The position numbers and the translations under genes were made by a program. DNA of 64,000 nucleotides from Rhizophagus irregularis (Eukaryota; Glomeromycota; Glomeromycetes; Glomerales; Glomeraceae): the NCBI RefSeq assembly GCF_026210795.1, contig NC_089441.1:3534001-3598000 (forward strand), in the 5' to 3' direction. Under the pieces are notes generated by a model that was not told the origin of the DNA, ran no database searches, and worked only from the letters and a program-made list of their open reading frames with translations. Positions 1 through 64,000 of this stretch are shown here, piece after piece; positions within the stretch are counted from its first letter, which is position 1, and each line of letters opens with the position of its first letter.

Positions 1-1248
1 AATTAACTGGAAAAGTTTGATTTGCTTTTGTTATTTTTAGAAGGAATTAAAAATAGATTTTATATATAGATTATTGATCTACATAAGAATAATATTTTGA
101 TCCAAAAAAAAAAATTTCATTTTATATTTAGAACAATTTGTTATATTCGAGAATGAAACATTGTTAAAAATTAAAATTATGATTAAAGTATTTATTATCT
201 ATACGAATCTTACATCATTGTATACCTGCTCACTTTATATATTTATTATATCAAATTTTAATATATCTTTTTTGTTCTTTTATATCTTTTGTTACAATGA
301 ATCAACTTCGGTCGACTTCTAATACTATTTTGACAATACGTGTTATATTACGTAAAGTGGGCGAATTTTAGTAAAAAAAATTTTTTTTTACTGCGCAACT
401 GCCAGTCTGCCACAATAAAATAAAAGCAATAATTCAAACATTAATTAAAATCCACGAAAAAAAAAAAAATTTAATGATGTATTATTTACATATGGTCATG
501 CACTCATGTACTCGTGTGTTATCTTATCGAAAATGTGCGTCGTAAAGATCGACATTCATTCAACTTTAAAATAAGATTTTGAATAAATTACCTATAAATG
601 AAACTTAAAAGTGGTTATCGTTCGAGAAGTAAAGATCTCGATTGATCTAAATTTATATATATTTTTTTTTTTAAAAAAAAAACGAGGTTATTTTTTGCTT
701 GAATGAAACCTATTTTTAAAAATTAGCTATTTTTGTTTGTTGATTTTTTAAAAAAGATGACGGTACACAAGCGTACATAAATCGAACACTTTTCTCGAAA
801 AAAAACCTTATATGAGAACCAATCACAGATTTGTTTATTTACGGATATGTATAAAAGAGAAAAAAGTTTTTATATTTCGATTTTGTAAAAAGAATATTTA
901 TTATACCGAGTTTGCTATAATTATAATTAAGCACCCTTTTTTTTCATAATGCCGGCCAAAGTTATACAAAATTTTCGGCCAGAATTTATTAATGCGGGCC
1001 AGCCGGCCAGGTGTCATTTATCATCAAGAATTCTTTTGATACATGTACATATATATACATATATTGCAAAATATTCAAATAGTTTTACCGAAATTTTGAT
1101 CTAATACAATAAAATTATTAGCCGCAACATAAACAAAAAAAAATAAGGAATAACCACCAAAATTTTTTTGAATTTTTCTTCTTTTCTTTTCTTTTTTTTT
1201 TATTTTTAGATTTTAAATAAATTTATTTTTAAACTATTTACTGGTAAA
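1..1248. other. AT-rich intergenic DNA
   Basis: No convincing coding signal on either strand. It holds poly-A/T runs and an AACCAAT (CCAAT-box) motif at 817-823, which lies 519 bp before the TATA box of the first small gene. A comparable CCAAT lies 518 bp before the TATA box of the second small gene. Confidence 0.5.
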
Positions 1249-1264
1249 TATAAACAAAACAAAA
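1249..1264 (+). promoter_or_regulatory. Forkhead-like upstream element of small gene 1
   Basis: The 16-mer TATAAACAAAACAAAA is found here and again, identical, at 3361-3376. In both places it starts exactly 88 bp before the TATAAATA box. It contains ATAAACA, which fits the forkhead-factor core RTAAAYA (established knowledge). That a forkhead protein binds it is inference. Confidence 0.45.
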
Positions 1265-1336
1265 GTTATCAGTCATCATCTTTAGCAGTAAAGTATTCAA
1301 TATGTGAAAATTAATTACATTAACCTTTTTTTTTTA

Positions 1337-1344
1337 TATAAATA
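1337..1344 (+). promoter_or_regulatory. TATA box of small gene 1
   Basis: TATAAATA lies 84 bp upstream of the ATG at 1421. The same octamer lies ahead of the two other family members (3449 and 10975). Confidence 0.6.
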
Positions 1345-1420
1345 CGACAATTTTTTTACCTGTTTCAAAATTCATCAGGAAAATAATAATAATAATAATA
1401 ATAATTAAAAACAAATAAAA

Positions 1421-1687
1421 ATGTCGTTAGCACGAGACTTTCATTCAAATATTCGTTCTTCTATTCGTATTAATGATGTTTTACAACGTCGGCGACGGCA
1501 AAGACAAGCCAGAAATTTAATTTCAAATAATCCAAATAATAATAATCAAAATAATAATCAAAATAATAATCAGAATAATAATCAGAATAACCATCAAAAT
1601 AACCATCAAAACAACAATCAAAATATCCTACTTTTTCAACGCCAACAATATGCACAACAGTTGTTTAATGGCTCTTCTTTTTATTAA
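1421..1687 (+). CDS. Small basic Asn/Gln-rich protein, QLFNGSSF family member 1
   Basis: An 88-residue single-exon protein of unrecognised function. It begins MSLARDF and has an Arg-rich stretch (VLQRRRRQRQAR, about residues 21-32). A long Asn/Gln/His tract made of repeated QNN triplets fills roughly residues 36-68, and it ends QLFNGSSFY. No signal peptide or membrane segment is visible. The C-terminal motif recurs in two other small ORFs in this window, which supports a real gene despite the low-complexity centre. A TATAAATA box lies 84 bp upstream. The Asn codons come from an AAT/AAC triplet expansion, so the tract length probably varies between strains. A nucleic-acid-binding or secreted-effector role can only be guessed at. 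Confidence 0.6.
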   Translation: MSLARDFHSNIRSSIRINDVLQRRRRQRQARNLISNNPNNNNQNNNQNNNQNNNQNNHQNNHQNNNQNILLFQRQQYAQQLFNGSSFY

Positions 1688-3360
1688 AATTACGCAGTTT
1701 AATGTAATATTATATAAACAAATATTTATATATGCATTATATGCATTTTATTACATTTTAATTATATTATACCTAAGATCTTCGTTGTTATGATGATGAT
1801 ATAAAGTTATTAGTTGTCGTACATTATATATTTAGTTAGTAAGGGTAAGATTTATTTTTTAAGCTTAAATTATGAAAGAATTATTTAAATTAGGAAAATT
1901 TTTAAATTAGAAAAATTTTTAAATTAGGAAATTTATAAATTATTAGTTATTATGTATTTTTTTTTATGATAGATTTGTAATATTGATTATATCCCATATT
2001 AGTAATCGGAGTGTTTACAAAATTAGTAAGTTATTTTGTTTTTTCCGGGTTTAAATCACACCGGTACCGATCCCGATCGGCAATTGGATTTTTACGTCAG
2101 TACTCCGTATTACACGTGATTTAACTTGTGCATTGAAATAAAACTCGTGCATTAATTAAAAAGCATTGACTCCTTTAAAAAATTTTTTTTTCTTTTTTTT
2201 TTTAAAAAAGTTTTTTTTTTTGTCTATTTTTGTCAAAGAAAAAATACATTTATGGTATTTAACACCAATAATGATTTTCCGATTCGGTTATCGGAAGATC
2301 CGATTTTAATATTCAGTATATTCGATATATTCGGTAGTAATCTTTACTGCGCCAATCCTAAATTGACATAAATATTTAATTTATTTTTCATTGAAAAAAA
2401 AACAACAATAACAATAACAGCTGAAAATTGAACAAATGAAAAATTTGACTCATACAACATTCTATTTTTGTTCTGTCTCACATAATACGCAAACCAAAGC
2501 GGTAGGAATTTTAAATTTTTTAAAATTTCAGGAATTTTTAGAAAATTTTCATAAAAAAAATACCAATAAATAATAAATAACAATTTTAATATAAATTTAA
2601 ATGCATAATATAATAAATATTTTTTTGGTTAATCAAAATGGGTAAAAGGGGCTAAAAGAGGGGAAAAGACAAATTTATTGGTAATTAATTTTATTTGTTA
2701 TTATTTATTTACTTGTAATACAAAAAAAAGATGATTGGTAAAAAAAATTTAAAAAATTGGTAAACAAATTTATTTTTTGTTCAAATAAAAAAACTCGTAA
2801 ACCAGTATTCATATGAAGATTTGTGCATTCGAAATTGTAAAAAAAAAAATCGTCAAATTCGTCAAATTTCATAATTTTTCGTAAAATCCCAATTTCTTAT
2901 TTTAGTCATTATAGTAAAAATTCAGGTGTTACCAATCACGTTTTTAAAATGATCTAAACCAAATATGTTTTTTTGATTTATTATTCCATTTTTGGGTTTA
3001 TTAATCTAGAATCTAACGTCTTTTCTTTTCCCTTTTTTTTTTTTTTTAGGTCTGAAAGGCAATAATTTGGTGTTTTATTTTGTGTAAGATTGTATTAAAT
3101 TAGTAATTAATTAAATATTCATGCATTCAAATGAGTGAAATGATCAAATATGTGTGAAAAAAAAAAAATTTTTTTTTTCTAACTCACGATCATGTGTTCC
3201 ATATAAAAGATGCCGCTTTTTTTTTTAAAAAAAAAAACCTTATCGATGGATTTTTGTTGGTTCTAGGCCTTGCTTGCAGACCGATATAATGATATATCAG
3301 AAATAAATAAATAAATTTTTTCTATTGGTATAATAATGTAATTCCATTAGGGCTAATCAT
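1688..3360. other. AT-rich intergenic DNA
   Basis: No gene seen. It contains an ACCAATCAC motif at 2931-2939, matching the one at 818-826 ahead of small gene 1, and long A/T homopolymers. Confidence 0.5.
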
Positions 3361-3376
3361 TATAAACAAAACAAAA
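3361..3376 (+). promoter_or_regulatory. Forkhead-like upstream element of small gene 2
   Basis: Identical 16-mer (TATAAACAAAACAAAA) to 1249-1264, again beginning exactly 88 bp before TATAAATA. Confidence 0.45.
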
Positions 3377-3448
3377 ATATAATATTTCGGGGCTTGAATT
3401 AAAACAAATAATTACAAATTAAATGAGATAGTTTCTACTTTCTAAAGG

Positions 3449-3456
3449 TATAAATA
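3449..3456 (+). promoter_or_regulatory. TATA box of small gene 2
   Basis: TATAAATA, 101 bp upstream of the ATG at 3550. A pyrimidine-rich leader follows. Confidence 0.6.
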
Positions 3457-3549
3457 TGGCTTATTTTTTTTTTTACTTGCTTTTTTTTACTCTCTTTTTT
3501 TTGCTCTCTTTTTTTACTCACCTTTTTTTTATCTAACGAAAAATTAAAT

Positions 3550-3759
3550 ATGTCATTAGATAATTTTAGACGCTCAAACGCCCCTGTTAATAGAGTTAAT
3601 ATAAATGGCGTCTCAAATCGGAGACAAAACCAAAATAACCAAAATAATAGAAGAGTTAGAATTAGAAGGGTCTATCACCAAAATGTTTCTCCAGTTAGCG
3701 ATGAAATCACCTTAAACATCTTTATTTCACAGTTGTTTAATGGTTCTTCTTTTCGCTGA
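3550..3759 (+). CDS. Small basic protein, QLFNGSSF family member 2
   Basis: A 69-residue single-exon protein. It starts MSLDNFRRSN, has an Asn/Gln/Arg-rich middle (about residues 22-43, with RRVRIRRV) and ends ISQLFNGSSFR. It shares the MSL start, the basic Asn-rich body and the C-terminal QLFNGSSF with the gene at 1421. The last codons are also alike at DNA level (cagttgtttaatgg). It lacks the QNN expansion. Its promoter has the same TATA box and the same 16-mer at -88. Function unknown. Confidence 0.6.
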   Translation: MSLDNFRRSNAPVNRVNINGVSNRRQNQNNQNNRRVRIRRVYHQNVSPVSDEITLNIFISQLFNGSSFR

Positions 3760-4865
3760 TTTATACTATTTTTTTTTTTTTTTCGCTGATTACTTATGGA
3801 GTAAAAATATATTCCATAATGTAATTAAGCTAATTAACAATAAGCCAAATTAAGATTTCTATGCATTTACTAAGCAAATAAGAAAAAATTTTATTAAATT
3901 TTTGTTATTTTAATTTTACGAAAAAAATTTAGGGGTAATTTTATAAATAATGTATACACAAAAGCACGCAAAATTCACTTATAAATGTTCCGATATTTAT
4001 TGGTACAATATAGTACAATATACAATTTCTATTATACATTATTCACATGGGTAAACAAACAGTGCCCCAAAATTTTTTTTGTGAGACCCCCACTTATTTC
4101 GCTTTCTTTTTTATTCTATATTAAGTCAATTTTTTTTTTCGATTTTATATTGACTTAAAAAGTAATAATATTTCATTTTAAAAATTACTTGTTTCCTCAA
4201 ATTTCCTCAAATAACTTTTTTTTAGGGGAGGTTTTGACATAAATATAATAAAATTAAATTAAATGTTTAAAAATATCGTTTATGAATATAAATAAATTTC
4301 AGCCTTTTACGAAATATTTTGTAAATAATTAAAGAATTTCCCTTAAAAAGTCGATAATAAAGAACCAATAAAATAAGAAATAGTAGGTGAGACGGATAAA
4401 ATAGAAATTTAAACTTTTTTTTAAAAAAAAATTAAATTTTTTATATTTTTTATAATGTGTAATTTAGTTATTTTTGATATTTGGTGTAGTTATATTTTTT
4501 TTTTGTGTTTTACCTGATAGATAAATATTTTACCAATCAAAAATAAAGGGGTTAAATATTAAATATTGATAAATAAAAAATCGAGTAATTCAAATAATTC
4601 ATCAAAAATTTTTAAACGAGTATTCAAAAAACTTTTAGAACCAATTAGATATTAAACAAAGGTTTCCATATATATATATATTAAATTTCAATCATTTCAT
4701 CTATTGTATATAATTAATTATAATTAGCGTCGGAACTAGGGGTGCAGGCTTTTTCTTTCTTTTTTTTTTTAGCTACATCACTCATTAAGTCAAAGGTTGT
4801 AACTCGTGGCGTAGCTCGATATTATATAAATTATTATTTCATCATCATCAACAGCTTCCTACTTC
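3760..4865. other. AT-rich intergenic DNA
   Basis: No coding signal. It contains CCAAT motifs (for example gaaccaat near 4362 and 4641) and poly-T tracts. Confidence 0.5.
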
Positions 4866-7696
4866 CATGAAACTTTGTATTCGTGTAACACTGTGACATT
4901 ATACTTTATTATTCGGAAATGATCGGCCAATGATTTAATACTCAATAAAGAAAATCATTTACACGTGCGTATAATTATGTACAAAATTTTTTCCTTGTTT
5001 TTTTTCAAGCTTTGTTTTGTTATAAATAAACGAATTAACGAAGCCCTGAATTGCTAATTAAAATATACGTCTTTATACATACATGCTATACATAAGTGCA
5101 TAAATTAATTAAACTTTAACAATGAAACTTCAACGTATTACAGTGGTATACGAGGGTTTATCATTTTGAAATCAGCCCACGTGGTACGAAATTTTTTTTC
5201 TTTGTTTCCTTGAAGAATGCTTTGTTTTATTATAAACGAATTAATGAATCCCTGAACTTCTAATTAAAATATACGTTTTTATACATACATGTTATACATA
5301 TGTGCATAAATTCAACGTATTATAATGAGTTCTAGCATAATCGTGAACCCTGTATACTTTTAACACATAGTGAAATATATATAATATAGCATTATTATTT
5401 TTAGATTTAAAACCTCTTTATCCCCTTAAAAAATAAAAAGATGAGAACAAATTAAATTATTACTTCTCAAATTCAACTTTGGTACTACCAATTAAAATTT
5501 TACGAGTTTAAAGGAGTTAAATTTCGGATATTTTAAAGATGACATGATTTTTTTTTTTTTGCCATCGAGACTTGTTTTATTTGGAACAAATCATATATAG
5601 TATTAAGGGAGCGAAAAGAAATTTCTTGTAATTATAATACCTATTATAAATCTAATGCACGAATAAATAAAATCATTATTTTTTTTTCACCACTTAAGTC
5701 CACTTTTTTTTAGTATATAAAAAGCATTGTATATAAAATATCCCTTGTTAAAAGTTCAAAACGTTTTGTAAATTTGATTTGCATAAAATAAATTATCATA
5801 AGTAGTACGATTTGCTTTAAAGTTTGAATCTGCATAAATTTCAAGGGAAATTCGTATTTTGTACACGTGTACAGATAATGCAAAAAGATTTTTATTGTAC
5901 AAAGTTTCGGGATACTCAAATTTATTTATTATTTATTTTTTTTTTTCATATTTAATATAACCCGAAACTTATTCTTTTTTTGTATTTGATATAAGTTAAA
6001 TGAATTTTTAATTCATTTGTATCTATATTATAATACATATGTTTATATTTATTGCATGAATTTTTGGTACCCTTGTAGATCTCGATTAGAGAAAACAAAA
6101 ATCTTATTTAGAATTTTAAAAATAAATATTTGTTGAGTAATTCGAAAAAATTTCTTAAAATAACTCAAACTGTTATTATTTAAAACCAATTATATGAAAA
6201 ATGTTTGGTCAAATATAATTAAAATAAATGATTTGGTACTACAAATTAATAAAATTTAATTTAATTAACTATGGGTTAAAAGAAATTAAAATATTTTATG
6301 GATAAATTTAACCAATTAGTCAATATACATACATGTATGTATGTAAAATTATGTAAATTCAAAAGAATATAATAAACTAAGGGGTAAAATTCAAAAAAAT
6401 TTTGGCGCTAAACTTTAAAAATTTCGGATTCGGGATTTCTGGTATACTTGTATGACCTTCAAGTGTGAGATGAAGTCTCTCTTAAAATATACCATTACCA
6501 TGTTTGCATTCATCTAATAATATAATATTATTAAAAGGGGAAACATGAAACAAAAACAATAATCATTACTTATCATGATATTTCATATTATAAATCTTAT
6601 ACACGAATAAATAAAAATCATTTTTTAAATCCCTCGTTTTTGTTAATATATGGTATTAAAGAACCAAAAATTTCAAATGACAGGGATCTTTTTTTCGTTT
6701 CAAAATTTGATTGTACAATAAAAAAGAATAAGTACAAATATGTTATATAAAAATATGTTGCGTAACCAACTTGTATCGTGATTGTGTATCATGAGTCAAT
6801 TGACGTTCTGTGCATGAATAAAAGAAGTAAAACTTTAATGAATGCAATCTTAATAAATTTCAATGCCAAGATTTCCTTTGGCTGATTTAAATCTCTTTTC
6901 TTTTTCATATTTGACATATCCGAAACTTTACCTTTTTTGGTTGATTTGATTTGATTTTTTTTTTGTTAAAATTAATTTATAAAATGAGATTAGTTGTACG
7001 ATGTGTTCATATACTACATATACCATATGTAAAATATTATAATAACCGTATAATTGTAAATCCCTGTAAACTAAATAGTGAATATATTATAGAATTATAA
7101 ATATTTGCGAAAACCCCTTACATATAGTAGAACCAATTATTTATTTTTTTAAAGAAAAAAAAAACAAGTTATCGTCGTAGTACCAAATTACTTTAAAATG
7201 ATGATAAATTAAGAAAACAATTCATTTTTTTAAAAAAACAACATTTAGATTTTTTAATTATTTTTGAACGATTAAAACCAATAATACCTTTTAATTAATT
7301 AAAATAGGGGGAGGGCAAAAAACGCCTTATAAAAAAAAAAAAAAGAAAAGAAAAAATATATTGGAAGATTTCATGCATAGATATAAATAGTATTACGCAA
7401 GCCTTTTAACTTGTAAATCTTAAACAAAAATGTTTAATTTTTTTAATTGATTTTAGTTAATTTTAGTAAGGTTCTATTTTAGGAACTTTTTTGCCTTTCA
7501 TTGTATATTATATTCCCATCCGTCCATTGCATTGTTGTAAAATCGTATTGTATCATATTATCAACATTATATACGTTTAATTAAATATACAAATAAAATT
7601 AGACAATAATAATTAATATATTAAATAAGAGACTTCAAAAAAAGCTAGTTTTAATTGATATATAAAAAAAAAAAATCTTTTTTTGGACTTTACAGT
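4866..7696. repeat. 2.8 kb tandem duplication, copy A
   Basis: This stretch is repeated head-to-tail at about 7697-10540. Anchors include tacatgctatacataagtg (5081 and 7917), the block around gcattgtatataaa (5724 and 8601) and gagacttcaaaaaaagctag (7628 and 10474). The copies differ by many small indels, so the duplication is not recent. Each copy also contains an internal repeat of about 200 bp (here 4979-5170 and 5186-5350). No conserved ORF is present: short minus ORFs shared by the copies follow from the duplication itself. Confidence 0.75.
5860..5873. promoter_or_regulatory. Palindromic E-box, copy A
   Basis: The perfect 14 bp palindrome TGTACACGTGTACA, with a CACGTG core, is preserved at 8748-8761 in the other duplicate although the sequence around it has drifted. 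Confidence 0.35.
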
Positions 7697-10540
7697 ATGA
7701 AACATTTTGTACCATATTACCCAATACTTTGTTTATGCTTTATTATTTTGGAAATGACTAGCCAATGATTTCTAATGATTAACTGTTAATATGATTAATA
7801 ACACGTGTGTGTACAATTTATGTACGAAATTTTTTCTTTGTTTTTTCAAGATTTGCTTTGTTATAAACGAATTAACGAAGTCTCGAATTGCCAATTAAAT
7901 ATACGTTTTTTTACATACATGCTATACATAAGTGCATAAATTAATTAAACTTTAACAATAAATTTCAACGTATTATAATTAGCTCTAGTATACGAGGGTT
8001 TGTTGAAATGATCAACCCACGATGTATGTGTGTGGTACGAAAATTTTTTTCTTGTTTCCTTCAAGAATGCTTTGTTTTATTATAAACATTATAAACGAAT
8101 TAATGAATCCCTGCTAATTAAATATACGTTTTTATACATACATGTTATACATACATGCATAAATTCAACGTATTATAACGAGCTCTAGTATAATCGTGAA
8201 CCCTGTAAACTTTTAATATAAAGTGAAAATATATAATATAGCATTATTATTTTTAGAGGGTATTTAAAACTTTTATCCACTTAAAATAAAAAGAATGAGA
8301 ACCAATTAAATTATTACTTCTCAAATTCAACTTTGAGCTATTATAATTTTGGTACTACCAATTAAATAATTTACGAGTTTAAAGGGTTAAGTATTTAAAT
8401 TAATCATTTAAATTTCGGATATTTTAAAGATGACATGATTTGCCATCGAGATTTGTTTTATTTGGAACAAATCATATATAGTATTAAGGGAGTGAAACGA
8501 AATTTCTTGTAATTATAATACCTATTATAAATCTAATGCACGAATAAATAAAATCATTATTTTTTTTTAACCACTTAAATCCATTTTTTAGTATATAAAA
8601 AGCATTGTATATAAAAATATCCCTTGTTAAAAGTTCAAAACGTTTTGTAAATTTGATTTGCATAAAATAAATTATCATAAGTAGTACGATTTGCTTTAAA
8701 GTTTAAATCTGCATAAATTTCAAGGGAAATTCTTTCATTTGCTATTTTGTACACGTGTACACATAAGATTTTTCATTATTACAAATCTTTATTGTACAAA
8801 GTTTCAGGAATTTACTCAAAATTATTTATTTATTTTTGTATTTAATATAACCGAAACTTATTCTTTTTTGGATTTGATATAAAGAATTGATTTACCTTTT
8901 TTTTTTTTTCGTTAAATGAATTTTTTTAATTCATTTGTATCTATATTATAATACATATGTTTATATTTATTGCATGAATTTTTTGGTATCCTTGTAGATC
9001 ATGATTAAACTTATAGAGAAAACAAAATCATTATTATTATTAGCATTTAAAAATAAATATTTGTTAAATAATCGAAAAAAAATTTCTTAAAATAACTTAA
9101 ACTGTTATTATTATTTAAACCAATTATGTTAAAAACTGTTTTAAAAAGATAAAGATATATTTTTCTGGTATTACAAGTTAATTAACTATGGAAATTGGAA
9201 ATAAAATATTTTGGGGATAAATCTAACCAATTAGAGAATATATACATGTGTATGTATGTAAATTCAGAAGAATTTAATTAACTAAGGGGTAAAATTCAAA
9301 AAATTTTTGGAGCTAAACTTATTGAAATCTTAAAGAACTAGATAAATAGGGTATCAATATATATTTCGGGATTTCGGGTATAATTAAAGATGACCTTCAA
9401 AGTGTGAGATGAGCCTCTCTTAAATATACCATGTCCATTCATCTAATAGTATAATATTATTAAAGGGGAAATAAACATGAAACAAAATAAAATAATCATG
9501 GTATTTTATGATATTATAAATCTTATACACGGACAAATAAAAATCATTTTTTAAATCCCTTGTTTTTGTTAATATATGGATTTAAAGAACCAAAAATTTC
9601 AAATGACAGGGATCTTTTTTCGTTTCAAAAATTTATTGTACAATAAAAAAGAATAGTACAAATATGTTATACAAAAATATGTTGCGTAACAAATAATAAG
9701 TCTTGCCTGTCTTGCCTCGTGATTATGTATCATCAGTGTCTGTGCATGAAAACGTAAAATTTAGTGAATGCAATCTTTATAAATTTTAAATTGTATCAAG
9801 ATTTCCTTTGGCTGATTTAAATCTCTTTTCTTTTTCATATTTGACGTATCCGAAACTTACCTTTTTTGGTTGATTTTAAATATTTTGATTTTTTTTTAAT
9901 GAGATTGTACGATGTGTTGTATATACTATGTAAAATATTATAGTGAATATATTATAGAATTAGCTAAATATTTGCGGAGTTTACATATAGTTTATATAGA
10001 TGAGAACCAATGAACCAATTATTTTTTGAAGAAAAAAAAAAAAAAAAAGTAATCGTTGGATATCGTACTACCAAATTACTTTAAAATGATGATAAATTAA
10101 TAAAACAATTCATTTTAAAAAAAAAAAATTTAGATTTTTTAATTTAATTTTTAAACGATTAAAACCAATAATAATTAAATAAAGGGGGGCAAAAAACGCC
10201 TTATAAAAAAAAAAGAAAGAAAGAATATTTCATGCATAGATATAGGTATTACCTTTAACTTGTAAATCTTTAACAAAAATGTTTTTAATTTTTAATTAAT
10301 TTTAGTTAATTTTAGTAAGATTCTATTTTAGGAACTTTTTACATTATAATTCCGTCCGTCCGTTGCATTGTTGTGAAATCGTATTGTAAATATGTTGGAC
10401 GTGTTTTTTATGATATCATATAATCATATTATCAACATTATATACGTTTAATTAAATGATACAAATAAATGAGAGACTTCAAAAAAAGCTAGTTTTAATT
10501 GATATAAAAAAAAAAAATTTCTTTTTTTGAATTTTACAAT
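7697..10540. repeat. 2.8 kb tandem duplication, copy B
   Basis: Second copy of the unit at 4866-7696, about 2,840 bp, ending with the same agtttta-attgatat and atgaaacatttt anchors. The internal 200 bp repeat is at about 7815-7990 and 8035-8215. No gene seen. Confidence 0.75.
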
Positions 10541-10974
10541 ATGAAACATTTTTTATTTTTATTACTTGATATAAATCCCCCCTTTAAAAAAAACGAAGTA
10601 TTATTTATTTTCGCAAAGGAAAGTCAAATGTAGAACCAATCAAATTTTAATTTGCAAATTTGGCAAATTTATCAATGTTATCAATGAATATATATATGTA
10701 TATATTCTCGAAGAATTTTAGATAGTATTTAATAGTCATTTGATTTCATAACGCCGCATGTTAATTGGTTTGACATACTGCATATAGAAAACAAATTAAT
10801 TCTTACATCATAAAATTAAACGAAGAGATAGTCAAGAAACATTCAAGTTAAAAAAAGATGAAACCAATTAAATTAGATACTAATAAGATTAATAAGGGGG
10901 CAAATTTATTTTAATAATTTTAGTAATTCAACATTTTATTACTCACAAGTATTACCCGCCGTATTGTGTTCAAG

Positions 10975-10982
10975 TATAAATA
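10975..10982 (+). promoter_or_regulatory. TATA box of small gene 3
   Basis: TATAAATA, 167 bp upstream of the ATG at 11142. The longer leader is partly explained by a tandem repeat at about 11026-11090. Confidence 0.5.
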
Positions 10983-11025
10983 TCATGAATTCATTCCTCT
11001 TTGGATTTTTCAGGGAAAAAAAAAA

Positions 11026-11090
11026 TTAAGTATTTCCCTAATTTCATAAAAGAAAAAAAAAATAAGTATTTCCCTAATTTCATAAAAAAA
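11026..11090. repeat. Two-copy leader repeat
   Basis: The segment taagtatttccctaatttca occurs twice in tandem, each time followed by a run of A. It lies in the predicted 5' leader of small gene 3 and lengthens it by about 38 bp. Confidence 0.6.
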
Positions 11091-11141
11091 ATAATAATAA
11101 TAATTTCAATAAAATAATAAAAAAATTCCCCAAAAAAAATA

Positions 11142-11339
11142 ATGTCATCAATAAACCCAAGACCTTATTCCACACGTGCTAATAATAACATATATGTCTT
11201 AATCCGTCGACATCAAAGAAACATTAACCGTCAAAGAAGGATTCGCCTTCAAATTCAAATGATGCAATCACTTCAAGACATTGAAACGAATCGTTATATC
11301 GACCAATTATTTGGTGGGGGTTCGTTTAATCCCTTTTAA
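11142..11339 (+). CDS. Small basic protein, QLF-GGSF family member 3
   Basis: A 65-residue single-exon protein starting MSSINPRPYS. The centre is Arg/Gln/Asn-rich (RRHQRNINRQRRIRLQ, about residues 23-38) and the end is IDQLFGGGSFNPF. It is the most diverged of the three paralogues: it keeps QLF and the G-x-SF end, adds NPF after it and has no Asn expansion. It has the same TATAAATA box but no copy of the -88 element. Function unknown. Conservation of the two ends with a variable basic middle argues that it is translated. Confidence 0.55.
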   Translation: MSSINPRPYSTRANNNIYVLIRRHQRNINRQRRIRLQIQMMQSLQDIETNRYIDQLFGGGSFNPF

Positions 11340-12386
11340 AATTTATATTTCCCGATTAAGAAAGATGATTAACGTTAAAAATTTCTGCAATCCATTCAAA
11401 TCATGGTATATCATTTCCCCCTTTCTTTATATTAAAAAAACCTAAATTTATTTGAATGGTTGTTTATTTTATAGTTTTTACGTAAAAATATTTTATGAAA
11501 TTTTTTTTTTTAATTTCCGTTTTTCCTGTAAACAATTAGTCATACTGTATATGTTATATAAATTAAGTTGACAATGATTGTTATCGTATTTTATCGTAAA
11601 TATTACTTCTTTTTTTTTCTTGTTTATATTTTCGTTTATATATTCGTTTATATTATTAGCGGTACTAGTTTCGTACATTCTTCATTTATTCGTAAATATT
11701 TTTTTTTAAAAAAATTACCTTTTTTTTTTTATAATCAATTCATCTCATTCAGTTTTTGTTTATACGCACAATATTAATAAATATTAATAAATATTCATTT
11801 TTCTATCGACAATTTTTTACTATATCTGGAGATTTGATATTATTATATTATTATGATTATTATGCGCAAAACGATTGTTAGGTAAGGTACCACATAAATC
11901 ACATAAATCACAAAATCACATACTGTAGATTGTAGATGTCACATGATCAATCATTGTTTTAAATTCTGCAAATTTGATTTGTTTATGCACAATGTTCATA
12001 TTTGATATTATTATATATTATTCATTATTAATTTCTTTTTTTTTTTGTAAAAAAAAAAAACCTTCCTTTAATTTTTTTTAAAAAAAGTTAGATCTCGGTT
12101 TAGAAAAGTTTTTCTTTTCTTTTTTTTTATGAAACAATTATATTATATATTAATATATATTTATTTATTTATTGATAAAAAATAAATATATTTATTTTTT
12201 TTAAAAAAAAGTTCTATTTAATTCAAAAAAAAAAAGAAATTGGTTTATTATTATTACTATTACTATTATTACTATTACTATTATTATTATTATTATTATT
12301 TTTTAAAAAAACAAGACACGAAAAAAAAAAGCTTTTTGAATAATTAAAATTTAAAAAAAAAACCCCCAAAAAAAACTTATAATTAA
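11340..12386. other. Intergenic DNA with microsatellites
   Basis: No gene recognised. Contains poly-T tracts and a TTA/CTA triplet microsatellite at about 12246-12302, just upstream of the ZIP gene. Confidence 0.5.
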
Positions 12387-13556
12387 ATGGAGACCTTTTT
12401 ATGGTTGTTTCTTCTTTCAATGACAATGTTTATTGGTTCTTTCCTTGCGGGGAGTATTCCATTAGCATTTCACCTTTCTGAAGACAGATTGCGAACAATA
12501 TCAGCATTTGGAGTTGGTCTATTAGTTGGAACATCTTTAATTGTAATTATACCCGAAGGAATTGAAACTTTATATAGTGTTGAATCATCAAAAGTGATCA
12601 ATTCTAATTCTTTATTAACAATTAATAATAATAATTTTGATAAACGTAATATTTGGAATAATAATATAAAATTAAGAAATGAATATTCTTATAATAATAA
12701 TATTAAAAATTTTTTTCAAAAAAGGTCCATCAAAGTTGAAGAAGTTTTAAAAGATAAACGTCAAGAAATTGAACCTCCTATCGATTCTCCGAAAACTGAT
12801 AATCCTTCAGATAATCCTTCAGATAATGATTCAGATCATGATCATGATCATGATCGTGCGAATCATCATTATATTGGTTTCGCTTTAATATCTGGTTTCG
12901 CTATGATGTTTGTAATTGATCAAATTGATTCATCCCATGGTCATAATCATACACGTGGTAACGTTGTAAGTTTAACAGAACTTCGTTCTTTGGCCAATTC
13001 CGGTGATCGTGATGATGAAGATCATGAAATGTTAGGTGGTTCCTCTTCAATACATAAGAAACCTGCATCCGCTACGATTGGACTTGTAATACATGCTGCA
13101 GCTGATGGAATCGCTTTGGGTGCTTCCGCTAGTCAACCTGCTCTTGAATTAATAGTTTTTTTAGCTATTATGTTACATAAAGCTCCTGCCGCCTTTGGTC
13201 TTTCAACAATTTTATTACGTGAAGCATATACTCGTCGTCAAATTCGTAAACATTTGCTCACCTTCTCTTTAGCCGCTCCTTTATCTGCAATATTCACTTA
13301 TTCTTTATTACAAAGAAGTGGTGAAATAGATCCAATTGGAATGAAATGGTGGACTGCTGTATTATTACTTTTTTCTGGGGGAACCTTCTTATATGTCGCT
13401 ATGCATGTAATGCAAGATGTTACAAGTGGCAATGGTAAAGATAATGGTTTTAATGGTCATAATATTATTAAGATGAAGAAATCACATGTTGCATTCATGC
13501 TTTTGGGAATGTTTATGCCATTACTTTTACAATTTGAACATGGACATGGTCATTGA
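12387..13556 (+). CDS. ZIP-family zinc transporter, ZIP9/Atx2 type
   Basis: A single-exon 389-residue membrane protein. Residues 1-60 hold two hydrophobic helices (METFLWLF..., then a GVGLLVGTSLIVIIPEG helix). A long low-complexity Asn-rich loop with a metal-binding-like DHDHDHD run follows (about 146-156), then a further helix near 160-180. The ZIP signature helices come next: HAAADGIALGAS near residue 236 and HKAPAAFGLS near residue 264. The latter is characteristic of SLC39A9/ZIP9 and yeast Atx2, which move Zn (or Mn) across Golgi membranes. The protein ends in a His-rich GHGH tail. The next gene converges on it from the minus strand. The subfamily call is firm; cargo and location come from family knowledge. 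Confidence 0.93.
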   Translation: METFLWLFLLSMTMFIGSFLAGSIPLAFHLSEDRLRTISAFGVGLLVGTSLIVIIPEGIETLYSVESSKVINSNSLLTINNNNFDKRNIWNNNIKLRNEYSYNNNIKNFFQKRSIKVEEVLKDKRQEIEPPIDSPKTDNPSDNPSDNDSDHDHDHDRANHHYIGFALISGFAMMFVIDQIDSSHGHNHTRGNVVSLTELRSLANSGDRDDEDHEMLGGSSSIHKKPASATIGLVIHAAADGIALGASASQPALELIVFLAIMLHKAPAAFGLSTILLREAYTRRQIRKHLLTFSLAAPLSAIFTYSLLQRSGEIDPIGMKWWTAVLLLFSGGTFLYVAMHVMQDVTSGNGKDNGFNGHNIIKMKKSHVAFMLLGMFMPLLLQFEHGHGH

Positions 13557-13792
13557 AATTATCTATTTTTTTTTAATATATTTTTTTTTAAAAAAAAACA
13601 ATCAATAAATTGAAATGTTTCATTATTATTATTGTTGAAAAATTAATTAATTTAAAATCATTTCATAATTTTGTATATATATATATATTTTTATAGACTA
13701 CTTTGGAACTTTCATTTTTCAATATAGTGGAACTATCATAATTTTTTTTAAATCGATTATAGAACTGATATATACTTTTTTTATAATTGTTA

Positions 13793-13823
<31 letters not shown>

Positions 13824-14081
13824 TTTAGAAAAAAAAAAAAGGAAAAAAAAAAGATTTATATACAATATAATATCATTAAATAATTTTTTGTGTATAATAA
13901 GAAATTTTAAAGAAAGAGCAAAAGGAGAAAAAGAAAAGTAAAGGTCCATTTCATATATTTCACAATGTCCGCCAAAAGCTGATAAACGAATACCGAAAAG
14001 TTGGCGTGACAACATTTATAAAAAATCTAGTCGATATCAATTCTAAAGGCCCAATTTAATAATTCTTGTGCTTGTAAATTC
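13557..14081. other. Convergent intergenic region with AT repeats
   Basis: Lies between the 3' ends of the ZIP gene and snurportin. Contains TA dinucleotide repeats (about 13674-13689 and 13792-13815) and A-runs. No gene seen. Confidence 0.5.
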
Positions 14082-15545
14082 TCATTGTTTTTTTTGTTTG
14101 ATGAAGTCTTCAAACATTTCTTCAACTTTTTCGATTCCAACCCAACCACATAATGGAGTATCACCAAGAACATATTGAGTACGTTTATTAAAAAATAGCA
14201 GTCCATCCGGTCGATATCCGAAAGAATGAGGATTTTTAATCAAGAATGATATTTTATCTTGATCACAATAATGAGCTTTGAGCGGATTGAACTTATAAGT
14301 TAAAGTGTTTGCAGTTGGACGTTCGATTTCTGTAAACTTTGTGTTGAGCCAATAAAATCTAAAAATTTTTCAAAAGGTTGACAATTAATAATGATCGTAA
14401 AAAAAGATTATGCAATTAGAGAAAAATAAAATGCACTAACCTGAATTCAGTATCACAATCGTAGATTGGATGTCCTTTCCAGCACATAAGATCCAATACA
14501 TAATAAGTAAATGTCGTTTGATCATAAATGCAGTCCAAGATACAATAATCAGTCGTTTTGTTTCCTTTGTATGAATTCGCTCCTGCAGGTAAGACAGACT
14601 CGAAAACATTCATGACATTTCCTGTTAAGTATTCAATATGTATAAAAAATAGTTGATTACATAAAATAATTTATATAAAAACATGAAATGCCTATATCCT
14701 ACCATTACGTAATCGGCTTACAGTTTTACCTTGAATCATTGAATCATAAAATATTAAACATTAATAATTTATTAAAAAAAAAAAAATTTTTTTTTCCAAA
14801 CAATATAATTACCTTTTGCTGATATTACAAGGCAACGCTTGCCTTTAGGACATAACACAACATACCAATTCTTCTCTAAATCAGATGGTATTTCTTGCAT
14901 CCATTCAGCATGCATTACTTGATTTCTGTATGGATTAGATCCTTTAATCTTGCGACGAGGTTCTCTAAACTTTCCTTTGATTCTTACTTTTTTAACTACA
15001 GATGATTCTTGTAGCAAACTATCATCTTGATCTATGTCCAAGCTGCGCTTAAGAGGTTTGGTTAGTTCAATTGGGGAATCATTATTTACTGATTCATCAT
15101 CGGACGCTGGCTCCTCTTCTGATGAAAAATTTTCCGGCTTGAATAGCGCTAGATTTCTCGCGTGGGTATTAAGATCTCGTCTTCTCTAGAAAAAAATGAA
15201 AAGAAAAGGTTTACCGCCATTCGTTAAAATATTCTAAATGGCACATTAACAATAAAAATGTCGTTTCACCTTTTTTTGTTCTTCTAATGCTCGCTTCCTT
15301 CGTTCTTCTTGTGTTTCAACTTTACCTTTTAATTGTAATGGTGAAGTTTTAAAGGACTTTTGGCGAAATACTCCTGTTGAAGGAGAAACTGAAGTAGCTG
15401 AAAGTAACTCGGTAACTTCGTCAACTGTCGCTGCAGGCTTCTTGACTTTCTCAGTTAATAGTTTGACCTCAAGAGCTGATTTTTGACTATTAGCTGTGAT
15501 GCTTCCATTATTTACTTGTTTATCTTCACACTTCTCGTTTGCCAT
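14082..15545 (-). CDS. SNUPN: Snurportin-1 (m3G-cap-dependent snRNP import adaptor)
   Basis: Five exons: 15545-15270, 15185-14813, 14729-14703, 14621-14441, 14358-14082, giving 377 residues with all junctions in phase. Snurportin binds the trimethyl-guanosine cap of spliceosomal snRNPs and links them to importin-beta for nuclear import. The N-terminal part has an importin-beta-binding-like basic segment (EERRKRALEEQKK, then RRRDLNTHAR). The cap-binding domain has WYVVLCPKGKRCLV, DYCILDCIYD, YYVLDLMCWKGHPIYDC and DGLLFFNKRTQY, followed by a conserved TPLCGW. The third exon is only 27 nt. The frame is open upstream to 15689, but the chosen ATG gives the usual protein length. Confidence 0.93.
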
Positions 15546-17058
15546 TATAGAAGTGTTCAGTTCAGAAGTGTTCGAAGTGTTCGAGAAAAATATTCTGAAA
15601 GTTTGTATATTTATAACTGAGCCATAAATCACATGATGCAATATGTCATACCCATTTTTCGGGAATTTTATCCATAAAGACAAAAACACACATTCTTAAT
15701 CATCCCGTATTGGTAATACGTAAGATATCATTGGTAAACAAAAAATAAAAAAATTATGGTTATTATGGTTTTTATAATTTTAATGGATAGCTCTTAAAGT
15801 GAGAATAGAAATAACAACAGCTGAGCATTTCCGATTCAAGAACAAATTAGTTATGTATTAGGAACGGAATAATAATTTCTTGACGTTTAATTGAAAAAGT
15901 TTTGTTGTCAAATAGCAAAAACTTCGTTTGCAATGAACAAAATTTTAAATTTAAATTGTAAAAATCGAATAATGAGTTGATGACTTTCCACGTTACTTTT
16001 TATCGTTCACTTTCCGAGGTAGGTATTATATATCTGATATATCCAATTTGTGCAACACTAAAAAAAGACGGTGCATTGTTTTGCAGATCAGTAAAGATAC
16101 TGTGAAAGAAGAGCAATCAATTCTTTTTGATTCTCTTGTAAAAAAGAAACTTATTCCAAATTTGAATTCCAAATAGAATTTACGTTCTCTCGCAATTTTA
16201 ATTACTAATATTACTAATTTTGTATCAACGCAGATAAATTGTTCCATTATTTTCAAATCATTAAATCGAAACGTTAAACTTGTTCTTTACATCTGCATCT
16301 TCTGTGATCCAAACAAAAAATTATTATTAAGATTCTTGTTCGTTGTTTGATATTGTTGTTCGATATTTTAGTAATGGAATAGATTCAACATTGATTTTGA
16401 ACACAATTTCATGACGCAAAGTGACACAATTCCTCTAAATATAAATAAAATAAGTTGTAAATAGACATTACAAAATCATGAATCTGAGGTAGTACCTTGT
16501 TATATTAACTTTTTACTATTGTGATGTTATTAGGATAAAGATGGGTGTGTAGCTAATAGAACATGAACAAATTATTACTATAGTCAGTACTCGTTACAAT
16601 TTCCACTAAACCACCTCTCTTTCGCGTAAAAAAAATCTATTACAATGAATGAAGCTGCTAACTTACCTTTCATATATATATTAACATGTTATTATTTTAT
16701 GATAAGAAAATTTAAACAGTTGGACATACATTATGCAATCCAGATTTGTCTTTCGGTATAAAAACACATAATTCAAGATTATTCAGTGTCTTCAAGAAAT
16801 ATAAAACATAATATATTATATATACTGTATATATATATATATATATGCATTTCCTGATTATTTAAATTATCTAACACGATAAAAGATAAGAAGGCGATTT
16901 CATTCAGAAAGTGTAATTTTTTTTTGTTTTGTAATATTTTTGCTCGGTAATCAATATCTTATTTGTTAAAAAGATTTATTTATTATTATTTGAATAACAT
17001 GTCTAGTAATAATAATAATATACTACGGAAAAAAATAATTGCTGATACGATTGCATTT
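15546..17058. other. Intergenic DNA between snurportin and RPS26
   Basis: About 1.5 kb with no supported gene. A 76-codon minus ORF at 16026-16256 has no recognisable features. A TA-repeat lies near 16820-16846. Confidence 0.45.
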
Positions 17059-17748
17059 TTATGTAGTAGCCTTTTGTTGAACGTTAGGGTTAATCTTCTT
17101 CCCATCCTTATTATATCGAACTCTCGGCGGAGGAGCACGATTACGACGACCTTCACGTGATCTAACTCTCACTACGTGAGAGTGAATCGCGCAAGATACA
17201 CAGTAATGTAGCTTGATATATAATTTTGGGAGGGCATATTCTTAAATAATAATCAATTTTACAATGTTATTTTCATACTTTTATATTATTAACGAATTCA
17301 AAATTATTTAAAAAAAATACCTTGGTAAACTGATGCATCGGTGATATCACGAATTGCAGCACTTTCTACCATGTTTCGAACAGTAAAACGTTTGATAGCT
17401 TTGTCCTATTTTTATATTAATTTTTTCTTATTATTTATTACTTATACTAAAATAATTATATTAAAAATCCATTTACATTTATATAAATGAACAGGATAAA
17501 AGGTTAATTGTTGATAATAATACCTTAGGTACGCAGCGAGCACAGTTAGAACACCGCACTGGCTTGACATGACCACGCCCATGTTTGTTACGTCCGTGAT
17601 TTCTTCTCTTTGTGGTCTTGGCAAATAAATTTTTTTTTTTTAAAAAAAAATGAAATAATGTAAATTTTCATATAATATGTGGAGTACTTAGATGTAACAA
17701 CTCAATCGTAATTCTTAATTTATTGGCAGTCATTCTGGCACTCACCAT
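17059..17748 (-). CDS. RPS26: 40S ribosomal protein eS26
   Basis: Four exons: 17748-17746, 17616-17524, 17405-17321, 17240-17059, encoding 120 residues. The first exon is the ATG codon alone, followed by a strong GTGAGT donor, an arrangement often seen in ribosomal protein genes. The protein reads [20 protein letters not shown] and continues with the zinc-binding pair [31 protein letters not shown] and the C-terminal RAPPPRVRY block match eS26. It sits at the mRNA exit site of the small subunit and binds mRNA upstream of the start codon (family knowledge). No TATA box is obvious. Confidence 0.95.
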
Positions 17749-18104
17749 TGTCAAACAGCAAATGGATGGAAGTAAGAGAGAGAAACTATTATGATTTAAT
17801 TTTTTCGGTTATGTAATTTGCGATGAAAATTAGAACCAATCACCATTAACTGCCGATCTGACTTAGATGTAAAGTTGTGGCTGCACATTATTAACATTAT
17901 TAAGTTCAAGATCAAGGTCACTAATTTATACAGTACGAAATATTTATTCACAAAAAATTTATAATTGACAAATACGATTTATTATAAAAATTTTTTATTA
18001 TTTCTTTTTTTTATAAAAAAATGAGATGATTCTAATTGTTAAAAAATTTCTATATGAATAGTTTATAAATAATGCTCAAGAATAAAAGTTAATTGCCAAC
18101 TTTT
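17749..18104. other. Intergenic DNA
   Basis: Promoter side of RPS26 and 3' flank of the LHS1-like gene. An AACCAATCACC motif lies at about 17833. Nothing else seen. Confidence 0.4.
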
Positions 18105-21100
18105 TTATAATTCTTCGTGTTTTGTTTTTGTTGTTGTCGATTGCTCTGGTTTTTTAGATTCGGTCATTGGTGTGGCAGTAGATTGACTAACGAACTCGGT
18201 AGTACTACTGCCTTCACTACTAGTACTTTGCTCATCAACCTTCGTCGTTTTGGTATCTGTTGTTTTTGCAATGATTTTAGGCTTCCTCGGTGGTTTCTTA
18301 GAAACCAAAATTAAAAATTCGCGTTCTATTTCATTTAATTTTTTATCAATATCAATAGTAACCAAAGAGGGATTAACATGAGGTGGTGTTTTTCCTTGCA
18401 GCTCCAATTTTTCATTAAGCCATTCTTCGACTTTTCCGCATACACTTAATAATTTGTCAAGTTCCTCATCTGTATGATATCGATTTTCGGCTGTAGTGTT
18501 GGTTTTAATCTCATCAACAAAATCACGAGTGCTATTGATAACAGCTTTGATTTTAAAAATTGCATTCGGAAGTTTTATGCGTTCTTCCCGTCTATATGCG
18601 ATAGGTTGCTCAAGTAATCTAAATCAAAGAAATAAAAGGTTTAAGTATTGTGATATTATTAAACCACAAATACGGCTAAATAAATTTTACAAACTTAAGG
18701 TTATTGAGACGTGTTTTAAATTCTACAGTTTGAGCTTCTTCGCCTTCTTCATATAACCAGTCAGATGTTTCAGATAACTTTGACGATAACTCAGCGCGTT
18801 GACTTTCCGTACTAACTTGTAATACTACTTCATTTTGAAGGAAATCTCGTACGCGATAAACAAAAGATTCTAAGTTATTTCTCGCTTCTTCGCGAGTTCG
18901 TCGTTGGAGATCAGAATTATCCATTGCACGTAGTCTAATAATAAATGGCAATTAATAAAAAAAATTAAAAGAAAAAAAAAGGTATTATAAAAGGAGATAT
19001 CTTTACCTTTTAATTGATTCATCCTTTTCATTTTTGCCCAAAGGCTTAATGCCAACGTATTCTACTTCAAGATTCAGATTTATCGTTTCTATTTTAGTTT
19101 GTTTTTGTGTAGGCTCGGTATCATTTGCCTGAGTTTTATTTGTTTCCAGTGTAGGTTCCGATGCGTTCACGGAAGAACTTGTTGTTTCCTAATATATAAT
19201 TATTTATTCCTTTATTAATTATTTGTATTTGGAGAAATTGAAGTTATGATGTAATCTGATTTTACTAACATCTGGCAATGGGACTTCTTTAATTGACTCT
19301 TCTGACTTGTTTCCATTAACACCAAAAAATGATTTGAACTTATCTATTATATGAAATTGTACCAGAAGGAAAAAATTAATTTCAGCTAACATGTTTTATA
19401 AATTATTAAAGCAATCCAAACTCACCTGTGAAAGATTGATGTTCTATAGTCGCTATTGCTTCTGTAGCAGAAACTATACCAGATTCAGATAATTGCAGAG
19501 TAACTTTAACTTTAGGGCGTTCTACACCAACATCATTAAATTGCTTAATGGCAGCAGTTAATCCAGTAATTTTTGTAATTGCAATATTTGTGGGCCCAAA
19601 ATCTTTCGTGACCTCATCTGGAATAGCGTAATTTAGCAAAAAATTGAAATCACTCGTACGTGGGAAACTCATTATTTTACGCGTTCCAACCGCAGTAAAT
19701 TGATTAAACAATACCGTATGGTATTCTTTAGATTTTGAAATACCTAAAAAACGCATCATTAGAAAACCAATGTGTTTCAAATAAAATTTAACCCATAAGT
19801 AACTTGGTTGTTACCATCTTCGGACTCTTTTGGCTCTGAGGAATGATTAACTTCGATGGGATAAGGAGTAATATCTTTAACTTTGATTTCCTTTACTTTA
19901 AATTGACGACTTAATCCAGCTCCTCTAAAGGCGGCACCTAACATAAAAAAAAGAACAGTTAATACAATTGATTATTACAGATATATATTCAGACATAAAT
20001 GACATAAATGACATCACGCACCAAGCACAGCAGCTTCATCACCATTCACGTTCTGAGCAATCTTATCCCTATAAACGTCATGTGATCATAAAATTAAAAT
20101 ACTTTATAAAAATCATAAAAACAGAACCTCAAAAGCACTTACTCTCCAACAATTTCCTTAAGTTTAGCTTGAATTGATGGAACACGAACTCCACCACCGA
20201 CCAATACGCAAGACTTAATGCTAGCCTATTATAAAAGTAGAGAAATTGCGTAAATAAATTTCAATAAAAGTATAAAAGTAATTTATAATGCAAATACGAG
20301 ACTTACTAAGGTCAACTTAGCATTATCCAAGGCCGCTTTAATAGGTCCACCGACGCGTTTTCTAAGATCAGCTGTCATATTTTCGAGATCACGTCTCGTT
20401 ATAGGTAGACGGAAGTCATGCTCTTCGTGTAAATTCTCTAACTGAAATATTAATATATGATTCAGATATCACGTACGCAGAAGCATTAATTAAAACAATT
20501 ATTTTAAACTTTTAAGATATTAACCGAAGCTATAGCATCTGTGTTGGCACTAAGGATTTGTTTTATTCTATTTGCTTCCTTATAAAGTCTTGTCATAGCA
20601 CGTTCCGATGTGAAAATAGATGATTTCAATTTCCCACTAAATTTTTTGTTAAATTCTTCCGCAAAATGTCTTTGGAGGCGAATATCAAATTCCTGACCGC
20701 CAAGAGATCGGTCATAACCGACTGATAACACATCAAGGTTGATAATTGTTTTGTTGAAGCGTCCTACGTCATTTACATTGGATGTTTTGAAACTTATCAA
20801 GCACGCCTTAGTACTTCCAGCACCCATATCATAAAACACGTGATATTGTGGTTCCTCCGTGAACGAATTATGATGAGAGATCGCATAATTCAATCCAACT
20901 AATTTAATTCATTTAATTCAGTAAAAATTATCAACATAAAATTATAAAATATAAAAAAAAGGGACACTTTTAAACGCACCTGCCGTAACATCATTAATCA
21001 AAGAAAGAACATGAAGGCCGGCAAGTTCAGCTGCATCTAAAATTGCTTGCCTTTCAAATTGGTTATAATATGAAGGCACCTAATACGTATAAATCGGTGA

Positions 21101-21769
21101 TTACAATACATGATTGTACATTTTAAACATATTATACATTGAAATATAAATACCGTGATTACAACATCTTTAATTGCTTCTTGTGCAGCTGCTTCGGCCT
21201 GTTCTTTGGCATGAGAAAATTGCATTGCAAGAATTTCTTCTGCCGTGAAAGTAGTAGTTTCATTATGTTGAAAAACGACCGTTCCTCGAATTGGATCCGG
21301 TATTATTTTATTTGGAAAAACTGACTGATAATCTTTTATGGATTGATCATCAACCAACCGACCAAGAACTTTTTTGATACTAAAATAAGTATTAAGTGGA
21401 AACCGTGCACCCTAAATTCATCAATTCAACAATTCAATTATCTATGGATCAATGATTAAATTGCAATATCTTACAATAAATGATCACGATTAAATATTAT
21501 ATTCTTTCGTTAAAATACCCAATTTCATTCTCACTCACAAGATTAACGGCATCTGAACCATAAATTCTTTCTTCACCACGTATTGTCAAAGCTGATTGGG
21601 TTTTGCGCTTAGAATCCCTATTCAACACTATATCAAGAGGTATTCCCGGCTTTACGAGTGCAACCTTAAACCAATCAGTTCCGTAATCAATCGCAATTAC
21701 GGCAGCCTCAATCAATGATAGCGCAAATAGCGCTATCAAAGTAATTAGTACTAAAAAATAGTATTTCAT
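18105..21769 (-). CDS. LHS1: ER Hsp70-family nucleotide exchange chaperone (LHS1/GRP170/HYOU1)
   Basis: Thirteen exons: 21769-21539, 21411-21154, 21079-20980, 20898-20525, 20441-20307, 20225-20143, 20068-20022, 19937-19815, 19743-19426, 19343-19270, 19188-19007, 18934-18695, 18618-18105. They give 892 residues, all in phase. An N-terminal signal peptide ([20 protein letters not shown]) is followed by a divergent Hsp70 ATPase domain: [16 protein letters not shown], then [20 protein letters not shown] and [13 protein letters not shown]. An acidic or Ser/Thr-rich linker and an extended helical C-terminus follow. It ends TKHEEL, a plausible ER-retrieval signal of the K/HDEL class. The family acts as a nucleotide exchange factor for BiP/Kar2 and as a holdase in the ER lumen. 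A TATA box lies about 40 bp upstream. Confidence 0.93.
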
Positions 21770-21805
21770 TTTTTTTTTGAAAGATGCAGAAGAATTTTGA
21801 CCGGT

Positions 21806-21815
21806 TATTTATATA
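21806..21815 (-). promoter_or_regulatory. TATA box of the LHS1-like gene
   Basis: TATATAAATA on the minus strand, about 37 bp before the ATG. CCAAT motifs on the same strand lie further upstream (about 21851 and 21890). Confidence 0.5.
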
Positions 21816-22026
21816 CAAGTTTGTCACACCTTGTTTTGTGTCTAATTTTAATTGGATAACGAATTAGCAGATTTTGTTAGTGCGGATTCTATTGGATAAA
21901 TGGATTTCTGCCAGTAGTTTTTCCTACAATCTGAATATTATCTTCCCAAGAAGAAATTTATAAAAAACGCGAAAGTCATACATTTATGTTACTATCTTAG
22001 CCAATTAACCTTGTAAAATATACAGC

Positions 22027-22574
22027 ATGAACATTTCATCCGAACAAGCCAATCTTATAATTCCTCATGTGTTACAAGTTACAACAAAATCTTTTGACTG
22101 TGGGCCCACTTGTGTTTGGTTTTGCAAGGTTTAGGTTTTTTTGGAGTAACCCTAAGGAAACTTACTAAACTCAACTATACACATTAAATTATGTATATGA
22201 TAATTTAATGTCATCATAGAATACTTCCTCTTGAAGATTTCAGATGAATTTTGTTTAGTTCCGAGTTTGCTATAATAGTTTTAGTAAATTTTCGATTTTA
22301 GTCAGGTACTGATGCTTTTATGAGCTCAATTTCTTCTATAGTACATGATGATATAGATGATATAATAAATGCGGAATATGTTCCAAAAAGATTCAACGAC
22401 TATGTTGCGCTTCGCGATAAATTAAGAGCGAATGATTATGTTGGCAAGTATGAATTAATACTTGAATTTTCATTGATTGAATCGTTCGTTTTTAACAAAT
22501 TATGGTTTTATTGGTTAATTGTTTTATATATTGTGGTCCTGGAATTACTGAACGATTTCAATGGACAATCTTGA
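22027..22574 (+). pseudogene. Possible gene fragment (DCGPTC peptide and a helical exon)
   Basis: Two pieces on the plus strand. From 22027 a short ORF reads MNISSEQANLIIPHVLQV and then FDCGPTCVWFCK before a stop. The IPHV...DCGxxC pattern recalls the N-terminus of GUCD1-like (guanylyl-cyclase-domain/papain-like) proteins. The second piece follows an acceptor-like tttcgattttag at about 22302: an open stretch with SISSIVHDDIDDIINAEY and FNDYVALRDKLRAND. I could not join them into a credible gene, and the GUCD1 similarity covers one short motif only. It may be a degraded gene or two unrelated exons. Confidence 0.25.
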
Positions 22575-22949
22575 GCGAGCAGCCGATGAGGATTGTATTG
22601 TGATTCGAATGACATCAAGACGATCATAACAATATCCGAGTACCTTCGTTTAGGTCGTATAGGTAGAAGTTATTTATAGTTTATTTGAAAATGATTCTAT
22701 TAGAAAATAATATTTTCATGTAGCAGAGACAAAATAAATTTCAAAAACATTTTATGACACAATTTTAACAATTATTTACAAACAATGATAATGTCTTTAT
22801 TAACTAAAATGTTCACATGATTAGAGAAAATATAAAAGAAAATATGGATATAATTTTGCAAATCTAAAATTAAAATAAATTTGAAGAAAAGAAAAAAGAA
22901 AAGAAAAATGTTCTTTCAAGATGATTATTCCCAAGATTTTTGGAACGAA

Positions 22950-24434
22950 TTAAGCAACTTGTGCTGTTCGGTGATCAATCGTTTCGGGAACAAAGAATTT
23001 AGTCCCTTCTCGTTTGACTTTTTCAGAACGAATTTGATCAATGAACTCGTCAAAGAGAAATTCTGTGTCCTCTGGTCCTCCCTTAGCTTCTGGATGAAAT
23101 TGAACACTTCTGTACGGAAGGGTCTTGTGGATAATACCCTCGTTTGACCCGTCATTAACATTAACGTAGTATTTTTTCCAAGATGGGGGAAACTTGTCAT
23201 CAACAAGCGCATAACCATGATTTTGAGAAGTAATTTGGCACTTGCCATTCACCATGTTTAATGCTGGAACATTATGTGCACGATTCCCGAATCGAAGCTT
23301 TCGGACGTCAAGTCCAGCTGCCATTCCCATCAATAAATTTCCCATACAAATACCAAACATTGGCCGTTTGTATGAATTCATGGCCTTGCGAAGATTTGAA
23401 ACAGTTTCCATTGCTTTCATCGGATTTCCGGGACCATTTGAAATAAAGATTCCATCGAATTGATCAGAGATCTTATTAAAGTCAAAATTCCATGGCAAAA
23501 CTGTGACGGCCGCGCCGCGTTTAACTAAACTTCGTAGAATGTTGTGTTTGACACCACAGTCTATTTAAAAAAAACAAACATTACATTAAATTTAAATTTC
23601 GAAAAATTGGAAAAAATTAAGGAAAAATAAATAAATACTAACCAACGACGGCGATCTTGATGTCGCCATAGGGATTATAAGAGACGGGAACAGCCGTACT
23701 AACTTCAGAAACAAGATTTCTAGTGTTAGGATCAGTGTATGGAATTTTGTTGAAATTCTCATTCGCCGCATCGTCACCGACGATCAATTTTGAGAGGGTT
23801 GATCCTTGATCCCTAAGAATATGGACGATTGCCCGAGTGTCAACACCTGTAATTGCAGGAACGCCGTGTCTTGAGCACCATTCACCTAAAGATTCCACTG
23901 CCGTCCAATGTGAATAGCGTGTTGCATAGTCGTTGACGACTATAGCTTCACACTGTATGCGATCAGACTCGAAATATTTAAGGAGTCCGTACTGGTCCTT
24001 AAAAAGCCCTGGGACACCATAATTTCCTAAAAATGAAAAGGATTAGCTTTTTGAGAATTGTTCTATAGAAACAAGAATAACAAGAACATACCAATTAATG
24101 GTTGGGTGAACACCAAGATTTGACCACGATAAGAAGGATCAGTCATTGATTCAGGATACCCTACAACAGAAGTTGTGAAGACGATTTCCCCGGAAACGGG
24201 AATATTGGCTCCAAAGGAAGTACCGTGAAAAACTTCACCGGACCGGAGTTTTAAAGCCGCCTTAGGCGGCTTAGTATTGACGTTAGCATAAGGAGCTGGC
24301 GGAGGGCTGGAAATAGTAAACGGCTTGTCTGAGACCGTCGCAAGCCCGCACTTCTGTAATGAAGTGATAAAGAGTGCTTTTGTGATGGAAATTGAGGAGG
24401 GATTGACGAAAGAACGTCTAAGCAACAAAGACAT
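22950..24434 (-). CDS. CPA1: Arginine-specific carbamoyl-phosphate synthetase small (glutaminase) subunit
   Basis: Three exons: 24434-24092, 24026-23643, 23560-22950, giving 445 residues. The enzyme hydrolyses glutamine and passes ammonia to the large subunit to make carbamoyl phosphate for arginine synthesis. Residues 1-35 look like a mitochondrial presequence (Arg/Ser-rich, no acid residues early on). The CPSase small-chain domain follows ([51 protein letters not shown]). A class I glutamine amidotransferase domain comes last, with the nucleophile in FGIC near residue 314 and the His/Glu pair in [11 protein letters not shown]. Oddly, the motif after the nucleophile reads [10 protein letters not shown] rather than the usual GxCxGHQ. 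The leader carries an attenuator-type uORF and the promoter a Gcn4-type site, as expected for this gene. Confidence 0.95.
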
Positions 24435-24580
24435 TGTAAAGTATTTGTTTTAAAGAAAAAGGGATTATTGCAAATGGGAATGGAAATATGGTACAGTGTA
24501 ATATATGTATTTTTATTATATTATTTATTATTTAAAAAAGAAGCACAAAAATAAAGAGTATGGTTTTTTTAGGCGAGGGT

Positions 24581-24724
24581 TTAAAATTCTGTTGATGACG
24601 ACTTCCAAACTATGATAGAAGAATAAAAGGTTAATTTTCGTATGAAGAGTAAGAGATTATTAGAACAAAATAATTTACCTTGTATATCTATGTAATCGGC
24701 CGATGTGCTTTTATTATAACTCAT
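24581..24724 (-). CDS. Arginine attenuator peptide (AAP) upstream ORF of CPA1, split by an intron
   Basis: Exons 24724-24679 and 24609-24581 encode 24 residues plus stop. The intron is 24678-24610, starting GTAAAT and ending ATAG. The peptide contains DYI at residues 10-12 and WK at 17-18. Fungal AAPs, encoded upstream of CPA1/arg-2, have DY(I/L)SDH(I/L)W(K/R) with the same Asp-to-Trp spacing. The length of 24 residues equals that of the Neurospora AAP. Known AAPs stall the ribosome at their own stop codon when arginine is abundant and lower CPA1 translation. No other ATG lies between this stop and the CPA1 start (146 nt). Identification rests on position, length and core motif. The residues between DYI and W differ from the classical SDH, so activity is inferred. 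Confidence 0.85.
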   Translation of the reverse strand: MSYNKSTSADYIDIQGKLFCSNNLLLFIRKLTFYSSIIVWKSSSTEF

Positions 24725-24780
24725 CAATATGTTGAAAAAAAAGAAGAGTTTGAAGACTGAAAATGAAGAGTTGGTTCCTC

Positions 24781-24788
24781 TTTATATA
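24781..24788 (-). promoter_or_regulatory. TATA box of CPA1
   Basis: TATATAAA on the minus strand, 57 bp upstream of the uORF ATG. It places the likely transcription start just before the uORF. Confidence 0.6.
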
Positions 24789-24837
24789 AAAAAGAACTAG
24801 ACACAAGTTTTGACGCCAAATGAAATGTTAAAGAAAA

Positions 24838-24844
24838 TGAGTCA
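24838..24844 (-). promoter_or_regulatory. Gcn4/CPC1-type site of CPA1
   Basis: TGAGTCA, a perfect TGASTCA match (the site reads TGACTCA on the other strand), 50 bp upstream of the TATA box. Gcn4/CPC1 activates CPA1/arg-2 under amino-acid starvation in other fungi. Confidence 0.6.
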
Positions 24845-25634
24845 ATACAAAAGCCTAAGGTTATACAATATATCTAATCAAAGATAGCGTGGAGATAGTA
24901 GATCTACAATCAAAGAAATGCATAAAGATCTAATCTAATAGATAACGTATGAATTACAACATAAAATAATTACGATATGATACTTTAAAATGATAAAATG
25001 AGTATTATGAGTATTCATAATGCGGTTGTACAAACGAGTTATTCATAATGCAGATGCACAAATGCCACAAATCTGATTTTGCCAATCTCAATCTTAACGC
25101 CGTTAATAAATGTTTGACAAAATATCAATCTTACATGTATATATATGCAAATTATTCGTATGGGATCGGTCTAAAGCGTGATGGCTTTTTGATCCCTTTG
25201 TACGCATAAAAATTCCCATAGTTGTTTAAAGATTATCTTGTTACGGTAAGATTTCTGGTAAAAATTAAAAACGTTTAATTGTTCAAATAAACAACAATTA
25301 ATTAAAGTTTAAATGATAAGAAAATTACTAATAATAATAGTTTTTTATTATGTATATTTGTAAAAATAACTATCTAAAAAAAATACAAATTAAACTGGAA
25401 AACTGATTATCCAACTAAAATTATAATTAAACTAATTTAAAAAATCTAAATCGATTTTAAAACTTTATTTGGTTAACCTTAAATTTCTCATAATATATAA
25501 TATATAAATATATAATAAGAGTATAACAAATGTAACACACAATGTACAGAATCTTTTTTGGTTTATGTTGCAAACATCAATGATCTTATCGTTATCTTTT
25601 CCGATCGGCGTAAAATAAAATATAATCTTATGCT
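24845..25634. other. Intergenic DNA between CPA1 promoter and TM9SF gene
   Basis: About 800 bp of AT-rich sequence with no ORF or repeat of note. Confidence 0.45.
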
Positions 25635-28403
25635 TTAATCCACTTTAATACTCATAAAAATCCTACGGATAAAAGCAAGACATGCAAAATATCCAATTGT
25701 TCCTACGCAAATGAAAATATAATTAGATTGCTTTTCACAAATTATTCATCAAAAACTGATTAAAATATAAACGTACCAGTAAGAACGAAGAACATTAAAC
25801 TCATAACTCCTGACCATCCAAAATATATGACCGTGCTTGTTAATGATGTAATTTGTAATCTAGTTGCGAAATACATAATAGAATAGATGAATATATATAA
25901 TCCGGACGCTCCAGATGTTAGGAAAGCTCTCCACGACCAATGATAGTCCTAGATTAAAAAAATTGATAGGTAAATAAACTGAAAATCACATTTGAAAATT
26001 GATATATTCAAACTAACCTCTGCACAAAGATGGAAGTAACACAATAAAATTGTAACTTCTGAACAGGTAATGGTAAGGATTATAAACACTAAAGCGGCAA
26101 ATCCAAACAAATAATATACTTTATTTCCCCAAATGCTGTTCATTATGAAATATAATTCGATAAAGATAGCGCCGAATGGGAGTACACCGCCCATGAGCAT
26201 AGAAGGGATAGGCCGTAAATAAAATACTTGATCGGGAATTTGCCGTGGGATTTGGTTTGTACGAACTGGATGTTCAATTTTCTAAAGTAAATAAAAGAAA
26301 TAAATGTTAATTTTCACTTCCAACTTTTTTTGATCAACACGCTATCACAAAATAAACATACAGGTTTTCTGAATCCGAAAAATGAACCAATGAAACATAA
26401 GGGAACGGATATTAAAAACCATAATCCAATTATAGCTAATAAAGTTGTGGCAGGGACAGCGCCAGAAGACTTTGCCGAGACAAGGAAAAAATTTAGGACC
26501 ACAAAGATAGCGAAAATAAGTCTATAATGCAGATAAAAAAAATCTTAATCAATAATTTCTCAAATTTGTTTTTTCCATTCGAAATTTCTTTCTTATCCCT
26601 TTAAAAAATTATATAAATAAACAAATTAATTGACTACTTACGATGGGAATAAGAAAGCTGTTAAAAAAACATTTTTCTTCCACGAATCACCGTTAAACAT
26701 TTTGTATACGCGAGCAGAAACATATCCAGCTACGGAACCAAAGAGCATATAAAATATGATCATGACTGTAGCTAGAGAACCGCGGTTTGAAGGTGAAAGG
26801 AAACCAAGAACGGCAAAAACTGAAAAAGTAATAATAATATACCATTAATTTACAAGTTATTATTCATATTTGGTAAATCGAAAGTATAATACTAACCAAG
26901 TGTAACAGCAGTCATAAAGAATAACTGTGCACCACTTCCCAAAAAAACGGATAATAACATGACGTTAACCGGAGGACGGAAGACATCACCATGAACTAAT
27001 TTCCATCCAAAATCTTCTTGAACGTCTTCCTATAAATTCATATACAGAAATTTTTTTTAAAAAAAAGAAATGGATTTCTTTCTAATAAAATAAAATAAAT
27101 ACCTTATCCTCAATTTGATTGTATCGGGAGATATCCTTGTGCAAAGCACGAAGTAATATCATAGCAACCATACCTGTCAAGAATAACACAATGACAATAG
27201 AATTTACCAAACTGAACCAATGAATTCTTGGGTCAAAAGTATGTAAATAACTGTCCCAGCGTGTTGCCCATGCAGTTGAAGAAGACTAAATAAAAAATTT
27301 TAAAATATTGACTAATTTTTTTTAAAAGAAAAATAATTAAATCTTATTATAAAAATACTCACAACCCATGATATGTCGTAAGTGTAAAATACTTCATTAG
27401 AATTAGTTTCGCTTAGTACTAATCTGTTGATAACAGAATTACAATCTTTATTTTCATCTTTTTGACTTTTTATTGCAAAAAAAGTATTAAATATTAATAA
27501 ATGTTGTTTGAGCAAAATGAGCAAATGATATCGAAAATAAACAACCAACTCTTTATACCTGAATAATGTTGCATCATATTTTCGGCTTTTTTTGCAAAAA
27601 GAAAGTATCAAATATTAGTAAATGTAGTAAATAATGTTAATTGAACAAAATGATATCGAAATATCCAATTAATTCTTTATACCTGAATGGTTTTACAATT
27701 ACACCGACAACCCGATACTTGTTTTTATCTTGAGTATGATATTGAATTGTTATATCATAATGATTATTCAAAGATGGTTCAGCAGTTTGATCTCCTAATT
27801 CAAATCCGATACTGTTAAAATTAGTATGGGTTTTAGCGTCTAACTTTTTACTAGCGGCTGGAAGTCCATCAATGAGCCAATTGATAGCATAATTTTCTCG
27901 AATACGCTGGTTAATGAATTTGGCATCTTCAGGGGGGACTGTTTGATTGCAAAGAAGTTTGCATTTTTCGTCGACTTTCATTTTGAGCTATTGATTAATT
28001 TTATTAAAAAGAATACATTATCAAATCAAAAATGCTTATATAAATAAAAAATAATGCACACGAATAATCAATAGACGAAGGCAAAAATCTAAATTTATAC
28101 CACATAAGCAGAGCTAAAAATACGATCTCCAAATAAAATACTTCCTAATGATTCGGGTTGACTCTTTAATTCCTTTGGTTGACAAAAATGGAAAGGTTTA
28201 TAATAATAATCGTAGGGAATAACAGACTTAAGTTGTTGAGTTGCGGGTCCCATCATCGGTGTGAGGGAATTGACATGTACTTCTACTTCATCGCCTTCTC
28301 TATAATCGCGAGGTGCAACACCTGGCAAATAAAATGCAAAAGTATTTGCTGATATGGTAAGTATTAGAATGCAAGTAATAATGAAAGAGCGTGGCGGCGC
28401 CAT
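25635..28403 (-). CDS. Transmembrane 9 superfamily protein (nonaspanin, Emp70-like)
   Basis: Ten constitutive exons: 28403-28101, 27987-27683, 27465-27363, 27285-27103, 27029-26897, 26819-26642, 26521-26362, 26281-26018, 25948-25777, 25702-25635, giving 622 residues. A signal peptide is followed by the TM9SF luminal domain ([33 protein letters not shown], then the conserved [20 protein letters not shown]). Nine hydrophobic segments follow, with HGDVFRPP before the second. The C-terminus is MSIKVD; basic residues near such ends are used for COPI retention in the family. TM9SF proteins work in Golgi/endosome sorting, adhesion and copper homeostasis. The second intron contains a duplicated splice unit that creates a candidate 27 nt cassette exon (27585-27559). 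A TATA box lies 60 bp upstream of the ATG. Confidence 0.93.
27559..27585 (-). other. Candidate 27 nt cassette exon inside intron 2 of the TM9SF gene
   Basis: The end of exon 2 and the start of intron 2 are imperfectly duplicated: ttcag-gtataaagaattaa at 27683 and ttcag-gtataaagagttgg at 27559. The second copy forms a 27 nt segment flanked by AG upstream and GTATAAAG downstream. Its length and phase (2 to 2) would insert nine residues, SRKYDATLF, without a frameshift. Confidence 0.45.
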
Positions 28404-28461
28404 TTTGTAGAATCGCTCTCAGAATATAAGATATATTTCTCTGGTTTTTTTGTATTATTTC

Positions 28462-28469
28462 TATTTATA
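28462..28469 (-). promoter_or_regulatory. TATA box of the TM9SF gene
   Basis: TATAAATA on the minus strand about 60 bp before the ATG at 28403. Confidence 0.5.
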
Positions 28470-29635
28470 TTTATCCGGCTTAAAAAATGTTAACCAATAA
28501 CTCTCTTCAAATTTTTTTTTGTGTAACCTTTTATGCAAATATAAAGATTTTGAAAAACTCGTGGCAAATTTTGATTTCTTATCCTTCAAATCATGCAAAT
28601 AGTAGTCTATTTTCGTTACTTTAATTAACGCAAAATGCATGAGTGAATAATCTGACAATCTGCAGGGACGATCATGAAATTATAGCAACTATCTATCCGA
28701 TCCAACTCAAAACTCCAAATTTTTCAAAATTATTCTTTTGATTCAGAATTACTAAAATGAATTTAAGTCTTTTTTGAGAATTATTGTAATTTAGTATAAC
28801 TTTATAGAATTTTAGAATTTATAATAGCTAAAAGAAAATGTAAAATATATTTAAAATAAATTAATTTTAAGTAAAAAAGGAATATCTTTTTATTTATTTT
28901 CTATATTACTACTATTTATTTTTCAGGAAATTGGTTTAATTAGCTAAGATTAATTTTTATAATACTAAAAAATATAGTATAATATTTTATTTTAATTTTA
29001 TAAAAATTTTAGTACCATTTATAAAAAAATACTAGACAATTTCTATTTAAATAAGATTAAATACTAAAAAAATATATTTATAATATAAAATTAAAAAATA
29101 ATAAAGTATTAGTAAATATTATTTTATTAAGGAAATTATTTAGAAAAGCCCTTTCTTTATTAAAGTCTATATATAAGAGATTAAAAAAAGTTCTTTTTAT
29201 AATAATATAATTTATATTATTAAAAAGTCTAAAATTTAACCAAAAACAATATTATATAAGTGGGAAAAAAAGTAAAATTTATCATATTTAAAAGTATCAT
29301 AAGAATAAAAATTTGCAATTAGAAATAGTTTAAAATTAAGTGAATAGTAATTTGATTATTATTCTTATAAAATAAAATATTTAGAATTTTTGTAATTAAA
29401 TGGATAGAATAATATGAATTAAGAATTGATGGATAAAAAACCTTTTTAATTATAGATGAAAATGATTTAGAAAAGATATTGTCTTACATTGATAAAAAAA
29501 CTAAAGAGAAATCAAGGATAAAAATAATTTTACTGATGGAAAATTTTTAAAAAAAATATTTACTTTTAAATAAAAAAAGTCTGAAGAATGTGAAAGTTAA
29601 ACTTGTTAATTTACTAGTTAATTATATTAGCAATA
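28470..29635. other. Very AT-rich gene-free stretch
   Basis: From about 28740 to 29620 the sequence is unusually poor in C and G even for this window, with runs of ata/taa words. No ORF of substance. It may be an old decayed element, but no family can be named. Confidence 0.4.
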
Positions 29636-29637
29636 TA

Positions 29638-30310
29638 CAGTGGCGGTCAAAAGTATTGCATCGCCTTTTACACTATAAATTACAAATGATAGTTATAATA
29701 AATTTATATTTATTTTATACCTTGAATCTCAGAGGATATGTTACAATTATTTTTTTGTTCAATTCATAGTAAAATCTTGTATAAATTACATAATTTACAA
29801 CAATTTAAATTTTCGACTTTTTATTGGGAATATTTATGATAAAATAAATGCCTGAATATGATTCTTTAAGTAATTTATAATTCGTATTTCAAAAATTGTA
29901 ACAATTGAATCAGTAGTTGTGGAGAAATCGGCCTTTAAAAATCATGAAAAATACTGAAAATCGCCATTTTACATATGTGTAACCTTAATTTTTACCGATT
30001 TTTAAAGCTAATTTCTCCATAACTACTGGCTCAACCATTACAATTTTTGGAATATGAACTATATATCACTTAAGGAATCAAATTCTGGCATTTATTTTGT
30101 CGTAGCTATTCTCAATAAAAAGTCAAAAATTCACATTTTTGTAAATTATGTAATTTATATAAGATTTCACTATGAATTGGACGAAAAAATAATTGCAATA
30201 TATTCTTTAAGATTCAAGCTTTAAAATAAATATAAATTTATTATAATCATCATTGTAATTCATGTTGTAAATTTAGGTCAAAAGTGATGCAATACTTTTG
30301 ACCGCCACTG
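29638..30310. mobile_element. 673 bp palindromic mariner-type MITE
   Basis: The ends are inverted repeats, CAGTGGCGGTCAAAAGTATT on the left and its complement on the right, and the element is flanked by TA on both sides (29636-29637 and 30311-30312). The inverted repeat continues inward over almost the whole length: arms of about 300 bp meet near 29970. The element is therefore a fold-back unit with no coding capacity. The terminal sequence and TA duplication are typical of Tc1/mariner elements. The arms differ by scattered substitutions, so it is not very young. Confidence 0.85.
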
Positions 30311-30489
30311 TATGTGGGTAGAGGGTTTAAATATCACCGAACTGTGAATTAGTTCAGTTGCATATAGAGAAAATTAGAGATTAAATATGCATTATACGTA
30401 GCATTGGACATCTTCCGGATGGATTAAATCGATCAACTATAGCTAAAAACAGTCAACTATAATCAATCAATTAGCATAATTATGTTACA

Positions 30490-31700
30490 TAACCAAGGCT
30501 TCATCAAGAAATGCCCAGAGAAAAATTCCTCCAATGTCATTTAGTTCTTTATTAATCTGAAGTCCACACCCATCCCACCTAAATACTTTATTCCCACCCA
30601 AATTCCTCTTAATATATCAGCAATGACTGCATGTTTTACTTGTATATGCTTCGGACACGAATTTTATTATGATTTTACCAAATTCTTCCGCTTTAGATAA
30701 TAATCGATTCCTAAACCCAGCATACGCCCAGCTCATCATCTTTCAAACTGTTTTACTATTAATTTTTCTTTTTTGTCTATGAGACATCTGTATGCTATTA
30801 AATTTTGGTAATACAATTATATCAAAAGTCTTAGTCAACCATAATGCAGTTTTTTTATGTACTTATCCATTAAATTTTGAATATGTCTTCTTATGCGCGC
30901 TTGAGCGCGCTTAATAGAGTTACGCTTTTTTTGCTAATGCTCTGTTAGTGCATGAGATAAAGGCATCAAGAGCCAAGCATAAGCAAAAAACATGATTGAT
31001 ATCATTGTCTCCGATGTTTTCATAACCAACTGTGGGAGAATACCATGTAAGAAAGGTGCGAATTCTGGGATTGATGGCTGCAACGTGAATTTCTTTTGCT
31101 TGGTTCTTGCGGATAGATTTTCTGTGTACTTATACAAATGTCCAATATCCTAGTTTTCTCATATATTAGCTTCGAGTTCATTTTAATTTTGCCAATCTCA
31201 TTCAACCAATCATCGATATCCATAATAAAATGGTAACCATTTTGTGACGTGAATGTTTTAAAATCAACAGCAAGAAGCTTCTTATTATGTAGAAGCCTGA
31301 TATAAAATGGAGTGGTTTACGACAGTATTGAGCATAGATGGTAATTATCTGACGATCATTTTTCTTAGATCTAAAATGAAGAACAAGATGTTGATGTTGA
31401 TTCTCCTTATTCCTTGTGATAACCTCATCTCTTGCTTGTATTGCGTTTGTTATAGCATGATCTAATACTTCATATGGAACCTTATCCATAAAAACCATTC
31501 CTTTGTATGTTTAATCTTTAGCCGGAGGAGCATCCTAAAGAAAAATTGCCTTGTAATCCTATGATCTAAACAGTAATTGTCCATTACCATATTGTAAACT
31601 AATCGCCCATCCATTTTCGAAGAAAGATCTTCTGAGAGGAATTGGGATACATTCGTATTTTAGTGATTGTGTCAAGTCTACTTTCTTCATTCTTTTGGCT
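30490..31700 (-). pseudogene. Broken TnpB/Fanzor-like RNA-guided nuclease gene of an IS607-type element
   Basis: Pieces in several minus-strand frames match the OrfB/Fanzor plan in order. The first is MDKVPYEVLDHAITNAIQA with HFRSKKNDR (31498-31350). Next comes a RuvC-I-like stretch around 31097-30991 (AAINPRIRTFLTWYSP, where the catalytic Asp of the usual DPG motif is Asn). Then come a helical RARIRRHIQNL-like region near 30850, a zinc-ribbon half SKTCSHC (30620-30649) and a WDGCG half. Last is INKELNDIGGIF (30529-30563), in place of the usual RDxNGARGIF. Several stops and frameshifts are present, and the RuvC residues are changed, so it is inactive. The neighbouring recombinase suggests the IS607-linked Fanzor2 group. 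Confidence 0.7.
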
Positions 31701-31744
31701 CATCCTGTTGTTTGCACTTTCTTCTTGTGTTTTTTGTCTTGTTT

Positions 31745-32160
31745 TCATTCTTGTCTGTATCTGAATAGATCAAGTCGATTAGAATTCATTTGCTTGATCA
31801 GTCCACGACTTGATCGTTCCAGTAGGGAACGCAATCCGGATCTCTTGAAATTGATACTGGAGCCGATATCTGAAATAAGGCAGTGGTTTGGAAACTGCGA
31901 GAGGAGGTATTGTTTCTGTCTTTCAAGATCTTCTTTCTGTTTTAAGCTTGAGACCCTAGCATAACAAAAGATCCATGTTGGATTCCAAGGAAGAGATGGT
32001 GGTGGAGGTGGTGGCAGTGGTGGTGATAGCATGATTTCTAAGTATGGCCTCAACGTTATAAACTCTGTGTCCTGAGGGAAGTCTAGAAGATTGTATTTTA
32101 CTCTCCCTGTTCTAACGCCGAAGTGTACTAGCTGAAACGCCTAAAGTTTAGATGCTTTAT
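31745..32160 (-). pseudogene. Broken IS607-family TnpA: MerR-like HTH plus serine recombinase
   Basis: The upstream part (about 32160-32050) encodes, with stops, a MerR-type helix-turn-helix: LGVSASTLRR followed by SSRLPSGHRVYNVEA. After a change of frame the serine recombinase domain starts with CYARVSSLKQKEDLERQ (nucleophile Ser in YARVSS), then DIGSSINFKRSGLRSLLERS. HTH plus YARVSS plus GS-x-NFKR-x-GL is the IS607 TnpA signature. It lies directly upstream of the TnpB/Fanzor-like remnant on the same strand, the order of intact IS607 elements. At least two breaks. Confidence 0.75.
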
Positions 32161-32622
32161 AAGCAGAAAGCAACATAATTTTAACTAATATCTGTGTTAT
32201 AATGATATTAAACACATAAAGACGTAAAACACACAATTTGCAAGCACTTTATACACTTTTAATGTAGCCTAAGCAATGAGGCTATAATTCGGATTATCCT
32301 AGAGTGATTTATTCGGATAACTCATTATCTAAATAGCAATATCCGGATCTCTCAATCTTTAAACGGATTACCCTATATTATTCTGCTAAATTGGCAAAAT
32401 GACATCTGATTGTTTACTCTTTCGATTTCATCTAATCTACGGTGTCTGCTATTCTTGAAAATACCATCCATATTTGCCATAGCAAATCTACTAATTATAG
32501 ATCGGCGGCAAAATCCAAATTAGAACAAGATTATTCAGCAAGTCCGAATAAGATTTATTATGTTTTATTAGTGACAAGGGTTATACAATCATTCGTAAAA
32601 AAAAAAGGATTCCCGCAGAAGT
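32161..32622. other. Intergenic DNA
   Basis: Between the IS607 fossil and the CutC 3' end. A 74-codon plus ORF (32442-32666) overlaps the CutC stop antisense and has no recognisable features. Confidence 0.4.
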
Positions 32623-34016
32623 TTACTTGGAGGATTCTCTGTCAGATGCAGAAATCATCTCTTTAAGTCTCTCTTCACTTACAACGTTTATCATATATTC
32701 GCTATTATAATAAGCTCTACCCATATGTATAGTCGAAATTTTATATTCCATGGCAGAAGGGATAGTAGTACTTGCTGCTACGTGAATTTCTTTTAACTCA
32801 ATAGCAGATAAAATCCTTTCTATATTCGACTCTCGAATACCTGAAAATTTCAAGAAATCTGTTATTGAACGCCAAGATTTTTATACAGAAAAATGAACTT
32901 ACCACCACCTGCCATTATCACAATACGATCGTTAGCTTGTTTGACTAATTTAATAATCGTATCTAAACCTTCCAGAACAGTACTATCATGTCCACTTGTA
33001 AATGTTTTCATGCTGTTTTAGAAATTATTAACAAATAAATATTTGGAAACAGTTTCATCATTACCTTGTTAAAATCCTCTGAATGCCTCCAATTGAAATA
33101 ATGTCTTCAAGGGCCTTGAATGGGTTATTAGTCATGTCAAATGCTCTATGGAATGTTACTTTTATGGTGGGAAACAAGAATATCTGTTATCACAAGATCG
33201 TGAGAAATTGTAAGCAGATTTATATCAATTAACCGACCTTTCAGGGGTTTCGCAAAGTCGACTAACCTAAAAGGATATAATCAAATCAATGCCATAATTT
33301 TTAAACAAATATATGTATTATTTTTTACTTTGAAACTCTATCAATATCCACATTCCCATCAGGTTTCAAGATACCAAAAACGACGCCGTGTGCACCAAGC
33401 AATTTTGCGTGTTGGATGTCTAGGCACATAACTTTAAATTCGTCATCACTATAACAGAAATCGCCGCCTCTAAAATTATCGGTTAGAAGTTAAATGTCTC
33501 ATCTGAAATTTTAAATTTTAAAATTTTGGATGAAACAAACCTTGGTCTTATCATAACCTACAAGAAATAAATTTCCATATTTGAGTTTCAATTTACAAAA
33601 ACAAGGAATAAATGCGTGTTTTCTTTACCATGACTGGAATTTTTATTCGTTCGAGAATTGCGGCGATCATTCCTACGTTAAATAAAATATGAAATAAGCG
33701 TAAATGATAAAGGATGAAAAATACAATTTGGATGATACCTGAGCTTGGTGTAGTTCCACCTTCTACAAGATTGCTGCATAATTCTACACGAGATGCTTTA
33801 CCGTTTTCTTTGAATGATAGCTTGTAAATGTCAAAGTAACTTATCAAAATAAAAAATTACGAAATAATGTACCTGCATTTACTGCGGATTGAACCGAGTC
33901 GATACACACCTTTTATCAAAAAAAAAAAATAATAATAATTAATGACAGATTATTTTATTTTTTTTTATCAATGAGAAAGTTTTACATACCTCAAATTTTG
34001 GAATTGTCTTTGACAT
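32623..34016 (-). CDS. CutC: CutC family copper-homeostasis protein
   Basis: Ten exons: 34016-33990, 33909-33873, 33807-33739, 33672-33629, 33557-33541, 33469-33329, 33266-33238, 33158-33065, 33012-32903, 32840-32623, giving 261 residues, close to the family length. A TIM-barrel CutC sequence runs throughout: VCIDSVQSAVNAENG, RVELCSNLVEGGTTPSSGM, VMIRPRGGDFCYSDDEF, GAHGVVFGILKPDGNVD, VTFHRAFDM and IMAGGGIRE. Two exons are tiny (17 and 27 nt). The donor after exon 7 (GTCGGT) is weak, but it is the one that keeps the frame. CutC binds Cu(I) and is linked to copper tolerance; its biochemistry in eukaryotes is unclear. It is head-to-head with ZNG1, only 120 bp apart. Confidence 0.93.
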
Positions 34017-34136
34017 TGTTAAAAAATATGGAAACTAATTTTTTCTGATGTTTCTGATGTGAAATTTGTGACGATCCATCTTATAAATCCGAGAATCTGG
34101 CCTTTTTTTTTTTTGAAAACTGGCTAAATATTTTAA
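34017..34136. promoter_or_regulatory. Shared divergent promoter of CutC and ZNG1
   Basis: 120 bp separate the two ATGs. No TATA box in a standard form, but poly-T and TTATAAAT are present. Two metal-handling genes back to back suggests co-regulation (inference). Confidence 0.4.
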
Positions 34137-35863
34137 ATGGCTGACTCTGAAATTCCAGAGCTAGTAGAAGTAATTCCAGATTCAAGTAGCGTGTATGTTT
34201 GTAGCTTTATTTTATTCTATTTTTTATTAAAACTAACTTTTGATCTAAAGAAGCAATCCTGTTCAAGAAAATGAAAAATTAAATATCGAAGGAAATGTCG
34301 GTTCTAAAGTTCCAATAACAATAGTTACTGGTTTCCTTGGGTCGGGTAAAACAACTTTACTCAATTACATTTTGACGGAGCAACATGGTAAAAAGATCGC
34401 AGTAATATTAAATGAATTCGGAGAAAGTAAGTATATTATTTTTTTATAGTTAGTATTAGTCTTTATTCATTTTGTAATTATATATTCTTATATATTTTTC
34501 ATAAGGTAGTGGAATAGAAAAATCATTATCAATAAGTCAAGATGGAGATTTATTTGAAGAATGGTTAGAATTAAAAAATGGTTGTTTGTGCTGTTCTGTT
34601 AAGTAAGTTGATTGATCAAAAATTTTATTAACTCAATCTATAATAGTTCTTTTATAATAAAATTTTAATTCTATAAATAGAGATAATGGAGTTAAGGCTA
34701 TTGAAAATTTAATGCAAAAGAAAGGAAAATTTGATTATATTTTATTGGAAACAACAGGATTAGCAGATCCAGGTCCAATAGCCTCAATGTTTTGGTTAGA
34801 TGATGATTTAGGCGGCGATATATATTTGGATGGTATTGTAACATTAGTGGATGCAAAGTATATTCAACAAGTAAGTTATGAATGTATTTTGTAAAGAATA
34901 TATATATATATTTATGTTCTTTTTATTCTTTTTATCAGTATTTATTAGAAGAAAAGGAAGATGAACCAATTAACGAAGCAGTAAGGTAAATAAGTGTTAA
35001 ATGCGATAAGTGATAAAATGATAGTAGCTTTGTATGTAATTTAACACCGAAATATATTTTTAAAAGACAGATAGCAATAGCAGATAGAATAATAATAAAT
35101 AAAATGGATCTAGTCACACCTTCAACATTAAACACTGTACAAGCACAAATAAGGTAAATATGGCAGTTAACTCTTTACATATTAAAGATGAATTTTACTA
35201 ACAAGTATCACATTGCTTTAATAGATTAATTAATTCAGCCGCAGATATATTAAGAACAGAAAAATCAAGGTGCTTGTCATAAAGTCGTGCACATATATTA
35301 TTCCAATTACTAATTGTTTTGTTACTTACGTAGAGTTCCATTAAATTTCATATTAGACATTCACGCTTACGATTTTAAACAAGTTCTAACACTAAATAAT
35401 TCAGAACCAAATGTCTTGGGATCGGAAACACAATCTCATCATCATATAGAAAAGGTTTGTCACTTTTGCTTTAAAATTAAATATGTTTCTGTAATCTCTT
35501 ACATTGAGTCTTTTTAAAAATAAATTAAAGGAAGTAAGAACCATATGTTTATCAGAGTTTCCTGTAAAAACTATTGATATACCAAAATTTGAACGTTGGA
35601 TACAATGGATATTATGGGAGAAAACTATTCCAATTACTTCCTCTGATAATATTACGATTCTTAGACTTAAAGGTATCCTAACTCCAATTTCAAATCCAGA
35701 TTCACGAATTGTAATTCAGGGAGTTCAAGAATTATATGATTTACAACAAGCTCCTTCATCGTCTAGTAATGAAACAATTGATGACAAGATAGTTATCATT
35801 GGAAAAAATTTAGATTACCAAAAATTAAAACAATCTTTATGGAATTATATGGGTTGGTCTTAA
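34137..35863 (+). CDS. ZNG1: COG0523/CobW-family GTPase, zinc metallochaperone ZNG1 (CBWD)
   Basis: Nine exons: 34137-34192, 34254-34426, 34506-34602, 34681-34870, 34939-34985, 35067-35153, 35225-35269, 35334-35454, 35531-35863, giving 382 residues. The G1/P-loop is [20 protein letters not shown] follows, then the metal-binding GCLCC motif (CxCC), the Walker B-like ETTGLADP, and NKMD for guanine recognition. A His cluster ([11 protein letters not shown]) and a C-terminal CobW domain (RLKGILTP...IQGVQELYD) complete it. ZNG1 uses GTP hydrolysis to hand zinc to methionine aminopeptidase. The N-terminal acidic PELVEVIPD resembles the CPELVPI-type motif that contacts Map1, without its Cys. Divergent from CutC. 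Confidence 0.94.
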
Positions 35864-36002
35864 TCTATAAAATCTATTAAATATTATAATGTTTATTTGT
35901 TTTTATAAAAAAGAAAATATTATAAAATGAGGAAAATGTCAACAATTGAAAAAAGAACAAATAATACAAATGAAGTAGACAGTAAAAATCTTTTTTATGC
36001 AA

Positions 36003-36970
36003 TCAAAACGTGTCATCTTCATCTTCAACATTCAAAAAATATACTCCATGGTCCGCCGAATCAATATCCACTGAGGCACTTGAATCTCTAATATTATTGA
36101 AATCTACTGTCGCATTACGAGCCTTTATATTCCTCTTGTTTCTATTTTAAATAAAGAAAGAATTATTAAATATTTCTATTTTCCAGAAATAAATAAAACA
36201 AAGTAACTTAGCTTACTTTCTTAGCACTACTAATAATCTTCCAATTTGTATAATATTTCTCAAAACTAATAAAACTAAATCAAATACTTCTTCACCTTTA
36301 TGAGAACATCCGCCATCAATAATAAATAGTAATGTAGTTATACATAAAATTACAAGAATTATATCGATTGTATTAAATATAGACTTCCAGAATAACTACA
36401 AAAAAGACCATTACTTAGAAATTGTCGCTATAATATTAAAAGAAAGATGTAATTTACAAACCTTTCCTAATGCTAAGAATCGTGTTATAACTTCAGCTAT
36501 CATTACTGTGTTAATTATAACTTCAAGAATGAGAAAGCCTGTTGTTTGACTATTTATAAAAGAAACAAAAATTAATAGACAATAACGATTTCTTTATAAA
36601 TCTAATTAAGTATAAACATACCATTCATTTGTTAAGGACTTTATTAAAAAATCGGATCGGAAAGTTTGAATGAATATATGATATTATATAACAAACATAA
36701 ATAAAATAAAATAAACCAACCAGAATGATAGAAAACACGCTCAAAAAAACCATTCCTAAATACAACCAGGTATAAAACCTTGAATATATAATTCTATTTG
36801 CTATTCCATGAACAATTTCTTTTCTTGATAGGGAATGCTGTGTACGAGGTGTATTTCTTTTTCAAAATAAAATTTGATTAAAAAAATAAATAAGGTAAAA
36901 GAAGTTAGGATAGTAGAACTTACAGTGAGTTTGAAGTTGCAACAAGATTGTCGGTCTCAGCTTCTGACAT
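36003..36970 (-). CDS. Voltage-sensor/ion-channel-like four-helix membrane protein
   Basis: Six exons: 36970-36924, 36856-36721, 36638-36622, 36549-36462, 36395-36217, 36141-36003, giving 201 residues. One exon is 17 nt. The first hydrophobic segment is YTWLYLGMVFLSVFSIILSL. The second (LILEVIINTVMIAEVITRFLAL) resembles S2 of cation channels. FWKSIFNTIDIILVILCITT is S3-like with its Asp. LRNIIQIGRLLVVLRKNKR is S4-like with spaced Arg/Lys. There is no pore region, so it may be a stand-alone voltage-sensor domain. Short proteins of this kind occur widely in fungi, function unknown. Divergent from TMEM62, with a CACGTG palindrome 60 bp upstream. Confidence 0.8.
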
Positions 36971-37466
36971 CTTTAAAATTGAAAATACTAAGAAATTTGG
37001 AAACGCCGCCACTTTTTAATAACTTGATTCGATCACGTGATCGCGAGTCTTGCAAAAAAAAAAAGTTGAAAGCATTTTGATTGGTGACGATCTCACCTTT
37101 TGTTGATTATGAAGAGGACCAATCTTTTTTTTTGCTGGCCAAAGAATTTCGATTGGAATATTCTCTAGCCTGACTCATTAAAGTTTAAAATGGCAACACC
37201 AAAATGAAATCTACGGATGTTCACAAAACTTACACATGACACGCGAATTTGTTCTCCTTTAAGGTATAGCTTCTATCAAATCTAGAAATATTCCCATTAT
37301 TTAACTCTTTATGCGGAAAAGTGTTGTCCACTAATTTGTATCACTTGACCAGGTAAAAAAAAATTATTTTCTGAATTTTAATCACAATACTGAATGAATT
37401 ATATAAAAAGCTCGCTAAACTAAAAATTGAGGGGGCAAGAATAAGTTTGTCCCCAACCGAAAAAGA
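36971..37466. promoter_or_regulatory. Divergent promoter region with a 14 bp CACGTG palindrome
   Basis: 496 bp between the voltage-sensor gene (-) and TMEM62 (+). At 37030-37043 lies the perfect palindrome CGATCACGTGATCG, containing the bHLH/Cbf1-type core CACGTG. Gene-free otherwise. Confidence 0.4.
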
Positions 37467-39947
37467 ATGCGCAGAATTATTTTACCGATTTTATTGATAC
37501 CTTTAACATTATTCTGTTGGTTTCGCGCATATTACTTACATAAAAAAGCAACATCTTCACTTTTCGTGAAAGGTGAAAAACAAGTTCAAGATGTATTACA
37601 TACTTCACCTTTGACAAGCACTGATCCGGTTTTACAGAGGTTTGATAATATCACCATAAGCGACAGTAAAAATAATCTGTTTTATTTTATGCAGGTGAAT
37701 TTTTGAAAATTTTCCATTTCTTTAATGACACGGCTTTTTTATTGAAATTTTTACAAATTAACCCTTATTTAGATTACAGACTTGCATATATCGAAATTTC
37801 ACAAAACTGGCGGTACTTCGCACTTTTTACATTTCCTTGCGACAGTTCTCCCTGTGATTAAGTCGCCAGCATTCGTTTTGGTCACTGGCGATTTGACTGA
37901 CGCCAAAGATGAACATTTTGTAACTTCACAACAATTCGTTGACGAATGGGTAACATATCAGACCGCATTACAGGTAATTAACCCTAATTTAACTAGCTTT
38001 GTTGATCTATCAGAATCTAACAAAAATTATATAGGAATCAGGTGTTCTTAATCGGCCAAGATTTTGGCACGATCTGCGTGGAAATCATGATTGTTTCAAC
38101 GTAGGATCGTGGGAAAGTGAACAAAACATGTATAAAAAATATGGTGTAGGAAAGCGAGAAGGATTCGATTTTATAGTAGAAAAGGATTTTGGTCGTTATA
38201 GATTTGTTGGAATTGATGCTTGGTAAGTACTTCTTAATGAAGAGTTTGTTGTATTTGCATTTAACATTTAATTAATTAGTTGCTATTAAAGTCCTAAAGC
38301 GGGAGTAGCTCGACCCTTTAATTTTTTTGGTTATTATGAGACAGATGATATGGATCGACTAGCTAATAAGTTATCTAACTCGTCATTGTTTTCAAATCAC
38401 ACATTCCTTGTAAGTAATTATAAGGGTAATCTGCTTTAATGTATTTTATATTTATGGAAAAAAAAATTTTTTTCATTAGCTTGCACATTATCCAACGGCA
38501 ACAACATTATTTGGAAAAACTTCAAAAGGCGAAACATTTAGCGATATTTCAAGATATATTAGTGTCTATATGTGCGGCCATTTACATAAATTAGCTTGGG
38601 GTAAGCAATGTAGAGTCGTTTAACATTTATTCGATTAAAATTCTTATCGTACTTGTTATTTATATAGGTTTGGGAGATCAACTACAAACATATCAACCAA
38701 CTCATTATTTAGAGTTGGAATTAGCAGACATGAAAGTTAATGCTATTTATCGTATTCTTGCAATTGATCACGATCTTGTAAGTTTTACGGATGTGGAATT
38801 ACCATTACATGAAATTCCCTTGAAGACACCACCACCACCTGCGCCAGGATTTTCGATACTGCCGGAAAAAATAGCTTTTCCTCCAGTAATCTTAATAACA
38901 AATCCAAAAGATTCAAGATATTTCATGAAATACCATGAACCCGTGCATAGAATTAAAGAAAGTTCGCATATAAGATTATTAATATGGTCAGATCATGATA
39001 TCGAGGAGGTTGAAATATTTTTGGATGGAATAAAGCATAGTGAGCAGATTATTTACAGAGGCAATTCAAAGGAAGACAAAGAAGACTATATTCCACTTTG
39101 GGTGGCATCATGGAATCCTAAGCAATTTGATGATAGAAAAGAACATTATATTGTTGTAGAAGCACGTGATATAATGGGGCAAAAAGGAAAAAGTAAAGTG
39201 ATATTTCGCGTTGATGGAGAAAGAAGTGATATGCGAGGTGGTATAAGTGAATTTTTGATCGGTCTAGATTGGGCTTTAGTGGTAAGTTCTAAATTAAATT
39301 AAATTAATTAAATATTTTCGATTTATGCGATTATTTATTTCAAGGTTCTCACTTTATAGATTCGAACTACGTATATTTTTGGACATCTATTTACGACTTT
39401 AAACATGCTTTTTACAAAACTCTATGTTACATTCCACCCGCGTCATCCATTAGCTCTTGTATCATTCCATAATTCACCGAAAACTTTTGTTCAATCTTAT
39501 TTTAGAAAGACATTTCTTTTAGCATCACAGCCTATTTTCTTTTACACGCTCTATTTCTATCTTCTATCATCAATTACACTTCCATGGTTTATGGGAAATA
39601 TGATATCAACTGAAGGAGATGATGGAGTTGGACTATTTTGGTTGTTCGGAATTCAACTTAATTCTCGATGGCTCCCGATATTTGACACATGGCGATATGC
39701 ATTAATAGATCAGTTAGTTTGGTCAGTTGGAGCAGTTATAATCTGGTTTATGATAATTACGGGAGAGAGAAAATGGAAGAGAAGATATTGGATTTTGGGG
39801 TTTGCACTTTGGTTATGGAGGGGATCATCTTTGATAAGATTGGCAAATCAATATGGAAATTTAGCTGTATGGACAAATGTACAAACATTATGGTGGGCAT
39901 TTTGGGGATGGTATGGATTGTTAAGAGAAACACAAACACAATTATAA
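37467..39947 (+). CDS. TMEM62: TMEM62-like membrane metallophosphoesterase
   Basis: Seven exons: 37467-37694, 37773-37973, 38035-38222, 38292-38409, 38480-38600, 38668-39281, 39360-39947, giving 685 residues. An N-terminal anchor (IILPILLIPLTLFCWF) is followed by a calcineurin-like phosphoesterase domain. Its metal ligands are ITDLHIS (DxH), VTGDLTD (GDxxD), LRGNHDC (GNHD), LLAHYP and MCGHLH (GHxH), so all five motifs are intact. A beta-rich segment follows, then several C-terminal helices ending WWAFWGWYGLLRE. The order matches vertebrate TMEM62, whose substrate is unknown. Probably an endomembrane protein with the catalytic domain facing the lumen (inference). Confidence 0.92.
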
Positions 39948-40096
39948 AATGATAGATAAATTTGCAAAGTTTTTTTTTTTTGGTATAGAACCACTTTAGT
40001 GCTCATTACTTAGAACAATAAACATAATTTAAAATTTTAGGCTGCATTATTATTTATTAGATATAAATCACAAATAAATAAGTTATTCAAACACTA

Positions 40097-40760
<664 letters not shown>

Positions 40761-41189
40761 GCTAAATAATAGAAATTTTTTTTATTATTTTTTCTAAATT
40801 GAGATTTAAAATTTGTTAAACGAGACAAATAGTTGATATTGAAATGTACCGTTTGAATGACTCTGACATAATTTATTATATGAAAGAGAGGGCTTTGGCG
40901 CGTCGACCATCCTTATCATCCACCAGGGGTGTAGCCCCCTAGTTACACATAAATAGCCGGCATACAGATAAATATACTACGCGTTGTATAATAAACAAAA
41001 TCTTTTTTTTCACCTTTATGTAATGTATCGTTAAAAGCTTAAAAGCTTAAAACAAATATTTTACAGTGAGTAAAAAAATTTTTGGGGTAAAAAATCTACT
41101 GTTCTATAATTAATTTTTTTATTTTGTTTTTATTAGATATCGTACTATGGCTGAAAATATTTCAGAAATACCATGATGATTTTATGATA
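40761..41189. other. Intergenic DNA
   Basis: Upstream of Fap7 and of the MULE remnant. Holds a GC-richer patch near 40890-40970 with a small hairpin (ggggtgtagcccc). No clear transposon terminus found. Confidence 0.35.
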
Positions 41190-43360
41190 AAAGTTCAAGA
41201 ATATGCAAGCTTTTATAATTTTCAAATACGAAAAGAAAAGTAAAGAGAACAATATTAGAAAAAGAACAATTGTATGCTCGCGTGCGGGTATTGCCAGACA
41301 AAAAGATGAGAATATTAATTCAAGAGATCGGCAATCTCAGAGATGTGATTGTCCTTTCCTTATTAGAGCGTCGCTCAACTCACAAACTGGCGTTTGGCAT
41401 ATTTTGGCCATGAAATTAGATCATAGTCATGAAATGGTTAATCCTGAGCACAAAAAATTTCTTCATAACGAAAGGATAATTCCACAGGATATTAAGGATC
41501 GTATTGAAATTTATCATCATGCCAGTTGTAGCGTCCCAACAATTAGATCTATCCTTAAACAAGAATACCAAGGATTAGAGTCATGGATTTATAATGACAT
41601 TTATAATTTTGTATATAAATTAGATGGTAAATTACAACAGCGTTTCTTTGAAGCAAATGAATTTATCAATACTTTAAACAGCTCAAAAGGGAGATAGATG
41701 GATTTGAATATGAAACGAGAATTGATGAAAGTACAAATGAACTTCAAGTAATATGGATGTATCCTGAACAAAAACAATATTGTAGATTTTTAGATGTTGT
41801 TTTCGATAATACATACAAGGTTAATCGATTCAATATGCCATTTGGAATCTTCACGGGAGTAAACAATTTTGGGCAAAGTATATGCTTTGCTGGAACGTTA
41901 ATGTGCCAAGAAACAATTGATAGTTTCACATGGACATTTAAATTATTTCTTAAAATGGTTAATAATCATCCACCAAAAGTAATACTTACCGATGAGGTTA
42001 AAGCAATTTCTCAGGCAATACAAAATAATTTTGGTAATAGTAAACATGTATTATGATGTGGTATCTTCGAAAAAATGTGATTAAAAATTTAAGTGGTACA
42101 TTAGGAGCGCATTGGCATGATTTCACAAAAGCCTTTTATGAGTGTATAAAAGAATATAAAGTTGATAATTTTATGATTAAATGGCAACAACTTAAAGAAG
42201 AAAAATGGGCGTCCCGCTATAATAGAGATATATTTTTAGTAGATATGACCAGTACACAACGTGGAGAGTCCTCATGAAGGGTTATATGGATTCTACTAAT
42301 TCACTTTTAGATTTTCTAAAAGCCTTTGAATCAGCATTGGAGCAACGTAATTCTGATTTACAATTAGTTAAATATTGTCAGAATCATTTAAATGTTATAT
42401 TAAAAACATTGAGTCCGTACAAATATCAGGTAGCGGAAGTATTGACGAATTATGCATTAAAATTAACACAAGAACAGTTATTACAATCTACTGTTTATTC
42501 TTGTGTTGAATTAGTTGAGTTAAGGTATTTTAAATTACTATTTATTTATCATCATTTCTATAAATTAAAATGTAAAGTAATATATAATTTATATAATTAA
42601 ATCCTTTATATTTTATTAGAAGTCAAAATGGCCAATTTTTTCATATTCATCGAATATGAATCTGGAAGAAAAGTTCAATATGATAATCATCATCAATTAT
42701 TTTTGTGTTCGTGTAAGCATACAACCTTTTCGATTAGCGTCACAACAGTGTCACAACTTAATTTAACTAGATTGCCAGATTCATGATTTTATAAACGATG
42801 GCGAAGGATCCAAATAATCTTGTCTTAATTCATTTTGTAATGGTAATCCAGCAATAAATGATTTTAATAATTCTGAAGTGGAAATTTCTGAAGATTATGA
42901 ATATTTGTTATCCAAAACTTTATATGAAATAAAAAGTTTGGTAAAAAAATATCCAGAATCATCAATACATTATTGGAAAATAATTGAAGATAATTCATAA
43001 TCAAACAAAAAGTATCAACACGTTAAAAAACATAATTAATAATCCCTCCAAAAATAATAATTCAAAAAGAAAAGGTATTTATTTATATTTTCAATTTATT
43101 AATTATCATTATTACTAGTATAATTTATTTATGTTCATTTAAGAAATTTTTTTTTAGAAAAAAACAAAAATCAACAAATACTTTAAATAAAAAACAAAAA
43201 GTGTCAATTACTGATAGTAGTGGCTTATCAATACAAGAGAAAGAGAATACAACAAGTTATCAGCAGGGAAATAATGAAAATACATTTAATGCACCTAGCC
43301 CAATACGTCGAGCATTTCAGAATTTACCACAAATCTCTGTAACAGAATTAATGGACTGAT
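41190..43360 (+). pseudogene. Decayed FAR1/MULE transposase gene
   Basis: A FAR1-type DNA-binding segment (KRTIVCSRAGIARQKDEN, CDCPFLIRASLN, LDHSHEMVNPEHKKFL) occupies 41203-41690. The MULE transposase core follows in a shifted frame: DVVFDNTYKVNRFNMPFGIF, then VILTDEVKAISQAI and LRKNVIKNLSGTLGAHW. After 42600 only scattered pieces of the SWIM zinc finger and tail remain. At least three frame changes (about 41680, 42055, 42270) and later stops break it. FAR1-type MULEs belong to the Mutator superfamily. No terminal inverted repeats were found around it, so the element's ends are unknown. Confidence 0.8.
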
Positions 43361-43449
43361 ATAGATGATGGACGTACAAAAAAGGTACAAATTTTAATTT
43401 AATTATAAAAATTAGTTGAAAATTCAAGTATATTTAACGCTATTTTTTA

Positions 43450-44256
43450 TACAAGATGAATTACCATTTCTTTTTTGTGATCAACCTTTACCTAATCCTC
43501 TACCAAAAAAGTTACTTGAATATTTGAAGACATTACGGAGAAAAAGTATAAATAATCTTCATATTGTTTATTTATTTGTATTTTCTAATTAAATCAAATA
43601 TTTGGTTATCTTTTTTAGAGAAAATACTGGAAACCGATCGTGGAGATTTCTGTTTTATGCATCACGCAGAACTCAAAATTGTTCCACTAGGTATAAAGGC
43701 AGGCTATCTCACAAAAATAAATTTCGAAAATCTATCAGATCGGATTGATAATATCAAAGATGATCTATTAATTCTAAATCAGGAAGTTGGTTTCGTGAAT
43801 TAGCATTATCCATTTATAATGAACTTGGACAGCAAGTACACCTATGATATTAATGGGACGAAGCGATGAATTGATTAATTTTATAGCCTGGATATTACGG
43901 TCCAAAAGGTGAAATAGCCATTGCAGTAATTTAACAAAATTATTTTTAAAAACAAATGCTTTAAACATTGTCTAATTGGTTTAATTAAATTTTATTTGAA
44001 AATTTTAACGGTGTTTTTTAATGATTTGATTATTAATTTTGCACTCTCCTGTTCTGTATTTAAACTAAAAGGTCCCTTTGACTGATTTGAAAAAAGCAAG
44101 CCCCTAAAGATAGTTGATTATTTGCATGAAGTACTAGTTCCGGAAGCAATTATACGGCTAATAATTCAGGATTTTAATGGAAAATTGTCATTAGAAGAAG
44201 CAAGAGATATTATGAAAAATAGTTCAGATTTTGGCGCATACATGTATAATGACTAA
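43450..44256 (+). pseudogene. Decayed RTC4-like domain gene
   Basis: Plus-strand pieces read PFLFCDQPLPNPLPKKLL and LEYLKTLRRK. After a possible intron comes ETDRGDFCFMHHAELKIVPL, then FENLSDRIDNIKDDLL, and in other frames DYLHEVLVPEAIIRL and SLEEARDIMKNSSDFG ending at 44256. The CxxHHAEL pattern and order match the C-terminal domain of Rtc4-like proteins, which are numerous in some mycorrhizal fungi (recollection). Frame changes and stops show it is broken. It may have belonged to the adjacent MULE or be an independent copy. Confidence 0.6.
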
Positions 44257-44530
44257 ATATTCTTAAAAAAATTTTATTAGAAAATTATATAGTGTGTCAA
44301 GTAAAAAGTAAAATAAAATTTCTTTATACACTAAAAATAAAGCATATCGCGAAATTTGAGTTGAGACGCCAAAATAATTGATTTCTGTCCAATCAAAATT
44401 CAGTTAAACCCGATAAACCTTTCTCCCAGCGCATTTACGCAAGATAACTATTGCTATTAAAAATTCAAGTGTTAATATCTAAAAAAAACTCTGATTTGAT
44501 TCACCAGACTACGCATCAATATATCTAAGC

Positions 44531-44980
44531 ATGTCCAGTTTAACAGATCCCACATCACTCAACTCTTCGGGAAGTATGCCATTTTGGGCCTTACCCGCTG
44601 TTTTTTCGTTCGTTATTTTGGGGGGATCGTTACTGTGTGGATGATTCTCAAACAAAAAATCTCCGATGAACTCTCCGCTTGTGATATAAAAATTAATACG
44701 TCTACAGTATTACTGCGGAGGTCACCAAGAATGAAATTAATATTAAAATCACGGATGAACTCTCTGCACGTGGCACTAAGATCGCCAATGAATTTCCCGA
44801 ATGTTTATCCGAAATTAATGCTTCTTTTACTGCGGAGCTCGGCAGCGAACTTAATAATAAACTTACCGCAGAAATTGCTAAAATTAATACGCGTGAAGCT
44901 GGTTACTCTGCGGAGGCGCAGAAAATGAGATCAATGATTAGTAGCATGACTACGAGAACATCAAAGCAATTTTACTAGAA
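44531..44980 (+). pseudogene. Remnant of a single-pass membrane protein with repeated coiled segments
   Basis: An ATG at 44531 opens MSSLTDPTSLNSSGSMPFWA and one hydrophobic helix (LPAVFSFVILGGSLLCG), then stops. Related helical repeats continue in other frames: KISDELSACDIKIN at about 44665 and KITDELSARGTKIANE at about 44740. More Lys/Glu/Ala-rich helix follows (ELNNKLTAEIAKIN). At least two frameshifts. Not recognised further. Confidence 0.45.
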
Positions 44981-45888
44981 TTTCATCTGAGTTTACCACA
45001 ATCAATGATTAGTTCTTATAAATAATATGGTTCGACATAATGTTGATAGCATATTTGCTCAAAAGAACTCTTCCGTTCTCTATCCCATCTGATGAATCTG
45101 ATCAACACAGTGTGGCCAACAATTCCGAAGTTTCAAGCCAATCACATGCGAGCTCTTATTCCGGAAGCAATTCATCTTTTTTTGAAAATGTTATCCGTTT
45201 TAAGCAAATTTTTAATTCACTTAGGGGTAGTGATTCACTGATTCTGTTGACTATATGTGTGAAACTGTAGCTCGTGAAATTCGTCAACTTACGGGGAAAA
45301 AGATTGGAGGGCTACTATAAAAAGTTTTTATTATGAAAATATTAGCAGTTTAGATAATAATACTGAGTAGCGGGGAAGGAACTGCCAATATATGGGTTGG
45401 GCTCGGCAGGCTTAATAAGTAGGCATGTTCTTTTATGCCTTTCCCGCTACTCTATCATTTTTTACTTTCATTTTTTACTTGGCCAGCCAATCCTTTCTCA
45501 TGTATTGCTTTACAAAAAATATAATAAAGATTTCACTTTGAATTTTTTAACACGTGTGTGTGTATATAAAAAGAGAAAGCAAAGAAATAACTCGATGCTG
45601 GGACTCACATTAAACAGCCTAGGATCCGCATACTCCCTCCCTCTTTGATAGCATCATATATTTTGCTTATCCTTTCTTAATTGCAAAGGCAAATTATAAT
45701 AAATTTGCAGTTAAATTTGCATTCGTTTTTATTATTTTTCAAATACTTATTGTACATTATTACTTTTATACAAATTACCAATAAAGCAAATCATACAGCC
45801 TACTCTACAAATGATAAGATGCGATACATGAATATATTGGATTAATTGTAGAATAAGTGTTAAAAATTAAACAAACAGTATTTTCATG
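44981..45888. other. Decayed coding traces
   Basis: Short ORFs such as SDESDQHSVANNSEVSSQSH (45090 region) and, in another frame, ETVAREIRQLTGKKIGG (about 45267) look like remains of an old gene. No intact reading frame. Confidence 0.3.
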
Positions 45889-46968
45889 TTAATGCTTCTT
45901 TTTACTCTTTTTCTTTTTTTGTTTTTTTTGGTGCTTCTTTTTTTCACCTATTGAATTCAATTCATGCTTTAGTGATGCCTTAATTACATCAATATCAAGA
46001 TAAGCCTCGGGTGATTTTGCCCATTCCTCAGCTTCTTTATCAAATGCATGTATTGGTATCAACTTGAAAGTATTCTCATCGACATAATAAAGATTATCTT
46101 GATGATAAAGATAATTTATTAAAGCTTCTTCCAAATTATCTCCTCCGCGTATCATGGTATCATCTATGCGAGACCAAAAATAAATGGCACCACTACTAAA
46201 GTCTTCTAGCCAAAAGACTGAATCCTCACATGCAAGCACAAGACAAAAATCAGTAATGCCATACATATCAGTGATGAGTTGAATCTCAACTTCAGCCAAG
46301 ACATTTTTGTTTGACTCATCGCGATATGGTTGTTTATTCTTCAATACTCTAAGAAGTGAGGGCAGATCCTGGGTGTGCTGTATTTCATGGTCATTCTGCA
46401 ATTCAAGCAAGGAGCTTTCACCTTTTATGTCAATATTGTTATTGCACAAGTTCTGATTGGTAGCTCGCGTCTCTGTAATGCTAGATGGAAAAATATGTTC
46501 ATTTTGGCACAATTCCCATACTGCCAGGGCTCTTGATTCTCTTCCAAATTCCCACTCGCATCCCAAGGAAAGAGATGATGGTGTATTAAATCGATTTCCT
46601 GACGCATATTTAATATTTGTCTTTTGGTATTCACCTTCCCTATTAGCGACACTCTGAACGAGATCCTTATGATTTTCTGGCACTTTGATTTTCATGCCAC
46701 ATTTATTATTGTCAGCCATGTTTTGTCGTTGATTTGCAGGTTCTGGGGCGGATTCTGAGCTGTTGGCTCTAAAATCAATATCCACTTCACCAACTGGTTT
46801 AAATGTTGAAATAACCATTTCTCCTGCTGATCGAGAAAAATCAAAGACTTTGAAGGTTTGGCAATGTTGATTGTGTAGAAGAGAGCAAGAGCATCCCATA
46901 TAGTGGCAACTGGGATCATCGCTCCGTCTACGTTCATTTTCAGACATTGAGGACTCCCGTCCCGACAT
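45889..46968 (-). CDS. Uncharacterised 359-residue protein with a Lys-rich tail
   Basis: A single uninterrupted ORF. The N-terminal half is low in recognisable structure but has a Cys/His cluster (CHYMGCSCSLLHNQHC, about residues 21-36). The C-terminal half looks folded: LPSLLRVLKNKQPYRDESN, EVEIQLITDMYGITDFCLVL and AIYFWSRIDDTMIRGGDNLE. It ends in a strongly basic KKKHQKKQKKKKSKKKH-type tail, possibly a nuclear or nucleolar localisation signal. It is flanked by decayed genes and mobile elements but is itself free of stops over more than 1 kb, which argues for a real or recently functional gene. I do not recognise the family. Confidence 0.6.
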   Translation of the reverse strand: MSGRESSMSENERRRSDDPSCHYMGCSCSLLHNQHCQTFKVFDFSRSAGEMVISTFKPVGEVDIDFRANSSESAPEPANQRQNMADNNKCGMKIKVPENHKDLVQSVANREGEYQKTNIKYASGNRFNTPSSLSLGCEWEFGRESRALAVWELCQNEHIFPSSITETRATNQNLCNNNIDIKGESSLLELQNDHEIQHTQDLPSLLRVLKNKQPYRDESNKNVLAEVEIQLITDMYGITDFCLVLACEDSVFWLEDFSSGAIYFWSRIDDTMIRGGDNLEEALINYLYHQDNLYYVDENTFKLIPIHAFDKEAEEWAKSPEAYLDIDVIKASLKHELNSIGEKKKHQKKQKKKKSKKKH

Positions 46969-47804
46969 CTTAGAATTCTTTGTTGATGATCACAGAATAT
47001 CGTACAAATATTAATGCTACAACACTTAAAATACGGCATAATATTTAAAATGTATATAAAATTTTGAATTTTTGCTTGTATTTTGAAAATTTTCAAGATA
47101 TGTCAACTGACTATCATACAAATATTAATGCTACACTTGCTTAAAATACAGCATAATATTTAAGAACGTCTTGTATAAAATTTTTGAATTTTTGCTTGTC
47201 TTCGAAAGTTTTTTCAAGTATGTCCATAACTAAAGTAATGCTTTTCAAGTTAAAAAAAAAAAAGACAAAGACAGGCAGTCAGGCAGTGACTTACCTCTTC
47301 AGTAGTATTTATATTATTCAACTAGATATGAAACATATTTTTGGTGTAACATAATGTAATACAGAAAATATTTATATAACATCTATGACATCATTGTGAT
47401 GGTACACATTACTAATTTTGAGTATAGGATAAGGCAAAATTTGATTAGCTAGTCATCTCATGATTTGAAGAGACCTATCTGAAAATAACTTAACCGATAG
47501 CGTTATTAAAGTTGCTGGAGAAACTAGGAGGTTTTGGCAAGTTGGAGAAATGCCAAAATGGTGAAACTTTACCAAAACTATATAAAAGTCTTATTAAAAA
47601 GGTGGTGAAACTCTGGAGAAAAGCGAAATCTGATAAAACTTATTATAAATGCTGAAACTGCTGAAAACGCTCGCAAAACTATAATAAAACTATAGTAAAA
47701 TTTTGGAGAAACTAATCATAGAATTTTGGAGAGGTTTAGGCAGGCAACTTTAAGCGTTACCCAAAAAAAAAGAACTGTGGTGCAGTTTGTTTATGTAATA
47801 TAAC
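46969..47804. other. Intergenic DNA with a local duplication
   Basis: About 46995-47100 and 47110-47225 are similar (both contain atacaaatattaatgctaca, then tttttgcttg and ttttcaag), a tandem repeat of about 115 bp. No gene seen. Confidence 0.5.
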
Positions 47805-48648
47805 TATCCCAGTGATACCGACAAAAATTTTGTGATCACGTGAAAAATTTTGTTGATCATTTCCAAAAATGGTAAGCAGATTTAACGAAATTTTCTGATT
47901 TTAAAATTGATATATTATATCTAAATTTGCTTGCTCTGCAAGTTTACTTAGGCAATAAGGTAGGTTTTGAATACAGATTTTTGTAAAATTAATTATTTAC
48001 GAATTATCATATAAAAAGTCAAAATTTATATTAAAAACGTATTTTTCTTGTTTAGGTAAATTTGTAGAGCATTCAAAAATACACACCATATAAGTTTAAA
48101 AAATGTGTGGCATTTATATTGTGTTTTATTCTTATTTTTTATTTATTCATTAAATTTGCTTACCATTTTTGGGGGTCGTCTAAAGCCAGGTTTGATCATG
48201 TGACTTGACATTTTATAAATAAGCCATTTTTTTATGAACTAAGAGTAATGTAAGTATAAAAGTTATAGAATAAGTGTATTTTGTCATGCTTTACAAGTTT
48301 ACTTAGTATAAAAAAGCTGATTTTTAACACTGTTTTTGACTTTACATATGAATGAATAATCTTTGCTGATCATATCCAAAAATGGATGATGAAAATGAAA
48401 AAATTCAAATAAGTCAAAAACGGTGTTAAAAATCAGCTTTTTTATACTAAGTAAACTTGCACAGCAGGCTAAAATACATATATTATATGTAACTTGAAAG
48501 TTTTATATATTGGCGAAAAGTTTTATTTGTAAAAAATAAATGTTTACAAGTCACGTGATCGAACCTGGCTTTAGACGACCTCCATTTTTGGGAATGATCG
48601 ATAAAATTGGTCACGTGATCGAGAAATTTTTGTCGGTGCCACTGGGGT
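47805..48648. mobile_element. MITE-like element with CCCAGTGATACCGACA termini and inner palindromes
   Basis: The ends are inverted: CCCAGTGATACCGACAAAAA at about 47808 and TTTTTGTCGGTGCCACTGGG at about 48628. Inside lie further inverted repeats. One is ccaaaaatggtaagcag (47867) against ttaccatttttgg (48162). Another is gtcgtctaaagccaggtt (48175) against aacctggctttagacgac (48563). A third is agtataaaaaagctgatttt (48305) against its complement (48427). There is no ORF. The right terminus is interrupted by the 6.2 kb element that follows. Confidence 0.65.
48641..48648. repeat. 8-bp target site duplication, left copy
   Basis: ACTGGGGT here and at 54871-54878 on either side of the 6.2 kb transposon. 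Confidence 0.75.
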
Positions 48649-49154
48649 AGGACCCCGGATAATTATAATAGAGGTCACATCCGCAGTACTAATTAAAAAT
48701 TCAATGAAATATACATAATTTTTGCCGTTTTGATATACATTTTTATCATATGACCTTTATACGTATTGAAAATATCCTTTTTTATCATATGACTTTAATA
48801 ATAATTTTTTTTTTTACAGAAAATACTATATTTCATATTAAATTTATTCGGCATTATCATTAATTGACTTTGTAGCAATAATCAATTATAATTTATCTAT
48901 AACTGAATTAAAAAAATTATAGATTGCCATTTCTTTTTTTCCTACAATTAAAAATCCCATATTTTCAGTAAAATTTTCGCAATTTCCTAAATAATAAATG
49001 ATCAAATGACTAGGAATATGTGAAAACAAAACATATTTTGGTTCATCTATTGGAAAACATCCAAAAATATTTGGAATCTGTTCTATATTGTTAAAATAGA
49101 AATGTGGCGCAGTAATTTTATGTAGAACAATTTTGTAGATCATTTCGTAGATCC

Positions 49155-49390
49155 CTTGATTTTTTCGATTTTCTTGATTTTCTTGATTTATTTGATAAAT
49201 TTGATAAATCTGATAAATTTGATATATTCGATTTATTTATTTTATTTTATTTATTTTATTTGTTTGATATATTTATTTTATTTTATATATTTATTTTATT
49301 TTATATATTTATTTTATTTTATTTATTTGTTTTATTTTATTTATTTTATTTATTTATTATATTTGATTTATTTATTTTATCAAATATTCT
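49155..49390. repeat. TTTAT-rich microsatellite
   Basis: Degenerate tandem array of tttgat, ttgattt and ttattttat units inside the transposon. The ORFs across it are low-complexity artefacts. Confidence 0.8.
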
Positions 49391-49698
49391 TGATTTTTAC
49401 TTTATTATAAATAGTGATAGGATTTTACCAAGTAGAAAGGGAGGTCAGTCAGTTAGTTAAAAATTGTATTGTAGTTTTCGAGTTATACGAAAAGAGTATT
49501 ATTCCCAGTAGTATAATTCAAGATAGTTAATTTCGCAACCAAGAGATTATCTATATTTTTCGTCGTATCTAAAATCTTACATTATTTTAATAAAAGCCTA
49601 TTTTCTTTAACTGAACATCCAACGTTATTTCACGTGATTATTTGTGATCAACTTAAGACTCTCCTATTAAGTTAAACTCCAGTTAACCTGTTAAAGCG

Positions 49699-52600
49699 TT
49701 AAAGTTTTTCAGTCAGCTTTAACATTGACAGGATAACAATATAAACACGTACTGAAATATAAGAAAGTGAATCAATACAGCTAGTACTATCAACATAAGA
49801 ATGATAATTTGTTAATTTATGATACATAGCCAAAAATTGAACAAGGCAAATTTTTGATCCCAAAAGTGCAAATGCGTAACCACCATGATTGGCAGGATTT
49901 TCCAAAGTAATATTTGCAACGCTAATGCTTGGCAAAGTTAAATAAATTATAAATTATAAATTATAAATTAATATAAATTTGCAAACAATAACCAAGAATT
50001 TTACCTGGGGCATTTTGATATCTTTCCAATACTTCTAAACGTGTTCTATTTTGCCATCTTTTAGTTCTTAAATTTCCAGTTTTTGCGCCATCATTTTGAG
50101 CCAAAACAACTATATTATTAATCTTATTAGGATTAAGGTTTAAAGCTGAATCATGTGCCACATAAATCCTTTCCATTCTTTGATTTGAATAAGCTTCATA
50201 TTTACGACGTTGTGAAATTAAATATGAAATATCCAATTCTCCTGATGATAAAACACCCGTTTGAAATATATCACTACTCTTTTGAATAATTTTTTTATCT
50301 GATTGACCATATATATAATCTATTTGACTTTGTTCTAAATCATCAGTTTTTTCTAAATTGAAAATATTGTATGTGCTAACCAACTCTGCGGCCTTGCTAA
50401 TTTCATTTAACTCACAATCAGCTTTATTAATTTCTTCCAATCCATCATCATCTTGATTTAAATCATCATCTTGACTTAAATCATCATAATCTTGATTCAA
50501 ATCATCATCTAGTAAATCACTTTCACAAGCTAATACATGTGTATTAAAAGTACTATCATAAAAAAGATTTTTATACCCGATAAATTCAAGAACTTTGGCA
50601 AAAGCTATTGCTTGCTCATGAGCTTCATGATTAATCAAATGTATTTCATCATCTGTAGGATATATTGTTAAATGAATATTATCAGCAATAGTATTTTCGT
50701 AATAATTTGTTATATAACCTAATATAAACAAATAAATTAATAATAAGCATAATTAGAAATATAAAAAACTAATTTTATTTTCACCTTCAGCTGAAGTTTT
50801 TTCGGCATTTATCTTTGCTAATGATGCATTAGTATGAGTTCGAAACATATGCATAATTTTTGGAATACTTTGTACTAAATCTCCAAAAGTAAAATCATTA
50901 CGAAATTACTGACTCAGCCCAAAAAAATGTTCACATGGTTCAGATCCATGAATCCATGTACATAGTGGAACTGACGAATAATAATCCCGATATGCTAATA
51001 TTAATAAAATCTAAAACAATTTTGCATTAATATATTAAATATTATGTAACAAATATTATTAATAATAATACTTACTAATGATTCTGCCAAACTGATAAAT
51101 ATTTTAAAAGTTTGGGGAGCAAGAAAATTTTTTTATATCTATAATATTTGGATAAATTTTTTGAATGTGTTCAATATGATTTTTCCACATATGAAGAAAA
51201 AAATAAGCTAACATCGCCATTCGTAATCTTTCATTATGTGAAATTGTACGACTTTGATATGCATCAATCAATTCACCTAAAAAAGTAAATTTCGATTAAA
51301 ATTATAAACAATTATATATAAATAAATAATATATTTACCAATTATAAAAAGATAAATAAATAAACCATCTTTACTATGATCTTGTGATTTATTTTGATTA
51401 TACACTTGTTTTAAGAATGATGAACAAAAAATCCGGTATGCAGCACCGTCATCTTGACGATCTGCATTTTCTACATCATGCTTGTATAATACACTATCAG
51501 GCATTTTACTAAGCATAAGTATTTGATCATATCTTGCAGTTCCAGTTCCTAATGTAAGTAATCGAGCACCAGAGAATAATGCATTTCTACCACTTTTTTT
51601 CCCATGTTTGGAATCTTGAATGCGAATTATTGGGCCAATATTAGGAAAAACTGGACACATAAACTTAATATTATATAGCTTATCTTCGAAAATAATTTTT
51701 TCTGTAGTTAATGTATTAATTAGCATTGATTGCGAATTAAATTCATTTGCTGCTCCATCTGATCCAAAGGAAATAATATTAATTTTCAATTGTGCTGCGT
51801 ATTCTAGAATTTTTTGATGATATGTAAGAATATCTGCAGCTTTTTCTTTATTGTTATTTGGAATTAAACCAATAACTATTGGTGGGATTTTGGGTAAAGG
51901 AATCTAAAATAAAAAAATAGAAATCAATGTTTTATTTAACTTAAAATATAATTGAAAAAAATATTAATAATAAATACTTGGAGCAAATAAACTCGAACTT
52001 GTTTTGCTATAGCATTTTTGACCTTTATTTTATCAATAATTGCAATGATTTCTTTATAATTTGATGCTTTTGTTTCTGAAGTTGATAAAGTTGATCTAAT
52101 AACACAGCCTAAAGTTGCTGAATAACTAAGACGTTCTTTTAATTTAGTGTTATCTGTCATAGCAGCAACTGGGCCATTGTAATTTAATGAATCGGCAAAT
52201 CTTTTAAATCGCACCATATTCTCATAACAAAGTTCTGTATTAATAATTGCATCGTCTGATTGTGCATGATGTAATCTTATATAAAACATTGTTAAATGAT
52301 AATACAGAATAAAATTGTATTATATTTGCAAAAATAAGCACAATTACCTAATATTACGAAGTGTACGTCCAGCTAAATTTTGCTTAAACAATTCATATCC
52401 TGTTCCTTCCCAATAATGCCAAAATAGTTGTAAAATTTGCAAAGTTTTCGGTATATTGCAAATTTTGATTTCCTTTATTATTTTGTTCACGATTAGCTAT
52501 TTCCAGCATAACTTTACAAAGTCCTTCAAAAACTTTTTTATTTTTGAATACTCCTTGCCGTCCTTTTTCTGCTAATATTGGCCAAAATGAGTCTTGCTTT

Positions 52601-54409
52601 GAATCTACTGAATAATAAAGTTCATTCAGATTAGAGTCATTTAAGTATTTGAAGATCGGATTTTTTTTAATTATAAATTTTGGTGTAAATTTTCGATTCT
52701 CTATTTTTGGAATTGGCTGTTCAATTGCATTCTAATAATATAATATGTAATGTAATTAATATAAAATTAAATTTAATAATTTTCATTATTTATAATTTTG
52801 ATAAATACCATTAAAATTTTGTTACTATTTAACTTCATACATTTTTTACAAATTCTTCCTTTATTTGTTGTTGTAATTTTACATTTTACACTTCGAATAC
52901 AATTAGAATTAAAATCGTTGCGCCATTTTGCCCTTGCAACTAACTCATTCTCTAATTTGATTTTTTCATTATTTGTCAACTTTTTCCAACTAAAATTTTT
53001 GTCAAATTTTATTGGAAATAATTCTTTTGCCAATACTTCAACACGTGGTGCACCACCATAATGTATAATTCCACCAATTCTTTGTAAATACTCTAAGTGC
53101 TTCTCGTCTCTCAATCCAATACATGAAATTTGGTGAGATTTTGTAGAATTTACAAAATAACTTGTGAGTGGACGTATTCTTTACTGTTAATAAACAGTTA
53201 CTAGTTTTACTATGTTTTTCTAAATTTCTTGAATTATAAGCTCGATGCAATCTGATTATCTTTCCACATTTACATTGAACTTCATTGCGAGTAATAATCT
53301 TATTAACTTTCGGATGATTTTGTAATCTTTTATCCTAATTAATAAAAAAAAATTGAATAATTATTAGCATCATAAATTAACTATGAATAGATTAATTATC
53401 TTGAATTCTGATACTTACTTTAATATGATCAAGTTTCGTTATTCGCTTTTGACTATTTTGCGTTTGCTTTTTCCTAACATTTTTTTCATTATTAGTAGTA
53501 TACGATGATGATGATGATGATTCACCATCATTATCATCAACATTTGAGTTAAATTCCACTATATCAGAACCATCACTCATACATTTTTCTGATTCAAGAA
53601 TATTGAAAGGTATATTTTCATTTTCATCAGATTGAACATCACGCATTTCAATATCAATATTTTGATCGAGTGAAGGTGGTGAATTTCTTTTGAAGATTGG
53701 AACAAAATGATCTGTTTGTGGTAAAGGATCGTTAATATTCCACTTTCCACTTGATGGTGTCACATTATCGTAATAGGTTATCATAAGCTTTAATTCGTGG
53801 TTCAATTAATTTATTATACAATGAACTAATTAGTTGAGAAACAGTTGGAGGATATATTAACATTATCGGTCTTTGAATTACTGATGCTAAGCCATATAAT
53901 CCGATAATTGAACAAAACTGATGTGGCTTAGATATATAAGCAATTTCACCAATATATTCTCTTTCTTTATTATATGTAGTCGGCATATCTGAATTTTTGG
54001 CTGAATTTAAAGCTATATCGGAAAAATAATAATCTTGTTCAAAAATTTTTTGACTAAGATAAAAATTTGAAAATTTCATCAATTCTACAACCATAGCTAG
54101 TCTAAATTGTAATACTAACATTTGGTTTGCATTAAAAATTAGAGATATAGAATTTAATAAACAATCTCCATTAGAAAATACAGCTGCAGAAGTTAAATGT
54201 GGATATTGCAAATGGAGGATTTTTTCAGCAGTATTATCAATATTGGTTAATGGAGGAAGAGTTTCGTGAGGAGTGTCAAAAGTAATAGAAAAGATACCGG
54301 ATATATTAATAGTTGAAACATAATCTTGAACAGAATGAATATTAGGAGGTGGAGTTGTAGAGAGAAATTTATTAATGTTTAAAAGTTGTTCAAGATTTTT
54401 ACTATTCAT
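49699..54409 (-). pseudogene. Transposon gene(s): OTU-like peptidase, zinc finger and DDE-type transposase regions
   Basis: Starting at 54409, the first ORF carries an OTU-like nucleophile motif, SNGDCLLNSISLIF (Cys at residue 83). The OTU-type His motif TDHFVPI lies in the next ORF near 53715, after a change of frame around 53790. An acidic Ser-rich linker follows, then a zinc-finger-like CKCGKIIR...LEKHSKTSNC (about 53270-53190). The transposase region has MTDNTKLKERLS (52160), then IISFGSDGAANEFNSQSM (51770) and CPVFPNIGPIIRIQD with GTGTARYDQ (51650-51520). Further on are CEHFFGLSQ (50920, followed by a stop) and AHDSALNLNPNK...NAPGKILG (50140-49990). NPANHGGYAF is near 49880. At least three breaks; probable introns were not modelled. 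The two Asp motifs fit an RNase-H-fold transposase. Confidence 0.6.
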
Positions 54410-54951
54410 TTTGTGTTGATATTGATATATAATAACGTAAAAGATAAAGTTAAGACGCGTATGTGTCTTAACATTTTAAAAGTAATAAATGGTAAAACAT
54501 ATTGAATTCCTGGTAAGTTTATCATGGATAATATAAAGTAAATTTGATAAATTTATTACATTGTGGTAAATTTATCACAAAGTAAAAGATGGATTTTTCT
54601 CGTTTGCTATTTATATAATTATATTGAAAATTGATGTAACACTGCATATGATAATCCTAAAATATACGCTTTTATTAGAAAATTACATGTGACCTTAAAA
54701 TTTTATCTAAAATTATATACTTTTTTTACTGTGACCTAATTTGGTGGTACTCTATTTTGGCATGTAACATTTTCTTAAAATACCCGTTTTTTCATATGAC
54801 CTTTCCATTAAAAACGCAAAATTATATACTTTTTTTGCATATGACCTTTATTATAATTATCCGGGGTCCTACTGGGGTAGTTATGTAATATCACGTGATA
54901 CTGAATTTTGACGGTTTTTATATCACGTGATAAGTTATTACACTAATATCT

Positions 54952-55161
54952 TACCCAGTATCACCGACACTTTTTCCACCCCACGTGATTTTGTAATATT
55001 CATCACTGGCATCACACCCCACCGCGTTTTCACTGTTTATATTTATCTGAGGGACTTAGTTTTTTTTTGCCTCGCAAAATTATTTTTTTCACATCCCTTT
55101 AAATGTCACCGGTCACGTGGGGTGGAATTCTAATTATAAAAGTGTCGGTGATACTGGGGTA
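54952..55161. mobile_element. 210 bp MITE related to the 47.8 kb element
   Basis: Terminal inverted repeats ACCCAGTATCACCGACACTT and AAGTGTCGGTGATACTGGGG extend inward to CCACCCCACGTGA. The termini resemble those of the element at 47805 (CCCAGT-ATACCGACA), so both belong to one family. Flanking TA on both sides is compatible with a TA target. No ORF. It ends 183 bp before the ARP4 start codon. Confidence 0.75.
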
Positions 55162-55343
55162 AATTTACACTAATTTTCTGTGTAATGTAAACTTATGTAA
55201 TACTTAATATAGAAGGATAAAACTTATATGGTTAGATTGACATGAACCGATCAACCAATGAAATTAACTGCGGGTTGTTTGATACGTGTTGATCAAAGAT
55301 TTTAATTCGTTTTTCGTAAATTTCATTCCTATAACGTTGAACG

Positions 55344-57335
55344 ATGTCTACATATGGCGGAGGTTAGTTTATCGGTAATGGTTCGAAAAATACACTAATT
55401 TCTCGTGATATACTAATAACTTCATTATATATCAGACGAAGTTTCGGCTATCGTTTTAGATGTTGGTTCGTGTTGGACCAGAGCCGGCTATGCTGGTGAA
55501 GATACTCCAAAGGCCGTTTTTCCAACTTCATATGGATACATTGAAGAGGAAAAGGAAATTCCCCCTGATCCGGATACTCAAATGGAAGATGTGATTCCTA
55601 CTTCTGAAAATAAACCCGTTAAGAGCGTTGAGAAAAGATACATAATAGGGGATACAGGAGTAGCAGCATGGAGAGAGAATATGGAAATCAAAAATCCTCT
55701 TGTTGATGGATTAAGTATGTTGATAAGATATTTCTTAAATAGTTTAAACAATTGTCATTCTTCGATTTACATTTATATTCTCTAGTTCAAGATTGGGACG
55801 CGTTAGAAAAGATTTGGGATTATGCATTTGATAAAAGCCTAAGAATTGATCCAAAGGAGCATCCAATATTTGTAACTGAATGTGCTTGGAATACTAGAGA
55901 TATTAGGGAGAGACTTACTGAACTTGCATTTGAGAAATACAATTCTTTAGCATTTTATGTTGCAAAGAACCCAGTATTATCAGCGTATCCTTTATAAAAT
56001 CTACTTGAAAATGTTATGATTTTCATATATATTATGATTCTTTACACTACATTATTTGTATTCAGATTTGCAGCTGGTCGCCCAACTGCTGTTGTTATGG
56101 ATTGTGGAGCAAGTAGTACGAGCTGTGTACCAGTGGTTGATGGCTATGTTCTTAAAAAAGGTTTGCGCGGTTATTTATATTATTGCATTTATATATTATT
56201 TGAAAATATAAACATAATTATTAATTTTAAGTAACAATCTAGGCATTTACAAACAACCAATTGCTGGTGACTTCTTATCTGAACAACTTTTACAACTACT
56301 ACAACAGAAATTTGATATCAACGTCGTACCACATTATATGATTGCAAAGAAAACTAGTGTAGATCCTGACCAACCTGCAAACGTCGAATTTAAAGAACGG
56401 CCAAATACAACAGGCAGTTATCACAAGTTCATGCAAATGGTAAGATAACTGCAAATTGCAGAATTATTAGAAAAATGTAAGTTTAAACTCAAAGTTGATG
56501 TGAATTGATCGCTGATCATCAGCGAATATATTGGTGTAGAGGATAATGCAAGAATTCAAGGAATCGGTGTGTCAAGTATCTGAAGTTACATATAATCATT
56601 CGTAAGTTTATTTTTTTTAATGCAAGTTGTAATTTGTAATTTAAATTGTTCCTTTAACTGAATAGTAACTACATTACAAAAGTTCATAACAAAATTCTTT
56701 TTATTTTAGATCGATTAATACACGGCCAATGAAATACTTTGAATTTCCTGACGGATTTAATACATCGAACGGTTCTCTACGTTTTAGTGTGCCAGAGATT
56801 TTATTTGATCCAAGATTCATAACGCAGGTAAATTTTTATAGATTATGCTATTTTTATTTCTACACTGTTGAGGATATTTTAACCAAATAAATGATTATAA
56901 TTTCAGCCTCAGGATGGACCTAATTTTGATACTTCTGCGTTATTAGGAATACCTCAAATGATTCATCAAAGTATTGGCGTCTGTGATATTGATGTTCGAC
57001 CGAATTTATTAAATAATATTATCTTAACTGGAGCTACAACGTTATTACCTGGTTTCGCTGATCGTGTAAATCATGAATTATCCAGTATGAATCCGGGGGT
57101 AAAAATTAATTTTTTCTTTCTCGTAGTTCTTTCATAGTAGCGTTTTTAACATTTTAATTTGAATTAGCCGAAAATCAAACTTTATGCAGCGGGTAATACC
57201 ATTGAACGCAAATGTAGTAGTTGGTTAGGTGGATCCATCCTTTCATCATTGGGAACGTTCCATCAATTATGGATTTCGCGAAAAGAATATGACGATTACG
57301 GGAGAGGAATAGTAGAAAAAAAATGCGATAACTGA
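55344..57335 (+). CDS. ARP4: Actin-related protein 4 (ARP4/BAF53-like), chromatin remodelling subunit
   Basis: Nine exons: 55344-55362, 55436-55714, 55786-55984, 56066-56160, 56243-56439, 56540-56601, 56710-56827, 56907-57098, 57168-57335, giving 442 residues. The actin fold is clear: [100 protein letters not shown] and [23 protein letters not shown] and the Arp4-type insert with P-rich acidic residues ([12 protein letters not shown]) separate it from actin and Arp1-3. Arp4 pairs with actin in NuA4, INO80 and SWR1-type complexes in the nucleus. Confidence 0.92.
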
Positions 57336-57664
57336 CTTCTTTTTCTATACTTATTTTTCATTTTCATGTACCTTTGAATAGGACAGAGGATGTTTGTTCT
57401 TTATTTGACAATTGTAAAAAATACATTTAATAATAAATAGAGATGATCACCAAATTAACCGCAGCAATCACTTAATTCCGGTAGAATTAGGCTAATTTTG
57501 GCATGTATCGCAAAAATACCCACGAGTGTTAAATAATTAAATAATTTAATAAAAATTCATGTAATGACGTAATTTCGAATGTTTCATCATTATGATATCA
57601 TCTTAAATATCAAAAGTTATATAAACTACCTTCGAAGTTTTAAATTATTATTACAAAAAAAAAA
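57336..57664. other. Intergenic DNA with TATA box at 57618-57625
   Basis: Short gap between ARP4 and the next plus-strand gene. TATATAAA at 57618-57625 is 47 bp before the ATG. Confidence 0.45.
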
Positions 57665-58196
57665 ATGTCTAATACCGAAAATACCGAAAATACCGCATAT
57701 ATTGCAACACAAGGTTCAAGTGCGCTAGCTGGTGTAGGTACAAATCCCACGGGAAAAAAACTTGATGAGAATACTGCTCATGTTGACCCACATAAGGGGA
57801 GTACTGCACTCGATAGTGTAGGTACTGTTCCTGAAAATATACAAAGTTCGTATATTTATATTTTTTTTGTTTGAGTAAAAAAAGTTTATTAAATTTTTCT
57901 ATTATTTAGAAAACCCTGCCCAAACTCAACCGCAACCTAAAAATGCCACCGAATATGTTACTGGTGCTATAAGTAACGTATATACCACTGCTAAGGTATA
58001 ATATAATATAATAATTCATTTAGCGTGTTCCAGCCTTACAACTTACAACTTCAGATTAATTGATTATTTTTATTCCAAAAAAAAAACTAAAATAAAATAA
58101 AATATAATGTAGGAAACATTGTTAGGAATTCAGTCTGCTTCAACCGCCAAATCTCAAGACCAAAAAGCTGAAGATGACAAAAATAAAAATCTTTAG
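57665..58196 (+). CDS. Small hydrophilic two-repeat protein
   Basis: Three exons: 57665-57845, 57910-57995, 58113-58196, giving 116 residues. All introns are GT-AG and in phase. The protein is hydrophilic and Thr/Asn/Gln/Lys-rich. It has an internal duplication: TAYIATQGSSALAGVGTNP (about residues 10-28) is echoed by TAHVDPHKGSTALDSVGTVP (about 38-57). The rest includes ATEYVTGAISNVYTTAKETL, an amphipathic-looking stretch. Small fungal stress or LEA-like proteins have this character, but no family is recognised. A TATA box lies 47 bp upstream. Confidence 0.6.
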
Positions 58197-59603
58197 TTAA
58201 TATTATTTTCATTTTAATTAGTATTGACCAAAGTTGTATCATTTAAAAATTTAATTAAAAACCATATTTCGGACCTCACAAAGATCAATAATAGTGCATT
58301 CTATTTTTATCATGTACTATAATCACATGTTTTATGAAAGATAATTGATTTATCTAAAAAAAAATTTCTTTTTAGAGCCAATTTCCTGCTTGCTCAGACC
58401 TTCGATCATTTTATACGATAAATCATAAATCGAAAAAATCTCATTATCAGAACTTAAATCCAGATTATTAACATGAAATAACAAATAATGTAGATTACAT
58501 CTTTTCATTCTTGTGTAATTTACATAACTAAGCAATTCTGAGACGTAATTGGTAATACTTGTCGAAATATTGTGAACAATTGGTATTAATATTGTACAGT
58601 ACGTCTCATAAAATATTGGATAATACACCTTAATCTACTATCAAATTCTTCGCTATAATATAACGAATATATTTTTATAATTAACGAAAAAATTAGCTTA
58701 TCAATATTGATCAATTCTGAAATCTACGATAAAAAAGGTTGTTTAATTTAAATACTACAGAACACTATTTGGACTTCGTTTCCATATAAACAAGTAATAT
58801 GATCACATTCTTCGAAAGGCAGATAACTTATATTCGATAATTGAGTCCCCAGTTGTCTTTGAGATTGATAAAAATGATATTCCTTACAATCACGTAACTA
58901 TCTAGTTTCTTCAAGTAATTCAATAAATCACCCTAATGGATTGTGAATAGATTTTCCAATGACTTTTATTGGAATTGGTCCTCCAATTCCAATCTTTCCA
59001 ATATTCCAATGAATTTTTTATTCAAATTCTTTGTATTGGAAGTGGAAACTTCCAATGGGAAATTCTATTGCTTTACTGTGCACATTAGAGGAGCAAGCAT
59101 AATTCAACCTCCATAAGGCATAGGCTAAATATTTCGCCCAATTCCCAAATTATAAGCGATCATCTAAATTGGCGAAATTGTTACGCCTATCAAATTTCGA
59201 AATGATAAAATGATAACGTATTACATTTATTTAGTTTCGATGTTTGTACTCGACAATGTCCTATTTTATTTATTTTTTTTTTTTACAATGTGTATGAGAA
59301 ACACGAGAAACACGATAAATTAATATTCAAGTTTAAAATTATGTAAATATTTTTTTTTTATCATCATATTTCCGTATTTAAATTTTGCCCAATTCGCCAC
59401 ACAACCTTTTAAACATATGTGCTAAGTGTATTTTGGCCTGCCTTGAGGTTTTCATTTTTTATCTATCCATTTTTGGATATGATCGGCTATTATTTTCAAG
59501 TTTATATTATAAAGTGATTTGCCGCTTTAGACGATCCCTATACGTGATCATGATAAAAATTACAAAAATCGATTTGTCTACGTATCACCTGTAGAGTCTC
59601 CAA
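58197..59603. other. Intergenic DNA with MITE-like remnants
   Basis: No supported gene; a 92-codon minus ORF at 58350-58628 is unrecognised. A perfect inverted repeat ATTGGAATTGG-tcct-CCAATTCCAAT lies at about 58969-58994. From about 59465 to 59600 words such as catttttggatatgatcgg and gctttagacgatcc resemble the inner palindromes of the element at 47805-48648, so a decayed relative borders the next gene. Confidence 0.45.
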
Positions 59604-61007
59604 ATGTCAACAAAAAGAGAGAGGGTAAATGTCATTGGCGCAGGCGTTGTTGGGTTAACAACGGGCCTGGTCCTTCAAAGAAATGGATATCAAGTAAAAA
59701 TAATCGCTGAACATTGGCCTGGTGATTTTAATATTTATTATACAAGTCCATGGGCCGGCGCTATCATTAGGCCAGAACCCAAGCTTGACGAAAGAGGGAA
59801 AAGTTAGTTGTCAATTTTTTTTGTAATGGATTTGATGCAGGTTATCGGCTTGTTTGTTTTTATGTATTATTAATTTCTATCTTTATTAGAATTCGAAGAG
59901 GTTTCATATAAAACGTTATGGTCGCTCTCTTACATGAATGACACCGGTGTAATACGTATTCCAAACGTTGACATGTACACATACGATCTTCAAATTAATG
60001 GTGAACCATGGCTCAAGGGTATATACCATAAGGTAAATTTGAATTGATCTTTATTTTTATCGTTTACATTCATTTATCGATTGTTTCGTTTTCAGTTCCA
60101 GGTTATACCCAAGGATAAACTTCCAAAAGATGTAGAATATGGCATTTCTTATGTAACTGGTAGTTATTTTTTTTTTTAAAAAAAAAAAATTATTTTTCTT
60201 TTACATGTTTAAATGAACCAACCTTTTCATCTAGTTTCAATGGACGTTCCGAAATATTTAAGATGGCTTTTGAATCAATTCACAAATGCTGGTGGAAAAA
60301 CCGAAAAAGTTCACCTTAATCACCTCAACGACGCGTTTGAACCTGGTGTAGATATCATTGTAAATTGTACAGGCATCAATGCACGAACTTTTGGTGGTGT
60401 GGATGATGATAAGGTATTCCCTATCAGAGGACAGCTCGTAGCCGTTTGGGCTCCACATGTAAAAATCGCAAAGACACTTAGTCACGGTAAGTAAAGTTAG
60501 TTCGTAGAATTATTAAAGCATTTTATTTAAAGTTTCGCACTTCTCTTTTATAGAGGATAACACGTGCACTTATATAATCCCTCGAGAAGATGGTGAAGTC
60601 ATTCTAGGAGGAACTTTGGACGTTAATGAAATGTAGGTAATTTAATAATTTTATGAAATAATTTTGTTACTTATTTATACTTTTTACTTCATAATAGTGA
60701 TGGAACACCAGATCCAAAAACAGCAGAATCAATTCTTAATCGTTGCGCCAAACTTTGTCCAGAATTACATCAGGGAAAAGGATTATCCAGCCTGCAAATA
60801 ATAAGGCATACTGTTGGATTACGTCCAGCAAGAAAAGATGGAATTCGACTTGAAGCGGAAATAAGTCGAAATTCAGCTGGTAATAATGTAATAGTTTGTC
60901 ATAATTATGGACACGGTTCCAGTGGTTATTCAAAAAGTTGGGGCTCAGCAATAGAAGTATTAGAACTTATTAAATCTGCTAGTCAAGCTGAAATATCTAA
61001 GTTATAA
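59604..61007 (+). CDS. DAO: D-amino-acid oxidase, peroxisomal
   Basis: Six exons: 59604-59802, 59890-60032, 60096-60159, 60235-60486, 60554-60632, 60698-61007, giving 348 residues, the family length. This FAD enzyme oxidises D-amino acids to imino acids with release of hydrogen peroxide. The dinucleotide-binding motif is VNVIGAGVVGLTTGLVL. The family signatures TSPWAGA, VNCTGINA, PIRGQLVAVWAP, EVILGGTL and VGLRPARKDGIRLE follow. The active-site stretch near the C-terminus is NYGHGSSGYSKSWGSA. It ends with SKL, a canonical PTS1 signal, which predicts import into peroxisomes. The start codon is directly preceded by a degraded MITE-like sequence. Confidence 0.94.
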
Positions 61008-62381
61008 ATTATGTTTATTTTTTTTTATTTTATTTTTTCTTTTTTAACTGTGCATTTTATTACTATGTAAATTTATTACTGTATAATTATTTATATTTTT
61101 TTAATACATGTATAAGTATTCTGTACAGGAAATTTACAGTATTAGAAAACATCACTCCTAAATAACTGTAGTTATTATCAATACTTCACCTTCGATCCTA
61201 AAATTATGTGATATGAATGCTGGCAGGACTTGATTGTAAAGGATTCAAAATATAATTGATGGACTGGAGTTATAATTTCTAAAGTGTAGTTCCTAATAGA
61301 CTATAAATTATCTGGTTAAAGACGTAGTTTGGTAAGAACGAATACTAAATACAGGTGCTACTGGAAATAACGAACCTTCCGTTCCAGAAGGTTTGGGCCA
61401 AATTTGTGGTGCTGGCCAGAATTATAAATTAAATTTTCGACAAAATCAGCAAGAAACAAAATTTGCAGATCATTTCCAAAGATATATGATAACAGATAAT
61501 AGATACTTATTACAAACTTGAATTCTATATGCATTTTTGCTTTTTCTACTTAAGGAAATACATGGATTTTGATTGCCAATTTTTTGCTAAGGTTAACTTT
61601 TGCAAATTTAAATATAAAAGAGCAAAAAATGGTATACAACCCTTTCTTTTAACTCTAATCAAACTTGTAGAGAAAGTATTTATTCCTATAGAAATTGACA
61701 TGAACGGCAAAAACGGTCACGTGCCGGTGATTTTTTGGTGGGAAGCTCTAGATCAGAATATAGTCACATGAATGTTCGTTATAGAAAATATAATCATTAT
61801 ATCCAGTGAAATATTTATAAAAATCGGTTCTGGAAATTCCGGTTCAGTATAACAAGATTTTGGTACAAACAGGTTCGTTATAACAATATGTGGTTAGCTA
61901 AGTTGTATGAATTGTATGGCAATTCATCATACTATTTAGTGTAAATATAAATAAGATTAGATTACTTATATTTTTGAATAACTCGGGGACTATCCTTTCA
62001 CGGCCGTCTTGTTTCTCTGTTTCTTAATCCACATTTCAGGATCGGGTCGTTTTTACATAAAGATATTAAAACAATTTCAAGTGAAACAAATTTGTATAAA
62101 TTCTCGATTAAAAATTATATTTAATATGGATGTAATACATGCAAATATAAATTATTAGAAATTGAACTTAATAAGATATTTCTACTAATTCTAAAAAAAA
62201 ATATATTTTCGAAATTCTTATCATTTATAAGAAATGATTGGTCCAAAATTTAACTCTATAATCGGACCAATTTTACCCTTCATACTTAATGAAAATATAT
62301 TTTTAAAATTTTTAAAAAATTTTTAAAACACAAATTTAGTCTTATGAATCGGCTATTTCCCCCGGAAACAATTTTTAAATG
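61008..62381. other. Intergenic DNA
   Basis: About 1.4 kb between DAO and ESF1 (convergent). Traces near 61460-61500 (gcagatcatttccaaa) and 61715-61735 (cggtcacgtgccggtgat) faintly recall the MITE family at 47.8 kb. No gene. Confidence 0.4.
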
Positions 62382-64000
62382 TCAAGATTTGGCTTTTCTG
62401 CGTTTTCCTTTTTGATTACTTTCAATAGCTAATGCATTCTTTCGCTTTACCTATAAAAGTAGATCTTATTAATAATATTGTTTAGTAATAAAGTAATATT
62501 TGTTTATAGTCAAAAAGCTTACAGAATTTACTAATAATGATAGATTTGAATCTTTGATATTTGGATCCTTATCATTTGAGATTTCCTATTTATAAAATAT
62601 ATGTTCAATTAATAAAATCAGCCAGAAATGATTATTCCTATTTTAACTTATTACCTCAAAAGCTGTATTAGACTTCTGTTGACTTGGTTCAGACTGGCGT
62701 CGTTGTCGTTCTTCCAAAAGTTTACCCATAGATTTAGTCTTTTTAAACCTGTTGACAAATCAAGTTAAAAAAATAATTTATTTTTTAAAAAGAAAAAAAA
62801 ACTTGAGTATAAAAAATTTAACAAAGGATACTGTGGATTAGAAGGGTCTATTGCGAAATGATGTGATTCGTGTAATGCCGCAAATCTAGAGTCATTAACA
62901 TTAATTTCAAAATCATCGTCATCCTGAATAGAATCTTTTTTTATTTTTTTCTTTTTATTCTTTCTCTTCTCGTTTTTAATAATCTCTTTTAAATCAAAAT
63001 GTTTATGAACCTCTTTCTCATCATCCATAACTAAAAGTTCTAATTCGGCCTTTTGTCGATCAGCCTCCTTGTGCTCTTCTTTAGAAAATTTGTGCGGTTT
63101 TTTGGATTTTGGTTTTGAAATATTCGAGTTTATTAAATGAAGATTGTTCGAATTTCTTCCAACATTGTCATCTATTTTTAAAATGTAAGAATATTTATAT
63201 AAAGAAATTATTACAGATGAAAAATTAGAGAAAAATCTACCATCGCTTGTATTTTCCATTTGTTTCTCTTTCGCGTTCTTCTTTTCTTTGCGTTTTTCAC
63301 GTTGTTTACGCAAATATGTCTCCAAGCTCGTTTCATTTTCAATGGCCTGTTGCAAATATTGTAAGTAAATAAAATGAATTATTATAATAATTAAATAATT
63401 ATATTTATTATCAAACCTTTTCTGAATTCACGGCAGCCACCTCACTCAATCCAGGAGTAAATGTAATTTCCATTTCTTGATCTGTTTCCGCATTTTCATT
63501 TTCAATTTCATATAACAAATTTTTATACTTTCGCCTTGTTTCTTCTATGTCATCACCTGATTCCTCGCTGGACGAAGCAATATAATTTTTAAAATCCATA
63601 TCATCAATATTTTTTTTCGATAATGTTTGACGTATAGTCTTTACACGATCCGGATCGTCACCATCCCAAGTCAATTTCACACTTGAATATTGCAATGCCT
63701 TTTATTATATAATAAGTACACAAGTATCGTGTTAAATTATACGAAAATTGAAACTTGTAGAGAATAAAATTTCTTACATCAGTGACAAAGTCAACAGGTT
63801 CATACATATCAGGCGCTTGGAAACATTCGTCTCTATAACCGATAAATTTTTATTGATATCTAATTGTATTTAACATTTCCAAACATATTAAATTAATTAC
63901 TTTAATTCATCATTAAATTCCAAGTCATCGGGTATAAAGCGAAGATCAAAAGAATTAGACGTGCTTTCAAATTCTGCACCGTCACATTGTTGGTAAATAT
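62382..64000 (-). CDS. ESF1: Pre-rRNA-processing protein ESF1 (3' part; gene runs off the window)
   Basis: Visible exons: 64000-63901 (incomplete), 63832-63778, 63698-63417, 63346-63241, 63171-62832, 62748-62655, 62585-62523, 62450-62382. The frame is continuous across all of them. Diagnostic text: CDGAEFESTSNSFDLRFIPD, FQAPDMYEPVDFVTDALQYS, KLTWDGDDPDRVKTIR and the C-terminal DSRFAALHESHHFAIDPSNP followed by FKKTK. Lys-rich and acidic stretches alternate. ESF1 is a nucleolar factor for 18S rRNA production in the early 90S/SSU pathway. The N-terminal half lies beyond position 64000. Confidence 0.92.

Follow-up and report, generated by a model that had tools for sequence, protein, structure and literature searches.

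The window, i.e. the whole stretch of 64 kb that was analysed, carries on its minus strand a gene of three exons with a spliced reading of 445 aa, the domains of which mark it as the glutamine-hydrolysing small subunit of carbamoyl-phosphate synthase (CPS). The whole protein scores 422.5 bits against TIGR01368 (cut-off 307.35), its pieces carry the Pfam domains of the CPSase small chain and of GATase (PF00988, PF00117), and among PDB entries it matches mitochondrial carbamoyl-phosphate synthase (ammonia) with 1.7e-105 and stand-alone small chains with about 1e-57. The reading frame terminates at 22950 without a large subunit, as would a stand-alone small subunit; the gene had rightly been named CPA1 in the preliminary description of this DNA. 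About 55 residues precede the first domain and could be a mitochondrial presequence; the enzyme would be the arginine-specific one.

Several other genes were noted in the window. An Hsp70-family gene at 18105-21769 (minus strand) has 12 short introns, with PF00012 found in one exon-containing frame; its spliced reading of 897 aa has a hydrophobic N-terminus and only the final stop, and we take it to resemble an ER chaperone of the GRP170/LHS1 type. A minus-strand frame at 31745-32140 matches the N-terminal domain of resolvases (PF00239, 29.7 bits) and resembles a serine recombinase of the IS607 type. On the plus strand, a FAR1 DNA-binding domain frame (41191-41697) is followed by two more open frames; together (41191-42600) the three may represent a broken-up transposase of the MULE/FAR1 type. 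The minus strand further holds a Snurportin-1 m3G-cap-binding domain (PF21974) at 14772-15185 and, at 53765-54475, a match to the OTU-like cysteine proteases which stays under the Pfam cut-off (20.4 vs 23.3 bits). Rfam at gathering thresholds gave no match in the window, and ARAGORN found no tRNA in it.

In front of CPA1 and on the same strand lies an ATG-initiated uORF. The sequence under study has a GC content of 28%; this value, the short introns of the region and the FAR1 and weak OTU matches would agree with the early-diverging fungus supposed in the preliminary description, but are no proof of it. Read without splicing, this uORF consists of 47 codons plus a stop, giving 47 aa. If the GT..AG stretch 24678..24610 (69 nt) is taken out, 75 nt remain, with 24 codons for the peptide MSYNKSTSADYIDIQVWKSSSTEF. 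The uORF had previously been described as one of 24 codons on the minus strand; its ATG and TAA are indeed present, but this length tacitly presumes an intron that went unmentioned, since the direct reading gives 47 aa. The distance of 146 nt from its stop to the CPA1 start was given correctly. The spliced peptide contains D10, Y11 and I12 followed by W17 and K18, with W at +7 relative to D, and no Arg codon; its tail of 7 residues after W and its total of 24 residues both apply only if splicing takes place. The coordinates of all features are collected in the table.

Table. Features of the CPA1 locus and its leader (positions within the window)
Feature	Positions	Strand	Remarks
TGACTCA	24838..24844	.	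upstream of the TATA-like box
TATA-like box TATATAAA	24781..24788	-	56 nt separate the box from the uORF ATG
uORF, whole frame	24724..24581	-	ATG at 24724, TAA ending at 24581
uORF exon 1 (predicted)	24679..24724	-	first 15 codons MSYNKSTSADYIDIQ and first base of the next codon
uORF intron (predicted)	24610..24678	-	69 nt (GTAAAT...ATCATAG), splits the peptide core; best of 13 leader GT..AG pairs
uORF exon 2 (predicted)	24581..24609	-	remainder of the V codon, WKSSSTEF, TAA stop
Spacer, uORF stop to CPA1 start	24435..24580	-	146 nt, AUG-free
CPA1 exon 1	24092..24434	-	start codon begins at 24434; PF00988
CPA1 exon 2	23643..24026	-	part of the spliced 445-aa reading
CPA1 exon 3, glutamine amidotransferase domain	22950..23560	-	PF00117; stop codon ends at 22950
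CPA1 introns	24091..24027 and 23642..23561	-	

Asp, Tyr, Leu/Ile and Trp at a fixed spacing are the core requirements of an arginine attenuator peptide (AAP). Alignment of the spliced peptide with the known AAPs of yeast and Neurospora shows the correctly spaced core D-Y-[IL]-x3-[ILV]-W-[KR]. The core TSADYIDIQVWK is identical to that of yeast at 6 of 12 positions, to that of Neurospora at 5 and to either of them at 7, the yeast and Neurospora cores sharing 8 of 12 with each other. The alignment bears out two statements made earlier, namely that SDH is replaced by DIQ and, conditional on the predicted splice, that DYI and WK are separated by the distance known from yeast and Neurospora.

To score this likeness, ATG-initiated peptides of 12–60 aa, read either directly or after removal of a single GT..AG intron of 45–150 nt, were compared with the 12-residue yeast/Neurospora AAP core (BLOSUM62 averages); both the scoring scheme and the intron range were fixed after the candidate was known. 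The candidate scores 35 and the known AAPs, which themselves define the matrix, 65.5 and 63, whereas the unspliced 47-aa reading has no AAP core and scores 13. The candidate stands far above shuffled sequence. A score of 35 was reached in none of 4000 dinucleotide shuffles of the 347-nt leader from TATA-like box to ATG (maximum 24), and 1000 shuffles of the upstream 1 kb went no higher than 27. The strict motif DY[ILVM]x3[ILVM]W[KR] was likewise absent from all 4000 leader shuffles and all 1000 shuffles of the 1-kb region, and the looser DY[ILVM]x4W occurred in none of the former and in 2 of the latter. In addition, the uORF peptide ranks first among 16,951 peptides from both strands of the 64-kb window, many of them overlapping, with 35 vs 27 for the next. 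When its own residues were shuffled, 20 of 200,000 orders scored at least 35 (maximum 42.5).

The Pfam family of these peptides, Leader_CPA1 (PF08252), was not reported for the uORF peptide at E values up to 10, nor was any other family, and the same search gave 58.8 bits for the yeast AAP and 56 bits for the Neurospora AAP. Similarly, phmmer found no match to the uORF peptide in PDB, and the yeast AAP recovered the Neurospora AAP there (PDB 2xl1). With the members of Leader_CPA1 the candidate shares its place before the gene of the CPS small subunit and, if spliced, the fixed spacing of D, Y, I and W; it lacks the PF08252 match and the SDH between DY[IL] and [IL]W, and because of these two points we class it as an AAP-like uORF outside the described family by the Pfam test. 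A uORF of the TgApiAT1 type lies in the leader of an arginine transporter gene, and the main ORF here is CPA1. What had been proposed as a divergent variant of the attenuator peptide is upheld by the position before CPA1, the core spacing, the single AUG of the leader and the shuffle controls; the proposal was, however, silent about the intron and concerns a peptide to which PF08252 is blind.

Such divergence might mean that the uORF descends from an AAP but has ceased to sense arginine, DIQ and the longer tail leaving it with a merely constitutive damping of CPA1 translation. The silence of PF08252, the alteration of three adjacent core residues and the presence of 7 instead of 5 residues past W would all suit a lost response, but D, Y, I, W and K stand at their exact spacing despite the divergence elsewhere, a pattern suggestive of continued selection on these residues, and we consider a loss of sensing unlikely.

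The 69-nt stretch that separates DYIDIQ from VWK within the core is, judged by its splice signals, a putative intron. Local splice matrices were built from 14 coding introns of two neighbouring genes, 2 from CPA1 and 12 from the Hsp70-like gene. With these matrices the stretch ranks first among the 13 possible GT..AG pairs of 45–150 nt in the leader (8.89 vs 5.61 for the next), and its length falls inside the local range of 65–127 nt. Its donor score of 4.8 is lower than that of 10 of the 14 local introns and its acceptor score of 4.09 lower than that of 12 of them (each local intron being left out for its own score), and of the dinucleotides on the same strand, 12% of the GT and 16% of the AG score as well. 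The putative intron has a length of 3n and zero in-frame stops. Five of the 14 neighbouring coding introns are also 3n in length, with 3 stops in each, and one (74 nt) is free of stops but not 3n, so that both properties coincide in none of them.

An intron that is both 3n and stop-free implies either a continuous uORF of 47 codons, with an AAP likeness that is coincidental, or an intron that can be retained and translated. If the leader were never spliced, repression of CPA1 would come from the 47-aa frame with no attenuator peptide involved, the likeness across the junction being due to chance. This would account for the combination of length and openness that the neighbouring introns lack and for a donor and an acceptor weaker than most of theirs, but the likeness appears exactly at the top-scoring splice pair of the leader, and the 4000 shuffles without such a likeness had all GT..AG pairs of 45–150 nt permitted. 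We therefore regard the unspliced alternative as very unlikely. As the shuffle results speak against coincidence, splicing of the uORF is favoured, and retention of the intron is kept as a possibility.

The AUG of the uORF is the sole AUG in the 346 nt between the TATA-like box and the CPA1 ATG. Of 2548 overlapping tiles of this length from the window, coding regions among them, 3.4% contain at most one ATG, as do 2.2% of the 1625 tiles whose GC is similar. Position -3 is occupied by T at the uORF ATG and by A at the CPA1 ATG, which fits leaky scanning. We take TATATAAA to be a TATA-like motif and the TGACTCA further upstream to be a site of the Gcn4/CPC1 type. Since their frequency in the window is near expectation (4 seen vs 2.8 expected for TATATAAAG; 6 seen vs 5.3 expected for TGASTCA), both motifs count by their position and not by their rarity, and TGACTCA as a promoter site is weak support. 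An RNA attenuator was also considered for the leader, but is not favoured because the predicted fold of 24435-24750 shows no excess stability over shuffles (z 0.44; 64 of 100 shuffles at least as stable). That the uORF is a functionless product of chance, perhaps even outside the transcript, seems hardly credible, for although its presence in the transcript is itself a prediction, short ATG frames are frequent (4 kb hold 33 of 20 aa or more, counting both strands) and the promoter motifs show no enrichment, such a reading is opposed by the shuffle and whole-window controls, by the position of its ATG as the only one in an ATG-poor stretch after the TATA-like box and by the adjoining CPA1, the gene which AAPs control.

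Taken as a whole, these features make it likely that the uORF is a divergent arginine attenuator peptide uORF. It would probably work like the known AAPs, a mechanism which we propose on the basis of the shared anatomy, i.e. position, core residues, spacing, weak start, a single uORF and the lack of Arg codons. The transcript would begin somewhere from about 24780 to 24730, and splicing would excise the 69-nt intron from its leader. Scanning ribosomes may frequently bypass the weak AUG of the uORF and reach CPA1, and those that translate the uORF would produce the nascent attenuator peptide. At high arginine this peptide would stall the ribosome on the uORF stop or close to it, scanning would be blocked and synthesis of CPA1 would fall; in addition, the stalled uORF may open the mRNA to nonsense-mediated decay.

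According to PMC7969011, ribosomes translating a known AAP stall at the uORF stop when arginine is high, reducing synthesis of the CPS small subunit, and the D13N exchange destroys the response of the yeast AAP. A second arm of AAP control, decay of the mRNA, is described in PMC7049704 and PMC11550727. The AAP is listed among the peptides able to halt elongation as well as termination (PMC6624018), and shifting its stop N-terminally is stated to lead to premature termination arrest (PMC13183943). Although that shift runs opposite to the longer tail seen here, these accounts suggest that a longer tail need not abolish arrest, as both elongation and termination can be arrested and a shifted stop still permits it. 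If the distance between the core and the peptidyl-transferase centre is fixed, the ribosome would halt about two codons ahead of the stop, the tail having 7 residues instead of 5.

The position of the putative intron allows a further and rather doubtful idea, in which splicing gates the arginine sensor. Splicing would yield the arginine-sensing 24-mer and retention a 47-mer that ends at the same stop and has no core, so that CPA1 could be toggled at the RNA level between arginine-responsive and unresponsive repression, in a lineage which would have no need for SDH and where arrest would occur before the stop codon.

Relatives of the locus were sought in viral contigs and genome contigs. A degenerate DNA pattern of a stretch of CPA1, which is blind to relatives that differ there, had no match in the viral contigs or in the genome contigs scanned, and a search with 362 aa of CPA1 found no relative in the viral contigs. 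An exon-1 pattern matched one viral contig (L001, 64% GC), which was judged to be a chance match as the best tblastn E value for CPA1 was 0.53, and six genome contigs, namely Pontibacter, Sphingobacterium, two Bacteroidales, one Bacteroidetes and Colidextribacter. No fungal relative was present in the scans of viral and genome contigs that were made. Fungal AAPs have reportedly been surveyed by Hood (2007) and Spevak (2010). A literature search for 'arginine attenuator' gave no title on early-diverging fungi among the matches listed, and we make no claim to a first report of AAPs outside Dikarya or of introns in AAP uORFs.

The AAP is a model of how eukaryotic ribosomes are arrested by the nascent chain acting jointly with a small molecule. 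A natural variant with D-Y-I and W-K but not SDH would help to sort the residues needed for sensing and arrest from those that merely accompany them, and might in this way reveal which AAP residues are dispensable. If the fungus is an early-diverging one, the variant could also bear on whether AAP control predates Dikarya, and an intron that splits the core and is translatable when retained would add a possible switch at the RNA level.

Compared with the AAPs of S. cerevisiae CPA1 and N. crassa arg-2, the candidate is likewise a uORF before the gene of the CPS small subunit, and its predicted spliced form would have 24 residues, against 24–25 in these AAPs. If spliced, it shares with both of them D-Y-[IL] and hydrophobic-W-[KR] at equal spacing as well as T three residues before D, and with Neurospora also S two before D. 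A weak start context is found here as in the yeast CPA1 uORF, whose context PMC7969011 calls inefficient. Unlike both, it has DIQ for SDH, A for the Q preceding D, a tail of 7 residues past W where they have 5 and a putative 3n intron through the core, and PF08252 fails to recognise it. CPA1 orthologues, including that of Cryptococcus, are stated in PMC7049704 to have a conserved AAP uORF. The Cryptococcus one (CND01050) resembles the candidate in being the uORF of a CPA1 orthologue, a comparison made on the description of that uORF, and is reported there to show strong ribosome occupancy, a repressed main ORF and an mRNA that is raised in an NMD mutant. A more distant case is the uORF of ApiAT1 in Toxoplasma gondii, which differs from the candidate in that it governs an arginine transporter and belongs to an apicomplexan; as described in PMC8370653, it is arginine-responsive, has 33 residues that are partly AAP-like and include an essential Asp, and its peptide can partly be replaced by the yeast AAP. 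By analogy, the ApiAT1 uORF may serve as a precedent for a peptide that is more distant from the known AAPs and has the same kind of response.
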